Origin: Pseudoalteromonas distincta
GTDB lineage: Bacteria; Pseudomonadota; Gammaproteobacteria; Enterobacterales; Alteromonadaceae
DNA length: 64,000 bases
Reading direction: 5' to 3'
Assembly (NCBI RefSeq): GCF_000814675.1
Contig: NZ_JWIG01000008.1
Location: 1 to 64,000 of the forward strand
Shown: positions 1-64,000 of the stretch, in pieces
How positions within the stretch are numbered: position 1 is the stretch's first letter
How the letters are laid out: every line of letters starts with the position of its first letter
Notes under the pieces: generated by a model
What the model was told of the DNA's origin: nothing
What the model saw: only the letters and a program-made list of their open reading frames with translations
Database searches by the model: none
Program-made: the position numbers and the translations under genes

Positions 1-658
1 GGTTTAACAGGCCTAAAGAATAATATCCTTTATCAAACATAGTCAGTGAATTATCTGGTGTACGTTCAATTAAACGCTCAGCTAATTTCATCTCGTTGGT
101 TTTATAGTTATCAAACTCGCTACTGAGAAGTTGATGGCTGGTCAATTCCATATGACAGACCATGCGTATTTGAGGAAAGGCTGTATCACCGTATTGGTTG
201 CTACCTGAAGAGAAGGCTTTACGATTATCAGGCGTGTCGGCTGTTCGCCACACAACACCGTCAACAGCTAATAGGTTCAAACCATTCCATGTTTCGAATG
301 ACTGTTGCTTATACATTGATTGAGCAGATTTATTGAAAACGTGTTTAACGGAATCATCACCTAACCTTTGTCTCGCCTGTACCATCGCACTTGGAGCAAC
401 GAGTTGGTTCTTGCCAGGTAACATGATATCTAGCTTATTAGCGATATTCCAAACTGATTCTTTTCGAAACAATGCCATGCCAATAACTGACCACAAAACG
501 GCTTCAAGCGGTAATCTTCGCTTACGAACGGTTGCAATCCCTGCTTGTTGAAAACCTTGTTCAATGATTTCAGGGTCAAGAATTTCTGATAATTTTTCAA
601 AGGTATGGTATCGGCTGCTTTCTTCAAGTGTTGCTTGCAGTGCTTGTTCTATATTCAC
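1..658 (-). CDS. IS4-family transposase, C-terminus cut by window edge
   Basis: The reading frame starts at a GTG (656-658) and stays open to base 1, giving about 219 residues. The protein begins [21 protein letters not shown]. It contains AVDGVVWRT, the likely first catalytic Asp of a DDE transposase, and [12 protein letters not shown], the likely second, as in IS4-type enzymes; the Glu region would lie beyond the edge. No ATG precedes the GTG in frame, and the upstream frame stops inside the hairpin at 661-694. The only Shine-Dalgarno-like bases (GGA) lie in the 3' arm of that hairpin, so translation is probably held down. The family call is from motif recognition. Whether the IS is intact cannot be seen. 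Confidence 0.85.
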
Positions 659-660
659 AA

Positions 661-694
661 AAAATCCGTAGTTAGTTTCCTAACTACGGATTTT
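661..694 (-). terminator. Perfect 15-bp hairpin with GAAA loop and U-run abutting the transposase start
   Basis: Bases 661-675 and 680-694 are perfect inverted complements around a 4-base loop that reads GAAA on the minus strand. On that strand the stem is followed by six U (complement of 659-664) and then at once by the GTG start. It has the form of an intrinsic terminator placed in the leader. It also buries the only Shine-Dalgarno-like GGA. IS elements commonly use such leaders to stop transcription from flanking DNA producing transposase. Confidence 0.7.
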
Positions 695-783
695 GCATGA
701 TCGTTTGGATCGGTCAACCGGTCATTTTCTTAACTGATCGGCATTAGCCGATTGGCTCCTTTTTTATATCCATTAATAACTCT
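695..783. mobile_element. Probable outer end of the IS4-type element
   Basis: This short non-coding stretch between the transposase leader and the next gene holds a second small palindrome (ATCGGC-att-aGCCGAT around 735-751). The terminal inverted repeat and target duplication should lie here, but the opposite end of the element is outside the window, so the exact boundary cannot be fixed. Confidence 0.4.
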
Positions 784-1395
784 CTAGCCAAATATAAGAC
801 GTTCAAACCAACCTTTATCAAGCTCGTCTTCACAGCGCTTTAATTGCGCGCCATAACGGCTCGCTCTGTGTTTAACTTTGTTTGCTACACCCATTAACCA
901 CTTTTTCTTTTTATATGTGCCACGCTTATAGCCACCCCAACCTTCATGATAATTAAGGTATTGTGCGTAAGCATCCCATTTAGAGATTTTATTTACTTTA
1001 TGCGTTTTATAAACAAACCACGCCATAAAGTCGATTGCATCGTCAAAGTCGTCTCTATCAGCACCATTGTTGCCTGTTTCACGAATATAATCTGACCATG
1101 TTGGTGTTTTAGCCTGTGAGTAACCATAAGCATCACTTGCGCGACCGGTTGGAATTATCCATAAGAAGTACTCCATAGGCGGAGCAGCATCATGCTTAAA
1201 AGAGCTTTCCTGATACATCATACTCATGAGTACATGCTTAGGAGAACCCCATTTTTCTTGCGCATCTTTTGCGTCAAAATACCAATCAGGTTTTTCTTCA
1301 AAGATTTTACATAGATCGTTAGGTTGCTTTGGAGGCGCTGTTGCACAACCAGCTAAAGTAATGGCAAGAGATAAAATAATTGCATTTTTTTTCAT
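784..1395 (-). CDS. Lytic transglycosylase-like lipoprotein (SLT fold)
   Basis: A 203-residue protein with a lipoprotein signal: MKKNAIILSLAITLAGC, with the lipobox LAGC ending at Cys17. The segment MSMMYQESSFKHDA has the Glu-Ser-Ser pattern around the catalytic Glu of SLT-type lytic transglycosylases, and AYGYSQAKTPTWSDY resembles the later GYSQ region of the fold. The predicted role is cleavage of peptidoglycan strands at the envelope. The region after residue 130 (YLNYHEGWGGYKRGTYKKKKW) is basic. It lies downstream of gshA on the same strand but 147 bp away, so co-transcription is not assured. The fold assignment is by motif only, and catalytic activity is inferred. Confidence 0.7.
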   Translation of the reverse strand: MKKNAIILSLAITLAGCATAPPKQPNDLCKIFEEKPDWYFDAKDAQEKWGSPKHVLMSMMYQESSFKHDAAPPMEYFLWIIPTGRASDAYGYSQAKTPTWSDYIRETGNNGADRDDFDDAIDFMAWFVYKTHKVNKISKWDAYAQYLNYHEGWGGYKRGTYKKKKWLMGVANKVKHRASRYGAQLKRCEDELDKGWFERLIFG

Positions 1396-1490
1396 TTTTC
1401 TAAGATCTCACAGAACTTTTCTAAAAAGTGTGGGTCTGACTCAATGAATGCAGCAGTACAGCATTAGTTCATCCCTGAATATATATTTAC

Positions 1491-1518
1491 GCAGCCTACT
1501 TAGGCTGCGTTTTTTTTG
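1491..1518 (+). terminator. Terminator-like hairpin between gshA and the SLT lipoprotein
   Basis: GCAGCCTA and TAGGCTGC are perfect inverted repeats separated by 2 bases, followed on the plus strand by GTTTTTTTT. The T-run orientation fits plus-strand transcription, although both flanking genes are on the minus strand. In the minus direction only an A/T-rich tail follows. It may act weakly for gshA or block antisense transcription. Confidence 0.45.
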
Positions 1519-1542
1519 CTTAAATTTTACTAAGTATTAGGA

Positions 1543-3153
1543 TTATTTACCGCTAAAATACGCATCTAAAAAGGCGGTAAATGACTGAGTATCTGCTTGC
1601 TCAATTGCAGTTTGTGCTTCGTTAGACTCTACAACTTGTTGTTCCAGCCAAGGCTTTAAAAACTCACTGTAATCAGTGTCTGCGTGACTTTGTTTGTATT
1701 TATTAGCCAGTGCTAGTGCAAAGTGACCGTTGTCTAAACCAGACTCTTTTAATTGCGACACGTAACGTCCAGAATAAGTAAGCTCTGGATTATGCACCCA
1801 CGTAGCCATGCGCTTTATAGTATCGGAGTAATAATTAACACCATAAGCATTATCCATCCATTTAGCGACATCAGTGAGCTGTGCAAATATTTCATCGCCC
1901 CACGACTGAAGACTACGCTGTGTGTTATTAAAGTTAAGCATTAGCCCTTCTTCTCGACCTTGATTGACTACTGTGTCGAGGTTTTCAGTACTGCGTGCTT
2001 GTTCTTTCCAATCCATTGGAGCTGAATCTTTTAATAAACAATACGTTAAAAACACATCTAAAAAGTGAATTTGCTCAATATCAATACCAACTTCGCTAAA
2101 CGGATTAACGTCTAATGCGCGAATTTCTACATATTCAATGCCTGCTCGAAGCAGTGCATCCGTTGGCGTTTCGCCACTTTTAGCATTACGCTTAGGACGA
2201 ATTGGCGAGTAAAATTCGTTTTCAATCTGCAGAATATTTTTATTTAACTGCTTAGGGTTTTCACTCTTGTAGTCATCAAGATCACCATAAATTTCTGATG
2301 GTGTGTTGATTGCTTTTTTAAGGCCTGCTACATATTCATCTAACGAGTTATACATTACGCGTAGTGACGACTGAGCGCTATTTGTATAACCTAAATTGCC
2401 TAAACGCAGTGCCGTACCAACTTCTAAGTAAAGTGTACCTTTACCTAGTTTTTTAAATGGTAAATCGGTTTTTCGACCTTGTAAAAATGAGTTACACAAT
2501 GCTGGCGATGCACCAAACATGTAACTTATTAGCCATAGTTCGCGTTTAAAGTTACGAATAAGCGCTAAATAACCTTCTGAAATAAAATCTTGAAGGCTTG
2601 CATTACTTTGTTGTAACGAATGAAGCGATTGCCAAAGCGTATCTGGGAATGAAATATTAAAGTGAACACCTGCAATTGCTTGCATCATACTTCCGTAACG
2701 ATTTTTTAATCCTTTACGGTATAGTGTTTTCATTTGACCAGTATTTGAACTACCAAATTGAGCTAAAACAATATCATCTTGGTGTTCAATAAAGCATGGC
2801 ATACTAATAGGCCAAAGCAGTTCATCGTCCATCTTTTCTAGAGTGAACTTTTGAAGATCTTTTAATTGCTTAAGAGTTTGCGTTGACGACTCACTAACTG
2901 GAGTAATAAATTCAAGTAAAGATTCAGAAAAATCAGTTGTGATATGGCCATTAGTTAATGCACTGCCCACCCCTTTTGGATGACCTTTAGGTGATATAGC
3001 ACCATTCTCTTGTATTCTTAGCGACTCTCGCTCTATGCCACGTTTAATGCCTTTAACTGCATGTTGGTGCTCATTTACTGATAACGCTTCAAGTGCGTTA
3101 GCTAAATCATGTGTTGTCAAAAAATCTTTCCTCGGGCCACGTGGCTTAATCAT
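1543..3153 (-). CDS. gshA: Glutamate-cysteine ligase GshA
   Basis: A 536-residue protein of the proteobacterial GshA class (E. coli GshA is about 518). It joins L-glutamate and L-cysteine with ATP to gamma-glutamylcysteine, the first and limiting step of glutathione synthesis in the cytoplasm. Recognisable segments are GIERESLRI near the N-terminus, ITTDFSESLLEFITP, GVHFNISF, SSLRVMYNSLDEYV and VEIRALDVNPFSEVGI, all characteristic of the family. It stands alone: the second enzyme, gshB, is not in this window. The upstream 540 bp contains a MITE-like repeat that could affect its promoter. Confidence 0.95.
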   Translation of the reverse strand: MIKPRGPRKDFLTTHDLANALEALSVNEHQHAVKGIKRGIERESLRIQENGAISPKGHPKGVGSALTNGHITTDFSESLLEFITPVSESSTQTLKQLKDLQKFTLEKMDDELLWPISMPCFIEHQDDIVLAQFGSSNTGQMKTLYRKGLKNRYGSMMQAIAGVHFNISFPDTLWQSLHSLQQSNASLQDFISEGYLALIRNFKRELWLISYMFGASPALCNSFLQGRKTDLPFKKLGKGTLYLEVGTALRLGNLGYTNSAQSSLRVMYNSLDEYVAGLKKAINTPSEIYGDLDDYKSENPKQLNKNILQIENEFYSPIRPKRNAKSGETPTDALLRAGIEYVEIRALDVNPFSEVGIDIEQIHFLDVFLTYCLLKDSAPMDWKEQARSTENLDTVVNQGREEGLMLNFNNTQRSLQSWGDEIFAQLTDVAKWMDNAYGVNYYSDTIKRMATWVHNPELTYSGRYVSQLKESGLDNGHFALALANKYKQSHADTDYSEFLKPWLEQQVVESNEAQTAIEQADTQSFTAFLDAYFSGK

Positions 3154-3189
3154 AAGGTTATGGGGACTAATTACTTAGACTCAAGATTA

Positions 3190-3352
3190 ATACCAATTTT
3201 TATTGAAAATATGATCATTCTATCGCATTAAATAGCGCACTCACTGCGTTAAAAATTACTCATATAGAACAACTATATGTCATAATTTTCGCCTTGCTAT
3301 TGTGCTATTTTCTTAGCGCTATAATAGATCACTTATTTAATGCAACTGGTAT
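3190..3352. repeat. MITE-like palindromic repeat (about 163 bp)
   Basis: The ends are near-perfect inverted repeats, ATACCAATT (3190-3198) and AACTGGTAT (3344-3352). The imperfect complementarity continues inward along most of its length: GATCATTCTAT pairs with ATAATAGATCA, AATAGCGCAC with GTGCTATTTTCTTAGCGC. The centre is a clean hairpin, CATATAG-aacaa-CTATATG (3261-3279). It has no reading frame and would fold into one long hairpin. I recall similar elements scattered in Pseudoalteromonas and other marine gammaproteobacterial genomes, but this was not searched. No second copy is visible in the window. Confidence 0.7.
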
Positions 3353-3586
3353 AAATTGCTAAGAACTATATAACTTTCAAATTTAATAATTATTTCCCCA
3401 CTTTATACATGCACTTAATATGACCAACATCATTATATTAAGTCGTAATATTGCCATTGCTATGTGCATTATACAAATGCTTTAAATACGTATTTAACTA
3501 TAAATCAAATAAGTAAAATATCAGCTTAAAGTAATAGACCGGAACTTATGCAAAATCAGTTCAATTTAGCTGTCCGGTATTTAAAC

Positions 3587-3600
3587 TTGATCTAGATCAA
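3587..3600 (+). promoter_or_regulatory. Perfect FNR-type box upstream of aer
   Basis: TTGATCTAGATCAA is a complete match to the FNR/ANR/EtrA consensus TTGAT-N4-ATCAA. It lies 108 bp before the aer start codon and over 430 bp from gshA. The position suggests oxygen-responsive control of the aerotaxis receptor. The Pseudomonas ANR regulator is known to act on aer in that genus; the link here is inference. Confidence 0.65.
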
Positions 3601-3708
3601 TAAATACAATTATTTGTCTTATGAGCATAGAAGGAAGGACGCTATTTTTTGCTTTGTAGGGTGTAAGCAATATAATGACTGCAACAATAAAGGATGATAA
3701 TAAATATA

Positions 3709-5256
3709 ATGCACAATGATAAAAGCTTAAAAAATGAAGAAGTATACTTTGATGAATCACAAGAGCTGGTTTCCACTACTGATCTTAAAGGTGTAATAAC
3801 ATACGTCAATCAAGCGTTTTGTGCTGTAGCAGGATATAGCGCACAAGAGCTTATCGGTCAGCATCATAATATCGTGCGCCACCCTGATATGCCAAAAGCA
3901 GCCTTTAAAGAAATGTGGGCAACATTAAAACAAGAACACTCGTGGCGCGGTATGGTTAAAAACCGCTGTAAAGATGGCCGCTATTACTGGGTAGATGCCT
4001 TTGTAACCCCCATTTTTGAACATGGCCGACTTGTTGGTTATCAATCTGTAAGAACCAAAGCAAGCTCTCAACTTAAGCAACGTGCACAAACACTTTACAA
4101 CAAAATAAATACCAACAAGTCATTATTTAAACTACGAGAACACACCACAATACGACAAAGCCTTACTTTTATAAGCCTATTATTTTGGCTGATTTTTATT
4201 GCTGTTGCGGCATCAATCACCATTGCTGCAATTAGCCTATTTATTTGTGCTTTAGTTATTGTGCTAAATTATGACGAACTCATTGTTACCCCTAAAATAT
4301 TACGCGAACAAAAAGCAAAAGCCGATTCAATCTCTCGTTATATTTACAGCGGCCATACACCGCACAGTGTAAGTGATTATAGAGAGCAAATGCTAAGTGC
4401 AAAATTGCGCACAGTCCTTGGCCGTATGAAAGACTCAACATTAAGCTTTAATGGCATCGCAACTGATTTAGACAAACAATCAACACTCACCGAAAAAGGG
4501 ATTTCTTCTCAAGGTGAGCGTTTAGAACAAATTGCATCAGCGATGACTCAAATGAGTTCTACCATTGGTGAAATATCAGTAAATACCGCTCAAACAGCGG
4601 ATAAAGTGAATAACACCCATCAAAGTTGCTCAGAGATAAAAGACCACATTGCTGATAATAGTAAAATGGTATCTGACTTAGCTTCTCAAGTAGAACAAGC
4701 AGCAAATACAGCCACCAGCTTAGCCTCTGAAGCAGATAAAATTGGTAAGGTAATGAGTGAAATAGAAGGAATTGCCGATCAAACTAACTTACTTGCTCTT
4801 AATGCAGCGATTGAAGCAGCTAGAGCGGGAGAACATGGTCGAGGCTTTGCAGTAGTCGCAGATGAGGTAAGGACTCTTTCGTCACGCACTCAAAATGCTA
4901 CGACACAAATCCATAGTTCTATTAAAGAAATACAAGACACTTTATTTAGCTGGTCCAAAGTAATGCAAAGCACTAAAGCACAAGCCGATAACTGTGTTTT
5001 GACAACCGATAAAACCCAAGTTGAATTAGAGGGTATTTTTATCCAAATCAGTGAAATATCTCACTTGGCAATACAAATATCATCCGCTGCAGAAGAGCAA
5101 CAAATGGTTAGTAACGACATTAGTAATAATGTTTCGCAAATTAAAGACTTTGGCGATAACAACTTAAGTTTAAGCTTTAATGTGGCAAAAGGTGCAGCTG
5201 AGCTTGTTGAAGGCTCACGTAGAGTGAACAATTTATTACTAACCTTTAAAGTTTAA
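3709..5256 (+). CDS. aer: Aer-type aerotaxis receptor (PAS plus methyl-accepting signalling domain)
   Basis: A 515-residue energy-taxis transducer. With the start at 3709, Asn34, Arg57, His58, Asp60, Trp70 and Trp79 fall at the same numbers as in E. coli Aer (N34, RHPD at 57-60, W70, W79), residues that form the FAD-binding PAS pocket. This is why I prefer this ATG to the one at 3694, which abuts the AAAGG ribosome site. After the PAS domain (about 20-120) come a hydrophobic hairpin (about 150-190, two passes with almost no periplasmic loop) and the cytoplasmic signalling domain with its tip [20 protein letters not shown]. It should sense redox state and signal to CheA/CheW. A perfect FNR box lies upstream. 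Confidence 0.88.
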
Positions 5257-5278
5257 TACCTAGCAATATAGTCGACAT

Positions 5279-5304
5279 AAAAAAGCCGCTATTTTAGCGG
5301 CTTT
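5279..5304 (-). terminator. Terminator between aer and clpB
   Basis: AAAGCCGCT-atttt-AGCGGCTTT is a perfect 9-bp stem preceded by A residues, which give a U-run on the minus strand. It serves mainly clpB; in the plus direction only CTTTAGAG follows, so it is weaker for aer. Confidence 0.75.
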
Positions 5305-5323
5305 AGAGTTTAATTATTTATAA

Positions 5324-7900
5324 TCAGCGTTTGGTAAATACCAAAGCGTCGTCATTTGCATCAATAACAATCACGCTACCTGGTATGTAGTCCCCATTAA
5401 GTAGCTTTTGTGCTAGCGGATTTTCAATCGTTTGCTGAATAGCACGCTTAAGCGGGCGTGCACCGTACACAGGATCAAACCCACTTGCTGCAATTCGCTC
5501 AAGTGCAGCATCGCTTATTTCAAGCAGATACCCCATCTCTGTTAAACGCTCACGTAATTTCATTAACTGAATATCAGCTATTTCTTTTATATGCTCGTTT
5601 GCTAACGGGTGGAATACAACAGTCTCGTCAATACGGTTAATAAACTCAGGTCTAAACTCATTAATCAATACTTCCATTACTTTAGCTTTAAGGGTCGTAT
5701 AGTCATTATTACCCGCTTGTTCTTGGATAATATCTGAGCCTAAATTTGATGTCATGATAATAACCGTATTTTTAAAATCAACGGTTCTACCTTGTCCGTC
5801 AGTTAATCGGCCATCATCTAACACTTGCAGTAAAATGTTAAACACATCTGGGTGTGCTTTTTCTATTTCATCAAGCAATATAACTGAGTAAGGTTTACGA
5901 CGAACAGCTTCTGTTAAATAACCGCCCTCTTCATAACCCACATAACCTGGAGGTGCGCCCACTAGGCGTGCAACTGAGTGCTTTTCCATAAACTCAGACA
6001 TGTCGATACGCACCATGGCATCTTCGGTATCAAACATAAAACCAGCCAGTGCTTTTGTAAGCTCGGTTTTACCCACACCAGTTGGACCTAAAAACAAGAA
6101 AGAACCAATTGGGCGATTAGGATCTGCAAGTCCTGCACGTGAGCGTCTTATTGCGTTAGCAACAGCAACGACCGCTTCATCTTGCCCTATTACTTTACTG
6201 TGTAACTTATCTTCCATTTGCAGCAGCTTTTCACGCTCACCTTGTAGCATTCTTGCAACAGGAATACCTGTCCAGCGAGATAAAATTTCAGCAATTTCAT
6301 CCTCACCTACTTGGTTTTTAAGCAGAGTCATTTCTTGCATTTCGGCTTGTGAGGCTAAATCAAGTTTTCGTTCAAGCTCTGGAATTCGCCCATATTGCAG
6401 CTCTGACATACGCTGTAAATCACTTGCTCTTCGCGCTACATCTAAATCTAATCTTGCTTGTTCAAGCTCGGCTTTAATTACTTGTGTACCTTGAAGTGAT
6501 GCTTTTTCAGCATTCCAAATTTCGTCTAGCTCACGATATTGCCCATCAAGGTCGGTGATCAACTCTTGCATTTCAGTGCGACGTTTTTGACTCGCCTCAT
6601 CTTTTTCTTTAGCAAGTGCATTATCTTCTAATTTTAATTGGATAATACGACGCTCAAGCTTATCTAACGACTCTGGTTTTGAATCAATTTGTAATCGAAT
6701 CGAAGACCCCGCTTCGTCAATTAAATCAATTGCTTTATCTGGTAACTGACGATCGCTAATGTAGCGGTGAGATAACTGCGCCGCAGCAACTATCGCGGGA
6801 TCAGTAATTTCTACTGAATGATGTAGCTCATATCGCTCTTTTAAGCCACGCAATATTGCAATGGTATCTTCAACCGACGGCTCTTCAATGAGTACCTTTT
6901 GGAATCGACGCTCAAGTGCTGCGTCTTTCTCTATATATTTACGGTATTCATCAAGCGTGGTTGCGCCAACACAGTGTAACTCACCGCGTGCTAAAGCTGG
7001 TTTTAGCATATTACCCGCATCCATTGCGCCATCACTTTTGCCTGCACCCACAATAGTGTGTATTTCATCAATAAATAAAATGACTTGGCCTTCTTCTTTA
7101 GCCAATTCGTTTAACACTGATTTTAAACGCTCTTCAAATTCACCGCGATATTTAGCGCCCGCAACTAGTGCTCCTAAATCAAGCGATAAAACACGTTTGT
7201 TTTTTAATCCTTCAGGTACTTCACCATTAATAATACGCTGTGCTAAACCTTCTGCTATTGCTGTTTTACCAACACCTGGCTCACCGATTAATACAGGGTT
7301 ATTTTTAGTACGGCGTTGTAGTACTTGAATCGTGCGGCGAATTTCGTCATCACGACCAATAACAGGGTCAAGCTTACCTTGCTCTGCTCGCTCAGTTAGA
7401 TCAATCGTGTACTTTTCAAGCGCTTGGCGTGTTTCTTCGGCATTTGGGTCATCAACTTTTTGACCACCGCGAATCGCTTTAATTGCGGTTTCAATTTTAG
7501 TGGAGGTAATATTTAACGATCTGAATATATCGCCAAGTGGACCTTTATCGTCGCATGCTGCCAGTACAAACAATTCACTTGATATGTATTTGTCTTTGCG
7601 TTTTTGCGCATACTTGTCACATAGGTTAATAAGTGAAGCCATATTATTTGATAGCTGCACGTCGCCACCTACGCCTTCTACTTTAAATAGTTTTTCTATT
7701 TCTTGAGAAAGCTTGGTGTTAAGTTCATCTGCGCTGACCCCCGTTTGGGCAAATAACGCACGCACACTGGAGCCGCTTTGCTGCAGTAATGAGTACATTA
7801 AATGTACGGGTTCAATAAATTGATGGTCGCGGCCAAGGGCTAGCGATTGCGCATCAGAAAGCGCAGATTGAAATTTACTTGTAAATCTATCTAAACGCAT
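5324..7900 (-). CDS. clpB: ATP-dependent disaggregase ClpB
   Basis: An 858-residue Hsp100 chaperone, the usual length for proteobacterial ClpB. It has the N-terminal Clp repeat domain, a first AAA+ module with Walker [16 protein letters not shown] and Walker [11 protein letters not shown], a long middle coiled coil (about residues 410-525), and a second AAA+ module with [15 protein letters not shown] and [14 protein letters not shown]. The pore loop [13 protein letters not shown] is intact. It threads aggregated proteins through a hexamer together with DnaK, in the cytoplasm. A sigma-32-type promoter lies just upstream, fitting heat-shock induction. A 164-codon antisense frame over the coding region is a shadow. 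Confidence 0.97.
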
Positions 7901-7932
7901 GGTGTTACCTATTAAATAATCTAATTGCTTAA

Positions 7933-7963
7933 TTAATGGGTATGTTTAGGTGTTTGTTCAAGG
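7933..7963 (-). promoter_or_regulatory. Sigma-32 (heat-shock) promoter of clpB
   Basis: Read on the minus strand, CCTTGAA is followed after 15 bases by ACCCATTAA, matching the sigma-32 pattern CTTGAA-N13-16-CCCCATnT except for one C. The predicted start point is about 25 bases upstream of the clpB ATG. Confidence 0.7.
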
Positions 7964-7996
7964 TGTAGAGAGAAATATAATAGCTAAAGGTGCTAA

Positions 7997-8728
7997 TTAC
8001 TTGCGCCAGATCAAACTTGCCATACGTCCGGTTTGTCCATCCCGTCGATAAGAAAAAAATAAGTCACTTTGAGAGACTGTACAATAGTCGCCGCCTGTAA
8101 TACTTTTAACGCCTTGCTGGGTAAGTAAAGTACGCGCAATGCCATAAATATCAGCAAGATATTTGCCATTAGCTTGTGGTGTAAATGCTTGAATAAATGA
8201 AGAAGACCTTTTTTGAAATAACTCAAGCACTTCAGCCCCAACCTCAAATTGAGTTGGCCCAATTGCAGGCCCTAGCCAAGCATTTATATTTTCATACTTT
8301 GAGCTAAAACATTCTAAAGTATTTTTAATAATTCCCTGCTCAAGCCCTCGCCAGCCGCCATGTATAGCTGCAACTTCCTTTTCATCATCACTCACTAATA
8401 AAACAGGTAAGCAATCGGCAGTCATGATAGCCAAAGGCTGATTTAATAACTGAGTATAAAGCGCATCAGCATTGTGTAACTTATTAGAGTCAAAATGTTC
8501 ATCAACAATAACAACATCAGAGCTATGAACTTGATTTAGCCACACGGCAGGTTTAGGTAAGTGTTTGGTTAATAGTGAGCGGTTTTTTGATACATGATCT
8601 TGATTATCTCCAACATGGAATCCCAAATTAAAACTTTTAAATGGGGTTTTTGAAACACCACCTCCACAAGTAGTACTTAACGTTCCTACTTTATGAAGGT
8701 TTTGCCATGTCGCTGACAATAAGTGCAT
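7997..8728 (-). CDS. pgeF: Peptidoglycan editing factor PgeF (YfiH/YlmD laccase-domain family)
   Basis: A 243-residue protein of the multicopper-polyphenol-oxidase-like YfiH family. Signature segments are LNQVHSSDVV, MTADCLPVLL and VAAIHGGWRGLEQGI, whose His and Cys residues bind the metal. E. coli YfiH/PgeF removes wrongly incorporated L-Ser from UDP-MurNAc peptide precursors; activity on purine nucleosides is reported for the family. It overlaps the upstream rluD by one base (TAATG), the usual rluD-pgeF pairing, so the two are surely co-transcribed. An 83-codon frame inside it is a shadow. Confidence 0.9.
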   Translation of the reverse strand: MHLLSATWQNLHKVGTLSTTCGGGVSKTPFKSFNLGFHVGDNQDHVSKNRSLLTKHLPKPAVWLNQVHSSDVVIVDEHFDSNKLHNADALYTQLLNQPLAIMTADCLPVLLVSDDEKEVAAIHGGWRGLEQGIIKNTLECFSSKYENINAWLGPAIGPTQFEVGAEVLELFQKRSSSFIQAFTPQANGKYLADIYGIARTLLTQQGVKSITGGDYCTVSQSDLFFSYRRDGQTGRMASLIWRK

Positions 8729-9705
8729 TATCTATCGATATCAGGATTAGCTTTAGTATCTTCACGTAGTGCATGTGTCATAGCAACCATATCGTCTGGG
8801 ATAGGTGCTTGCCATGTCATCATTTCACCCGTGATTGGATGCGCAATGCTCAATTTTACAGCATGTAGTGCTTGGCGTCTAAAGCTACGAAGTAACTCAA
8901 ATAACTCAGGTGTTGCACCTTTAGGTGGACGCGGACGGCCGCCATAAGATTGATCGCCAATTAGCGGATGATTTAAATGCGCCATGTGCACACGAATCTG
9001 GTGAGTACGGCCTGTTTCTAAGCGCAGACGTAAACGAGTATGAGCACGGAATTTTTCAGCAACACGATAATGTGTAATTGCCGGTTTACCTAGTTCATGT
9101 ACGGCCATATGCGTACGCTGAGTAGGATGACGGCCAATCGCTTTTTCAACCATACCACCTGCAGTCATAGTACCATTACACAGTGCTTCATATTCACGCG
9201 TAAAGTTTTCACGCTTTTGCAGCGCTGTTACTAAATGCGTTTGTGCTGGAATCGTTTTAGCTACAACCATTAAACCGGTCGTGTCTTTATCTAAACGATG
9301 CACAATACCTGCGCGTGGCACGTTAATTATTTCAGGGTAGTAATGTAGCAATGCGTTTAACACTGTTCCATTAGGGTTACCCGCACCTGGGTGAACCACT
9401 AGGCCCATTGGTTTATTAATTACCAAAATATCATCGTCTTCATAAACAATGTTTAATTTGATATCTTGTGCTTCATATTCGCGTGGTGCTTCAATTGTTG
9501 TTTCAACACTTACAACTTCACCACCTAGTAGCTTTTCGCGTGGAGTGTTGAAAATTTCACCGTCTACAGTGATTTTATCATCCAAAATCCACGTTTTTAT
9601 ACGAGAACGTGAATAATCAGGGAACAATTGTGCTAATACTTGGTCTAGACGTTTACCACCTAATTCGGTTGGAACGTCGGCTTGAAGAGAAATTTGCTCT
9701 GACAT
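8728..9705 (-). CDS. rluD: 23S rRNA pseudouridine(1911/1915/1917) synthase RluD
   Basis: A 325-residue pseudouridine synthase with an N-terminal S4 RNA-binding domain (about residues 15-75, GGKRLDQVLAQLFPDYSRSR) and a catalytic domain with the motif GIVHRLDKDTTGLMVVAKT, whose Asp is the nucleophile. RluD modifies helix 69 of 23S rRNA and is needed for normal ribosome assembly. It is divergent from bamD across 141 bp, the order seen in E. coli, and is translationally coupled to pgeF. Confidence 0.95.
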   Translation of the reverse strand: MSEQISLQADVPTELGGKRLDQVLAQLFPDYSRSRIKTWILDDKITVDGEIFNTPREKLLGGEVVSVETTIEAPREYEAQDIKLNIVYEDDDILVINKPMGLVVHPGAGNPNGTVLNALLHYYPEIINVPRAGIVHRLDKDTTGLMVVAKTIPAQTHLVTALQKRENFTREYEALCNGTMTAGGMVEKAIGRHPTQRTHMAVHELGKPAITHYRVAEKFRAHTRLRLRLETGRTHQIRVHMAHLNHPLIGDQSYGGRPRPPKGATPELFELLRSFRRQALHAVKLSIAHPITGEMMTWQAPIPDDMVAMTHALREDTKANPDIDR

Positions 9706-9846
9706 TAGTAACTTTACCCAATTTACCAGTGCAAGCTTTGCTCGACTGGGTTAGAATCGCTTTTAATAAAAGCATAATATAATACGCATAGTTTACTCGG
9801 TTTTACCGACTTGGCCTAGCCGAAGACATCGAAGGTAACAAATAAA

Positions 9847-10611
9847 ATGATAAATAAAATAGGGAAACGTGCATTTGCCATTGTTTTTTCAGTTTCTGTA
9901 CTTAGTTTAGGCGCTTGTTCGTCTGCTCCAGACCAAGAAGACATTCAACGTGTACCGAATAAGTCTGCACACGCTTTATATGAAGATGCAAAAGAAACGC
10001 TAGATTCTGGTTTATATGCTCGTGCAATTGAACTTTTGAGTGCAATAGACTCTCGCTACCCGTTTGGCCCATTCTCTAAGCAAGTACAAATGGACTTAGT
10101 CTATGCACATTATCAATCAGGTAATACTGAACAAGCGCTTGCAACCATTGACCGCTTTATTCGCTTAAACCCAAATCATAAAGACTTAGACTACATGTAT
10201 TACATGCGTGGTTTAGTAAACATTAAAGCAGATAAAAATGCGTTCCAAGAGTACTTTGGTGTAGATAGAGCCGACCGTGATGCTAACCGTACTCGTGTTG
10301 CATTTACAGATTTATCGACATTAGTAAAACGTTTTCCAAAAAGTGATTACGCGCCTGAAGCTAAGCGTCGTTTAGTGTGGCTTTTAAACCGCATGGCACG
10401 TTATGAATTAAAAGTAGCAACTTACTATTACGAACGTGAAGCTTATTTAGCTGCCGCTAATAGAGGTAAGTTTGTTGTTGAGCATTATTCACAAAGCAGT
10501 TACTTAGATCCCGCGCTTGAAATGATGGAGAAAAGTTACGACCAATTAGGTTTAACTGAGCTTAGTGAGCACGCAAAGCAAACACGAAAACTAAATAAAA
10601 GAACTAAATAA
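9847..10611 (+). CDS. bamD: Outer-membrane assembly lipoprotein BamD (ComL)
   Basis: A 254-residue lipoprotein with a signal peptide ending in the lipobox LGAC (Cys24) and a TPR-like body (LYEDAKETLDSGLYARAIELL, then YAHYQSGNTEQALATIDRFI). BamD is the essential lipoprotein partner of BamA in the complex that inserts beta-barrel proteins such as OmpW and BcsC. The signature RDANRTRVAFTDLSTLVKRFP lies near residue 145. The length is normal. A TATAAT at 9778-9783 in the divergent rluD-bamD region may be its -10 element. Confidence 0.95.
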   Translation: MINKIGKRAFAIVFSVSVLSLGACSSAPDQEDIQRVPNKSAHALYEDAKETLDSGLYARAIELLSAIDSRYPFGPFSKQVQMDLVYAHYQSGNTEQALATIDRFIRLNPNHKDLDYMYYMRGLVNIKADKNAFQEYFGVDRADRDANRTRVAFTDLSTLVKRFPKSDYAPEAKRRLVWLLNRMARYELKVATYYYEREAYLAAANRGKFVVEHYSQSSYLDPALEMMEKSYDQLGLTELSEHAKQTRKLNKRTK

Positions 10612-10622
10612 AAGCACTAAAT

Positions 10623-10650
10623 AAAAAAGGCGCTTACTAAGCGCCTTTTT
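10623..10650. terminator. Bidirectional terminator between bamD and glnB
   Basis: AAAAAAGGCGCTTA-c-TAAGCGCCTTTTT is a perfect inverted repeat with an A-run on one side and a T-run on the other, placed between convergent genes. Confidence 0.9.
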
Positions 10651-10669
10651 ACTACATAGAAAAACAAGC

Positions 10670-11083
<414 letters not shown>

Positions 11084-11107
11084 TTACGGTGATAAAACAA
11101 CCGATCA

Positions 11108-11116
11108 TGGTATAAT
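11108..11116 (+). promoter_or_regulatory. Extended -10 promoter element of the first FimT-like gene
   Basis: TGGTATAAT is a perfect extended -10 (TGnTATAAT), 52 bp before the ATG at 11169. No good -35 sits at the usual spacing, which is typical of extended -10 promoters. Confidence 0.5.
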
Positions 11117-11168
11117 TTATTATATAAAAATAGCTATACTTAAATGACTAGCAGTAAATGAGATTAAT

Positions 11169-11738
11169 ATGAAAAACAAACAAAACGGGTTCACCCTTTT
11201 AGAACTCATGGTAACCGTTGCTATCGTTGGCATTATTGCATCAATTGCGATTTGGAATAGTAGCGATATGCTAGAAGAAAATAGAGCTGAGAACTTTTTG
11301 TTGGAATTAAAAAGAAATATTAGCTATGCACGCTCTCAAGCAGCAAGTACAGATGAAATAGTCATTGTGTGTCCTGTTCCCAGTGCAAAAAATCTTGGCA
11401 CTTCCAATCTCACATGTAAAAGTGGGTGGGGCTCAACTAATACTGTGATCTTATTTATAGATGCTAATAATAATGATAACTATGATAGTGCAAATGATAG
11501 CCTACTGCGCGTAATGTCGGATGTGTCTTCTAATGACAAAATAAAATTCACGGGTGATAGCTATCTTCGTTTTGATACTAGCGGACGAATTACAACAAAT
11601 CTTATCGACCCAGAAGTTGATGAGTTGACCGGTTTTATTTATTGTCCTAATAGTGATAACAAAAGCAATAAAGCACTTAGCGTATCTGTCTCTGGTACAG
11701 CTTTTTATCTTGGTGATACTGACGAAACGTGCGACTAA
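11169..11738 (+). CDS. FimT/GspH-family pseudopilin (first of two)
   Basis: A 189-residue prepilin: MKNKQNGFTLLELMVTVAIVGIIASIAI has a short basic leader, the G/F cleavage point of prepilin peptidase, and Glu at +5 of the mature protein, followed by the hydrophobic helix. The rest fits the GspH/FimT domain (RAENFLLELKRNISYARSQAASTDEIV..., GRITT, and Cys pairs in FIYCPNSDN and the C-terminal TCD). It is a minor pilin thought to prime type IV pilus assembly; some FimT proteins bind DNA during uptake. It points toward the pilV-pilE operon instead of being its first gene. About 80 bp separate it from a second FimT-like gene. Confidence 0.85.
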   Translation: MKNKQNGFTLLELMVTVAIVGIIASIAIWNSSDMLEENRAENFLLELKRNISYARSQAASTDEIVIVCPVPSAKNLGTSNLTCKSGWGSTNTVILFIDANNNDNYDSANDSLLRVMSDVSSNDKIKFTGDSYLRFDTSGRITTNLIDPEVDELTGFIYCPNSDNKSNKALSVSVSGTAFYLGDTDETCD

Positions 11739-11817
11739 AAAACATACAAACTTATCTTGCCATATTTGTATCATTTACTAGACTGAGTTAATCATTTATT
11801 AACTCAGGTCTTCAAGG

Positions 11818-12348
11818 ATGAGATTATCAATATCAAAAAACAAGGGAGTGACACTTCTCGAATTAATGGTATCAATTACTGTTGTCAGTGTAATCAGTCA
11901 ATTATCGATGTGGTTTTATCCAGACTTATTGGCTAAAAACCGATTAGATAACCATGTGAATCTGCTACACCGAAATATAAATTATGGCCGCCTTTATGCA
12001 ATTGAAAATGCTACTTACGTCACGCTTTGTGCACTAAAAGACAGTCAATGTACAAAAGACGAGTGGAATGGCCAAATGTCACTCTTTATCGACAAAGATA
12101 AATCAACCTCGTTAGATGATGATGAACTACTCTTAAGCACTTTCGAGGATGTTCATGATGCCGATACTTTAGAGTACCCCCGTAGCGCTATTACGTTTCG
12201 TCCTGACGGGTCATTAAATGGCTTCCAAAATGGGACTTTTATATATTGCCCTAATAGCGATAAAGCCAATCTCAAAGGATTGGCTTTATCTGTAAGTCAA
12301 ACGGGTAGAATTCGTATTAAATCAACTGATAAATGCCAGAAAAAGTAA
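11818..12348 (+). CDS. FimT/GspH-family pseudopilin (second of two)
   Basis: A 176-residue prepilin whose N-terminus, SKNKGVTLLELMVSITVVSV, keeps the G/V cleavage point and Glu at +5. It shares with the preceding gene the order 'RN(I)(S/N)Y(A/G)R', a Cys near residue 73 and the phrase FIYCPNSD near the end, so the two look like old tandem duplicates that have diverged strongly. Its stop is 6 bp from the convergent pilE stop. FimU-like function in the pilus-tip complex is inferred. Confidence 0.82.
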   Translation: MRLSISKNKGVTLLELMVSITVVSVISQLSMWFYPDLLAKNRLDNHVNLLHRNINYGRLYAIENATYVTLCALKDSQCTKDEWNGQMSLFIDKDKSTSLDDDELLLSTFEDVHDADTLEYPRSAITFRPDGSLNGFQNGTFIYCPNSDKANLKGLALSVSQTGRIRIKSTDKCQKK

Positions 12349-12354
12349 CTCTAG

Positions 12355-12780
12355 TTATCTTCCCCAACAGTAGTCAACATCCTTTCCTTCGTTTGTTTTT
12401 GCCCCTTGCGCGCCTTTAGTACCTATATCAGTTATAGATAGCTCGGTGCAATCACCATCTCCTTTTACCGGCCCTGCCACGGGTTTAGCAGTGATTGTAA
12501 AAGCATTTTTATCGGTCACTTTAATCGTTAATTCAAAATGTTTATTCTCGGTTTTGTCTTGCAACCCTAAATCTGTAAATTTCTCTGTATATTCCCTATT
12601 ATCAACAAAATACTGCTCTTCCTTGTTTGCTGCATCTAATAATGCTGCAACTGCCTCTGCACGTGAGGCACGTTTTACATATTCTGTATAATTAGGCAGC
12701 GCAATTGCTGCAAGTATGCCGACGATAGCAACGGCTATCATCAGCTCAATTAAGGTAAAACCACGTTGTTTTTTTATCAT
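12355..12780 (-). CDS. pilE: Type IV minor pilin PilE-like
   Basis: A 141-residue prepilin: [43 protein letters not shown] is the textbook type IV pilin start, with cleavage after Gly7 and Glu5 in the mature protein. A Cys pair (GDGDC... and DYCWGR) would close the C-terminal D-loop. In P. aeruginosa the PilE of this operon is a minor pilin at the tip, and its position directly after pilY1 (10 bp) supports that reading. It is the last gene of pilV-W-X-Y1-E. The symbol follows Pseudomonas usage, not the Neisseria major pilin. Confidence 0.88.
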
Positions 12781-12790
12781 TTAAGCCTCC

Positions 12791-15700
12791 TTAATCGTCT
12801 TCATTCTGTATATTTTCATCATTCTCTTCACGCTTATATATATAAGTTTGCTGAGTTTTAAAACCAAACCCTAATGCTTTGTCATTAACAAGTTGTATTT
12901 TATCATCTACAACTTTTAATCCTGGGCCTGTAATTTCAAGTGGTTGGAGCGGGTTTTCAGCATTTTCACCTTTGATACCCGGCCCAATTAGATAAAACTG
13001 ACTTTTTACTTCCTCATCAGGATCATCATCGCACTTTCCGTTATCATCACTATCTGCACATGAAGAACCAAAATAAAGTTGTGGCGTATCTGGCACCTCT
13101 GTACTTGTAGCAAATTTCAGATCGTCATAAACTTTAGTACCGTAGTGCAAATGAAATGCGTAAAGAGAGCCCCCTCCTCCACTTAATGAACATTGATTTT
13201 TAATTGATGAATCCAACGTCGGAGTAAAAGATGTAAAATAAGCAACGCCACCAACAACGGTTGCCGCAGCTAACGACTTTTCACCAGTAGCGAGTTTATA
13301 ACGCCACCCAACAAAATCATTCGCAAGTTCATCTTCTAATTTTACAAACTCAGTTACACTATTTAAAGCGCTGCCAAATTCATCATCATTCATCTCCATT
13401 AACATACTATGCGTTATAGCTTTAGGCGCAGATTCGAATAATTTAGTAACTGTATTTTCATCTCTAATCATAAATAATTCATCAGCAGTGCCTTCTCCAT
13501 TAGGATTTGAACGATTACCACTACCAATCACAATTGCATCATAAGGTGTATCTAATCGAGTGACTACACCATCTTTAATAGTTACTTTACTAAACATAGT
13601 TCTCGCCACCACGGGCTTGTAAAAAAAGCGTCTATCGGCATGAATACCAAGATCTGCTAACTGAAAATGACTAAATTTTCCTTCATCTGATATATCTATA
13701 CGCCAGATACCTCCACCAGTATCTGCCGCATATATCCGGTCTGTATAGCCATCATAATTAGAATCCAATAACGTTACATCAGCAGCAATACTATATTTTC
13801 CTTTAAATTCGGCATCCTTAGATGCATCTCCCTTAGGTGCTAAAATCCAAACTTTTTCACCTGTTTTTGCATTAACGATATAAATGCCGCGGCCAACTTC
13901 GTCCTCAGTTTTTACATTAGCGTTATCGGCGTCATTCGAATCTTTATTGGTATCATAACCAGCCCCAAATATTAAAAGGGGAGTATTTCCTTTTGATTTT
14001 ATATAAGCAACTTGGGGCTTAGACCACGTTTGGCCAAGGTTTTTAAATTTCCCTTCACCGCCTTTAATAGTCCACATTAAACTTGGAGAGTCTGGCTTTG
14101 TAATATCCAAACCATAATAATTACGACCACCTCTGCGCATACCTACAGCAGCCCAGACTTGGTCACCTTTAGTTGCGTTAATAGTTCCATCATTTAAACC
14201 TTCACCATTAAGGCTCTTATTGTTGAAATAAACACTAATAGGTCCATCTATGCCGTATTCTTTAGTACTATGTTCATCACGAAGAGGTTCAATAATTTTG
14301 TATAGTTCAGATGGAATAAACGCCCAACTTTCACTAACTTTATTGTTAGTGTCATCATCTTTAAACATATGTAAAAAGCCAGCATTAGTACCAATTAGAA
14401 TACGAATGTCACCGTTACCATAGTCTATCGCAACTGGTTTTGAGTGCAGTGGGTCACCAAATATATCATCGCGTAAAGCGTCAGATTCGCTATTTTGTTT
14501 ATTATCATACCCGCGAGCCCAGTTAATAATATTTTTTAAGTCAGATTTATCAACATCAAAAGCAACCGCTGCTTTTTGCTTATTGCCATAGGCATTTTTA
14601 ATCTTATTAAAATTAAAGTCTAATAATGTATTAGTATTTGCATTTGTAAGTATTTTACGAGCTTTGTCACTACTTATTAATGCAGCATTGACTCCACCCT
14701 CTTTTACAGAGCTACCATCGGAAGTTCCATCAGGACTCCAAAATGTATGCGCACTCGTCTTTATAAGGCCATCACTATCAAACGCTTCTATATCTTTGGA
14801 ATCAATAACTTTGTTACCTGATAATTTCAGTTTTTTTAGATTACCACGCCATCTAGTATGCTTTTCAGGATAAAACATACCTAAGTATATGGCGTCTCGA
14901 CTACGCGTTTGATCTACATTATTACTTGCAACAGAAGGGGATGTAAAAGTACTATTTTCCTGTCTAATCGCTGCTACAGCATTATTTAGCGACTGAGACA
15001 ATTCATCTGGTGTACTTGCTGGTAAGTTTTCTCCCCCGCCTAATTCAGCAGCTCGCTTTAACAGATATTGACCTTCGGTGCTCATTCCTGAACCAAATCC
15101 AATCGTATATAAACGACCCGTTTCATTTATCTCGGGAGTAGATGGGTACAGATCGACAACAGTGTCGTCTGTTCCATGAATAATTTTAGCCAATTGGTGT
15201 AAGTAGTTATCATAGCGAAAGTCATCTTTATCAAGTTCTCTACCAATATAGTCTTGTATAGTTAGCTCTCGGCCAAAAAGCTTATTATGCTCTGTGCTGA
15301 TAGAACCATCACTATCATTGTCACTGGAAGAGCTTAGATAATAACCATTGTATTTAGGTGATGGATCACCATCAGTCATATAGATAATATTTACTGAATT
15401 ATCACAACGCTTAGCTTCAGCTGCGCTATCAGCAAAAGGTGATATATAAGAATAGCTAGAAACAACATCTTCTAAAACAGATGTGCATTCCTTTTTAGTC
15501 CCCCAGACCCATCTTCCGTACCATCTACTCCAATATTTATAAGGAACATCTTCGCATCTTTGAACTTGTTCTTGAGTAATAATTGCAGATTCTATACCTG
15601 TGTCTCTTTTATCTCGATCTACCAGAAGAGCATAGTCCAACTCTTTTCCTGTAATATATAAATATGCTTCCCATAAAGTTTCAGCGAGAGGCGTTCCACC

Positions 15701-16099
15701 GCTAGCTGGAAGTGATGCTATAGATGCGTCAATATCAGAGGCAGGGCTACCAATTCCATTTAATACATAGCCACCATCGGTCCCGTTAAAGCGCATTAAT
15801 CCGAAATCGATTGAATCCTTATTATCATCGACTACTTTACTCATAGCCTCTTGAGCAGCTTCAAGCCTGCTATCAGAACAAAGGATATATGGCCCATTAT
15901 AATACTTTTGCCCACAGTCATCCCCTGTACTTGAAGAAAAGGCCATACTCCCGGAGGTATCAAAAATTAATAATACTCGCGGTTTTTCATCTGAGTTAGC
16001 ATCTTTATTTACATAAAGCTCGATATCCTCAGCGTATGCCTGCATATTAATTGCTGATGTAAATAATAAAACGAGTGCTATATAAAGTTTAAATTTCAT
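12791..16099 (-). CDS. pilY1: Type IV pilus tip adhesin PilY1
   Basis: An 1102-residue secreted protein with a signal peptide (ending about AYAED). The N-terminal von Willebrand A-like domain has the metal site DTSGS near residue 48 and MTDGDPSP further on. The C-terminal half is the PilY1 beta-propeller (AAVGMRRGGRNYYGLDI, PQVAYIKS) with a calcium loop, DSNYDGYTDRIYAADTGGGI. A second acid loop, DSDDNGKCDDDPDEE, lies near the C-terminus. PilY1 sits at the pilus tip, antagonises retraction and mediates adhesion and surface sensing in Pseudomonas. It lies between pilX (1-bp gap) and pilE. Confidence 0.93.
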   Translation of the reverse strand: MKFKLYIALVLLFTSAINMQAYAEDIELYVNKDANSDEKPRVLLIFDTSGSMAFSSSTGDDCGQKYYNGPYILCSDSRLEAAQEAMSKVVDDNKDSIDFGLMRFNGTDGGYVLNGIGSPASDIDASIASLPASGGTPLAETLWEAYLYITGKELDYALLVDRDKRDTGIESAIITQEQVQRCEDVPYKYWSRWYGRWVWGTKKECTSVLEDVVSSYSYISPFADSAAEAKRCDNSVNIIYMTDGDPSPKYNGYYLSSSSDNDSDGSISTEHNKLFGRELTIQDYIGRELDKDDFRYDNYLHQLAKIIHGTDDTVVDLYPSTPEINETGRLYTIGFGSGMSTEGQYLLKRAAELGGGENLPASTPDELSQSLNNAVAAIRQENSTFTSPSVASNNVDQTRSRDAIYLGMFYPEKHTRWRGNLKKLKLSGNKVIDSKDIEAFDSDGLIKTSAHTFWSPDGTSDGSSVKEGGVNAALISSDKARKILTNANTNTLLDFNFNKIKNAYGNKQKAAVAFDVDKSDLKNIINWARGYDNKQNSESDALRDDIFGDPLHSKPVAIDYGNGDIRILIGTNAGFLHMFKDDDTNNKVSESWAFIPSELYKIIEPLRDEHSTKEYGIDGPISVYFNNKSLNGEGLNDGTINATKGDQVWAAVGMRRGGRNYYGLDITKPDSPSLMWTIKGGEGKFKNLGQTWSKPQVAYIKSKGNTPLLIFGAGYDTNKDSNDADNANVKTEDEVGRGIYIVNAKTGEKVWILAPKGDASKDAEFKGKYSIAADVTLLDSNYDGYTDRIYAADTGGGIWRIDISDEGKFSHFQLADLGIHADRRFFYKPVVARTMFSKVTIKDGVVTRLDTPYDAIVIGSGNRSNPNGEGTADELFMIRDENTVTKLFESAPKAITHSMLMEMNDDEFGSALNSVTEFVKLEDELANDFVGWRYKLATGEKSLAAATVVGGVAYFTSFTPTLDSSIKNQCSLSGGGGSLYAFHLHYGTKVYDDLKFATSTEVPDTPQLYFGSSCADSDDNGKCDDDPDEEVKSQFYLIGPGIKGENAENPLQPLEITGPGLKVVDDKIQLVNDKALGFGFKTQQTYIYKREENDENIQNEDD

Positions 16100-16100
16100 C

Positions 16101-16631
16101 TTAAATCCCCTTACCCGTACTGGCCATCTCTTGAGCTATACCAGTTACTATAGTTAACTGGTGCTTGCTTTTAGAGCCATATTCTATAGTAGTAGATACT
16201 TGAACCATGTTGCATGAAACACCCGCTGTAAAACTATAACTACGAGGGCAATTAAGCTCTAGCGAACCGCGATTTAAATTCGTCATTATGCTCTTCATTT
16301 CGTGTCCAGGCTCTGTAATGTCTTTCTCTGGTATCATTATTTTATTACCATCACTATCAAGCTTACCCGAATCTGTAGCGATCTCATCTGGAGTAAGAAA
16401 AAAGTCACTATCAGCACCTTCTTTAGCTTCTGACGCAATCACTCTTTGCACTTCGCCAATCAATTGATTTTCTGCAACTTCTCGCTCTTGTGCTGCATTA
16501 GTAATTTTAATATCAATTGTACTACTACTCATAAGAGTAACTGCAATGCCGGTAACAGCTATCACCATAATTAATGCTGTTAAAAGCACCACACCTTGTT
16601 GCTTACTTGGTAACAACTTTAAATTTTCCAT
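16101..16631 (-). CDS. pilX: Type IV pilus assembly protein PilX
   Basis: A 176-residue protein with the PilX N-terminus (SKQQGVVLLTALIMVIAVTG), a prepilin-like helix in which Glu5 is replaced, as is usual for PilX. The segment AAQEREVAENQLIGEVQRVI is a characteristic amphipathic continuation. It is a minor pilin that joins PilV, PilW and PilE in the tip complex with PilY1. It overlaps pilW by 13 bp. Confidence 0.88.
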   Translation of the reverse strand: MENLKLLPSKQQGVVLLTALIMVIAVTGIAVTLMSSSTIDIKITNAAQEREVAENQLIGEVQRVIASEAKEGADSDFFLTPDEIATDSGKLDSDGNKIMIPEKDITEPGHEMKSIMTNLNRGSLELNCPRSYSFTAGVSCNMVQVSTTIEYGSKSKHQLTIVTGIAQEMASTGKGI

Positions 16632-17653
16632 AGATTACCTCCAACATTACTTAAACGAATAGTTGTTGTAAAAACAGTGCGTCTATAATTATCATTAAAA
16701 GTTAGATCTCGTTTACCTGCACCTTCACCTAAGGTATATTTTTGATTTTTTATTTTTAAGCCCGGATCTGGTTGCAATGCTCTAACTAGTAAAAACACTT
16801 GTACAGTTAAAATACCTTTACGGTTTTCCCATTCAGAAGAGGCTATTTTTTCAATGCTTTTATAAGTGTCAACCTTGCTATCACTGTTAGTATCAAGACC
16901 AAAAATAAAACGCATGTTTTCAACACCTTCCATTATCGTTTCATTGGTCATTTTTCCTTTTACTAATCGTTTTCGTTTTAATACAGGTACTTTTATTTTT
17001 TTATTATTAACTTCATACTCTTGCTCTGAAATATAATAAACGTGATGAGTATATGGCCATATAGTTACATTATCGTTTGTCGGAGTATATTCACCAGTTA
17101 CAAATTTCGCTTGCTCTTGCTCAGCAATAAAGAAATAGACTGCGCTATTATCTTTACCCGTTGTTTTGTTTTCATAAGTAATTGTGCCATCATCATTATA
17201 GGTAGGCACATATTGTAAGTTACCTTGTAGAAACTTGAGTTGAAGAATATCACTCCCTTGAGTTGCATCACCTATACAGTTTAATTCACTTGTACTTTCA
17301 GCTGTTTCTGCATATATAGTACGAAAATTACTACTACTGGTTAAATCTGGAAAACTTCCGTTATTAGTTCCATCAGCACCAACGCAATCTTTAGTGGGTG
17401 CTAAAGAGCTAACTGTTGTATTTACAGCTGTGAACGAGTCATCGTAATAAGTTCCCCAAAAACCTACTTGCTCAATATCACGTTGCATAATATTTATAGC
17501 TAAGCGTCCTGACTCTTGGAGTTCACCTATTGCCATTGTGTCTTTTGTGGTTAATTTCATACTAATAAAAGTAAACATAACGCCACCTAAAATCAAACCA
17601 CCAATAAATAGTGAAATCATAACTTCTACAAGAGTAAACCCTTTTTGCTTCAT
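16619..17653 (-). CDS. pilW: Type IV pilus assembly protein PilW
   Basis: A 344-residue prepilin: MKQKGFTLVEVMISLFIGGLILGGV, with the G/F cleavage site and Glu5, then the PilW body including GRLAINIMQRDIEQVGFWG. It lies 1 bp downstream of pilV and overlaps pilX, so translation is coupled. Its role is a minor pilin in the tip-priming complex. Confidence 0.9.
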   Translation of the reverse strand: MKQKGFTLVEVMISLFIGGLILGGVMFTFISMKLTTKDTMAIGELQESGRLAINIMQRDIEQVGFWGTYYDDSFTAVNTTVSSLAPTKDCVGADGTNNGSFPDLTSSSNFRTIYAETAESTSELNCIGDATQGSDILQLKFLQGNLQYVPTYNDDGTITYENKTTGKDNSAVYFFIAEQEQAKFVTGEYTPTNDNVTIWPYTHHVYYISEQEYEVNNKKIKVPVLKRKRLVKGKMTNETIMEGVENMRFIFGLDTNSDSKVDTYKSIEKIASSEWENRKGILTVQVFLLVRALQPDPGLKIKNQKYTLGEGAGKRDLTFNDNYRRTVFTTTIRLSNVGGNLWKI

Positions 17654-17654
17654 G

Positions 17655-18254
17655 TTAGCTCCTCACATATATGTAGCTGGTTAAAACCACTAAGCGACGT
17701 TTGTTATTAGCCTTATCGCCACAAGCTACTTTTCCAGTATCTGTATTTGCTTTAAACTCTTGTCGCCCTTGCCACGATATAACGACTTCAATATTAAACC
17801 CTTTACCGCCCGTATTAGCGGCTGAGGTTTGGCTAATACACACGGTGGCATCATCTAAGGAGCCGGTACTATATTTATCCTCAGTACTACGTGCGCTGAT
17901 AGCACGCTTCCATTGTGCCACGTCCAGAGATACTATCTGCTCAGTGTCGCACTCACTATCACTAGCAAAGCAAGCTGATGATTCGGTCTCCTTGCTATCA
18001 CTTTTTATTGCTTTATCGCCGTTATAAGAACCATAAAGTTTAATAGAGGTAATGGTATCGTTAGCTCGTATGCGCTGCACAATATCAGTACCAAGCGCAA
18101 CGGCGGCTGCACGCTGCATAGAGTCAAAGCTCGCCTGCTTTGCTTTTGCTTGCAAAGCAACTGCGCCTAAAAGACCAAAACTAAGAATAATAAATGCAAT
18201 TAACACTTCAATCAGAGTGAAGCCTCTTTGCACTTTTGTTTGAGATGACTGCAT
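17655..18254 (-). CDS. pilV: Type IV pilus modification/minor pilin PilV
   Basis: A 199-residue prepilin starting [27 protein letters not shown], the PilV signature with Glu5 and the conserved 'GLLG' turn. The body (AAAVALGTDIVQRIRAND) also matches the family. It is the first gene of the pilV-W-X-Y1-E operon. Its start lies 185 bp downstream of the LytTR regulator stop; that gap carries repeated GTT motifs. Confidence 0.9.
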   Translation of the reverse strand: MQSSQTKVQRGFTLIEVLIAFIILSFGLLGAVALQAKAKQASFDSMQRAAAVALGTDIVQRIRANDTITSIKLYGSYNGDKAIKSDSKETESSACFASDSECDTEQIVSLDVAQWKRAISARSTEDKYSTGSLDDATVCISQTSAANTGGKGFNIEVVISWQGRQEFKANTDTGKVACGDKANNKRRLVVLTSYIYVRS

Positions 18255-18337
18255 AATAGAACCAAATAAAAATTATCTGATTATAAGTTTATGCTATTTA
18301 TTTGAGGAATCAATGAGGACTAAGACAAGCGGTTATA

Positions 18338-18389
18338 TTTGTTGATAAACGGTTAATTAAACCTGTTTATTCAATAACACCGTTGATAA
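18338..18389 (+). promoter_or_regulatory. Candidate LytTR-regulator binding repeats before pilV
   Basis: Three motifs resemble the LytTR half-site pattern [TA][AC][CA]GTTN[AG][TG]: TTTGTTGAT (18338-18346), ACGGTTAAT (18349-18357, one mismatch) and ACCGTTGAT (18379-18387, perfect). GTTGATAA occurs twice, at 18341 and 18382. The spacings are not the standard 21-bp step, so this is a candidate only. Confidence 0.35.
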
Positions 18390-18439
18390 TTAAGACTCAA
18401 ATGTATTTAAATCAGGGGGAGGTTAATTGCAAGGTAAGC

Positions 18440-19141
18440 CTAAAGCGAATTTTTTACTAATTTAAGCTCACGGCGGCTCACTGGCAATAACTCACTGCAC
18501 CCTTGTAGCTCAATCATATGATTGCCATTCGCTTTTGAATGCAAAGCAATTACTTTTTGTTTATTAACCAGTGTATTGCGATGAATTCGCAAAATATGTG
18601 TAGGAAATTGTAACTCTAATTGTTTTAGACTTTGTTCAAGTAAAGCTTCTCCACCACAGAATATCATTTTGGTATACTTTTCTTCGGCACTAAAATACAA
18701 AACATCATTTATATCAACACTGCGTAGAGTACCAGCTAGCTGATAAGAGATTTTTACATTTTGTTGTTTTTGAATATGTACTTTATTTAAGCGCCCGACT
18801 TGCTTAAGCACCTTTTGCAATGATTGCTCTGAAATAGGTTTAACTAAATAACCTGCAGCGCTTAATTGTAAAGCATCGAAGGCATGCTCAGGGTGAGCAG
18901 TTATAAAAACAATAGCAGGAGGTAGAGTTAAACTATTGAGCTCATTAGCAACTTGTAAACCATTCATACCAGGCATATCAACATCTAAAAAAATCAAATC
19001 AGGCGTTTGCTTTTTAGCAAGTACTAGAGCTTCCTTACCATTACTTGCCTCACCTTGTACAACTATGCTTTTATCGTGTGTTAACAAACGGATTAAGCGA
19101 GATCTCGCAAGAGGCTCATCATCAACAATGAGTACATTCAT
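18440..19141 (-). CDS. LytTR-family response regulator (AlgR/LytR type)
   Basis: A 233-residue regulator. The receiver domain (1-120) has the phosphoacceptor Asp in DLIFLDVDMPGMNG, the Asp pair VDDE at the start and the conserved Lys in GYLVKPIS. The C-terminal LytTR DNA-binding domain (about 130-233) contains YFSAEEKYTKM and RIHRNTLVNKQKV. It overlaps its kinase gene by 4 bp. AlgR with FimS/AlgZ controls the fimU-pilVWXY1E operon in P. aeruginosa; its place immediately upstream of pilV here suggests the same job, but orthology is not proven. Confidence 0.88.
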   Translation of the reverse strand: MNVLIVDDEPLARSRLIRLLTHDKSIVVQGEASNGKEALVLAKKQTPDLIFLDVDMPGMNGLQVANELNSLTLPPAIVFITAHPEHAFDALQLSAAGYLVKPISEQSLQKVLKQVGRLNKVHIQKQQNVKISYQLAGTLRSVDINDVLYFSAEEKYTKMIFCGGEALLEQSLKQLELQFPTHILRIHRNTLVNKQKVIALHSKANGNHMIELQGCSELLPVSRRELKLVKNSL

Positions 19142-20172
19142 ACACTGCCCTCAATTAGCTTAGGGATAACGACCTTGACCCTAAACACATCATTTTTATT
19201 AGTAATTGTTAGCTGCGCTTTATTTTTATAATAAATATTTAATCGTTGGCGAATATTTTCAAGCGCCATTCCGTTATTAGGCCTAGTTTGAGCATTAGAA
19301 ATTGTTATAGGGTTAGAAACAATCATGGTTATATAGCCGGTAGTGATATGTAGCTCTACTTTTATTTCTGCACCATGCTCACTTGTTTCAACGCCGTGGC
19401 ATACCGCATTTTCAATTAATGGCTGCAGGGTTAAGCAAGGAATGCTCAATGCGGGTAGTTCATTAGGTATTTGCCAATCAACTCTTAAGCGATTACCAAA
19501 ACGCCACGTTTCAAGTGCGATATATTGCTTACTCAACGTTATTTCATCTTCAAGAGATACATTCTTCCCCGAGTGCATTGCAGCCTGCGATAAGGCGGCT
19601 AATGCTAAAATAGCCTGCTCTGCCGCATCGGCATCATGATGAGTAAGCTCTGCAGCAGTGTTTAAACTATTATATAAAAAATGAGGACGTATTCTAGCTT
19701 GTAGGGCATCAAGCTCTGCACGAGAAAGTGCTTTAGTTTGCTGCTCTTTTTCAAAATGAATTAATAAAAACTGGACGAATAAAGCAGCCAGTAAAGCCAC
19801 TATAATACAATTGCGAAGTGTGAAATAAATTAGGTTATTTGTATCATCTATATCAAAAGCAAAATGAGAAAATAAAATACTAAAAATACAGGTAGATAAT
19901 AAAAAAAAGGCAAAAAATAGACTTAATTGAAAAGTTTGAGTACGTTTTTGTAAGAAAAATCTACAGAAGTATAAAGAAGAGGTACCGACTAAAACAATTA
20001 AATGCATAAACAAACTAATGATCCCAAGTCGTAGCCAAATATCTCCTTCTACATTAGGTGCAAAAGCTAAAACAATAGCAATAACTTGAGAAACAATAAG
20101 CGTGGCTAATACGCCTCGCTCATTAAAAAGAGCCGAAAAAAGCAAACCATCATTTTGAAGTGACTTGCTCAT
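19138..20172 (-). CDS. LytS/AlgZ-type membrane histidine kinase
   Basis: A 344-residue sensor. The N-terminal about 150 residues form four to five hydrophobic segments with no recognised ligand domain. After a short linker comes the His_kinase motif IRPHFLYNSLNTAAEL, whose His is the phosphorylation site, then the HATPase_c part with LQPLIENAVCHG and NGMALENIRQRL. This is the non-canonical kinase type that partners LytTR regulators. A good ribosome site (AAGGAG) precedes the ATG. It begins 39 bp after ispH with no terminator between, so it may be read from the ileS-ispH operon as well as from its own promoter. Confidence 0.88.
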   Translation of the reverse strand: MSKSLQNDGLLFSALFNERGVLATLIVSQVIAIVLAFAPNVEGDIWLRLGIISLFMHLIVLVGTSSLYFCRFFLQKRTQTFQLSLFFAFFLLSTCIFSILFSHFAFDIDDTNNLIYFTLRNCIIVALLAALFVQFLLIHFEKEQQTKALSRAELDALQARIRPHFLYNSLNTAAELTHHDADAAEQAILALAALSQAAMHSGKNVSLEDEITLSKQYIALETWRFGNRLRVDWQIPNELPALSIPCLTLQPLIENAVCHGVETSEHGAEIKVELHITTGYITMIVSNPITISNAQTRPNNGMALENIRQRLNIYYKNKAQLTITNKNDVFRVKVVIPKLIEGSV

Positions 20173-20211
20173 AACGACTCTCCTTTAATCTAAATGTTTA
20201 ATATATTTAAA

Positions 20212-21141
20212 TTAACGTAGCTCTACAGGAACAGCAAATACTATATTTTCTACTTCACCTGGGTTCTCAACAACCTGCGTACCACCAAGATCTTTTAATC
20301 GGCTTATTACTTGTTGTACAAGTACTTCTGGCGCAGATGCACCCGCAGTTACGCCAACTGATTTAGAGCCTGAAACCCACTGCTCTTGTACATCAGTTGC
20401 GTCATCAATTAAATAAGCAACTGTGCCCATTTTATCTGCAAGTTCACGTAAGCGATTAGAGTTAGAGCTATTTTTAGCGCCAACAACTAATAGCACATCA
20501 ACTTTATCAGCTAAGTCACGAACAGCGTCTTGACGATTTTGCGTTGCATAACAAATGTCATCTTTACGAGGTCCGTCAATTGATGGGAATTTATTGCGCA
20601 GTGCATCAATAACATCTGCTGTGTCATCAACTGAGAGTGTTGTTTGGCTGCAATAAAAAAGATTTTCAGCATTTTTTACATTAAGCGCAACAACATCATC
20701 AACGGTTTCAACAAGATAAATGCCACCGGCTGAGTTATCATATTGTCCCATTGTTCCCTCTACTTCAGGGTGGCCATGGTGTCCAATTAAAATACACTCA
20801 ATACCTTTACGACTCGCACGTGTAACTTCCATATGTACTTTAGTTACAAGCGGACATGTTGCATCAAATACTTTTAAATCACGACGTTTAGCCTCTGAGC
20901 GAACCGCTTGCGAAACACCATGTGCACTAAAAATAACAATGCTGTCGTCAGGTACTTGATCAAGCTCTTCAACAAATACCGCACCACGACTTTTTAATCC
21001 ATCAACCACATAACGGTTATGTACTACTTCGTGGCGCACATAAATTGGCTTTTCAAAAATATCTAGAGCGCGCTCAACAATACTAATAGCACGGTCAACA
21101 CCAGCGCAAAAGCCGCGTGGATTAGCTAGTAATATTTCCAT
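20212..21141 (-). CDS. ispH: 4-hydroxy-3-methylbut-2-enyl diphosphate reductase IspH
   Basis: A 309-residue iron-sulfur enzyme performing the last step of the MEP isoprenoid pathway, yielding IPP and DMAPP. The three cluster Cys are visible in [13 protein letters not shown] (Cys12), [10 protein letters not shown] and [11 protein letters not shown], and the active-site Glu in the TVDDV/STT region is in place. ATG overlaps the fkpB stop by one base. It follows the conserved ileS-lspA-fkpB order. Confidence 0.96.
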
Positions 21142-21581
21142 TAACCTTCCACCTCAATAATATCAACTTCAAACGTTAAACGTTGGCCAGATAAAGGGTG
21201 ATTAAAATCAATCGTTACCGACTCACCTTGCACTTCGCGAACTAATCCAGGAAGCTCAGTACCGTCAGGTTGAGTAAACGCAATAATTGCACCTACTTTG
21301 GCTGGTGTTTCTGGGCCAAATTTACTACGGTCAACGTAGTAAATATTATCTGGATTTGGCTGACCAAACGCATCTTCAGGTTCTAATTCAAACGTTTTAC
21401 TTTCGCCTGCAGTTAAACCTAATAAACACTTTTCGAAGTTTGCCGTTAAGCTGCCATCGCCCATTGTTAATTTAGCAGGTTTGTTGTGCACCTTGGTAGA
21501 ATCAGCGGCAGAGCCATCTTCTAATTTAATAGAAAAATGGAAAATAACTTGCGAGTTTTCACCAATTACAGCTTGGCTCAT
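21141..21581 (-). CDS. fkpB: FKBP-type peptidyl-prolyl isomerase FkpB (SlpA)
   Basis: A 146-residue SlyD-like FKBP (E. coli SlpA is about 149). The segments [16 protein letters not shown] and [20 protein letters not shown] form the FKBP domain, interrupted by the IF chaperone insertion (about residues 70-120, [20 protein letters not shown]). It catalyses prolyl isomerisation and aids folding in the cytoplasm. The gene overlaps lspA by 4 bp and touches ispH. Confidence 0.92.
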
Positions 21582-22078
21582 GCTTTATGCTCCTTTGGAC
21601 TCTCGCCGGTGAAGGCGTCAAATAACAATAATGCTGCACCAATACAAATAGCGCAATCGGCAATATTGAATACAGGAAAATGTGAGTCTTTATAAAAAAC
21701 GTGAATAAAGTCGATTACATAACCATACGCAATACGATCGTATAAATTACCAATAGCGCCAGCAAGTACCAATGCATAAGCACCGCATAGTACTTTATTT
21801 GTAGCAGGTAAGCGTTTTAGCCACCACACAAGCAAAGCACTAATAGCAACGGCAATTGCACTTAAAAACCAACGCTGCCAACCACCCGCTTCACTTAAAA
21901 AGCTATAAGCAGCACCATAGTTATGTACATAAGTAATACTAAAAACAGGGAGTAAGTTTATAGACTCTTGATAAGCCATAGTCCCTACAACAAGTGTTTT
22001 ACTGGCAAAGTCTATTACTAAAAGTAATAGACTCAACCAAAGCCACACTAAACCACTTTTTTGGGCTAGTTTGCTCAC
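21578..22078 (-). CDS. lspA: Signal peptidase II LspA
   Basis: A 166-residue inner-membrane aspartyl protease with four hydrophobic segments. The catalytic Asp residues lie in GNLYDRIAYGYVIDFI and FNIADCAICIG. It removes the signal peptide from prolipoproteins, including the lipoproteins encoded here (BamD, the SLT protein, the phosphoesterase). It is in the operon ileS-lspA-fkpB-ispH, 12 bp after ileS. Confidence 0.96.
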   Translation of the reverse strand: MSKLAQKSGLVWLWLSLLLLVIDFASKTLVVGTMAYQESINLLPVFSITYVHNYGAAYSFLSEAGGWQRWFLSAIAVAISALLVWWLKRLPATNKVLCGAYALVLAGAIGNLYDRIAYGYVIDFIHVFYKDSHFPVFNIADCAICIGAALLLFDAFTGESPKEHKA

Positions 22079-22090
22079 TAAGAATAACTC

Positions 22091-24919
22091 CTAAGCGAAT
22101 TGACGCTTTTCACCTTCGCCGTCAACATTACTTACACAACGACCACAAATTTCAGGATGAGCAGGCTCAACACCTACATCTTCGCTGTAATGCCAACAAC
22201 GCTCACATTTAGCAGCATCTGTTGCAGCAACGCTAATGAACAAACCTTCAATTTCGGTAGCTTGTGTATCTGCAGGCTGGCTATCAACTTCAGTAACATT
22301 CACGGCTGATGTTAACAATACAAAACGCAGTTCATCACCAAGCGCGTTTAATTTAGCGGCAAGCTCTTTACCCGTAAATAAATTCACCGTTGCTTGAAGT
22401 GTTGCACCAATTACTTCTTCTTTACGTGCAGCTTCTAATAAGCGGTTTACTTCGTCACGTACAGTTAAAATCTCTAACCAATCATCGTTACTAAATTGGC
22501 TATTTGTTGGCGCTTGTAAGCCATCGTACCAAACTGATGTAAATACGTAGTCACTACGCTCACCCGGTAACGCTTCCCATATTTCTTGTGCGGTAAAGCT
22601 CATAATAGGTGCCATCCAACGCGTCATTGCTTCTGCGATATGATAAAGCGCTGTTTGACAAGAACGACGTGCATGGCTATCACTCTTAGCTGTATATTGA
22701 CGATCTTTAATAACATCTAAATAGAACGAGCCAAGCTCACCCGTACAGAAGTTCATTAGCTTTTGAGTTACTAATAGCATTTGGTAGCTGTCGTATGCGG
22801 CTAAAATCTCGTCTTGCAACTGAGCTGCGCGGCCAACAATCCACTTATCAAGCTCAACCATATCATCAACAGCTACTTGATCTGTTTCTGGATTAAAACC
22901 ATTTAGGTTAGCAAGCAAGTAACGGCTAGTGTTACGAATACGGCGGTAACGATCGGCTGAGCGTTTAAATATTTCATCCGACACAGTCATTTCTGCCGTG
23001 TAATCGGTAGAAGCCACCCACAAACGTAGAATGTCAGCACCTAGTTTATTCATCACATTTTGTGGTGAAATAACATTGCCTAACGACTTAGACATTTTAC
23101 GGCCGTTTTCATCAACGGTAAAACCATGCGTAAGCACTTGCTTATATGGTGCATGTCCATTAATCGCAACTGATGTCATCATTGACGACATAAACCAACC
23201 ACGGTGCTGATCAGAACCTTCAAGGTATAAGTCAGCTGGACCAACCAAGTCTTCACGTGCATCTACTACACAAGCGTGTGACACACCTGAGTCAAACCAT
23301 ACATCTAGCGTATCTTGCACTTTCATGTATTGCTTGGCGTCTTCTTCACCAAGTAAAGTAGCTGGTTCTAAATCGTACCATGCTTGTATACCAGACTTTT
23401 CAACAAGCTCTGCTGCTTGAGCAATTAGCTCTTGTGTATTTGGGTGAAGTGCACCGGTGTCTTTATCAACGAACAATGCAATAGGAACGCCCCAAGTACG
23501 CTGGCGAGAAATACACCAATCTGGGCGGCTTTCAACCATGTTAGAAATACGGCTTTCGCCCCACTCTGGTAACCACTGCGTGTTTTTAATCTCAGCAAGA
23601 GAATCTTGACGTAAGTTAGCCTGATCCATACTTACAAACCATTGTGGTGTAGCACGGAAAATGATTGGTGTTTTATGGCGCCAACAATGCGGGTAACTAT
23701 GCGTAAGCGCATGGTGATGCATAAGCGCACCACGCTCTTTTAATACTTCAATTACGCTCGCATTTGCCTTAAATACGTGCTGACCTGCAAAAAGTTCGGT
23801 ATCTGGTAAATAAACACCATTTGCACCAACAGGGTTAGCCACTTCAAGGTTGTAATTTAAACCAGCCACGAAATCTTCTTGACCATGGCCTGGGGCGGTA
23901 TGTACAACACCAGTACCTGAATCAGTAGTTACGTGTTCTGCAACAATCACTGGTACATTAAAATCATAAAAAGGATGGGCTACTTGCAAGTTTTCAAGCG
24001 CTGCACCTTTTACATACCCTAGTACGTGAAAGTGATTAAAACCAAAACGGTCCATAGCATCTTTAACAAGCTCAGAACCTAAAATTAGACGTTGTTGTAC
24101 GCCTTCATCTTCAACCTGTACTAACGCATACTCTAAATCGGCATGCACAGCCACAGCGCGGTTTGCAGGAAGCGTCCACGGTGTTGTTGTCCAAATAACA
24201 GTACCAACACTGCCTTCTCCTTTATGACCATCAGCCAGATCAAAGGCACTAACAACAGCACCTTGATCAACAAATGTAAAACGCACATCTATTGCTGGAG
24301 ACTGCTTATCTTGGTATTCAACTTCTGCTTCTGCTAATGCAGAGCCACAGTCTGTACACCAATGCACAGGCTTTGCGCCTTTATGCAAATGACCTTTTTC
24401 AATAATACGACCAAGCACACGAATTGCATTCGCTTCAAAGTCAAAGTTCATTGTTAAATATGGCTTATCCCAATCTGCAAATACGCCTAAACGTTTAAAA
24501 TCAACTTTTTGACCTTCAACTTGTTTTTTAGCGTATGCACGGCATTTTTCACGAAACTCACTCGCAGTAACTTTTACACCCGGCTTGCCTACTTTTTTCT
24601 CAACCATTAACTCGATTGGTAAACCATGACAATCCCAACCTGGAACTAATGGTGAATCAAAGTCAGATAATGTTTTAGACTTAACAATAATATCTTTTAA
24701 TATTTTATTAACTGAGTGGCCTAAATGGATATCGCCATTTGCATACGGAGGGCCGTCATGCAAAATAAAGGTTTTTTTACCTTTCTTAGCGCTGCGAATT
24801 TGACCATAAAGGTCGTCCTCATACCATGCTTTAAGCATTTTTGGTTCACGTTGTGCCAAATTGCCACGCATTGGAAACGGTGTTTCCGGTAAGTTCAAAG
24901 TATGTTTATAGTCGCTCAT
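22091..24919 (-). CDS. ileS: Isoleucyl-tRNA synthetase
   Basis: A 942-residue class I synthetase of the bacterial type. The HIGH motif appears as [11 protein letters not shown], the KMSKS loop as [12 protein letters not shown], and the editing domain includes [16 protein letters not shown] and [11 protein letters not shown]. The C-terminal zinc site is [10 protein letters not shown]...CGRCVSNV. It charges tRNA-Ile in the cytoplasm. It sits 5 bp after ribF in the conserved ribF-ileS-lspA operon. Confidence 0.98.
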
Positions 24920-24924
24920 TTATC

Positions 24925-25875
24925 CTACATTCCGTCTCTATCGGCTACCTGATTTAAACCAAAACACTGCTTAGCGGCAGCAACATCAGTTGCTATTTGC
25001 GCCGTTAATTGTGTTAATGTCTCGAATTTTTTCTCATCGCGAAGTTTTTCTATTAACTCCACATGCATAAATTGTCCGTAAATATCCTGTGCAAAATCAA
25101 AAAGGTGAACTTCTAATAATGCACGAGTTCCATTAAATGTCGGCTTATTACCTACATTTGCAACTCCAAAAATCTGTTTTCCTGCAATCGTTGCTTGCAC
25201 TGCAAACACTCCGTTGACAGGACACACTTGGCGTTTTAGGGCAATATTTGCCGTTCTAAAACCGAGTTCACGTCCTCTTTTCCAGCCATGTATAACACGA
25301 CCAGAAATAGCATAATCGTGACCAAGCATTATTTTAGCACTCGCTAAGTCACCGGATGCTAAAGCATCTCGTATTAAAGTGCTGCTTACTCTAGCATTTA
25401 ATTGACGAAAGCTCGCGGTGCTTTTTACATCCATGCCCGCTTGCTTACCCATGCTAGCAAGTAAGTGAAAGTTACCTTGGCGTTGCTTTCCAAACTTAAA
25501 ATCATCACCAACAGTAAGTGCTTTAACACCTAACTTTTTAATCAAAATCTCATTAACGAATTGCTCAGCATGCATGTTTGCAAATTGCTGATTAAAGCTA
25601 ATGCAAATAACTCGCTCAATACCTAAATCACTCAATAAACGTAACTTATCTCGTAAGCGCGTTAACCGTGCAGGGGCATTGTTTTTAGCAAAAAACTCTT
25701 GTGGCTGGGGTTCAAACAGCATTACAGTGCTAGGCAAACTATGCGCTTTAGCATCGCTAAGTAAACCTTTTAATACTTCTGCGTGGCCTAAATGAACGCC
25801 GTCAAAATTACCAATAGTTAACACACAACCAAAATGGTGTGGGCGAATATTGTGTATACCTCTAATTAACTCCAT
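24925..25875 (-). CDS. ribF: Bifunctional riboflavin kinase/FAD synthetase RibF
   Basis: A 316-residue enzyme. The N-terminal FAD synthetase domain has TIGNFDGVHLGHAEVL and the C-terminal riboflavin kinase domain has RELGFRTANIAL, where the usual Pro of GFPTAN is replaced by Arg. It makes FMN and FAD. It is 85 bp downstream of murJ and is likely first in the ribF-ileS operon or co-transcribed with murJ. Confidence 0.95.
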   Translation of the reverse strand: MELIRGIHNIRPHHFGCVLTIGNFDGVHLGHAEVLKGLLSDAKAHSLPSTVMLFEPQPQEFFAKNNAPARLTRLRDKLRLLSDLGIERVICISFNQQFANMHAEQFVNEILIKKLGVKALTVGDDFKFGKQRQGNFHLLASMGKQAGMDVKSTASFRQLNARVSSTLIRDALASGDLASAKIMLGHDYAISGRVIHGWKRGRELGFRTANIALKRQVCPVNGVFAVQATIAGKQIFGVANVGNKPTFNGTRALLEVHLFDFAQDIYGQFMHVELIEKLRDEKKFETLTQLTAQIATDVAAAKQCFGLNQVADRDGM

Positions 25876-25959
25876 GCCACCTAATGCCTTGTTTAGCGAG
25901 CTATTAATTACGGCTAAAAAATGATTAAAGCCGCAGAGTTGCCGATTATAATCTTTTTT

Positions 25960-27540
25960 TTAGTTTGATTCAGTAATTGCTACACTTTTTATCGTATTTA
26001 GTCTAACGCCCATCACAAATAGCATTGCAAAGTAGCTAATACCTGCCAAAGCCACTAGCGCTACTAATAATATTACTTGCTGTGTAAAGGCCCATGTAGC
26101 CCAATAATAGTAACTGCTCACAAACCATGTGACAGCTCCCATAACAATACTTGCAACAACACATTTAAGTGTAAAACGCATACTCATTGATGAGAACTGG
26201 TATACATTTTCTTTTTTAAGCTGTCTGTATAATAAAAATGCATTGCAGCTAGCCGATAACGAAGTAGCAAGTGCCAACCCTAAATAACCAATGAAAGGAG
26301 CCAGCATAATGTTAAACACCATATTAAGTACTAAGGTAATAATACCAATACGCACCGGTGTTTTTGTATCTTGACGAGCATAAAAGCCAGGAGCGAGTAC
26401 TTTTATTAGCATAAAGCTTACAAGACCGACCGAATATGCGACTACGCCTAAGCTTACAGCTTTGACATGATCAATACTGTCTTCTTTAAATGCACCGTGG
26501 TCGAACAACACGGTAATAATAAGTGGACTGATGATCATTAAACCTACCATTGCTGGTAGGCCTAAAAATATAACAAAACGAACTCCCCAATCGAGAGTAT
26601 GCTGAAAGTCGCTACTTTTTTTACTGCTATGTAGTTTAGAAAGCGCAGGTAAAATAACTGTCGCAATACCAATACCAAATAATCCCAGCGGAAATTCAAT
26701 TAAGCGGTCAGAATAATAAAGCCACGCAATTGAACCCGTCATCAGTAATGACGCAATCATGGTATCGAGCAACAGATTAATTTGACTAATAGAGACACCA
26801 AACAAAGCCGGTAGCATAAGTTTTCGTACTTTTTTTACGTTTTCGTCTTGCCATGCCCAGCGCGGACGCGCCAACATTTTAGCGCGATACAAGAACGGTA
26901 ATTGAAATAGTAGCTGCACTACACCACCAACAAATACACCTATGGCAAGTGAATAAGCACCTACCGAAAATTTATCATGTAAAAAAATTGCACACGTAAT
27001 AATAGAAACATTAAGTAAAACTGGTGTAAATGCAGCAACAGCGAAACGGTTATACACATTCATTACCGCACCACTAAGTGCAACTAAGCTTACAAAAAAT
27101 AAATAAGGGAATGTAAGTTTAAGTAGTGAACTTGCAAGTTCAAATTTTTCGGCATTAGGTCCGCCTTGCCACCAATCTATAAACCAACCGGTACCAAATA
27201 ATGCTGCAATAACAGGAGAAGCAACAACACCTATAATAGTGACAATTAGTAAAATGGTTCCTAATGTGCCTGCGGCTTGTGCAACAAAAAGTCTGACTTT
27301 GTCGTCTCCTTGCTGTTCTTTAATTTCACTTAGCACAGGTACGAATGCTTGTGCGAAGGCACCTTCTGCAAATAAACGGCGTAAAAAATTAGGAATACGG
27401 TTAGCAAATAAAAAAACATCAGCCGCTGCACTTGCGCCTAATAAATTGGCAACGACAGCATCTCGAACGAGCCCTAAAATACGCGATATCATAGTCATAC
27501 AACTAACAATCATACCAGAGCGAAATAAACCTTTTGACAC
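25960..27540 (-). CDS. murJ: Lipid II flippase MurJ (MviN)
   Basis: A protein of 526 residues with about 14 membrane segments, of the MOP exporter superfamily. ISRILGLVRDAVVANLLGAS and FLRRLFAEGAFAQAFVPVLSE are the MurJ signature and include Arg residues needed for lipid II flipping. I chose the GTG at 27538-27540 (MSKGLFRSG) because AGG lies 6 bases upstream; a TTG at 27553-27555 would add five residues. It is divergent from rpsT, as in many gammaproteobacteria. Confidence 0.94.
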   Translation of the reverse strand: MSKGLFRSGMIVSCMTMISRILGLVRDAVVANLLGASAAADVFLFANRIPNFLRRLFAEGAFAQAFVPVLSEIKEQQGDDKVRLFVAQAAGTLGTILLIVTIIGVVASPVIAALFGTGWFIDWWQGGPNAEKFELASSLLKLTFPYLFFVSLVALSGAVMNVYNRFAVAAFTPVLLNVSIITCAIFLHDKFSVGAYSLAIGVFVGGVVQLLFQLPFLYRAKMLARPRWAWQDENVKKVRKLMLPALFGVSISQINLLLDTMIASLLMTGSIAWLYYSDRLIEFPLGLFGIGIATVILPALSKLHSSKKSSDFQHTLDWGVRFVIFLGLPAMVGLMIISPLIITVLFDHGAFKEDSIDHVKAVSLGVVAYSVGLVSFMLIKVLAPGFYARQDTKTPVRIGIITLVLNMVFNIMLAPFIGYLGLALATSLSASCNAFLLYRQLKKENVYQFSSMSMRFTLKCVVASIVMGAVTWFVSSYYYWATWAFTQQVILLVALVALAGISYFAMLFVMGVRLNTIKSVAITESN

Positions 27541-27716
27541 CTTAAACCTACTCAAAAATCCTCAAGATAGGCGATTATGCCACAGTCTTTTTTATAAATC
27601 GCTTTAAAGCACTAGGCTGGGGGTCTGTGCTTTGTTACAATGTCTATATTAACTGCTAAAGCGGCAAATTGATGCTCGTTATATGGTGCAGTTTTTCTTG
27701 GATTGTTAAATTTAAA

Positions 27717-27745
27717 TTGACATCCATGATAGAAACAGGCATATT
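27717..27745 (+). promoter_or_regulatory. Likely sigma-70 promoter of rpsT
   Basis: A consensus -35 TTGACA (27717-27722) is followed after 17 bases by CATATT (27740-27745), about 49 bp before the TTG start of rpsT. A second, weaker promoter may lie further upstream, as in E. coli. Confidence 0.55.
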
Positions 27746-27793
27746 CCACGGCCTTTAATTTAAGCTTTATTTTAAGATTGTTAGGAGCAAACC

Positions 27794-28054
27794 TTGGCTA
27801 ACATCAAGTCTGCAAAAAAACGCGCTATCACAAGCGAAAAAAACCGTCAGCACAACGCAAGCCGTCGTTCAATGATGCGCACTTACTTCAAAAAAGTAAT
27901 TGTTGCTATTGAAGCGGGCGATAAAGAAGCTGCACAGCAAGCTTTTTCTGTTGCTACACCTATCCTAGACCGTTACGCAACTAAGGGTCTAATTCACAAA
28001 AACAAAGCAGCTCGTCATAAGAGCCGTATAGCAGCTAAGATTAAAGCTCTATAA
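27794..28054 (+). CDS. rpsT: 30S ribosomal protein S20
   Basis: An 86-residue basic protein of the S20 family ([29 protein letters not shown]). The start is TTG (27794-27796), with TTAGGAGC placed 8 bases upstream. E. coli rpsT also begins with UUG, and its weak start is linked to autogenous control by S20; the same is likely here. It binds the 5' domain of 16S rRNA. Confidence 0.97.
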
Positions 28055-28073
28055 TTTGTTTTTGATAGAATAT

Positions 28074-28103
28074 AAAAAACCGGCTTTTGCCGGTTTTTTT
28101 TTA
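28074..28103 (+). terminator. Terminator of rpsT
   Basis: AAAAAACCGGC-tttt-GCCGGTTTTTTTTT is a perfect stem with a long T-run 20 bp after the rpsT stop. The A-run gives it activity in the other direction too, against the CheY-like gene. Confidence 0.92.
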
Positions 28104-28162
28104 TCTAAGATTTAATCTCATACTTTAATAACAGTCGACATAAATATTTAAACAGATTAGTG

Positions 28163-28546
28163 TCATACATTTTCCAAGTCTGGATAAAACTTCTTAAGCA
28201 TTGCCGCTATTTTTTTAGGTGTAAACGGCTTCACTACAAATCCTTTAGCGCCTTTATCAATTGCATCCTTAACATTTTCAATACCTGAATGTGCAGATAC
28301 CATTACTACATTTGTCTCAGGGCTTAATTCATTGATTTGTGCAATCAAATCTTTGCCATCGCCGTCCGGCAATTCAATGTCTAAAAAAATGATATTATAA
28401 TTTGCAGCCTGGCACTCACTAATACATTGTGAGGCAGTAGATGCTTCCTTTACGTTATCTATCCCTAAGTGCATGAGCGTTTGGCTCAAAAAACTACGCA
28501 CTGTGCTAACGTCATCTACAATTAAAATTGATAGCTGCGTATTCAT
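28163..28546 (-). CDS. Single-domain CheY-like response regulator
   Basis: A 127-residue receiver with no output domain. It has the acid pair in LIVDDVSTVRSFL, the phosphoacceptor Asp in IIFLDIELPDGDG, the Ser of VMVSAHSG and the Lys of GFVVKPFTPKKI. No kinase or chemotaxis gene adjoins it, so its partner is unknown. It could act in chemotaxis, twitching or a phosphorelay. A clear ribosome site (AGGAAT) precedes the ATG. Confidence 0.85.
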   Translation of the reverse strand: MNTQLSILIVDDVSTVRSFLSQTLMHLGIDNVKEASTASQCISECQAANYNIIFLDIELPDGDGKDLIAQINELSPETNVVMVSAHSGIENVKDAIDKGAKGFVVKPFTPKKIAAMLKKFYPDLENV

Positions 28547-28659
28547 CTTTATTCCTCGTAGGCTATAAGCTAACTTTAAGTTATCATAATAATTAGCTTA
28601 GTATATAAATTTGCTCATTTAATTATAGAGACCTACGGAAAAAAGGCCAGATTTGCTTT

Positions 28660-29103
28660 ATGTCTAAAACCCCAAATAAACAGTCGTTGCTAGGTAAAGC
28701 ACCAACAAGAAAAAAAACAGCGCAAAAAAGAAAGCCGCAACGCCCTACTCAGCGCTCTATACCCGCAGAGGAAAAAACAAATATAAACAATGGCACTAGC
28801 CAAAAAACAAAGTCAAAAAAGGGGCTATTTATATCTCTGGCCATTGTTATTGTAATAATTTTAGCTTTTCCAAAACCAACCTTGCTCACCTATAAAAAAT
28901 TAGGGATGGTAAGTGAGAGTGTATACTGGCCTGGACTTTTAGGTTACGGAGCTACTTTAATTGATTCCAACTTGCACCCCAACTATGATTCTAGCCGTGA
29001 ATCCCTTTATTTATGCAGTGATTTACAAAAACCACAGAGCTGTCAAAAGTATCAAGTAATTGCTGACAATGGTTTGTTTTCGGCAATTGGCAGTTACTTT
29101 TAG
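28660..29103 (+). CDS. Hypothetical membrane-anchored protein with basic N-terminus
   Basis: I do not recognise this 147-residue protein. Residues 1-54 are strongly basic and low in complexity (Lys, Arg, Gln, Thr, Pro). They are followed by one hydrophobic segment (about 55-70, LFISLAIVIVIILAF) and a C-terminal domain of about 75 residues with two Cys near the end (LYLCSDLQKPQSCQKYQ). By the positive-inside rule the basic part should be cytoplasmic and the Cys-bearing part periplasmic, where the two Cys could form a disulfide. It could be a small envelope protein. No operon partner is clear. Confidence 0.6.
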   Translation: MSKTPNKQSLLGKAPTRKKTAQKRKPQRPTQRSIPAEEKTNINNGTSQKTKSKKGLFISLAIVIVIILAFPKPTLLTYKKLGMVSESVYWPGLLGYGATLIDSNLHPNYDSSRESLYLCSDLQKPQSCQKYQVIADNGLFSAIGSYF

Positions 29104-29209
29104 CATTAAAAAAACTAATCTGAAAATTTAAAATTACTTGGTTGAAAGGTGTGCAAAAGATCAACATAATGGCGCTCCTTTTTTCAACAACTGAACTATT
29201 GAAACGACC

Positions 29210-29455
29210 ATGCTAAACGAGCTAGATTGGCTTTTAAATACTACACTACTTGCACTAGGTTTAGGTGCATTCTTTATTAACCAGATAACACTGCTGCGCG
29301 TTGCCGCCATTAGTGCATGTGGTTTATTGTTCTTATCATTTAGCCTAGATCTTATGTCGTCGAGCGTTATTTCAAATATGAGTTTAGTGTTGATCAACAC
29401 GTTTTACTTGTTTAAAGTTTATACATTCGGGCAATTTAATGTAACCCAAAGTTAA
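29210..29455 (+). CDS. Small hypothetical inner-membrane protein
   Basis: An 81-residue hydrophobic protein with three likely membrane segments (about 8-24, 28-45, 50-72). The short acidic N-terminus MLNELDWLLN precedes the first helix. I see no motif that names it; it faintly recalls small YgjV/CBU0592-type membrane proteins, not enough for a call. A strong terminator follows at 29481, which supports a real transcript. It lies 106 bp after the preceding hypothetical gene. Confidence 0.55.
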   Translation: MLNELDWLLNTTLLALGLGAFFINQITLLRVAAISACGLLFLSFSLDLMSSSVISNMSLVLINTFYLFKVYTFGQFNVTQS

Positions 29456-29480
29456 CAACTTTTCCTTAGAATATTTAATA

Positions 29481-29503
29481 GCCCAGCATTGCTGGGCTTT
29501 TTT
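29481..29503 (+). terminator. Terminator after the small membrane protein gene
   Basis: GCCCAGC-att-GCTGGGC followed by TTTTTT, 26 bp downstream of the stop. Confidence 0.9.
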
Positions 29504-29649
29504 ATTGCTAATTTTTAAAATATTAGAAACACGTTAGATCAGGACAGTATTAAACGCCACTAAAGCACCACTGCAATAATGGTGCTGTGCATGTACTGTT
29601 GAGAAAAACGAGAAGAAAGACGAAAACTGAAAATACCTAATAAGCTAGG

Positions 29650-29796
29650 TTAATCTGCTATTGTTAATTCACTTTGGGTTTGTGTTTTAGATGGACTATC
29701 TTCAGCGTTAGCCTGATTAAACCAAGCTGAAACACCTAGCACAATAATTGAAATAACAACGAGGCTTAATTTAGCCCCACTTTGACTGGATTTCAT
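29650..29796 (-). CDS. Short 48-residue signal-anchor protein
   Basis: An open frame of 48 codons from ATG (29794-29796) to TAA, preceded by GAGGG at 5-6 bases, a good ribosome site. The protein begins MKSSQSGAKLSLVVISIIVL, then GVSAWFNQANA, and ends in a polar Ser/Thr/Gln tail. It is either a single-pass membrane peptide or a secreted peptide cut after AWFNQANA. I do not recognise it. The shape (basic start, hydrophobic core, small polar tail) and the ribosome site make it more than a chance frame. Confidence 0.5.
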   Translation of the reverse strand: MKSSQSGAKLSLVVISIIVLGVSAWFNQANAEDSPSKTQTQSELTIAD

Positions 29797-29892
29797 AACA
29801 CCCTCTTTATATTTTTATTAGTGAGAATATCTTTTACACTAATGAAAATTACAAATGTTAACAAGCTGTTTTTTAAACTAATTAGCTATCAG

Positions 29893-30813
29893 CTAATAAC
29901 CTTTAGTTCTATCCACTGAATTATTGAGTGCTAAGCCCATATTCAAACGTTCAATATTATCGGCTATTTGGTCTATAACGCTATTTAAATCAGATAGCGC
30001 TGCACAATGTGGTGTAAGTGTTATTTTGGGGTTTCCCCAGTAAGGATGGTTCTGCGTTAAAGGTTCTTGGTCAAAAACATCCAAGGTAGCAGCGCGTAAG
30101 CTATCGCTATTTAATGCATTTAATAAATCTTGCTCAACCACATGAGCGCCACGTGCCACATTAATAACAACAGCATGTGAAGGTAGCTTAGCGAGCATTG
30201 AGTGATTAATAATGCCTGTAGTTGCTTGCGTAAGGGGTAATAGACATACAAGGTAGTCAACGTCAGAAAGCATATCGCTAAGTCCTTCATCGCCATAATA
30301 AACCTCGACATTAGCCGTGTTTTTATTACTTTGCGCCCAGGCACTTACTTTAAAACCATTAGTTACAAGTTTTTGCGCACATGCTTTACCTAATTCGCCA
30401 AATCCAAGTATACCAACATGTTTATTACTAAAAGCTCGTTTTGGCTTCCATGTTTGCTGTGTTTGTTTAGTGTAATACTCTTTTAAGCGTAATTTTTGAG
30501 CTAAGACATGTGTAAGTACATATTCCGCCATATCTTCAGCTAGTTGCATATCAACAATACGTACTACTTCGACATGTTCAGGTAATAATGTTAAATCGAT
30601 ACTGTCTACGCCTGCACCAAATGACGACACAGCTTTTAAGTTAGGCAGCTGCGGCCACAGAGACTCAGGAGCATTCCACGCAAGTACAAAATCCACATTA
30701 TTTGCGTTTTTGCAATCAGGCCATTGCTCTATCAATGTATTTGGTAATCGCTCTTGTAACTTCGTTATTAGCTTTTCGTTGTTGCGCCCCGTTATAGCCA
30801 CCAATACCGACAT
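29893..30813 (-). CDS. D-isomer 2-hydroxyacid dehydrogenase, GhrA-like
   Basis: A protein of 306 residues from the ATG at 30811-30813, chosen because AGGAG lies 5 bases upstream (a TTG at 30828 would add five residues). The Rossmann motif is GILGFGELGKACAQKL. The catalytic residues appear as Arg in INVARGAHVV, Glu in FDQEPL and His in TPHCAALSD. This pattern and the length fit glyoxylate/hydroxypyruvate reductase A, which reduces glyoxylate and hydroxypyruvate with NAD(P)H in the cytoplasm. Substrate is inferred from the family only. Confidence 0.82.
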   Translation of the reverse strand: MSVLVAITGRNNEKLITKLQERLPNTLIEQWPDCKNANNVDFVLAWNAPESLWPQLPNLKAVSSFGAGVDSIDLTLLPEHVEVVRIVDMQLAEDMAEYVLTHVLAQKLRLKEYYTKQTQQTWKPKRAFSNKHVGILGFGELGKACAQKLVTNGFKVSAWAQSNKNTANVEVYYGDEGLSDMLSDVDYLVCLLPLTQATTGIINHSMLAKLPSHAVVINVARGAHVVEQDLLNALNSDSLRAATLDVFDQEPLTQNHPYWGNPKITLTPHCAALSDLNSVIDQIADNIERLNMGLALNNSVDRTKGY

Positions 30814-30942
30814 AAATTCTCCTAGCAATTCACAGTTTATAATTTAGTACTTTAAAAAGTCACACTACTGCAAAGTAACTGTCACACCCTTTTTTTAATC
30901 TTACATGTATAGCGAATAGACCAAACGGAATATGAGGTTAAT

Positions 30943-32649
30943 ATGATAAGTGTTGATAAAGTAATTGCAGCAAACTTACCACAACTAGAGAACTCTCCAA
31001 AAGTAAAAGGTTTAGTAAAAAAGGGTTTAGGTTACTTATTGCATGAACAAGAGTTTATCACCTTTGGTAATACGTACCCTCACCTACAAGGGTTAGAATT
31101 TGTTGAGCAAGTACTTGATGAACTCAATTTTGATACGCGCTATAAACCTAAGCAGATAGAACATATTCCTAACGAGGGTAAACTTGTTATTGTTGCTAAC
31201 CACCCTATTGGTTCATTAGATGCTTTAGCACTTATCAAAGTACTCTCTACAGTAAGGCAAGATTTAAAAGTAGTCGCAAACCGCATGTTAATGTCGGTCA
31301 GCGCAATGCATTCTCTTTTACTCCCTGTTGATAACTTATCTGGTATGAGTAAAAAGCAAGAGCTTAGTAATATACAAAACCATTTAAAAGGTGGAGGTGC
31401 CTTACTTATATTTCCTGCAGGGGAAGTGTCGCGCCTAGGACCAACCGGCATTAAGGATTGCAAATGGAATAGCGGTTTTTTACGTATGGCAAAAAAAGCC
31501 AACTGCCCCATTTTACCTATTTTTATTAAAGCCAAAAATAGTCCACTTTTTTATGGTACATCAATGATTTATAAGCCTCTGGCAAGTTTATTATTAGTGA
31601 CAGAAATGTTTAAGCAGCGCAAAAAATCTTTAGAGTTTGAGATTGGTGCTTCTATCCCTCCTGAGTCCTACTTAATAGAAAACCTTAAAGATAAAGAAAT
31701 TGTAAACCTCATACGTAAACAGCTTTATAGGCTTACAACTAAAAAAACACTGCCGCTAAAAACACAAACACCTATTGCTGTGCCTGAGTGTAGAAAAGAA
31801 CTAAAAAGAGCAATTGAGCAATGTCAGCTTCTGGGTAAAACACACGATGGCATGCACATTCATCTATATCAATATGTAGGTAGTTCACCTATTTTTAGAG
31901 AGCTAGGACGCCTGAGAGAAATAGCATTTAGAGCAGTAGGTGAAGGAAGCGGTAAGCGTCGTGATATAGATAAATACGATATGGATTACCAACACCTTGT
32001 ACTGTGGGACCCTATGCAACTAGAGCTAGTAGGTGCTTATCGATTAGCCTGCGCACAACAGGTAATACAAAAGCATGGACGTGAAGGCTTATATACCGAT
32101 AGTTTATTTTCTTACACCGACGCTATGACGCCCTATCTACACCAAGGAATTGAGCTTGGTCGAAGTTTTGTACAACCTAAGTATTGGGGACGTAAGAGTC
32201 TTGACTATTTATGGTACGGTATTGGTGCTTTTATAAAAAACTACCCACAGTATAGGTATTTATTTGGGGCCGTAAGCGTGTCCAACGCTCTACCTGAGCA
32301 AGCCAAAGCCATGCTCGTTTATTACTATCAACATTACTATAAAAGCAGCATAGAACTAGCTACACCTAATAATGAGCTTAAATTAACTGAGCAACAGCTA
32401 ACTCAATGCAATATTCTTTTTAATGGAAACGATGTTAAAGAAGATTTTGTAGAGTTAAAGCATGTGTTAGCTAATATGGGCGCTCAAGTCCCTACTTTAT
32501 TTAAACAATATACTGAGCTTTGCAATCCTGGCGGCGTACAATTTTTAAGCTTTAGCATTGATCCCGATTTTAATAATTGTATTGATGGATTGGTATTAGT
32601 CGATCTTAAAAGTGTTAAAGAAAACAAAGCTAAACGTTATTTAGAATAA
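30943..32649 (+). CDS. olsF: Two-domain ornithine-lipid synthase-like acyltransferase (OlsF type)
   Basis: A 568-residue fusion. The N-terminal half (about 1-270) is a PlsC-type O-acyltransferase with the acceptor motif VANHPIGSLDALAL (His and Asp catalytic) and FPAGEVSR. The C-terminal half (about 290-560) is a GNAT/hemolysin-type N-acyltransferase (REIAFRAVGEGSGKRRDIDKYD; ELGRSFVQPKYW) resembling OlsB. Such fusions, named OlsF, make ornithine lipids from ornithine in two acylation steps. Ornithine lipids replace phospholipids under phosphate limitation in some bacteria. The gene stands alone and has its own terminator. The call rests on domain order and motifs, without a search. Confidence 0.72.
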   Translation: MISVDKVIAANLPQLENSPKVKGLVKKGLGYLLHEQEFITFGNTYPHLQGLEFVEQVLDELNFDTRYKPKQIEHIPNEGKLVIVANHPIGSLDALALIKVLSTVRQDLKVVANRMLMSVSAMHSLLLPVDNLSGMSKKQELSNIQNHLKGGGALLIFPAGEVSRLGPTGIKDCKWNSGFLRMAKKANCPILPIFIKAKNSPLFYGTSMIYKPLASLLLVTEMFKQRKKSLEFEIGASIPPESYLIENLKDKEIVNLIRKQLYRLTTKKTLPLKTQTPIAVPECRKELKRAIEQCQLLGKTHDGMHIHLYQYVGSSPIFRELGRLREIAFRAVGEGSGKRRDIDKYDMDYQHLVLWDPMQLELVGAYRLACAQQVIQKHGREGLYTDSLFSYTDAMTPYLHQGIELGRSFVQPKYWGRKSLDYLWYGIGAFIKNYPQYRYLFGAVSVSNALPEQAKAMLVYYYQHYYKSSIELATPNNELKLTEQQLTQCNILFNGNDVKEDFVELKHVLANMGAQVPTLFKQYTELCNPGGVQFLSFSIDPDFNNCIDGLVLVDLKSVKENKAKRYLE

Positions 32650-32672
32650 CTATTGATAACTAAAGTCAGTGC

Positions 32673-32705
32673 ACCGAGTATTTTATGCCTTATAAAGTAC
32701 TCGGT
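32673..32705 (+). terminator. Probable terminator of olsF
   Basis: ACCGAGTA and TACTCGGT are perfect 8-bp complements around a 17-base loop in which TTTTA and TAAAG can pair as well. TTATATTTA follows, a weak T-tract. Confidence 0.6.
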
Positions 32706-32930
32706 TTATATTTAATTATAAATACCGACTCAATCGCATTTAAGTCTTCCAATACTTTTTTAAGTGTCGGGTGTTTAAATTATTTTCGTTCCCTGCTAAA
32801 AAGATATTTTCTTGTTTATTAAGGCCCTGATTAAACACGAGATTATGGCAAGGCAGTGCCTGCCTTATATTCATGTGACTGTTAATTAAATAAATATGTC
32901 AATCTTTACAAAAGCATAACGACACTAAAA

Positions 32931-32944
32931 TTAATCTAAATCAA
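32931..32944 (+). promoter_or_regulatory. FNR-like site upstream of ompW (distal)
   Basis: TTAATCTAAATCAA matches TTGAT-N4-ATCAA at nine of ten positions and lies 113 bp before the ompW ATG. Confidence 0.45.
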
Positions 32945-32980
32945 TAAAACATTTTATAAGCTTCAAATGCTTTTTAAACT

Positions 32981-32994
32981 TTGATCTAGAACAG
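32981..32994 (+). promoter_or_regulatory. FNR-like site upstream of ompW (proximal)
   Basis: TTGATCTAGAACAG has a perfect left half and two mismatches in the right half of the FNR consensus. It lies exactly 50 bp after the distal site and 63 bp before the ATG, a usual activator position. E. coli ompW is FNR-controlled. Confidence 0.4.
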
Positions 32995-33056
32995 GTTTTC
33001 ATATTTATTGCTCGGTAATAATAGCGCTAATTAAATAGTAGTTCTTGGAGAACAAC

Positions 33057-33710
33057 ATGAAAACTCAAATTAGCATCGCATTATTAACCTCTTTATTAGC
33101 ACTCTCTCCAGCTGCACACGCTAACTTTAGCGTAAATGTTGGCGCTATTAACGTAAACCCTGATAACAGTAGCTCAGCGATTAATGAAGCACCTACGCTA
33201 GGCCTTAAAGGTGATTCAGACACTCAACTAGGTATCACCGTAGATTATGCATTTAACGATCAATGGGTGTTAGAACTGATAGCAGCAACACCGTTTTCAC
33301 ACGATGTAAATGGCGCAGGCGGCTTAGCAGGCAATAAAATTGCAGATATAAAACAACTTCCACCGTCATTGGTTGCACAATACCACTTTTTAGATACAAG
33401 CTATGCGCTAAGACCTTTTATAGGCGTAGGCATAAACTACACTGCATTTTTTGATGAGCAACCCTCTCAAGCACTTAAAGCAACACTAGGAACAGACGAT
33501 GTAGAAGTAAAGTTAGATGATTCGTTTGGCTTTATGGCTCAGGTAGGTGCTAACTATAAAATTGATAAAAACTGGGGTTTACACGCCATGGTATCAATTA
33601 TGGATATTGATACCGATGCCACTGTTTATGCTAATGGTGCAAAAGCACTTACATCAACTGTTGAGCTTGACCCAGTTGTTGCAATGTTCGGTGTTAGGTA
33701 CAGTTTTTAA
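33057..33710 (+). CDS. ompW: Outer-membrane protein OmpW
   Basis: A protein of 217 residues from the ATG at 33057, with TGGAG six bases upstream (the TTG at 33045 is rejected). The signal peptide is MKTQISIALLTSLLALSPAAHA. The barrel begins with FSVNVGAINVNPDNSS and ends in the C-terminal aromatic GVRYSF typical of Bam substrates. ATPFSHDV and PPSLVAQYHF are OmpW hallmarks. It forms an eight-strand barrel thought to take up small hydrophobic molecules. Two FNR-like boxes upstream suggest oxygen-related control. Confidence 0.93.
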   Translation: MKTQISIALLTSLLALSPAAHANFSVNVGAINVNPDNSSSAINEAPTLGLKGDSDTQLGITVDYAFNDQWVLELIAATPFSHDVNGAGGLAGNKIADIKQLPPSLVAQYHFLDTSYALRPFIGVGINYTAFFDEQPSQALKATLGTDDVEVKLDDSFGFMAQVGANYKIDKNWGLHAMVSIMDIDTDATVYANGAKALTSTVELDPVVAMFGVRYSF

Positions 33711-33756
33711 AGCAAATATAAAGTAGTACATAGTTACCCAATTACAATGTGTGTTA

Positions 33757-33778
33757 AAAGGCCGAAAGGCCTTTTTTT
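33757..33778 (+). terminator. Terminator of ompW (bidirectional)
   Basis: AAAAGGCC-gaa-AGGCCTTTTTTT: a short strong stem with a T-run, between convergent genes. Confidence 0.85.
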
Positions 33779-33790
33779 CATTTGTAGAGA

Positions 33791-34324
33791 TTAGGGCAGG
33801 TTACTTAACTTTTTCTGCTCTAACATTTCTTTCCAGTGCATTACTTCACTTGGCAATATAGGTGTTTGCCCGTCAAAACCAGCAACTTCAAGCATTTCTT
33901 CAATACTTATAATACCCTTTTTACTTTTAAATACACCGCGTACATAAGCAATAGCATGTAAGCCTCGCTCTGAGTGAAACTTTTGCTCAATATAAAAGTA
34001 TTTATGATCCCAGCCAACTAACTTAGTACTTATTGTATATCGCTGCATAGGTTTAATATCGCGGATATAAGTAATAGCAGTTGCGTTAACAATCGGAAAC
34101 CAACGACGCTTCATTATTTGCTTTAGTAAGCCAACACGCTCCGTCATCCACGTGCGAGATAAATCCATCATCGCAAGATAGCGTGAGTTCGTTAAATGTA
34201 GATTAATATCACAATCAGTCGGCAAAGCTTTGTAATCAATATCTACTGTATCAAGTAGATTTTGATATTGCTTATTGCGTTTAATTTTGAAAAATAATAA
34301 TAAAAGTCGAATATATAAGTTCAC
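33791..34324 (-). CDS. THEM6-like hotdog-fold acyl-CoA thioesterase
   Basis: A 177-residue protein. Residues 25-150 fit the 4HBT/hotdog family: DYKALPTDCDINLHLTNSRYLAMMDLSR resembles the catalytic 'D..N.HlnN..Yl...' pattern of YbgC-like and THEM6-like thioesterases. YIRDIKPMQRYTISTKLVGWD and FYIEQKFHSERGLHAIAYVRGVF complete the fold. It probably hydrolyses acyl-CoA; the true substrate is unknown. The N-terminal hydrophobic-basic segment (LYIRLLLLFFKIKRNK) may touch the membrane. Confidence 0.75.
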   Translation of the reverse strand: MNLYIRLLLLFFKIKRNKQYQNLLDTVDIDYKALPTDCDINLHLTNSRYLAMMDLSRTWMTERVGLLKQIMKRRWFPIVNATAITYIRDIKPMQRYTISTKLVGWDHKYFYIEQKFHSERGLHAIAYVRGVFKSKKGIISIEEMLEVAGFDGQTPILPSEVMHWKEMLEQKKLSNLP

Positions 34325-34430
34325 AAAAAAGGTCTTACCAGTTAAATTTATTCGAGTGTAGCATAGCCCCTTGCGAAGACGAATATTCTACTTTAATCTT
34401 AAATCATTATTACAATAAAAAAGATAGCTA

Positions 34431-34925
34431 ATGAAATTAAAACTAAAAACTATCGCTGCACTGGCCCTATTAGTCCCTAGCTACAATGCTTTTGCCGATT
34501 TTTCGTTACCAGGTAAAGGCTCAGTAACTTACCCTACCGGTGTAGTTAAAGAATTTAAATTTGGTTTTGAATGGCAGCAAAAAGCTGAGAAATTCACTAT
34601 TGGATCTAAAAGTTACAATATGGAGCAAATTCCTAGCTCTTATTCTGTCGCCATCACGCTTTCAAAAGATGACAACCAAGTATGGGTTCAAGAATTTAAT
34701 AATGGGTTTATTGAGGAGTTTGAATGGCAAATTGGCGAACATACAGTCACTCTAAAAAAGCAGCAGTTTAGCGATCCTGTAAAAGGTGACTATGTTATTG
34801 AGCTAAATGGCCGTAGCTATTTTTTCACTCGTAATAACGCCAGTATCGTAATGAACTTTAACGAAGAAGGTATTGAGACGATTGCAATTGATGGGGTAAC
34901 AAAAAATATGGGCACTAAAAATTAG
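34431..34925 (+). CDS. Hypothetical secreted protein
   Basis: I do not recognise this 164-residue protein. A clear signal peptide, MKLKLKTIAALALLVPSYNAFA, leaves a mature protein of about 142 residues rich in aromatic and charged residues, with alternating hydrophobic beta-like stretches (FTIGSKSYNMEQIPSSY, FIEEFEWQIGEHTVTLKKQQF, YVIELNGRSYFFTRNNASIVM). There is no Cys in the mature part. It is probably periplasmic and all-beta. It has its own terminator, which includes its stop codon. A 64-codon frame within it is a shadow. Confidence 0.65.
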   Translation: MKLKLKTIAALALLVPSYNAFADFSLPGKGSVTYPTGVVKEFKFGFEWQQKAEKFTIGSKSYNMEQIPSSYSVAITLSKDDNQVWVQEFNNGFIEEFEWQIGEHTVTLKKQQFSDPVKGDYVIELNGRSYFFTRNNASIVMNFNEEGIETIAIDGVTKNMGTKN

Positions 34926-34937
34926 TCCCCATATTTT
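34903..34937. terminator. Bidirectional terminator overlapping the hypothetical's stop codon
   Basis: AAAATATGGG and CCCATATTTT are perfect 10-bp complements around a 15-base loop that contains the TAG stop. It separates this gene from the 3' end of tyrR. Confidence 0.75.
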
Positions 34938-34953
34938 AATTTCTTTAAGTCAA

Positions 34954-36510
34954 TTACACCTTTACTGTTTTTCGATTAATCCCGTAATCACGTAACTTAT
35001 TAGCTACCGCGGTGTGACTTAGGCCCAATCGCTTAGCTAACTGACGTGAGCTTGGGTAAGCGGGGTAGAGTTTGCGAAGTAAAGTCGCTTCAAAACGTTT
35101 AACAGCTTGATCTAGTGAGCCTTCAAAATCAGACTCTAAATACCCTAAATCATGAGTAAAAGTTGGTAACTGCAAATGCTCTACGCGAAGCTCGCTATCA
35201 TCTAGTAACGACACTGCACGGTAAATTGCATTTTCGAGCTGACGTACATTTCCAGGCCACGGGTACTCTTGTAAAAAGCTTAAACACTCTTGTGATAAAA
35301 CAGGAATTGCATGACCATTTTGTTGCGCATATTTTTGAATAAAATGCTCTGCAAGTGGCCCTACATCTGCTTTTCTATCTCTTAGTGGCGCTATTTCTAA
35401 AGTAAGCACGTTTATACGGTAATATAAGTCTTCTCTAAAAACCCCTTCTTGTACCATTGCAGGTAAGTCTTTTTGAGTAGCGGCAACAATACGTACATTT
35501 ACTTTAACTTCGTTCTCATCGCCTACTTTTCTAAACGTACCATCTTGTAAAAAACGCAGTAACTTAGTTTGTAGTTGAGTCGACATTTCGCCAACTTCAT
35601 CTAAAAATACAGTTCCACCATCAGCTTGCTCTAATACACCACGCTTTGGCGCTGCGTTTTCTTCGTACCCGGCATAACCAAATAATTCAGACTCAGCAAC
35701 ATCATCAGGAAGTGAAGCACACGACAGCGCAATAAAAGGCTTAACAGAGCGATTAGATGCGTAATGGCATGCTCTAGCTAATAACTCTTTACCTGTGCCA
35801 GTTTCACCAGTAATCAAAATAGGGGCTTCTAGTTGCGCCATTTTGCGTGCTTCGCGCACAACTCGGCGCATTGCTGTACTAAAGTTATGAATGGTAGCAA
35901 AGCTTTCTTGCCCGTAGCGTCTAAATGCACTGACCTGCTGCCCTAAGCGGCTTTGCGATTTAATGTTAATAACCGCCCCCGCAAGCACATCACCTTCACT
36001 ACCTTGAGGGACTGCAATTGGTAAAATGTCTGCAATAAAATCCTCACCCGCCACTTCAACGCGTGTGGTTTGCCCGAGCACTTCTTTACCTTCTAGCCAA
36101 CGTGTAAAGTTAAAGCCTTTAAGTAAGTTATTAATATTTGCACCAATAACTTCTTTTTCAATTAACTGTAGGTCCTTACATGCTGCATCGTTGCATAAGC
36201 GTACCCAACCTTTAGCATCAATAGAGATAACGCCATCAGGCAATGCGCGTAGCAAAGTATTTAATTCGTTGTGTTCACGCTCAGATGGTAAAAACGCAGT
36301 GGTACGCACGTCATGTACGCCGTCGATTAAACGTATCGATGGCATAATTTTTTGAAATTGTTCAAATTCTATTTCGGGAAAACTAACGTACATACGACAA
36401 TTTACAGAATCAACTTCAATTCCTTTTAGATCAACGCTGTAGTTAACTAATATATTAAGGATTTCTTGAGCAATACCAATTCGATCAGCACAGTGAATAT
36501 CTAGACGCAT
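34954..36510 (-). CDS. tyrR: Aromatic-amino-acid regulator TyrR
   Basis: A 518-residue regulator in the order ACT (1-70, MRLDIHCADRIGIAQEILNIL), PAS (about 80-190, PDGVISIDAKGWVRLCN), AAA+ (about 205-430; Walker A GETGTGKELLARACH, Walker B DGGTVFLDEVGEM) and a C-terminal helix-turn-helix (SRQLAKRLGLSHTAVANKLRDYG). The GAFTGA loop of sigma-54 activators is replaced by FGYAGYEEN, as in TyrR, which acts with sigma-70. It senses tyrosine, phenylalanine and tryptophan with ATP. The hpd and fah genes 20 kb away are plausible targets. A half TyrR box (TGTAAA, 36580-36585) lies about 70 bp upstream. Confidence 0.92.
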   Translation of the reverse strand: MRLDIHCADRIGIAQEILNILVNYSVDLKGIEVDSVNCRMYVSFPEIEFEQFQKIMPSIRLIDGVHDVRTTAFLPSEREHNELNTLLRALPDGVISIDAKGWVRLCNDAACKDLQLIEKEVIGANINNLLKGFNFTRWLEGKEVLGQTTRVEVAGEDFIADILPIAVPQGSEGDVLAGAVINIKSQSRLGQQVSAFRRYGQESFATIHNFSTAMRRVVREARKMAQLEAPILITGETGTGKELLARACHYASNRSVKPFIALSCASLPDDVAESELFGYAGYEENAAPKRGVLEQADGGTVFLDEVGEMSTQLQTKLLRFLQDGTFRKVGDENEVKVNVRIVAATQKDLPAMVQEGVFREDLYYRINVLTLEIAPLRDRKADVGPLAEHFIQKYAQQNGHAIPVLSQECLSFLQEYPWPGNVRQLENAIYRAVSLLDDSELRVEHLQLPTFTHDLGYLESDFEGSLDQAVKRFEATLLRKLYPAYPSSRQLAKRLGLSHTAVANKLRDYGINRKTVKV

Positions 36511-36640
36511 ACATCCTCAAAGAAGGAAAAACTATATTAGCTGAATAATACGCTAAGTCGCTTTGAGAAGGTAGCTTATTGTAAACATTTTTGGACGAAA
36601 CAGACTGCGAAAGCGATAAGTTGAAATGTAATTAAATGAA

Positions 36641-36676
36641 GAAAAGTAGCACTGATATTTAACTATACCAGTGCTA
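36641..36676 (-). terminator. Probable terminator of bcsEFG
   Basis: TAGCACTG and CAGTGCTA are perfect 8-bp complements with extra pairing of ATAT/ATA inside. On the minus strand the stem is followed by CTTTTCTT. It lies 23 bp after the bcsG stop and separates it from tyrR. Confidence 0.65.
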
Positions 36677-36698
36677 TTTGTTAAATTTTATTATGTGA

Positions 36699-38279
36699 CT
36701 ACTTACCTTGTGGGTAAGCAGACCAATCACCACCATCTAATTGTATAAATGGTCTTTGGTTAACATACATCATTATTGTGCCTTCGTTTTCAGCAACCTT
36801 AGGTGCTGTAGGTAGGTTTTCAAGCAAATTAGCAACACTATTATTCCCACCAAATACATCAGTTTGCAGCGCCTTGCTTACCAGCTCTGAAAGCGCAAAG
36901 TAACTTGTTGAATCATCAACCACAATTTGCGAGTAGTTTTGTACGTCTGGGCCTATAAATTTAATTGCTACAGGTACCGACACAATTGCAGGGCTTGGGA
37001 TTTCACGTAAACCTGCAAACTGTACTTTGTCACCTTTTAAATTAGCGCCGTGTTCAGGCACTATCATTAACATAACGTTGCGACCACGTTTTTCTAGTTT
37101 TTTTACAAATTGGTTAATATCAGCAAACAAGTTTTTATGTCTGATTGGGTATGTCTCTTTACTATTAACCCTTGGTTGATTCTCTAGCTGATTACCATCA
37201 TGTAAACTTGTGGTGTTGTAGTACATCGCACACGGCTTACAGTCATCAGCTTGCTCTAACCAACCATCCAGCACAGCTTCATCTGAGTAAATAGGACTAT
37301 TATCAAAACCTCGTAGCGCCACTGGCATTGAATCGATATTAAATGGTGTACTATCTAGGCCACCGTACTTATTTATTAAGCCTTTAAACTCATCAAAATG
37401 TCCGTCGTGATTCATCACAACATTGTTTTGATAACCTAGTTTCTCTAGGTTTTTAAACAAGTGACATTGTTCAGGTGCCTCTTTAAATAATGCTGTTTGA
37501 CTCGTTTGCCCACAACTAGCGCGCAGCAGTCTTACCGCAGCGGGTCCACTGTATGACGTAGCCGAGTTAAAGTCTGAAAACACCACATCAAAGTCTTTAT
37601 ACATATCAGTAACACTTACACCAATAGCATTTAAATCAGCAACAGCCATTGAGCATATGTTCAAAATAATTACATCAAACAGCTCACCATTCACTTGGTT
37701 TGGAAAGTGGCTCATTAGTAAGCTTTGTTGTTGGTAAAAATCAGCTAACTTTTGATCAGGAGATTGCGCTGCCTGAGTGATCACTTGCGTTTGAGGATTA
37801 CTTTGATTTTGAGTAACCGGTTCAGGGTTAGCCACATTATTAACGAATTGTGATTGAGAGTTGTCTCCTTGCCACCCTACAACTAACAGCCCAACAATAG
37901 TCACGGTGGTAAAGCGTATCCATTGCGATGTATACCAAAAACACACACTAATTACGAACAGAGCCAACAACATATCAACGCTAATAACTCGGGTTAATAG
38001 CTCGATAAAATAACCAAAACTAAAATCTTGAACGTTACCTGCTTGTTTAGTCAACCTATTTATTGGTGGCAACCATGAGTCTTGATAAAGTAATACCACA
38101 GCAAACACAGCACCTAGTATATGTTTTGCCTTCTCTATTAATGGCTGCTTAAATTTAATCGCAAGCAATGCAGCAAAAGCGGCATTAGTTAGTACGTTAA
38201 AATCAATTGCACCGTAATAAAACAGAGCAAACTTAACTAAAAAATAAAGGTTCCAAACCCCTAAACCTGATAATTTCAC
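36699..38279 (-). CDS. bcsG: Cellulose phosphoethanolamine transferase BcsG
   Basis: A 526-residue inner-membrane enzyme. About five hydrophobic segments (residues 1-135) precede a periplasmic alkaline-phosphatase-fold domain. Cys209 (LNICS) and Ser244 (NSATSYSGPA) keep the same 35-residue spacing as the zinc-ligand Cys243 and nucleophile Ser278 of E. coli BcsG. The Glu-His of VPEHGANLKGD and the segments LLRASCGQTS and HDGHF are conserved too. It adds phosphoethanolamine to nascent cellulose. The GTG start overlaps the bcsF stop (GTGA). Confidence 0.93.
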   Translation of the reverse strand: MKLSGLGVWNLYFLVKFALFYYGAIDFNVLTNAAFAALLAIKFKQPLIEKAKHILGAVFAVVLLYQDSWLPPINRLTKQAGNVQDFSFGYFIELLTRVISVDMLLALFVISVCFWYTSQWIRFTTVTIVGLLVVGWQGDNSQSQFVNNVANPEPVTQNQSNPQTQVITQAAQSPDQKLADFYQQQSLLMSHFPNQVNGELFDVIILNICSMAVADLNAIGVSVTDMYKDFDVVFSDFNSATSYSGPAAVRLLRASCGQTSQTALFKEAPEQCHLFKNLEKLGYQNNVVMNHDGHFDEFKGLINKYGGLDSTPFNIDSMPVALRGFDNSPIYSDEAVLDGWLEQADDCKPCAMYYNTTSLHDGNQLENQPRVNSKETYPIRHKNLFADINQFVKKLEKRGRNVMLMIVPEHGANLKGDKVQFAGLREIPSPAIVSVPVAIKFIGPDVQNYSQIVVDDSTSYFALSELVSKALQTDVFGGNNSVANLLENLPTAPKVAENEGTIMMYVNQRPFIQLDGGDWSAYPQGK

Positions 38280-38452
38280 TGCTTATCCTTTTTTACTGTA
38301 TTTGGTGTATAAGGCTCTAGTACTTCATGTTTAAAAGTAAGCTTATAATAATATTTTGTTATTTGAGATAAAATATATTTGCCTAGCATACAAAGCACCG
38401 CGCCAAGCACCATTGCAAGAAACACGGTAATTAAAAGCTGATTCATACTCAT
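38276..38452 (-). CDS. bcsF: Small membrane protein BcsF
   Basis: A 58-residue protein, shorter than most automated cut-offs. ATG (38450-38452) overlaps the bcsE stop by 4 bp (ATGA) and its TGA overlaps the bcsG start. It begins MSMNQLLITVFLAMVLGAVL, one membrane helix, followed by KYILSQITKYYYKLTFKHEV and a basic tail. Length, topology and position between bcsE and bcsG match E. coli BcsF (63 aa), which recruits BcsE and works with BcsG at the membrane. Sequence identity is low by eye, so the call rests on context. Confidence 0.85.
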   Translation of the reverse strand: MSMNQLLITVFLAMVLGAVLCMLGKYILSQITKYYYKLTFKHEVLEPYTPNTVKKDKQ

Positions 38453-40071
38453 AAGTTATCTCTTAGTTTCATTATAAAAGGCTTAGCATCTGGGCGGCTT
38501 TTACTAGAAAATTCTGGGGTGTTAATATTTTCAGTAACGCTGTTTGCTATATCAGGTGCAAATTTATAGCTATCATTCTCAGCAAGTTTTTGCGAGAAAT
38601 CTACAACACTCTTACCTTTATAAAATCGCCTTAACTGTTTACATTCTTGTTGAATGTAAAAGTGGTCAGAAATTATATTTTGCTGTACAAAAAAATCACT
38701 CGTTTTTAATTTAAACAAATGCTTAATTGCATTATCAACGTCATTTTCTCTACAAGCATGCAAATATAAATAAACTGTATTATCTGCAATGCTAAATACA
38801 TCACCTTCGCGCTTAATATGAAATAAATGCAAAGGATGAATAGGGTCAATTCTTGGTAGTAGCTCAAGTTTCACTAGCACACCACTAACACCTAAATTAA
38901 CGGCTGAGTCACTATGAATTTCTACTTGTTTCGTAAACTCGATGAAAGGTAAATATCCTTTCGAAAAGGTATTTTCAGTGTATTTCAAAACATCCTCAAC
39001 TGAGGAAGGTAAAGGCCTTGAAAACTTAAAACCTTGAATAGATTGCACTTGTGAAAGCAAACGCGAAGGCTCTGAAAAGCTATACAAAATTAGATTTACA
39101 CCCAAGGTTAAAAATAAGCACTCATCTTGATGGCGAATAACACCATCAACATTTTGAATAACAAGCTTTAACCATCGTCCGCAGTTTTTTCTAAGTTCAA
39201 AACACTGCTTACCCAATAGCGCCAAATCAGTGTAACGCGTTACTGCAAAAATTAAGGTGGCAGCTTCTACTTTTGGGCCTTTATTAAATAAATCATTATT
39301 ATCTTTTACGCTTTTATAATGCATCGGTAACTTAGTACCTTCGGGCACAGCACTTTGCACAAGCCAAACATCGTCTTCATCGGCAAAGTCTGAGTGTTTA
39401 AGTGTTTTACTTTCGCTTGCCGTTCCAGTTTGAACAACAAACTGATTACCACTTAATAATATTTGGTAATGTTCACCAGCAATAACCCCCCTACTGTGAC
39501 GCCAATAATCATATTCAAGTACTCGAACCGCAGAGTCGTTATCAACAAATACCAGCCCATCAAATACATTGTTTAATCGTCTAAATAAAAAGCGATAATT
39601 TGCAATATCAGGTCCCGAAATTAAAAATAATAATGTAGCTCCCGTACTACGAACAAAATCGTTGTACTGCCTCATCATCAACTCTAAGCTTTTCTCGTCA
39701 GTACTGCTTAACTGTGCTGTATTAAAATGAACAAAAATAAGCGCTTTGCTTAGGCGTTTATAAGCACTTATTTCTTTTATAATACCTGAATTAATTTTCT
39801 CTATAGAATGATTCTGTGTTTCTGAGGCCAACGAAAAAGGGTGTACTCTATTATGCTTATAAGCATAATTTAACGATGCAGAAAAAGAAGAATCAAAAAA
39901 TGATTCAACCTCTTGGGAAACTATATATATATCATTAACCAAGCTTTGGTTAATTGAATGTAACGCCAATTCGATTACAAAATTGTCTAAAGGGGCTAAA
40001 ACAGCATAACTTGAAGCCGATTTTAACTCTTTTGCAGCAGGCTCTAATCCCGTTATGTTAAAGTTATGCAC
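38449..40071 (-). CDS. bcsE: c-di-GMP-binding cellulose regulator BcsE
   Basis: A 540-residue cytoplasmic protein starting at GTG; a TAA codon lies immediately upstream, so no longer start exists, and AGGG sits 8 bases before it. The N-terminal half is a degenerate NTPase/REC-like region. The C-terminal GIL domain keeps the RxGD c-di-GMP motif as REGD at residues 421-424, in a segment matching E. coli BcsE (GDVFSI...YLYLHACRENDVDNA). It binds c-di-GMP and tethers BcsR/BcsQ to the synthase. It is first of bcsE-bcsF-bcsG and divergent from bcsR. Confidence 0.9.
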   Translation of the reverse strand: MHNFNITGLEPAAKELKSASSYAVLAPLDNFVIELALHSINQSLVNDIYIVSQEVESFFDSSFSASLNYAYKHNRVHPFSLASETQNHSIEKINSGIIKEISAYKRLSKALIFVHFNTAQLSSTDEKSLELMMRQYNDFVRSTGATLLFLISGPDIANYRFLFRRLNNVFDGLVFVDNDSAVRVLEYDYWRHSRGVIAGEHYQILLSGNQFVVQTGTASESKTLKHSDFADEDDVWLVQSAVPEGTKLPMHYKSVKDNNDLFNKGPKVEAATLIFAVTRYTDLALLGKQCFELRKNCGRWLKLVIQNVDGVIRHQDECLFLTLGVNLILYSFSEPSRLLSQVQSIQGFKFSRPLPSSVEDVLKYTENTFSKGYLPFIEFTKQVEIHSDSAVNLGVSGVLVKLELLPRIDPIHPLHLFHIKREGDVFSIADNTVYLYLHACRENDVDNAIKHLFKLKTSDFFVQQNIISDHFYIQQECKQLRRFYKGKSVVDFSQKLAENDSYKFAPDIANSVTENINTPEFSSKSRPDAKPFIMKLRDNL

Positions 40072-40185
40072 TTAAAACGCCCTATAAAAAATACTTTTTT
40101 ACTAGTTTTAACCGTTATTCTATATATAATAGCCAAATATTGTCCACTTTTAATCAAAATAATTAAAGTAACTGTAAAGGTAAGA
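40072..40185. promoter_or_regulatory. Divergent promoter region of the two bcs operons
   Basis: These 114 bp separate bcsE and bcsR and must hold both promoters. TATAAT at 40125-40130 on the plus strand is a good -10 for bcsR-Q-A-B-Z-C, with no clear -35. On the minus strand TATAGG (about 40090) could serve bcsE. I see no activator site I can name. Confidence 0.45.
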
Positions 40186-40365
40186 ATGAATAACTTGACG
40201 CCTAAAAACTCACAAACGTTAACATCAAGTGACATAGAAAACCTTGCACTACGTTTTGGTGGAAAGAGTGATGACTACATAGAAATTGTAAACAAACAGC
40301 AAAATAATAATACAATTAATAAGTACGCATTACTTAAAGAAATAAACAACGAACTAAACACATAA
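40186..40365 (+). CDS. bcsR: Cellulose synthesis regulator BcsR
   Basis: A 59-residue protein starting at the ATG at 40186, with AAAGG five bases upstream (an ATG at 40066 in frame would overlap bcsE and add a hydrophobic leader foreign to the family). SSDIENLALRFGGKSDDYIEI and YALLKEINNEL follow the pattern of E. coli BcsR (62 aa). BcsR complexes with BcsQ and is needed to stabilise BcsA and secrete cellulose. It is first in the bcsR-Q-A-B-Z-C operon, 32 bp before bcsQ. Confidence 0.82.
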   Translation: MNNLTPKNSQTLTSSDIENLALRFGGKSDDYIEIVNKQQNNNTINKYALLKEINNELNT

Positions 40366-40397
40366 GTTAGTTCAATTAAAGATAGGTAAAACATCCG

Positions 40398-41114
40398 TTG
40401 CAAAGAGTTTTCGTTAAAGGTATCAAAGGCGGTTTAGGCACTACCTCTGTGGTTGCAAATTTAGCGTGCGTGCTAAAAAAGTCTGACGTTGACGTTATTG
40501 CAATCGATCTAGATGCAAAAAGTGACCTAGGTTTACATTTTGGCCTGCCATGGAAATATACCAAAGGCTGGAGCAATGAAGCGAGCTTTGAAGATGCACT
40601 TGTGCATTTTCATCAAGATGACGATGGCATTATATTTTTACCATTCGGTGACAGCACTGATACTAGCATCGATAACATCACTAAAATGGTAAATAGATGC
40701 AAAAAACTAAATTATAGCCAAGAAGCGTGGGTAATTTTTGACTGCCCTGCACATATTAACCTTCTCCACTACCCGTTAGAGAAAAACGATATTGTAATTG
40801 AACTGGTTAATTGCGACGCTATTTGTCACAGCTTAATTTATAGACGCCTACAAACACTCAAAAATTCAGATACTGATTGGAAGCATTATTTTTTAGTTAA
40901 CCGCTATAACTCTGCATCTACGCTAGAATTTGACTTGTTTTCTCTTTGGCAATCTACGCTCCCCCTTATGGCTCCGTTTTTTATCAACAGTGACGAAGTT
41001 ATTAAAGAGTCAACCGCATACAGAAATGTAGCGCTTAATTGTGCGCCATATAGTGTCGCAAACGATGACTTTGAAACACTAGCTGGTTGGCTAGTTAGTA
41101 AAGCGACCTTATAA
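40398..41114 (+). CDS. bcsQ: MinD/ParA-type ATPase BcsQ
   Basis: A 238-residue SIMIBI ATPase with the deviant Walker A KGIKGGLGTTS (residues 7-17), IDLDAKSDLG as A', and WVIFDCPA as Walker B. The start is TTG (40398-40400): an in-frame stop lies 15 bases upstream and no other start codon precedes the P-loop. BcsQ forms a heterotetramer with BcsR that docks on BcsA, and in E. coli marks the pole for cellulose export. The bcsA ATG follows after one base. Confidence 0.9.
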   Translation: MQRVFVKGIKGGLGTTSVVANLACVLKKSDVDVIAIDLDAKSDLGLHFGLPWKYTKGWSNEASFEDALVHFHQDDDGIIFLPFGDSTDTSIDNITKMVNRCKKLNYSQEAWVIFDCPAHINLLHYPLEKNDIVIELVNCDAICHSLIYRRLQTLKNSDTDWKHYFLVNRYNSASTLEFDLFSLWQSTLPLMAPFFINSDEVIKESTAYRNVALNCAPYSVANDDFETLAGWLVSKATL

Positions 41115-41115
41115 A

Positions 41116-43785
41116 ATGAGCATTACATTATTTTATCAGCGCCCTATTCACAGCACTTTATACTTGCTGCTGAGCATTTTATTTACTGATAAGTTAGTCC
41201 GGTACATTTTATTCAAGTTTCATAGCTACTTTAATCAACATAAAGTAAATGTTATTGAAGCTTTTTTAATGCCTTTTATTACGCTTTTAAGCTCACTGTT
41301 TATAAATATTAAAAAGCATAAAATCAGCTTTGAATATACCCTTTATGACTACTACCCTCATTTAAGGTTGCCTTACCGAACCTACATTTACTCAAATATA
41401 TTACGCTTTATTATACAAAGTGTTTTTTTAGTGTTTTTTAAAAACCAGCTTAAATCTAGTTCTGTAAAAGAAGATGCTGTTAATTATTTTTATGATGGTG
41501 TTAGCTACCTTTTAAGGCAATTACGTTGGTTTGATTTAAAGCTAGGTAGATTGTTAAAGCGCTTACTATCAAAAAACAAAAAAGGCCCTAAAAAAAGTGC
41601 GTTTAAAACCATGGCGGATGCGCGTGTATGGCAAAATAAACTAGTCAAATACGTCATTCTCGCGTTTATTCTATTTTTATTAGCAATATTTATTACAATT
41701 CCTTTTAGCTTGGAAGCTCAAGCCGTTTTTATAAGCTTTATTTTACTAGTTGCGTATGCGCTTAAACGAGTAAAAGGCCAAATGGCAACCATTGTCATGA
41801 TTACCCTGTCAGTAACTACGTCTTCTCGTTACTTGTGGTGGCGTTACACTGAGACTTTAAATTGGGATGATCCACTTGCACTTGCACTAGGTGGTGGCTT
41901 ATTACTTGCTGAAACGTATGCCTGGCTTGTACTGATTTTAGGTTTTTTCCAAACAATTAACCCGCTTGAGCGAAAACCAGTGCCTTTACCAAAAAACACT
42001 GACTTATGGCCAACAGTAGATGTATATATTCCAACTTATAATGAGCCGTTAAGCGTTGTAAGGCCCACTACTCTGGCTGCTTTAAGTATCGATTGGCCTG
42101 TGGATAAATTAAATGTTTATATATTAGATGATGGTAAGCGCCCAGAGTTTAAGGAATTTGCAGAGGAAATTGGAGTGGGCTATTTAGCTCGTTCGGATAA
42201 CAATCATGCTAAAGCCGGCAATATGAATAGCGCTATGCGTTATACCGATGGCGAATATATCGCAATTTTTGATTGTGACCATGTCCCTGCTCGCTCGTTC
42301 TTACAAATGACGATGGGGCAGTTTTTAAAAGACAGTAAAGTATGCTTGGTGCAAACACCGCATCACTTTTTCTCTGCAGATCCGTTTGAGCGAAACCTTA
42401 ACAACCATAGTCAAATTCCTAACGAAAACATGTTGTTTTATGGGCTTATTCAAGACGGTAACGACATGTGGGATGCGACCTTCTTTTGTGGCTCTTGCGC
42501 CGTATTAAAACGAGCTGCGCTTGATGATATTGGCGGTTTTGCGTTTGAAACAGTAACGGAGGATGCTCACACGGCACTTCGTATGCAGCGCGCTGGTTAT
42601 AAAACTGCTTATATAAATATTCCACAGGCAGCAGGTCTTGCAACCGATAGCCTGTCAGCGCATATAGGTCAACGCATTCGGTGGGCGCGTGGTATGGCGC
42701 AGATATTTAGACTTGATAACCCATTAATGGGTAAGGGTTTAAGCATTCCTCAACGATTATGCTACATAAACGCAATGCTGCACTTTTTATCGGGTATTCC
42801 TCGTATTGTATTTTTAACAGCCCCTTTAGCGCTAATATATTTTAATGCGTACATAATTTATGCCCCATTTTTAGCTATTTTTATTTATGTAGTGCCGACA
42901 TTAATTCAAATCAAAGCGACTAACTCACGTATTCAAGGTAAATACCGTTACTCCTTTTGGGGTGAAGTGTATGAGTCAGTACTTGCTTGGTACATATTAA
43001 AACCAACCACCGTTGCTTTATTTAATCCTAATAAGGGTAAGTTTAATGTAACCGAAAAAGGCGGTTTAAATGATGAAGAGCATTACGACTGGGGTATTTC
43101 TAAACCGTATTTAATTCTCTTACTTATTAATTTACTTGGTATATTAGTGGGTGTATTACGTCTATTTTTAGGTGACCCAAGCCAGATTGGCGTACTTATA
43201 ATAAGTATGGGTTGGGCTTTTTATAATATTATAATTTTAGGTGCTGCCGTTGCTGTTGCAGCTGAAGCTCGTCAAGTGAGGCACTCGCATCGTATAAAGG
43301 CAAACTTTCCTGCCGGCGTTCGTTTAGCGAATGGTCATACTTTGAAAGTAAAAATAACGGATTATTCAGATAACGGCGTGGGCATAGAGACAGAACACGC
43401 GCATTTATGTCGTGTTAACGATAAAATTGAATTGTTAATGAGTCGTGGTAATAAGCAATTTTCGTTTACAACGTATGTATGTAATACCCGCAAAAAACAA
43501 ATTGGCCTTACACTTAAAGACTTATCTCTCGAAAAACAGAGAGCTTTTATACAATGTACCTTCTCAAGAGCAGATGCTTGGCTAGATTGGCAAAATAACT
43601 TTAGACATGACCGTCCATCGTATAGCTTCAAAGAAGTACAAAAAACCAGTTTACGGGGCTTTAGTAATTTATTATTTCATGCTCCAAGAGCGTTACAACC
43701 AGTTATTAAGTTAATGACTAATATTGTCATTTACATAAATTCATTTACTCCAAAAAAACCGATAGTGCATAATAATTATGATTAA
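41116..43785 (+). CDS. bcsA: Cellulose synthase catalytic subunit BcsA
   Basis: An 889-residue GT2 membrane synthase. The core shows YILDDGKRPE (first Asp), DCDHVPA (DxD), TEDAHTA (TED, catalytic base) and QRIRWARG (Q(Q/R)xRW). The C-terminal PilZ domain has RQVRHSHR (RxxxR) and DYSDNGVG (DxSxxG), the c-di-GMP site that releases the gating loop. Several membrane helices flank the core, and an N-terminal extension of about 150 residues resembles that of enterobacterial BcsA. It polymerises UDP-glucose into beta-1,4-glucan and extrudes it to BcsB. It overlaps bcsB by 8 bp. Confidence 0.97.
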   Translation: MSITLFYQRPIHSTLYLLLSILFTDKLVRYILFKFHSYFNQHKVNVIEAFLMPFITLLSSLFINIKKHKISFEYTLYDYYPHLRLPYRTYIYSNILRFIIQSVFLVFFKNQLKSSSVKEDAVNYFYDGVSYLLRQLRWFDLKLGRLLKRLLSKNKKGPKKSAFKTMADARVWQNKLVKYVILAFILFLLAIFITIPFSLEAQAVFISFILLVAYALKRVKGQMATIVMITLSVTTSSRYLWWRYTETLNWDDPLALALGGGLLLAETYAWLVLILGFFQTINPLERKPVPLPKNTDLWPTVDVYIPTYNEPLSVVRPTTLAALSIDWPVDKLNVYILDDGKRPEFKEFAEEIGVGYLARSDNNHAKAGNMNSAMRYTDGEYIAIFDCDHVPARSFLQMTMGQFLKDSKVCLVQTPHHFFSADPFERNLNNHSQIPNENMLFYGLIQDGNDMWDATFFCGSCAVLKRAALDDIGGFAFETVTEDAHTALRMQRAGYKTAYINIPQAAGLATDSLSAHIGQRIRWARGMAQIFRLDNPLMGKGLSIPQRLCYINAMLHFLSGIPRIVFLTAPLALIYFNAYIIYAPFLAIFIYVVPTLIQIKATNSRIQGKYRYSFWGEVYESVLAWYILKPTTVALFNPNKGKFNVTEKGGLNDEEHYDWGISKPYLILLLINLLGILVGVLRLFLGDPSQIGVLIISMGWAFYNIIILGAAVAVAAEARQVRHSHRIKANFPAGVRLANGHTLKVKITDYSDNGVGIETEHAHLCRVNDKIELLMSRGNKQFSFTTYVCNTRKKQIGLTLKDLSLEKQRAFIQCTFSRADAWLDWQNNFRHDRPSYSFKEVQKTSLRGFSNLLFHAPRALQPVIKLMTNIVIYINSFTPKKPIVHNNYD

Positions 43786-46024
43786 AAAGTTACTTAATAC
43801 ATTTCTAACATTGTTACTTATTAGTAGCGCATATAAAGTGCTCGCTATCGAGCCTATGCACGACAAAACCCTGTTTGTAAATGGCTACCCTGAGAGTGCC
43901 CAGGTTTCTAGTTTACGCCTTAGCTTTGAAAAATTAGGATTCAATGACTATAAACTCGACGGCGTGAATAATAATTCTCGTGTCGATTTCACAAATAGAA
44001 TTGATAAATTAAGCACTAATTTAAAGCTTAACTTTTCGTACACTAACTCACCTTCATTGCTGGCTAATGTATCGCACTTAAAAGTTTATTTTAACGATAA
44101 CTTAGTAACAGTATTACCTATTAATGAACAGCTAAGTGTTGTAAAAAATACGGTAAGTCATAGCCTTGACCTAAATGCTAAATACATTCAAGACTACAAC
44201 CAAATTCGCTTTGAACTAGTTGGTTACTATGATTTACGATGCCAAGATTACTTTAGCCGCTCAATTTGGACTGAAATAAACAAATCAAGCCACATAACGC
44301 TTGATCAAAAACAGTTAGCAATTGATAGCCGCCTTGAATATTTACCAGAACCATTTTTTGATGCTAAAGATTACAACAAATTAAACTTACCTTTTGTATT
44401 TGCAAGCACACCTAATACACAAGCTATAGAAGCGGCAGCCACTTTATCTAGTTGGTTTGGCGCACAAGCAGACTGGCGTGGCACTAACTTTCCAGTAGTT
44501 TTAAATAAAGCACCAGAGCAGCACAGTGTGGTGTTTATTACTAATGACTCAAAACCTGATTTTTTAAAAGATTATCCAGATGTTGAAAAGCCAACCGTCG
44601 AGCTAATTTCAAGCCCTATTCACAGATACAATAAAATGCTGCTAATTTTGGGGCGTGACGAAAAAGACTTAAAAACAGCGGTTACTGGTCTTGTGTTTGG
44701 TCATAAGATTATGACTGGCCGAAGTGCAAGTATCGAAGCAATTAACAAACTCCCACTGCGTAAAGCTTATGATGCGCCAAGATGGCTTAGAAACGATCGT
44801 CCCGTGCACTTTGACGAGCTTATTGACTATCCAACTCAGTTACAGGCTGAGGGTCTTAACAATGGTCCTATAAAACTAAATGTTCGTTTTGCACCTGATT
44901 TATTTACTTGGCGTGAAAAAGGCATTCCTATTACTTTGCAATACCGTAATACGCCAGAGAGCGAAACCTTAAATTCACGTTTAAACATGTTAATAAACCA
45001 AGAGTTTATAAGTGGTTTTTTACTTGATAAAAAAGACACATCGTTAACTACCGCAAAAACCTTGCTGCCTTTAATCGCTAATACAGACACAACGCAAAGC
45101 GCTGAAGACTTTTCATTAGATGGTATTAATCTTGCCAGCCGAAATGAGTTAAATTTTGACTTTAGATTTGCAGTACTTAAAAAAGGCGAGTGTGCCATTG
45201 CTCCACCTGGTGGCGAATACGGAGTAATTGATGGAAACTCTAACATTGATGTAAGTGGGTTTGACCATTACATAGCTTTGCCTGATTTAAATGTATTTGC
45301 AAACAGCGGATTCCCATTTACAAAATACGCAGACTTACAACAAACTTTAGTATTGATAGATGAAGTTCCATCATCTAAAGCGCTATCTGTATTGTTTAAT
45401 TTAACAGGCCACTTTGGTGCTATCACAGGTTACCCCGCTCATAGAATAAGCGTTGCTCACTTAAATGAAGATGCCAACTTAGATGATAAAGACATCTTAG
45501 TAATCGCAAAACCTAATAGCATTGCTAATAACTTAGATGAAGATGCGCAAACTAATATCTTGCTTGATAACAATCAGCGCGCTATAAAACAAGCCATATA
45601 CAACGGTGCTTACGATGAGCAGACAACAAATAAAGTCCAAGTAAGTATAAAAAGTAGTGGTGATATGGCCGTTATTACTGGCTTTCAATCACCGTTTGAT
45701 TCAGAGCGCTCAATAGTATCGCTCAGTGCAACATCACAAAAAGCCTTTACTCTACTAGATGATGCGTTAATGAGTTCACAAGCGCTTGCGCAAATTAAAG
45801 GCAGTGCTGCGGTCATAAACTCTCAAGGCATTAAAACAATTAAAACTGATGAGCAATATTTTGTTGGTCACATTCCTGTACATACCCTAATTTGGTTCCA
45901 TTTATCGGATCACCCATTTGTACTGGCACTATTGTCTATTTTAACACTACTGCTGATCTCATTTATTATATGGCGATTACTACAAGCATTAACATACAAG
46001 CGCTTAGCTGAAGGAGATAAGTAA
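43778..46024 (+). CDS. bcsB: Cellulose synthase periplasmic subunit BcsB
   Basis: A 748-residue protein: a signal peptide (ending about VLA), a large periplasmic part of alternating carbohydrate-binding-like and flavodoxin-like domains (YDLRCQDYFSRSIWTEI; MLLILGRDEKDL; CAIAPPGGEYGVIDGNSNIDVSGFDHYI), and one C-terminal anchor (FVLALLSILTLLLISFIIW). The tail anchor touches BcsA and is needed for activity. The stop overlaps bcsZ by one base. Confidence 0.95.
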   Translation: MIKKLLNTFLTLLLISSAYKVLAIEPMHDKTLFVNGYPESAQVSSLRLSFEKLGFNDYKLDGVNNNSRVDFTNRIDKLSTNLKLNFSYTNSPSLLANVSHLKVYFNDNLVTVLPINEQLSVVKNTVSHSLDLNAKYIQDYNQIRFELVGYYDLRCQDYFSRSIWTEINKSSHITLDQKQLAIDSRLEYLPEPFFDAKDYNKLNLPFVFASTPNTQAIEAAATLSSWFGAQADWRGTNFPVVLNKAPEQHSVVFITNDSKPDFLKDYPDVEKPTVELISSPIHRYNKMLLILGRDEKDLKTAVTGLVFGHKIMTGRSASIEAINKLPLRKAYDAPRWLRNDRPVHFDELIDYPTQLQAEGLNNGPIKLNVRFAPDLFTWREKGIPITLQYRNTPESETLNSRLNMLINQEFISGFLLDKKDTSLTTAKTLLPLIANTDTTQSAEDFSLDGINLASRNELNFDFRFAVLKKGECAIAPPGGEYGVIDGNSNIDVSGFDHYIALPDLNVFANSGFPFTKYADLQQTLVLIDEVPSSKALSVLFNLTGHFGAITGYPAHRISVAHLNEDANLDDKDILVIAKPNSIANNLDEDAQTNILLDNNQRAIKQAIYNGAYDEQTTNKVQVSIKSSGDMAVITGFQSPFDSERSIVSLSATSQKAFTLLDDALMSSQALAQIKGSAAVINSQGIKTIKTDEQYFVGHIPVHTLIWFHLSDHPFVLALLSILTLLLISFIIWRLLQALTYKRLAEGDK

Positions 46025-47154
46025 TGAAGTCACTCATTAATGTATTTTTTACCGTGATTGCATTATTTACCTTTAATGCCAATGCACAAATAGAGCAATG
46101 CCAACCATGGGATGCATGGCAAACGTTTAAAAGTAACTTTATAAGCCAAGATGGCCGCGTTATTGACTTGGGGAGTGAGCAAAATATCACAACCTCTGAA
46201 GGCCAATCTTATGCGTTGTTTTTTGCTGTTGTAGCAAATGACAAAGCAATGTTTGACCTAGTGCTTGATTGGACGCAAGAACATTTATCAGAAGGTGATT
46301 TAAGCACTCGTTTACCGGCATGGCAATGGGGTGTTAATAATCAAAATGTTGGCGGGATTTTAGATTCAAACCCTGCGTCTGACTCTGACTTATGGATAGC
46401 ATACAGCTTATCGCAAGCAGCTATTCTTTGGGATGAGCGCCGCTACAGCATATTAGCAGCTGTACTTGCACAGCGAATAATGCGTGAAGAAACCGCTTAT
46501 ATCTCGGGCCTAGGTTTATCATTACTACCCGCTCCTACAGGTTTTGAATTTGATAATGAACGTTTTAAGTTAAACCCGAGCTACTCACCATTATTTATTT
46601 ACCAGCAGTTTAAAAAGCTCTACCCACACTCGCCTTGGCATCAATTACACGAAGGCTCAGCAAAGCTAATTTTAGATACAGCTAAGCAAGGTGTTAGCCC
46701 TGACTGGGTAATGTTTGATGCAAATAATGGCTTTTACTACGATAAAAAAACGAGCGACTTGGGCAGTTATAACGCCATCAGAGTGTACTTATGGGCAAGC
46801 ATGATGGCAGACAATGCGCCTTATAAACAAGAGCTATTAGCGCAATTCAACCCTTTTATAGAAACAATTAATAAACGTGGTTACGTGCCTTTAAATACCT
46901 TTGCTAAATCTGGAAAATCTGAAAAAAGAGGCCCTTTGGGCTTTAATTCAGCTTTATTACCTTTACTGGCGACTAATAACGATAATTCTACGGTAATGGC
47001 GATTCAGCAAAAACTAATGATTGATAAATCATTTACTCAAACTCGTTATTACGACAGCGTGCTTAACTTGTTTGGTACAAGTGCTTTAAATAAGCGTTTT
47101 TCAATTACAGCAGATGGGACGCTACAACCGGTATGGAGCACTGAATGCCGTTAA
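46024..47154 (+). CDS. bcsZ: Periplasmic endo-beta-1,4-glucanase BcsZ (GH8)
   Basis: A 376-residue GH8 enzyme with a signal peptide, MKSLINVFFTVIALFTFNANA. TSEGQSYALFFAVVAND carries the catalytic acid Glu, and NPASDSDLWIAYSLSQA carries the Asp of the active site. WQWGVNNQNVG and SYNAIRVYLWASM are family segments. It trims mis-assembled glucan chains in the periplasm and tunes cellulose output. A strong ribosome site (AAGGAG) lies inside the end of bcsB. Confidence 0.95.
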   Translation: MKSLINVFFTVIALFTFNANAQIEQCQPWDAWQTFKSNFISQDGRVIDLGSEQNITTSEGQSYALFFAVVANDKAMFDLVLDWTQEHLSEGDLSTRLPAWQWGVNNQNVGGILDSNPASDSDLWIAYSLSQAAILWDERRYSILAAVLAQRIMREETAYISGLGLSLLPAPTGFEFDNERFKLNPSYSPLFIYQQFKKLYPHSPWHQLHEGSAKLILDTAKQGVSPDWVMFDANNGFYYDKKTSDLGSYNAIRVYLWASMMADNAPYKQELLAQFNPFIETINKRGYVPLNTFAKSGKSEKRGPLGFNSALLPLLATNNDNSTVMAIQQKLMIDKSFTQTRYYDSVLNLFGTSALNKRFSITADGTLQPVWSTECR

Positions 47155-50100
47155 GGTTTGCCCTCGCTTGCACATTAGCACTTAGCTCTGGATTAAGCGC
47201 TAACACAGTCAACGATATTGATACGCAATCTGTTGATTGGTTACTAAGCCAAATAGGTATTGGTGAAGCACAGCAAAATAAAAAACTAGTTGAAGATAGC
47301 TTACGAAAGCTAGTCGCCATTGCCCCTGCCCGAATAGAAACACAGTGCGCAGTAGCGCGTTATGATTTTGCCAATGGCGAATCAGTGAAAGCCAACCAGT
47401 TATTAAGCAAAATAGATAACGGGCTTACCAAACAGGCTCCGTGCGTTGAAAAGCTTAAAATACTCTCTCGTATTGAGGGTAAAGATAAGTCTTTAATTCA
47501 TGAAGCTAGGCTACTTTCTCGAGCTGGACGTTATGAACAAGCCCGTGAAATATACAATAAAATATTTAAAAACACCTACCCTACACTTAATTACGAGCTT
47601 GAGCATTTAAGCTGGTATGGACAAGACAGCGACCAATGGGAAAGTGTTAAAAAAGGCTATGAAAAGTTATTAAAAAGCTATTCTAATATCGCTCAAGTAG
47701 AAATACCTTATGCTCGCCATTTACTGAGGAAAAACCCAGCAAATAGTAAAGCGATAGATATTTTAAGTAATTACGGAACTAGCCCTTCTTTTATTAATGA
47801 AGTTGAGTTTATTTGGCTTGCAGCTCTTAAGAGTATGGATCTTACTCAAAATACAGTTGAGCAATACCAACGTTACTTCTCTGTGTATCCATTTAGTAGT
47901 AAAGGTAAGTTACAATATGAAGATTTCCAACGAGATTTTAAAGTAAGACAAGCATTACTTGCCGATCCCGCGTATCAGCTTTGGCTCAAAGGCGATCGTT
48001 TACTTAATAATAAAAAATTAAAAGAAGCTGAGCCCCTACTATTAAATGCTTTAAAAGGGCGGCCAACCGATAAAGAAATTATGCGCAGCTTAGGGTATTT
48101 GTATTTAGCGAAAAGCGACTACAAAAAATCATATTACTATTTTTTTACCGCGCAAAAATATACACCTAACTTTGATGAGCGTGAAGGACTTAAAGAACTC
48201 GCGACAGTTGCGAAGTTTTGGCTGTATATGTCTGAAATGGAAGATGCTATAGAGCAATCTGATTTTAAAACAGCACAATTAAAACTAAATCTAGCTGAGC
48301 AATTAAATCATGACCAAGAAGCTTTTCTTTATAACAAAGGCCTATTATTAGTAGCTCAAGGAAATTACACACAAGCAGCTACCGCCTATCAAGCAGCCCT
48401 AAAAACCAATCCTTTGTATGAAAATGCCTTACTTGGCTTATTAAATATCGCGCAACTAGATCAAAACCAAAAATCAATTCGCAACTTTTATAATTCATTA
48501 AACGCAAAGCAACGAGATTTAATCTACCCCTCATATGCACTAGCTACCAGTAATACTCTAAGGGATAAAGCAAGCCAGTATACTAATGGTGGAGAGCTAG
48601 AAAAAGCAGAAGAATTACTTAAGCAAGCTATTGAGCTTTCACCTGAACAACCTTGGTTATATTACGATTTAGCTTTTATATACCAACAAAAAGGCCTGAC
48701 TCAACAAGCACGTGATTTATTTAATAATGTATTGTGGCAGTTCCCGCTAAACCCCCAGATTAGATATAGCCATGCTTTATTTTTGCGCTTTATAAATGAT
48801 TATGAAGGAGCTTTGGATACACTTAAATATATTCCTTTTAAAAATCGAGATACCGACATTATTGCTTTAGAACAGCAATTGTTGCTTAACGAGTCTCTTA
48901 CTCAAAGCCAGCAATATCTTGATTTAAAAAACAAATCTGTCGCCATCTATCATTTAAGTAACTTAGAAGCGAGAGAGCTAACACCTGAAATGCAAGCTGA
49001 GCTTTCTAATAGTTGGTACAAAATTGATGAAAAACGACATGCTCTTAAATTGCTTTCAAGTGCCCTTTCATCTGACTCATCTTTGTCGCCTTATTGGCAC
49101 CTTTTACAAGGCCAGTGGATACTAGAGCAAGATAACCAAGTTGAAATAAAACGCTGGTTTGAGGATTACGTGTTACCAGAGAGCGCTTCTGAAAACGAAA
49201 CGGCTCAATATGTGCAGTTACAAAATAACTACCTCAACCAGTTTTATACCGGCAGTGACTTAATTGCTAAGCTCAATCAGCTTGATCAAAAATATAAAGA
49301 TATTCCAGCAACAACAACTGCCCTTATTAATGCAAACTTAGCGCTAGAACAATATGAAGCAGCCGTTATCTTATATCAGCGAAAAGTACAAAGTAGTCAA
49401 ACTATTGAGCCTCAAGCGCTTCTCGCTATTGCTAATGCATACATAGAACTTGGAGATGACTTTCAAGCAAAAGAAGTTACGCAAAAAGCGATAGCGCAAA
49501 CCACATCGCAAGAGGGTTATTTACAACGCCAAATCATGTCATCTCTTAATGAGTTTAATTACTCAGGGGATGCACTTTATTTAGCTAAGCAACTTATTGA
49601 AAAGTCACCAAACGATCAAGAGTTACGCTATTTAGGTGCTCAAGTAGCCAGTAAGTTTAATGAAACCGAACAAGCACAATCTTGGTACGCACAAACCCTG
49701 TCACCTAATCGTACTTTAAACGAAAAAGAGCTTTACGGAGCGCTTTTAAAAATAGATGAAAACGATCAATGGTATGTAAACGGTGCTAAACGTGAGCTAA
49801 TAAACGAGCAAAACAAAAACCAAGCATACATTGCCATTGGTGTTAACTTTAGTGGACAAACAAGCACCGAAAGTGAAGCAACACTTGGTGCGGGCTTAGT
49901 ACCAATTGAAGCTTACTTTCCACTTTGGCAAGGCCAAGGTTTTATTAAAGTAGACCCGACTACTATTAGCGCACAAACAACTCGCTTTGATGAGCAGTTC
50001 GCTGGTAGTCGCTACGGACAAGGTGCTTTATGTATTTTCACTTGTTCAGTCGATGAAGTGACACCAGAGGAAAGTGGTGTAGATATAGGTATTGGTTGGC

Positions 50101-50963
50101 AAAACGAAAACTGGCGTGTAGATGTAGGCACTACCCCTCTTGGCTTTTTAATTGAAGACTTTGTGTGGGGTGTAAATTACGCAGACAGTTTTGGCGACTT
50201 TGGATACAGCCTAGAACTTGAAAAGCGCCCAGTTACAAATTCAGTGCTTTCTTATGCGGGCTTGAAAGATGTAAATACAGGTGAAGTTTGGGGGGGCGTA
50301 CGCTCTACAGGCCTAACAGCTAATGTATCACACGACTTAGGCGGAAAATGGGGTTTTTGGTCAAGCGCCGACTTTACTCTCTATAAAGGCCAAAATGTAA
50401 AAGACAACCAACGCTATCGTATGATGGGCGGTACTTATTACCGTGTAATAAGCAATCAAAAGCGTGAATTTATCGTAGGCGCTAGCTTATTACATTGGGC
50501 ATACAAGTATAATTTAAGTGAAGAAACATGGGGCCATGGTGGTTATTACAGTCCGCAAAACTATGTTGGTCTATCCGTGCCTCTCACTTATGACGCGCGT
50601 TGGGGCGATGATTTTGTTTATCGATTAAAAACCGGTGTTTCGTACTCGCAAACAAAAACTCAATCTATTGATTTCTTCCCTAACGATAGCGATTTGCAAA
50701 TAGCTGCGTATGATAGAGAATCAATAACAGGTGTTGACCCTGTATTTGAAGGTGAAACAAGTTCTGGTGTTTCATATAATCTTGAAGGTAGTTTTGAGTA
50801 TAGAATAACGCCGAATTGGTTTTTTGGTGGCTACTTAGCCATCGATCGTTCTGACTTTTACGAACCAAACTTTGGTCAACTTTACATACGTTACTATTTT
50901 AACCCTGTTTATGGAACGCTTGAGTTCCCAGGTACCCCTATTGTTCCTTATGCTGAGTTCTAA
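47145..50963 (+). CDS. bcsC: Cellulose outer-membrane secretin BcsC (TPR plus beta-barrel)
   Basis: A 1272-residue protein. A signal peptide (MPLRFALACTLALSSGLSA) is followed by TPR repeats over about residues 20-850 (e.g. AEPLLLNALKGRPTDKEIMRSLGYLY; YTQAATAYQAALKTNPLYENALLGL) and then a 16-strand-type barrel (about 920-1272) containing ARWGDDFVYRLKTGVSY and GYLAIDRSDFYEPNFGQLYIRYYF. The last residues IVPYAEF end in an aromatic. The TPR part bridges the periplasm and the barrel exports cellulose. Overlap with bcsZ is 10 bp. No convincing terminator is seen after it. It is longer than E. coli BcsC (about 1157). Confidence 0.95.
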   Translation: MPLRFALACTLALSSGLSANTVNDIDTQSVDWLLSQIGIGEAQQNKKLVEDSLRKLVAIAPARIETQCAVARYDFANGESVKANQLLSKIDNGLTKQAPCVEKLKILSRIEGKDKSLIHEARLLSRAGRYEQAREIYNKIFKNTYPTLNYELEHLSWYGQDSDQWESVKKGYEKLLKSYSNIAQVEIPYARHLLRKNPANSKAIDILSNYGTSPSFINEVEFIWLAALKSMDLTQNTVEQYQRYFSVYPFSSKGKLQYEDFQRDFKVRQALLADPAYQLWLKGDRLLNNKKLKEAEPLLLNALKGRPTDKEIMRSLGYLYLAKSDYKKSYYYFFTAQKYTPNFDEREGLKELATVAKFWLYMSEMEDAIEQSDFKTAQLKLNLAEQLNHDQEAFLYNKGLLLVAQGNYTQAATAYQAALKTNPLYENALLGLLNIAQLDQNQKSIRNFYNSLNAKQRDLIYPSYALATSNTLRDKASQYTNGGELEKAEELLKQAIELSPEQPWLYYDLAFIYQQKGLTQQARDLFNNVLWQFPLNPQIRYSHALFLRFINDYEGALDTLKYIPFKNRDTDIIALEQQLLLNESLTQSQQYLDLKNKSVAIYHLSNLEARELTPEMQAELSNSWYKIDEKRHALKLLSSALSSDSSLSPYWHLLQGQWILEQDNQVEIKRWFEDYVLPESASENETAQYVQLQNNYLNQFYTGSDLIAKLNQLDQKYKDIPATTTALINANLALEQYEAAVILYQRKVQSSQTIEPQALLAIANAYIELGDDFQAKEVTQKAIAQTTSQEGYLQRQIMSSLNEFNYSGDALYLAKQLIEKSPNDQELRYLGAQVASKFNETEQAQSWYAQTLSPNRTLNEKELYGALLKIDENDQWYVNGAKRELINEQNKNQAYIAIGVNFSGQTSTESEATLGAGLVPIEAYFPLWQGQGFIKVDPTTISAQTTRFDEQFAGSRYGQGALCIFTCSVDEVTPEESGVDIGIGWQNENWRVDVGTTPLGFLIEDFVWGVNYADSFGDFGYSLELEKRPVTNSVLSYAGLKDVNTGEVWGGVRSTGLTANVSHDLGGKWGFWSSADFTLYKGQNVKDNQRYRMMGGTYYRVISNQKREFIVGASLLHWAYKYNLSEETWGHGGYYSPQNYVGLSVPLTYDARWGDDFVYRLKTGVSYSQTKTQSIDFFPNDSDLQIAAYDRESITGVDPVFEGETSSGVSYNLEGSFEYRITPNWFFGGYLAIDRSDFYEPNFGQLYIRYYFNPVYGTLEFPGTPIVPYAEF

Positions 50964-51130
50964 CTTGGCATAAGGTGATACACCGCGCAATACTTCCCCT
51001 AGCACTAAGGTATATGTATACTTGTGCCCAATTGTAACTAGGATAAGGGTGTGTCTCTTACCTTCTGGTGTTACTACCATATAGCAAATCATTATCTTAG
51101 CTACAAATAATAAACTGATGGTCGAGCATT

Positions 51131-51150
51131 TTAGTATGACTAAATACTAA
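51131..51150. promoter_or_regulatory. Operator-like inverted repeat before the POT transporter
   Basis: TTAGTAT-N6-ATACTAA is a perfect 7+7 inverted repeat with one-helical-turn spacing, 61 bp before the transporter ATG. There is no T-run. It looks like a dimeric regulator site; the protein is unknown. Confidence 0.4.
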
Positions 51151-51210
51151 GATAGCTAAAGCAAAAAATTATAAGGCCATTACAACAATTCTTAAAGTTA
51201 GGAAGTAAAT

Positions 51211-52704
51211 ATGAGTTCAGCTCCAGATAGTGGTTGGTTTGGCCACCCTAAAGGACTTTCGACATTGTTCTTCACTGAAATGTGGGAACGAATGAGTTAT
51301 TACGGTATGCGAGCTATGCTCGTATTATTCATGACAGCAAGCTTACAAGAAGAAGGCCTTGCCTTTACTGTTGCATCAGCTGCTGCAATCTATGGTTTGT
51401 ACACAGGCGCAGTATACTTTTTAGGCTTACCGGGTGGCTGGCTAGCTGATAGATTGTTTGGTGGTCAAAAAGCAGTTTGGTATGGCGGCATAATTATTAT
51501 GATTGGCCATATTATTTTGGCTATTCCACATGATTATTCTTTCTTTATTGGCTTAATATTTGTAGCAACAGGTACTGGTTTACTAAAACCAAATATCAGT
51601 GCAATGGTAGGCCAATTATATAGCGATGCTGATGAGCGTCGTGATGGCGGTTACGCTATTTATTACATGGGTATTAACATGGGTTCTTTAATAGGTTACT
51701 ACGTATGTGGTTACTTTATGGAGAACGTAGGCTGGCACTGGGCATTTGGTGCGGCAGCTGTAGGTATGGCCATTGGTTTAGTGCAGTACAAACTCACACT
51801 TAATAACCTACCAAAGCACAGTGCTTTACCTGCTAATCCATTAGGCTCTAAAGGTACTTCACGTGCATGGGGCGGTATTGCTGCATTTGTAATTGCAGCT
51901 GCTGCAGTTACTACGGCTGCAATGACCGGCGCAATTGTAATAAATCCAACAGTGGTTGCAGGTTACACAGCGATTGTATTTACTATTATCTTTTTTGTTT
52001 ATTTTGGAGTTATTTACTTTACAGGTAATTTAACAGATGCCGAAAAACAAAGAATGTGGGCACTATTTTTAGTATGTATTGCATCTGCATGTTTTTGGTC
52101 TGGCTTTGAACAAGCTGGTTCATCATTAAACTTATTTGCTCGCGACTATACTGACCGTCTTATTGGTACTTTTGAAATCCCTACAACGTGGTTTCAATCA
52201 TTAAACTCACTGTTTATTATTGCTTTATCGCCATTTTTTGCAGCGCTTTGGATTAACTTATCTAAAAGCTTAGTATCACCTAGCTACAGCGTTAAATGTG
52301 CAATTGGCTTAATTATCATGGCATCAGGCTTTTTAGTTATGTTTATGGCGGCTCATTACGCAGCTGAAGGCTTAAAAGTTGCGCCTTACTGGCTTGTTAC
52401 TACGTACTTTTTACATACAGTGGGTGAGCTTTGTTTAAGCCCTGTAGCATTAAGTGCTGTAAGTAAGTTATCGCCTAAACGTTACACTGGCCAAATGATG
52501 GGTGTGTTTGTATTAACTTACTCAATCGGTAACATCATCGCAGGTTTACTTGCTGGTAATTTCGATCCGAATAATGTTGATGAAATTCCTAACTTATACT
52601 TACAAATTGCATTATTTAGCATTGGTGTTGGTGTTGTTTTAGTACTAATGACTTTTAAAGCTAAAGTATGGGAAAAACAAGGTTTAGAAGAGAAAGTCTC
52701 TTAA
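51211..52704 (+). CDS. POT/PTR2-family proton-coupled peptide transporter
   Basis: A 497-residue protein with about 14 membrane helices. The ExxER-type motif is FTEMWERMSYYGMRAMLVL, and GGWLADRLFGGQKAVWYGGI together with GTGLLKPNISAMVGQLY match the PTR2 signatures. FEQAGSSLNLFARDYTDR and VGELCLSPVALSAVSKLSPKRY complete the picture. It imports di- and tripeptides with protons, as DtpA/DtpB do; which paralogue it is cannot be told. AGGAAG precedes the ATG. Confidence 0.93.
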   Translation: MSSAPDSGWFGHPKGLSTLFFTEMWERMSYYGMRAMLVLFMTASLQEEGLAFTVASAAAIYGLYTGAVYFLGLPGGWLADRLFGGQKAVWYGGIIIMIGHIILAIPHDYSFFIGLIFVATGTGLLKPNISAMVGQLYSDADERRDGGYAIYYMGINMGSLIGYYVCGYFMENVGWHWAFGAAAVGMAIGLVQYKLTLNNLPKHSALPANPLGSKGTSRAWGGIAAFVIAAAAVTTAAMTGAIVINPTVVAGYTAIVFTIIFFVYFGVIYFTGNLTDAEKQRMWALFLVCIASACFWSGFEQAGSSLNLFARDYTDRLIGTFEIPTTWFQSLNSLFIIALSPFFAALWINLSKSLVSPSYSVKCAIGLIIMASGFLVMFMAAHYAAEGLKVAPYWLVTTYFLHTVGELCLSPVALSAVSKLSPKRYTGQMMGVFVLTYSIGNIIAGLLAGNFDPNNVDEIPNLYLQIALFSIGVGVVLVLMTFKAKVWEKQGLEEKVS

Positions 52705-52742
52705 TTATTGTTTATTTCAAATGTAGCAATATAACCTAAGAC

Positions 52743-52776
52743 AATTCCTCCATAGCTTCTATGGGGGAATTTTTTA
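52743..52776 (+). terminator. Terminator of the peptide transporter gene
   Basis: AATTCCtCCATAG and CTATGGgGGAATT pair around a short CTT loop, followed by TTTTTT, 39 bp after the stop. Confidence 0.85.
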
Positions 52777-52851
52777 TTCAACTTTGCCCTGCCCCCGTTA
52801 ACTGATATTATATCCTGATTGGTTATTGAATAGACTCAGGGACATCCGTAG

Positions 52852-55581
52852 ATGCAATCGTTAACGATATCACGTGTTATTATATTTATATTTCTTAGCT
52901 TTATTCTAACTGCCTGTGGTAGCGGTGATGAAGTGACGGTTAATCCAAACGATCCTGTTGAGCCTGAACCTAGCAAATTAACGCTATCAAGCGCTAATGG
53001 TTTAGACGCTACTTTAGACGAAGGCAATTTTATATTTAATGCACCTTCCAGTGCTATTTCTAGTGATGTAGAGCTTACCTACGAGAAAACATTATTAGAT
53101 GAGACGAATATACAACAAAATATAATTTCTGATTTACATGCGCTTACGCCCTCCACGCTTACTCTTGAAAAACCTATTACCATCACAATAAAAATCCCTG
53201 ATGACTATGCATTAGGCGGACAACTGTTTATCGCAAAACTATCAGGCGCTAACTGGGATACTGTTACAAATTCAATAGTTTTAGATAGATTTGTTAGCGC
53301 TCAAGTAACAACACTGGGCACATATGCAATACAAATGCAGCGCAATGAAGCTTTCGCAAATATCGGCCCAACTTGCGACGCTAATGCAACAGAGCAATCG
53401 GTAAGGTTTGTTCACGTTGCAGATTTACATGCTCGCTTTGGCTATGAAGAGCAATATTTCAGCCGGATCAAAGCCTACTACAACCAAGTAGCAAGCCAAA
53501 CCCCGCACACCTTATTTACAAACGGTGGTGACGACTATGAAAAAGGCACCGTTGCTGAGCAATTATCACAAGGTACCGCAACAGAAGAAGCTATAAAAGC
53601 AATGCAGTTTGACCTACGAGTCGTTGGAAATCATGATTATGCTTGGGGCCCTGAAAAATTACTAAGTTATTCCCAAGACGAGAATGCAATTGTACTTGCT
53701 AGTAATACTCGTTATGAAGCAGAGCAACGACAAGATTTTGCAGGCGTAGGATTTGCAAAAGTTCAAGTAGGATGTATTACACTTGGTGTGTTTGGCATGA
53801 CCTCAGTGCCATGGAATGAGCTAGATGAACCAATTCAAGATGATCCGATCCCTGATTTTATTAAACAATTTAAAATGAGCTGGCAATGGCAACAAATCGC
53901 ACAAAGCATCGTAAACCAATACAGTGATGATGTAGATTACATGATTATGTTGAGCCATTTAGGTGTCGGCCAAGATACTGATATGGCAACAAACGTACCC
54001 GGTATAGACTTAGTACTTGGCGGCCATACACACGGTGGGGAAAGCTACACAACCCTTGATAACGGCGCTATTGTTTTACAACCGGACTTTTACGCTAAGG
54101 GTATTACTGACTTAACGCTTAATTTTAATTTAGCTGATAAATCATCCCCAGTTGTTGATTACAAAACGATTGAAACCGATACAATTGATGAGCGCGATGA
54201 GACAACTAAACTAGCTATAGATGAGATAATGGGGCGTTATGCTCCCGATGCAGAAACGGAAATCGCTATTTCTGAAAACTATCCAACTGATGCGCAGCTA
54301 GCCGAAATCACCGCCTTAGCCGCAAAACATTCAAGCACAATTAACGCAGCATTACTTAACCCTGAACTAGTACAAAAGCGCTGGACACCCGGCACACTGA
54401 CTCAAGAAGACTTCCATAAAGCTTTTTACGTAGAAAGGCAGCCATCAAATACGCCAGGGTTTAACTCTATATATAAAGTAACAGTATCGGGAAGCGACTT
54501 AACAACGATGTTTGCAAGTCAACCAGATTGGTTTTTACTTAAACCTGAAGATATACAACCCACTAATAATTACGAAGTTGCACTATTTAAAGGAGCAGCT
54601 TTGAATCCTGATTTATTTTTTAATAGTGTTACATTCTCAAACGTAGAACCGATAGCTGAAGCTTGGTGGCTACTTGATAAATATGCACGTGCTAGAACAA
54701 GTCAGTGCCTTCACCTTGACACTGACACCGAACTTTATTCATGCAACAACTTAGCAAATGTAACCGTATGGAATTTTGACGATACTAACAACCCGTTAGC
54801 AGCTGATTTTGGACCTTCGGTACTTAGCTACTTTGATCCAGATGAAACAAATTGGGGCACTGCAGAGACACAATATAGCACCACTACTCAATTAAATATT
54901 GATGATTTAAGTGATGGTCCTTCAGGTGTTATGGCGTTTTCTCGCCACGCTCCAACAGAAGGCTTACTTATTGATTTAAACACACCTGCAAATGGTGACT
55001 TTGCAAATGAAGGAATGGTGTCTGACTACACCTTGGTAATGGATTTATACTGGCCCGCAGAAGGTAAAGATATTTACCGTGCAATTATGCAAGCCAATAC
55101 AACTGATTATCTTAATGATGATGCCGATATGTTTATTGACCCAAGCGGCGGCTATGGACAAGCAACTAGCGATAGCGGCTATTTTGGCAATACACAACCT
55201 GACTCTTGGCATCGTATAGCTTTTGTATTTTATACAGCACCAACCAACGGGGTATTTGAAGTCTATATAGATGGAGAACTTGCTGGCGTAAAAGAGGATG
55301 GCGAAATCGATAGTCGCTGGGCACTCAATCAATCTGTATTGCTTTTTACAGATAACAATTACGAAACAGTACCAGGGTACTTAAACTCGCTGCTTTATGC
55401 AGGACGTGCTATGACCAGAGATGAAATTAAAAGTATGGGCGGCGCACAACAAAAGCTGTCTTTTGAGCAACCGACGCGAGTGCTAAATCAAACCATTGAG
55501 CGCCATTACCAAGCAGCTCCAGCAATTAAAACTAACGTGTGGATAGAACAACGGAACAAGTTCTTTGGTAACGGCTCTTAA
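52852..55581 (+). CDS. Lipoprotein with 5'-nucleotidase-like phosphoesterase and LamG-like domains
   Basis: A 909-residue lipoprotein: a hydrophobic signal ends in the lipobox LTAC (about Cys22). Residues 45-165 resemble a ZU5-like beta domain. A calcineurin-type metallophosphoesterase (about 180-420) follows, with DLHARFG (DxH), NGGDDYEKG, VGNHDYAWG, MLSHLG and GGHTHGGE, then the 5'-nucleotidase C-terminal domain (about 440-620). The last about 260 residues look like a LamG/concanavalin domain (SDYTLVMDLYWP; DSWHRIAFVFY; GVFEVYIDGELAG). It probably faces outward or into the periplasm and cleaves nucleotides or other phosphoesters; the LamG part may bind a polymer. Substrate unknown. Confidence 0.78.
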   Translation: MQSLTISRVIIFIFLSFILTACGSGDEVTVNPNDPVEPEPSKLTLSSANGLDATLDEGNFIFNAPSSAISSDVELTYEKTLLDETNIQQNIISDLHALTPSTLTLEKPITITIKIPDDYALGGQLFIAKLSGANWDTVTNSIVLDRFVSAQVTTLGTYAIQMQRNEAFANIGPTCDANATEQSVRFVHVADLHARFGYEEQYFSRIKAYYNQVASQTPHTLFTNGGDDYEKGTVAEQLSQGTATEEAIKAMQFDLRVVGNHDYAWGPEKLLSYSQDENAIVLASNTRYEAEQRQDFAGVGFAKVQVGCITLGVFGMTSVPWNELDEPIQDDPIPDFIKQFKMSWQWQQIAQSIVNQYSDDVDYMIMLSHLGVGQDTDMATNVPGIDLVLGGHTHGGESYTTLDNGAIVLQPDFYAKGITDLTLNFNLADKSSPVVDYKTIETDTIDERDETTKLAIDEIMGRYAPDAETEIAISENYPTDAQLAEITALAAKHSSTINAALLNPELVQKRWTPGTLTQEDFHKAFYVERQPSNTPGFNSIYKVTVSGSDLTTMFASQPDWFLLKPEDIQPTNNYEVALFKGAALNPDLFFNSVTFSNVEPIAEAWWLLDKYARARTSQCLHLDTDTELYSCNNLANVTVWNFDDTNNPLAADFGPSVLSYFDPDETNWGTAETQYSTTTQLNIDDLSDGPSGVMAFSRHAPTEGLLIDLNTPANGDFANEGMVSDYTLVMDLYWPAEGKDIYRAIMQANTTDYLNDDADMFIDPSGGYGQATSDSGYFGNTQPDSWHRIAFVFYTAPTNGVFEVYIDGELAGVKEDGEIDSRWALNQSVLLFTDNNYETVPGYLNSLLYAGRAMTRDEIKSMGGAQQKLSFEQPTRVLNQTIERHYQAAPAIKTNVWIEQRNKFFGNGS

Positions 55582-55899
55582 AGTGTAAACAATTACATAC
55601 AAAAAGGCTTTTGCTTATTAATTATAAAAGGAGGTTTAGCGCAGGTTAAACCTCCTTTTTAGTATTTAAATACAATAACTTAAAAACAAGTACCCCCACT
55701 TGAATTTATACCATATAACTTCATTTTACTTAACTGTATTACAAACACGTAACTTTATAATAACCGTCCTATAAAATTTACACATGCACTACATACTAAA
55801 TAGCGCCCCCCTCTTCCCCAAATTAAAAATCTGGTTGATTATCTACTGCAATATGACAACAACACATAATCGCAGTGCTTAATTGCGGGAGTAATAATA
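55582..55899. other. Intergenic region upstream of hpd
   Basis: This 318-bp gap has a strong terminator at 55626-55659. After it comes A/T-rich DNA with a pyrimidine stretch around 55804-55820 (cccccctcttcccc), and GGGAG as the hpd ribosome site 8 bases before its ATG. A single TTTACA (55777-55782) is at best half a TyrR box. No gene is supported. Confidence 0.55.
55626..55660 (+). terminator. Strong terminator of the phosphoesterase gene
   Basis: AAAAGGAGGTTTA and TAAACCTCCTTTT are perfect 13-bp complements around an 8-base loop, with a closing T-run. Confidence 0.93.
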
Positions 55900-56946
55900 A
55901 TGAGTGAAGTAAATAACTATTTAGGTTTAGTCGGTATTGAATTTACCGAGTACGCAACACCTGATGCTGATTATATGGATAAAGTATTTACTGATTTTGG
56001 CTTCTCTAAGCTTAAAAAATTCAAAGGTAAAGACATTGTTTATTACAACCAAAACGATATTCACTTTTTACTGAATAACGAGCGTGAAGGTTTTTCTGCA
56101 GAATTTGCTAAAAGCCATGGCCCTGCTATTTGTTCAATGGGTTGGCGTGTTGAGAATGCGCAAAAAGCATTTGAAACTGCAGTAGAACGTGGTGCAAAAC
56201 CAGCGACCGACTCAACGCATAAAAATATGCCTTACCCTGCAATCTATGGTATTGGCGACAGCCTAATTTACTTTATTGAACAATTTGGCGACAAAGGCAC
56301 TATCTACGAAAGTGATTTTGAAGACTTAGAAACGCAAAATGTTGTAGAAGATAAAGGCTTTATCCGAATCGATCATTTAACCAATAACGTTTATAAAGGC
56401 ACCATGGAAAAATGGGCTAACTTTTATAAAGACGTATTTGGTTTTACTGAAGTACGCTACTTTGACATTAAAGGTCAAAAAACAGCGCTTATCTCCTATG
56501 CACTTAAATCGCCATGCGGCACCTTCTCTATTCCAATAAACGAAGGTAAAGGTAACGATAACAACCAAATTGATGAATACCTTGGTGAGTACAACGGCCC
56601 AGGCGTTCAACATTTAGCGTTTTTAACAGATGACTTAGTAAGCTCTCTTGATAAGCTTGATAAATCAACAATTGCCACTTTAGATATTATCCCAGAGTAC
56701 TACGATACTATTTTTGACCGTGTACCTTGGGTTGCTGAAGATAAAGAAAAAATTCGTGAGCATCAGATACTCGTAGATAGCCAAAGTGAAAATTGTTATT
56801 TATTACAAATTTTCTCTAAAAACTTATTTGGTCCAATCTTTATAGAAATGATCCAACGCGTTGATGATGGTGGCTTTGGTGAAGGTAACTTCCAAGCATT
56901 ATTTGAATCAATCGAACGTGACCAAGAGCGTCGCGGCGTTTTATAA
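55900..56946 (+). CDS. hpd: 4-hydroxyphenylpyruvate dioxygenase
   Basis: A 348-residue non-haem iron enzyme turning 4-hydroxyphenylpyruvate into homogentisate in tyrosine breakdown. The iron ligands are visible as His in IRIDHLTNNV, His in GVQHLAFLTDD and Glu in GPIFIEMIQRV. The C-terminal GFGEGNFQALFESIERDQ is family-typical. It is upstream of fah but separated by a terminator, so the two are probably partly independent units. The product feeds either catabolism or pyomelanin formation. Confidence 0.96.
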   Translation: MSEVNNYLGLVGIEFTEYATPDADYMDKVFTDFGFSKLKKFKGKDIVYYNQNDIHFLLNNEREGFSAEFAKSHGPAICSMGWRVENAQKAFETAVERGAKPATDSTHKNMPYPAIYGIGDSLIYFIEQFGDKGTIYESDFEDLETQNVVEDKGFIRIDHLTNNVYKGTMEKWANFYKDVFGFTEVRYFDIKGQKTALISYALKSPCGTFSIPINEGKGNDNNQIDEYLGEYNGPGVQHLAFLTDDLVSSLDKLDKSTIATLDIIPEYYDTIFDRVPWVAEDKEKIREHQILVDSQSENCYLLQIFSKNLFGPIFIEMIQRVDDGGFGEGNFQALFESIERDQERRGVL

Positions 56947-56962
56947 AATATTTGAGTAAATT

Positions 56963-56987
56963 AAAAGCAGCGAACTTCGCTGCTTTT
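56963..56987 (+). terminator. Terminator between hpd and fah
   Basis: AAAAGCAGCGAA-c-TTCGCTGCTTTTT is a nearly perfect stem with a T-run 16 bp after the hpd stop. Confidence 0.88.
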
Positions 56988-57082
56988 TGTCGTTTTAATA
57001 TTTAAAAAGTATGGCGCCAAGTACAAGTATGATTAAATAAACTATACCTTGTCGCCATACAGTAAAATCCAAAGGAAATGTA

Positions 57083-58396
57083 ATGAGCCTAATTAACGAA
57101 ACCCACGATATTAATTTAACCAGCTGGGTAGAATCAGCTAATGTTGATAATTGCGACTTCCCGATTCAAAACTTACCGTTTGCAGAATTTCGTCGTAAAG
57201 GGTCTGATGAGGCCTTTCGTGGTGGTGTTGCAATTGGTGACCAAGTAATCGATTTAGCAAAACTGAGTAAATTAAATGTTTTAACAGGTGACGCTAAAAC
57301 AGCCGCAGATGCAGCAAGTGAAGCAACCTTAAATACATTTATGGGTTTAGGAAAGCAGTATTGGTCAGCTCTTCGTTTAGCGCTTTCAAAAGCACTAAGA
57401 GCAGGCTCTGAGCACCAACAAGCGCTTAGCGATACATTGGTTGCACAGTCTGATATAGAGTTTTCTTTGCCTTGTCGTATCGGTGATTACACCGACTTTT
57501 ACACTTCTATTTATCATGCTACTGCTGTGGGTAGTTTATTTCGCCCTGATAACCCATTACTACCTAACTATAAATGGGTACCTATTGGTTATCATGGTCG
57601 CTCTTCATCTATTGACGTATCGGGTCAAACATTTCATCGCCCTAAAGGCCAAACTAAAGCGCCTGATGCAGAAGTGCCATCATTCGGTCCTTGTAAACGC
57701 CTTGATTACGAACTAGAGCTGGGTATTTACTTAGGTAAAGGCAATGCACTGGGCGATGCAATCGCTATCGAAAATGCTGAAAACCATGTATTTGGCTTTT
57801 GTGTATTTAACGATTGGTCAGCACGTGACTTGCAAGCGTGGGAATACCAACCGCTTGGTCCATTTTTAGCTAAAAACTTTGCCTCAACTGTATCGCCTTG
57901 GATTGTAACAACCGAAGCATTAGCGCCTTACAGAACAAGCTGGACACGTGATGAAAACGATCCACAGCCTATGGACTATTTAGAATCAAAAGCGAATCGC
58001 GACCAAGGTGCTTTTGATATTCAAATGGATGTTAGAATTCAAACGCAAAAAATGCGTAGCGAAGGCCATAACCCAACGCGCGTATCAACATCTAGCTTTA
58101 AGCACTCTTACTGGACTGTGGCACAAATGGTTACTCATCACACAGTAAATGGCTGTAACTTTATGCCAGGTGACATGCTAGGTTCGGGCACTCAGTCAGG
58201 TCCAACGCACGAAGAAGCAGGTTCATTACTTGAGCTTTCTCGTGGCGGTAAAGAAAAAATTACGCTAAGTAATGGCGAACAACGCAGCTTTTTAGAAGAT
58301 GGCGATAACGTTATTATGCGTGGCTGGTGTGAAAAAGAAGGCTATGCACGTATAGGTTTTGGCTCTGTAGAGAGTACTGTACTGCCGGCAAAATAA
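57083..58396 (+). CDS. fah: Fumarylacetoacetase
   Basis: A 437-residue hydrolase that cleaves fumarylacetoacetate to fumarate and acetoacetate, the last step of tyrosine catabolism. The signature segments are DYTDFYTSIYHATAVGSLFRP, PIGYHGRSSS, FGPCKRLDYELELG and FNDWSARDLQAWEYQPLGPFLAKNF. Metal-binding Asp and Glu residues and the catalytic His are present. AAAGGAAATG precedes the ATG. The length fits the eukaryote-like long FAH class. Confidence 0.95.
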   Translation: MSLINETHDINLTSWVESANVDNCDFPIQNLPFAEFRRKGSDEAFRGGVAIGDQVIDLAKLSKLNVLTGDAKTAADAASEATLNTFMGLGKQYWSALRLALSKALRAGSEHQQALSDTLVAQSDIEFSLPCRIGDYTDFYTSIYHATAVGSLFRPDNPLLPNYKWVPIGYHGRSSSIDVSGQTFHRPKGQTKAPDAEVPSFGPCKRLDYELELGIYLGKGNALGDAIAIENAENHVFGFCVFNDWSARDLQAWEYQPLGPFLAKNFASTVSPWIVTTEALAPYRTSWTRDENDPQPMDYLESKANRDQGAFDIQMDVRIQTQKMRSEGHNPTRVSTSSFKHSYWTVAQMVTHHTVNGCNFMPGDMLGSGTQSGPTHEEAGSLLELSRGGKEKITLSNGEQRSFLEDGDNVIMRGWCEKEGYARIGFGSVESTVLPAK

Positions 58397-58418
58397 TACG
58401 CATATTAAAAAATTTATT

Positions 58419-58451
58419 AAAAGGGCTGCTTACTAAAAGCAGCCCTTTTTT
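58419..58451 (+). terminator. Terminator of fah
   Basis: AAAAGGGCTGCT and AGCAGCCCTTTT are perfect 12-bp complements with a 7-base loop and a T-run. Confidence 0.93.
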
Positions 58452-58539
58452 ATTAATTTTTGAACAGTTACAATTTTTTTCTAGCTTTTTTAACTCAAAT
58501 TGCTATCTTAATTCGGTTAATAGCCAGTGTTTATATGCC

Positions 58540-59703
58540 ATGTCAGTATTTATAAAGTCTTTTTATCATAAATTTTTCCCTGCTCGTCAGCTACTTATTC
58601 GTCAAAATGGCGAAGTTAAGCATGTTGTTTTAGCCTCTTGGTTTCAACTTCTTGTAGCGTTGCTTATTTTAGTCACTTTTACTTGGCTGAGTATTTCGAG
58701 CTTTCGTGTTTATACACAAACAAATAAAATCTCTGACATAAAACAAAATCAAATAACCGAGCAAACGCTGTGGCAACAAAAAGTCAGTGAGCAACAAGCC
58801 CTTCAAGCAACGCAGTTAGAGCAACTTGCAATTCTTGAGCAAAAGCAGGCGCTACTACAAAGCATGATAGAATCCCTTCCTGCTTCAATTAGCAAAGATG
58901 TTATTAAGCTTGATACAGAACTTGATGTACCTATTAATGAAAATGGCAATGAATTTCATGAACCATTAGTCGATGAAAATCAAAAAGGTAAACAAGCACA
59001 GTTAATCGCTCCAATTACATTCGCAACAAGAGTGGCCAACTTAAATAATCATTATGAGCAAAGCTTTACCTATTTAGATAACCAAATTAGTGAACGTCAC
59101 CAAGCCATTTTAGCTATGGTCAAAGGCGCAGGAATTGAGTCTGCGCTTGAGCAACACCTAATATTAAGCGCCCAAACAACTGCACAAGGTGGGCCACTTG
59201 ATATATTTAACGAAACAAAAATTCCGAGCCACTTTTTAGCCATCGTTGATAAGTTATTAATATTAAATAATTTAGAAAACTTTTTAACTGAGCTACCAAA
59301 TACCCTGCCTTTAGCTAAAGCTAAATACTATATTTCGAGTAATTTTGGCCTTAGAAAAGATCCAATGAATAGTAATCACGCCTTTCATAAAGGAATTGAT
59401 TTAGCCGGGTGGCATAAAACCGAAATATTCGCCCCAGCAGACGCTGTAGTGCTTCGTGCCGGTCGTAATGGTGGTTATGGTAACTTTATTGAGCTTGAAC
59501 ATAAAAATGGCTTAGTGACTCGATTTGGACACTTAAATAAAATTAAAGTAAAAAAAGGTCAATCAATCACTAAACATGATGTAATCGGACTAATGGGTAG
59601 CACCGGCCGAAGCACAGGCACACATTTACACTACGAAGTATTACTTAATGGTAAACAAGTCAATCCTCTAAAAATAACAAAGGCGCTTTCTCGTGTTTGG
59701 TAG
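58540..59703 (+). CDS. Membrane-anchored M23 (LytM) peptidoglycan peptidase
   Basis: A 387-residue type II membrane protein: cytoplasmic basic start, one membrane helix (about 32-55, LASWFQLLVALLILVTFTWL), a Gln/Leu-rich coiled coil (about 65-115), a linker, and a C-terminal LytM domain. The zinc-site residues are in FHKGIDLAG (HxxxD) and GTHLHYEVLLNG (HxH), so it should be active. It overlaps a bactofilin gene by 11 bp. In Helicobacter and other bacteria bactofilins position M23 peptidases to bend the wall, so a shape or wall-remodelling role is likely. The target bond is unknown. Confidence 0.88.
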   Translation: MSVFIKSFYHKFFPARQLLIRQNGEVKHVVLASWFQLLVALLILVTFTWLSISSFRVYTQTNKISDIKQNQITEQTLWQQKVSEQQALQATQLEQLAILEQKQALLQSMIESLPASISKDVIKLDTELDVPINENGNEFHEPLVDENQKGKQAQLIAPITFATRVANLNNHYEQSFTYLDNQISERHQAILAMVKGAGIESALEQHLILSAQTTAQGGPLDIFNETKIPSHFLAIVDKLLILNNLENFLTELPNTLPLAKAKYYISSNFGLRKDPMNSNHAFHKGIDLAGWHKTEIFAPADAVVLRAGRNGGYGNFIELEHKNGLVTRFGHLNKIKVKKGQSITKHDVIGLMGSTGRSTGTHLHYEVLLNGKQVNPLKITKALSRVW

Positions 59704-60175
59704 AAAAAAACAAAAAACAGTTAGCTCTAATTTAAAAAGAGTGAATCACACACCGTCTATTATTTCTGAAGACGTACGTCTTACAGGCACTTTAGTTAGC
59801 CAAGGTGAAGTACAGCTTGATGGCCGTATTGATGGTGACATAAAAGTGGAGCATTTAGTTATTGGCTCAGCGGGAGTTGTTGAAGGTATTGTTGAAGCTA
59901 AAAGCGTTATTGTTAAAGGTAAAGTTATTGGGTCTATTAATGCCAGTGAAGTAAAAGTACAAAGTGGCGCTCATGTTCATGGCGATGTATTTCACGATAC
60001 ATTGAGTATTGATGCAGGCGCAGTAATTGAAGGCAGTTTAAAGCAACGCTTTGAAAAAGAAGAGCCGGAACTAATTTCGAAAGAACTAAAACCCGCAAAA
60101 GAAGTTAAAGCATTATTGAAAGAAGATGGCAGCGACTTATCATTTGTAAATAAACAAGCCGCGGATAAAAGCTAA
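59693..60175 (+). CDS. Bactofilin (CcmA-like polymer-forming cytoskeletal protein)
   Basis: A 160-residue protein with start GTG (59693) inside the end of the peptidase gene. After a basic leader (MFGRKKQKTVSSNLKR) comes the bactofilin core (about 25-125) with repeated short beta-helix turns: SEDVRLTGTLVSQGEVQLDGRIDGDI, VEGIVEAKSVIVKGKVIGSINASEV, GAHVHGDV, AGAVIEGSL. The tail (about 125-160) is Lys/Glu-rich. Bactofilins polymerise without nucleotide on the membrane. The 11-bp overlap strongly suggests coupled production with the M23 peptidase. Confidence 0.92.
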   Translation: MFGRKKQKTVSSNLKRVNHTPSIISEDVRLTGTLVSQGEVQLDGRIDGDIKVEHLVIGSAGVVEGIVEAKSVIVKGKVIGSINASEVKVQSGAHVHGDVFHDTLSIDAGAVIEGSLKQRFEKEEPELISKELKPAKEVKALLKEDGSDLSFVNKQAADKS

Positions 60176-60196
60176 GTCAAATCAGCTTTACGTAAG

Positions 60197-60670
60197 TTAC
60201 TTTTTCTCAGTAATGTACATAGTAATATCTGCAGTGAAAACAAGCTCATTGCGGGTATTATACAGTTTAACAGGTACTACTAAGTCTTCTTTATCAATCC
60301 ACTTGTGTGGTAAATCAATTTCAGCGACTGCTCGTACATCTGTATCTACTTTAGCCAAATACCTAACTGTCATCCCTTTTGGGATCCAACGATGCGTTTT
60401 AACTGGCACTGTTGCATCAACCATTACACCTGCACACAATTCAGCTAAGTTACACTGCGCAATAGCATGAATGGTACCAATATGATTATGAACGCTGCGA
60501 CGATTTTTAACCACCGCACTACAATGGCCCTCTCTCAAATCGAGTACGTAAGGTTTCATCGAACCAAAATATGGCGCTTTAAAGCAAACAGCTTTAGTAA
60601 AAAGCCAATTCCCAAAAGGTAGGCGCTTAAATTTATGCCATATTTGTACAAGTGCAGATTTATTACTCAT
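60197..60670 (-). CDS. DUF4442 hotdog-fold protein, putative thioesterase
   Basis: A 157-residue protein of the DUF4442 family: KNRRSVHNHIGTIHAIAQCNLAELCAGVM is the conserved helix with His, Asn and Glu of the hotdog fold. ATVPVKTHRWIPKGMTVRYLAKVDTDV follows the usual strands. Related proteins are annotated as acyl-CoA thioesterases. It is convergent with the bactofilin gene, without a strong terminator between. Function is inferred from family. Confidence 0.8.
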   Translation of the reverse strand: MSNKSALVQIWHKFKRLPFGNWLFTKAVCFKAPYFGSMKPYVLDLREGHCSAVVKNRRSVHNHIGTIHAIAQCNLAELCAGVMVDATVPVKTHRWIPKGMTVRYLAKVDTDVRAVAEIDLPHKWIDKEDLVVPVKLYNTRNELVFTADITMYITEKK

Positions 60671-60853
60671 TATTATTTTCCATCAACAGTTACTTTTTTA
60701 AAATTAACACATCAGACCAGTTTTAAAAAGTGCATTTATGCTGGCTTTTTAGCTTAATCCAATCAAAAAGTAAGAATGACGACCTATGCAGGGGTCATAA
60801 GCCCTTTCTTTTTTATGAGTGCCCACCTAAAATACTCGACAAAAGGAGACTCA

Positions 60854-62053
60854 ATGCAAACACAGCCCGCTAAACCTAATATGACTTTGTTACTTATCTT
60901 AGCGTTACTCGTTATATTTTGCCCTATGGCAATCGATATTTACCTACCTGCTTTTCCAACTATTGCAGAACAATTTGCAGTTACTGAACAACAAGTACAG
61001 CAAACCGTTGCTATTTTTATGCTAACAGTGGGTTTAGGCCAATTAATTGCGGGCCCTTTGGCTGATAGATTTGGCCGAAAACCAGTGGCAGTAGTGGGCA
61101 TTAGTTTGTATGCAAGCTCTGCATTACTCGCATACTACTCGCCTTCTTTTGAGATATTACTAATAGCACGTGCTTTTCAGGGATTTGGAGCGTGTGCCAC
61201 ATTTGTTGTCGCATTTGCGATAGTGCGTGATAAATATGGTAGTGAACGAAGCGGGCAAATGATCACCTACCTTAACGGGATTGTGTGCTTTATTCCGGCA
61301 ATGGCACCTATTTTAGGGGCTTGGCTTACCGTACAGTTTGGCTGGCGTATGAACTTTATGTTTTTAACCGCGTTTGCTATTTTGGGCCTTATTGTTACCC
61401 TATTCTTTTTTAGAGAAACTCGTCCTGCTGATAGTCATTATCAGGGGCATATTTTAGATTTACGTCGCTTTACACCGATTATTAAAACACCGATATTTTT
61501 GTTTAATAGCCTAATTTGTATGGTCTCAATGTCAGCCATATTAGTGTATGTAACGCTCGCACCAGGCTGGCTTATTACACATTTAGGCGGCACCGTAGCC
61601 GACTTTACTTTTTGGTTTACGTTAAATGCCATAATAAGTATTGTCGCAAGTTTTATTTTACCAACCTACATTAAACGAAATAGCCAACGTGCTTTGCGTG
61701 TCGGTGTGAGTGTACTGGTTTTCTCAGGTATTTTAATGCTAGCCCTTAGCGGTATAGAAACAGCATTTGCGCTTATGCTACCTATCTTAATTGCTGCATT
61801 AGGGTTTGCTTTAAGTTTAGGCTCTGCTGCAGGAATGTCTCTGTCTAGCTTTCCTAAACAAGCAGGCACAGCCTCTGCATTACTCGGTGCTATGCAAATG
61901 AGTGGCGCAAGTATACTTGTTGTTTTAACCCAATATTTAGGGCTAAGCACACCGTGGTTGATTGCTTTTCACTTATTATTGCTAGTTCCGCTTTGGCTTA
62001 TTTTAATGAGCAAAAAAGCACATACTTTACACCCAGCTAAAAGTACTCAATGA
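60854..62053 (+). CDS. Bcr/CflA-family multidrug efflux MFS transporter
   Basis: A 399-residue protein from the ATG at 60854, which has AAAAGGAG seven bases upstream; the ATG at 60776 lacks a ribosome site. About 12 membrane helices. CPMAIDIYLPAFPTIAEQFAV in helix 1 and GPLADRFGRKPV in the 2-3 loop are Bcr/CflA signatures; RAFQGFGACATFVVAFAIVRD matches the family as well. It probably exports drugs or small metabolites by proton antiport. It is followed by a LysE gene in ATGA overlap, so one operon. Confidence 0.9.
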   Translation: MQTQPAKPNMTLLLILALLVIFCPMAIDIYLPAFPTIAEQFAVTEQQVQQTVAIFMLTVGLGQLIAGPLADRFGRKPVAVVGISLYASSALLAYYSPSFEILLIARAFQGFGACATFVVAFAIVRDKYGSERSGQMITYLNGIVCFIPAMAPILGAWLTVQFGWRMNFMFLTAFAILGLIVTLFFFRETRPADSHYQGHILDLRRFTPIIKTPIFLFNSLICMVSMSAILVYVTLAPGWLITHLGGTVADFTFWFTLNAIISIVASFILPTYIKRNSQRALRVGVSVLVFSGILMLALSGIETAFALMLPILIAALGFALSLGSAAGMSLSSFPKQAGTASALLGAMQMSGASILVVLTQYLGLSTPWLIAFHLLLLVPLWLILMSKKAHTLHPAKSTQ

Positions 62054-62694
62054 TCAATCCTGACTTTCTAGTCTCATTTTTATTAGCCAGCTTTTTAATG
62101 GCAGTAGCGCCTGGGCCATCAAATGCATTTTTGATGGCGCAAACATTTGCTAATGGTCGAAGCGCTGGTATGCAAAGTGCTTTTGGTTTTGCATTAGGTG
62201 GGGTTGTTCATACGCTATTTGCTGTTGTAGGCCTAAGCGCAGTACTGAAAGCTTCCCCTAGTGCCTATGCAGCAGTGCAATACGCAGGCGCAGCATACTT
62301 ATGCTATTTAGGGTTTATGATGATTAAAGGCACGCTAAATCAGCCAGAGCCGACACCTGGTGACAAGCAAACCGATAAACCGCATATAAGTACCAGTAAA
62401 AAAAGTAATGTCATGTTTCAGGCCATGATGACTGAAGTATTAAACCCTAAAGTAGCATTATTCTTTATTGCATTTATTCCACAATTTGTAGATCCAACGC
62501 TTTCATCGGCTACTTTTCAGCTCGCTTTTTTTGGCTTACTTTACCCTCTTTTTGCTTTTCCGATTGACTGCACGTATATTTATTTTGGCGACAAAATTGC
62601 ACAGTTTTTTAGACGTAACCCAAATAGCCAACTTTGGATTGATAGGATCACTGGCATTGTATTTATTGCCCTTGCTATCAATCTATTATTTTAA
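62050..62694 (+). CDS. LysE/RhtB-family amino-acid exporter
   Basis: A 214-residue protein with about six membrane helices. The family motif is FLMAVAPGPSNAFLMAQTFANGRSAGMQSAFGFALGG, and FQAMMTEVLNPKVALFFIAFIPQFVDP is the second hallmark. It exports amino acids or derivatives; the substrate is unknown. Start ATG overlaps the stop of the Bcr/CflA gene by 4 bp (ATGA). Confidence 0.9.
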   Translation: MINPDFLVSFLLASFLMAVAPGPSNAFLMAQTFANGRSAGMQSAFGFALGGVVHTLFAVVGLSAVLKASPSAYAAVQYAGAAYLCYLGFMMIKGTLNQPEPTPGDKQTDKPHISTSKKSNVMFQAMMTEVLNPKVALFFIAFIPQFVDPTLSSATFQLAFFGLLYPLFAFPIDCTYIYFGDKIAQFFRRNPNSQLWIDRITGIVFIALAINLLF

Positions 62695-62760
62695 CTAACC
62701 TGCACTTTGGTTAAGAGATTTATTCTTCCGAGTTTAGGTTCACCAATAAAAAGAATTAGC

Positions 62761-63225
62761 ATGGAACAAAAAACACAATCTCTTCCCGCACAAAAAAATA
62801 TTGCTTTAGTGGCACACGATGGTAAAAAAGCAGCACTAAAATTATGGTGTGAAAAGCACAAAGAAATACTAAGTAAGCACACTTTATATGGCACAGGTAC
62901 TACGGGGCATTTAATCCAAAAAACCACGGGGCTTAATGTAGTTCAGCTTTTAAGTGGTCCTATGGGCGGCGATCAACAACTTGGCGCAAAAATAGCAGAA
63001 CATGAGATACATGTTTTAATATTTTTTTGGGACCCATTAGCATCACAGCCTCATGACCCTGATGTTAAAGCGCTGCTGCGTTTAGCCGCTGTTTGGAATA
63101 TTCCGGTGGCGTGTAATGAAGTGAGTGCAGATATGTTATTAAGCTCACCGCTTATGGACGTAGAGCTTGAACGTACATTGCCAGATTACGAAAAATACCT
63201 CGCAACCCGACAAATAGATCTTTAA
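62761..63225 (+). CDS. mgsA: Methylglyoxal synthase
   Basis: A 154-residue protein from the ATG at 62761, which aligns with the start of E. coli MgsA (MEL..RTLPARK); an in-frame TTG at 62707 would add a spurious leader. It has [31 protein letters not shown] (catalytic Asp) and [20 protein letters not shown] (catalytic His). It converts dihydroxyacetone phosphate to methylglyoxal and phosphate, a bypass relieving phosphate shortage and sugar-phosphate stress. The neighbouring genes are unrelated to glycolysis. Confidence 0.95.
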
Positions 63226-63244
63226 ACCTCAATTGTAATCTAGG

Positions 63245-64000
63245 TTATTTATAAAGCATGCTGGCCCATTTAGTCAGGCCAGCAGTTACACTACCAAAGT
63301 GATCCCCGTTAACCATTTTTATATCGCCTAAGTGCTCACTTAAAGCCGCTTTAATCAATGGTGATTGTGCACTACCGCCTGTTAAATAGATAATGTCTGG
63401 CGTGGTCGCAGCGTCACTGATTGCTTGTTTTGCTAAAGTAACTATTTGGCTAATACTACTCTCAACGGCAACAGCTAAATCGCTTACCGATACATTTTTA
63501 TTCAGCCCACTATCTAAAAAGCTTAAATCGCAATCAAACGCACTAGCAGACGAAAGTGCTATTTTAGCCGCTTCACCTTGTTGTACTAACTGATGGCCTT
63601 GCTTGTTTTGCTGTAAATGTATTAAACGCTTATAAAGCTCAGGCGCACTTACATCACGTAATTGTGCATTTAGCTCTCGGGTATGGCTTTCGCTATAAAA
63701 TTGGCTTTGTAAGTTTACATCGTTAATTTTACACGCTTGCCAAAACGCTTGATTAGGCAAAGGCAAACCCGATTTAAACGTACTACCTAAACCCAATAAC
63801 GGCATTAAACCATGAAAGCTCAAAGCAATATCTAAATCGTTTCCGCCAACACGTTTACCACTGTGAGATAAAAAATCGCCATCGCGCTGACTATTTCCTC
63901 TAAAGCTTGGGCCCATTTGTACAAATGAGCAGTCACTTGTACCACCACCAATATCAATAACGAGTACTTTTTGATCCTGAGTTAAATCACTCTCGTAATC
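63245..64000 (-). CDS. YegD-like Hsp70-family protein, N-terminus beyond window
   Basis: The frame is open from the window end to 63245, 251 residues of the C-terminal part. It begins inside the ATPase domain: KVLVIDIGGGTSDCSFVQMG is the second phosphate loop of the actin/Hsp70 fold, and DIIYLTGGSAQSPLIKAALSEHLG the adenosine motif. No C-terminal substrate-binding domain follows; the protein ends soon after NGDHFGSVTAGLTKWASMLYK, as in YegD. So it is an Hsp70-like ATPase without a peptide clamp, function unknown. A frame start at 63916 is only an internal Met. Confidence 0.85.
   Translation of the reverse strand, partial: DYESDLTQDQKVLVIDIGGGTSDCSFVQMGPSFRGNSQRDGDFLSHSGKRVGGNDLDIALSFHGLMPLLGLGSTFKSGLPLPNQAFWQACKINDVNLQSQFYSESHTRELNAQLRDVSAPELYKRLIHLQQNKQGHQLVQQGEAAKIALSSASAFDCDLSFLDSGLNKNVSVSDLAVAVESSISQIVTLAKQAISDAATTPDIIYLTGGSAQSPLIKAALSEHLGDIKMVNGDHFGSVTAGLTKWASMLYK

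Follow-up and report, generated by a model that had tools for sequence, protein, structure and literature searches.

Gene organization at the ispH-pilV join

What is a LytTR-type kinase/regulator pair doing between a housekeeping gene, ispH, and the minor-pilin gene pilV? The initial annotation of the window (the whole stretch of 64,000 nucleotides of Pseudoalteromonas distincta DNA analyzed here) raised the possibility of a local version of the AlgR-FimS circuit that controls minor pilins in Pseudomonas aeruginosa. We consider it highly probable that the pair is an AlgZR ortholog at the ispH-pilV join, accompanied by a predicted operator and promoter, and that it controls pilVWXY1E.

Read along the minus strand, the window has rpsT-side genes followed, in this order, by ispH, kinase, regulator, pilV, pilW, pilX-like, pilY1-like, and pilE-like (Table 1). 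ORF and domain matches agree on a LytTR pair between ispH and pilV on a single strand, and its description as "inserted" is right as far as gene order is concerned. The kinase and regulator ORFs overlap by 4 bp, the gap between ispH and the kinase is 39 bp, and the one between the regulator and pilV is 185 bp. A terminator scan of the window lists no terminator-like site in either gap, which bears out the statement that none separates ispH from the kinase; together with the short gaps, this is compatible with housekeeping transcription feeding the sensor. The comparison with P. aeruginosa gene order stood in part: the neighborhood is common to both, but the Pseudomonas-group genomes examined differ in which way the pil operon points beside ispH. 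The position of FimT-type genes also differs between lineages. In Pseudoalteromonas a pair of them lies on the far side of the operon and points toward it, and in Rheinheimera-like genera a FimT-type gene directly follows the regulator.

Table 1. Features of the ispH-pilV region, with positions in the window and the basis of each assignment.
Feature	Position	Strand	Basis
ispH (lytB), last housekeeping gene ahead of the pair	20212..21141	-	ORF; NCBIfam PRK01045.1-2 above cut-off
AlgZ/FimS-type sensor kinase, 344 aa	19138..20172	-	PF06580, alignment, hhalign to AlgZ profile, AlphaFold model
AlgR-type LytTR response regulator, 233 aa	18440..19141	-	PF00072 and PF04397, alignment, trees
Upstream half-site of predicted AlgR-like operator, ACCGTTTATC	18344..18353	-	Motif scans
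Downstream half-site of predicted operator, ACCGCTTGTC	18324..18333	-	Motif scans
Predicted -35 element TTGATT, 10 nt past operator	18308..18313	-	Fixed-spacing conservation
Predicted -10 element TAAACT, spacer 16	18286..18291	-	Fixed-spacing conservation
pilV, first gene of predicted target operon	17655..18254	-	TIGR02523 above cut-off
pilW	16619..17653	-	PF16074
pilX-like minor pilin, named by position	16101..16631	-	No Pfam match; weak NCBIfam GspK match
pilY1-like tip protein, named by position	12791..16099	-	Weak NCBIfam PilC-type match
pilE-like pilin, ComP_DUS domain	12355..12780	-	PF16732
Two GspH/FimT-type pilin genes, facing the pil operon	11169..12348	+	PF12019

Identity of the kinase and regulator

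Judged by tree and profile, the pair is the orthologous AlgZ(FimS)/AlgR system of the Pseudoalteromonas lineage. A careful tree of 56 rows places the regulator and AlgR on one side of a branch with support of 99/98, against 14 paralogues, among them BtsR and a paralogue from the window genome itself, and unites the pil-side regulators in a single clade (100/100). In a larger, quicker tree the pil clade has a support of 98 and the group of pil and AlgR sequences (102 rows) one of 82, L215 being the nearest paralogue. Profile-profile alignment (hhalign, 100% probability) matches the kinase to AlgZ across 353 columns and over its full length, including the membrane part. The pair does not group with an unrelated LytTR family.

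The regulator consists of REC and LytTR domains, and its phosphoacceptor Asp53 is invariant in 17/17 alignment rows; His164 and Glu254-Asn255 of the kinase are likewise invariant in a 17-row alignment. In the AlphaFold model of the kinase (mean pLDDT 80), four long membrane-type helices precede a LytS-type kinase domain and there is no extracytoplasmic domain, a topology shared with P. aeruginosa FimS, for which four membrane domains and the absence of a periplasmic domain are reported (PMC5979040). Neither the kinase nor AlgZ has a canonical D box, so that kinase activity is not assured. Searching PDB sequences with both proteins returned one histidine kinase and otherwise only receiver domains of a general kind.

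That the pair might instead be BtsS/BtsR, which responds to pyruvate, or a metabolite sensor of some other LytS/LytTR family is scarcely credible. BtsR is the regulator's best NCBIfam match, but at 139.8 bits this lies far below the cut-off of 246 bits, E. coli BtsR and the paralogues are kept outside the AlgR group by the 99/98 branch, and Pfam shows the His_kinase domain (PF06580) alone in the kinase. The BtsS/BtsR identity was therefore rejected in favor of AlgZ/AlgR.

A class-wide search with the regulator alignment gave a match at E ≤ 1e-45 in 213 of 369 genomes, nearly always exactly one per genome. Eighty named loci were fetched with this alignment, and 8 of them adjoin pil genes (Pseudoalteromonas 3, Rheinheimera 3, Alishewanella 1, and Nitrincola 1), with ispH upstream in 7. 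The AlgR neighborhood is otherwise that of hemC, which was seen in 64 of the remaining 72 named loci and was adjacent or near in 13 of 17 unnamed class-wide AlgR-type loci checked by Pfam; the tree label "hemC" covers every AlgR-type match away from pil genes, other rows carrying it by tree position only. A location beside hemC is usual for AlgZ/AlgR and not essential, and the pair studied here lies at ispH-pilV instead.

Distribution of the pair

A kinase match (E ≤ 1e-40) is present in 103 of 108 genomes of the genus, which rules out a recent insertion special to the window genome. In one of the five others (G210) the match is lost to a contig-end fragment, and four (G130, G175, G182, and G185) are without the pair. 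Of 118 sampled genomes of the GTDB family, 12 yield a kinase match exceeding 200 bits; these 12 also yield the regulator, with scores of 298-356 bits, the best other regulator match being 176 bits; no AlgR-class match was found away from the ispH-pil join in these 118 genomes.

The order ispH-kinase-regulator is kept in 80/80 pair-bearing loci and in each of 11 longer stretches. In 79/80 the next gene is of pilV or fimT type, so the arrangement is not a matter of chance. The exception, L123, is counted among the 80 although no pilV follows its regulator; it belongs to genome G189, in which pilV is on another contig. In the other genera examined, pil genes come straight after ispH and there is no such pair.

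Two further arrangements were observed. Three pair-less Pseudoalteromonas loci (L077, L078, and L079) have a duplicated pilVWXY1 set beside ispH. In Nitrincola sp. A-D6 (L230) the pil-side copy is the sole AlgR-class match in the genome, and a HipA-like gene takes the place of ispH upstream of the pair, with pilin genes present; its regulator falls inside the pil clade, which suggests that regulator and pilus genes were transferred together.

A predicted operator and promoter before pilV

The gap between regulator and pilV holds two half-sites with a start-to-start distance of 20, resembling the AlgR core site published as CCGTTCGTC (PMC4064291). Scanned with a consensus derived partly from the window itself, these tandem half-sites score at least 17/20 in 73 of the 80 pair-bearing loci (67 at period 20 and 6 at 21) and in 0 of 39 pair-less joins, whose maximum is 16; shuffled sequences score about 13 on average and reach 17 just once, as their maximum. 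The pair-less joins (L075 and L077-L114) come from other genera, four members of the genus, and one g45 genome, and exclude L076, a truncated pair-bearing locus. Rescanning with the published AlgR core alone gave at least 12/18 in 65/80 pair-bearing loci against 0/39 pair-less joins. Among the loci that do not fit, the related pair-bearing loci L149, L150, L151, L153, and L154 reach only 15, the best tandem pair of L073 (18) is on the opposite strand, and L123 has no pilV after its regulator. A score of 17 in Marinobacter vinifirmus (L327) was left uncounted, as by eye it looks like part of a terminator hairpin.

Downstream of the operator, TTG begins exactly at +10 from its end in 58 of the 73 loci and TANNNT exactly at +32 in 59/73; jointly, with a spacer of 16-17, they occur in 60/73, although these loci, like those of the operator counts, share ancestry and are not independent events. 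Among 44 sequences less than 80% identical, TTG is found in 34 and TANNNT in 35, compared with 0.9 and 2.0 after shuffling. We predict from this a sigma70-like promoter at a fixed spacing from the operator and before pilV. Relative to a predicted start near 18279, the half-sites would lie around -70 and -50, a plausible position for an activator.

Two genomes of the genus offer natural comparisons. G182, a close relative of the window genome in the ispH tree, is without the pair, and a score of 14, equal to background, is all that its gap between ispH and pilV reaches. In G189 the pair stays at ispH and the pilVWXY1E cluster lies on another contig with the exact operator before pilV; that contig ends about 200 bp past the operator, so the separation of pair and pilV rests on the assembly. 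A predicted AlgR-type site that precedes the minor-pilin operon and accompanies the pair is well supported by sequence comparison, and so, through orthology, conserved position, and this co-occurrence, is the proposal of a local version of the P. aeruginosa circuit.

How many targets

In the window genome (4.5 Mb) the tandem pattern occurs once without mismatch, not at all with 1-2 mismatches, and 17 times with 3; a reversed-pattern control gives 13 occurrences at up to 3 mismatches. Across 107 genomes of the genus, up to one mismatch yields 64 places in 61 genomes, of which 50 are beside the kinase, 1 is before the displaced pilV of G189, and 13 are elsewhere, the reversed-pattern control giving 19. 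Since no second close operator match is found in the genome, the minor-pilin operon is probably the main or only target, and single-target control appears likely from scans that covered tandem sites.

This bears on the idea that the pair, though AlgZR by descent, is a general regulator of many targets and merely neighbors one of them. P. aeruginosa AlgR does have many targets, some of them reached through single sites of the kind that a tandem scan would miss (PMC4064291). Nevertheless, with a tandem site that is unique in the genome up to 2 mismatches, and with off-pil places in the genus fewer than those of the reversed pattern, we regard a general regulator as unlikely and a dedicated one as the better reading.

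Some off-pil sites have LytTR genes of their own in the vicinity. The stretches L347, L348, L350, and L352 contain other LytTR genes with similar tandem sites nearby, and one kinase-regulator locus, with the tandem site upstream of it, is common to L347 and L350. Close paralogues may therefore read similar sites, and the motif alone does not identify the regulator bound to it. From these loci it could be argued that some other LytTR regulator binds the repeat before pilV, or that the repeat is not an operator, and that the neighboring pair acts elsewhere. Such an explanation is very unlikely given that the repeat is missing from all 39 pair-less joins, including that of the close relative G182, that a promoter stands at a fixed distance from it, and that it stayed with pilV in G189. 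We thus retain the repeat as the predicted operator of the neighboring pair.

Origin of the pair and possible exchange of its predicted target

In the ispH tree, a single-gene tree with a weak backbone, the pair-bearing rows of Pseudoalteromonas and those of the Rheinheimera-like genera lie in clades apart from each other, and each of these clades also includes pair-less members. Their union into one clade is rejected (AU test, p 6e-10) and at least four changes are needed, which does not bear out a single simple gain of the pair. As the regulator itself forms one clade, it is likely that the pair either moved between genera or is old and was lost repeatedly. In Marinobacter similis (L326), where AlgR is at hemC, the stretch from ispH to the first pilin gene contains a tandem site scoring 19, one example that hints at a target site older than the local pair.

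The close relatives L036-L040 have kinases 97-100% and ispH more than 98% identical, and PilV ranges from 98% down to 62%. For L037-L040 in particular, the kinases are 97-99% identical and PilV is just 62-74% identical. The pattern suggests that recombination swaps the minor-pilin genes, while the regulator and operator immediately upstream are conserved. With near-identical kinases and divergent PilV, sensing would have to use conserved parts or other subunits; recognition of the variable part of PilV by the kinase fits poorly with this divergence.

Proposed circuit and comparison with known systems

In P. aeruginosa, phosphorylated AlgR is reported to activate fimU-pilVWXY1Y2E, PilVWXY1 restrain FimS, and the fimU-pilVWXY1Y2E promoter becomes more active via FimS-AlgR when PilV, W, X, or Y1 is lost (PMC4064291, PMC5979040, PMC8787478). 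Judging from gene spacing, the pair would be transcribed together with the ispH operon; by analogy with P. aeruginosa, the kinase would phosphorylate the regulator, which in this form would bind both half-sites and activate pilVWXY1E. PilVWXY1 in the inner membrane may in turn restrain the kinase, a step modeled on P. aeruginosa alone, and the resulting feedback loop would keep the minor-pilin supply level. More tentatively, and with somewhat less than even confidence, the whole may be a stripped-down AlgZR, a closed inventory circuit for a single target in which the ispH operon supplies the pair steadily, there is one operator, and the products restrain the kinase.

The arrangement of algZ/algR beside pilus genes is already known from genome papers: homologues were described in a conserved pili cluster of P. 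tunicata, P. haloplanktis, and strain TW7 (PMC2536512, 2008) and in the same cluster of P. flavipulchra JG1 (PMC3853003, 2013). Both papers speculate that algZ/algR serve the pili alone, and their passages on the cluster make no mention of an operator or promoter and give no phylogeny or distribution test. A literature search on AlgR and LytTR regulators in this setting listed no operator or binding site for a pil-side pair. What the present analysis adds is the prediction of an operator with its promoter, the test of presence against absence, the trees, and the case for a single target.

If the pair controls the minor-pilin operon only, pilin sensing could be studied apart from the virulence and alginate network. 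Ready-made comparisons are provided by genomes in which pair and site have been lost together and by the one in which pair and target have come apart. In P. aeruginosa, both the signal of FimS and the role of AlgZ as kinase or phosphatase are still debated, and AlgR controls many genes.

E. coli BtsS/BtsR has the LytS/LytTR architecture in common with the pair of the window. The likeness to AlgZ(FimS)/AlgR of P. aeruginosa goes further, to an orthologous pair, what is predicted to be the same target operon, and a CCGTTCGTC-like site before it. The two systems differ in that the pair of the window is encoded beside its target and that of P. aeruginosa by hemC, and in that the predicted operator is a tandem with a period of 20, whereas the sites published for fimU in P. 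aeruginosa are CCGTTTGGC and CCCTCGGGC. A role in alginate production is not expected for the pair of the window, unlike in P. aeruginosa, and no Vfr input is known for it, again unlike in P. aeruginosa. The pair has apparently one target in place of the large regulon of AlgR. Lying next to that operon together with its likely operator, it looks like a compact AlgZR switch dedicated to the pilus genes of this marine bacterium.
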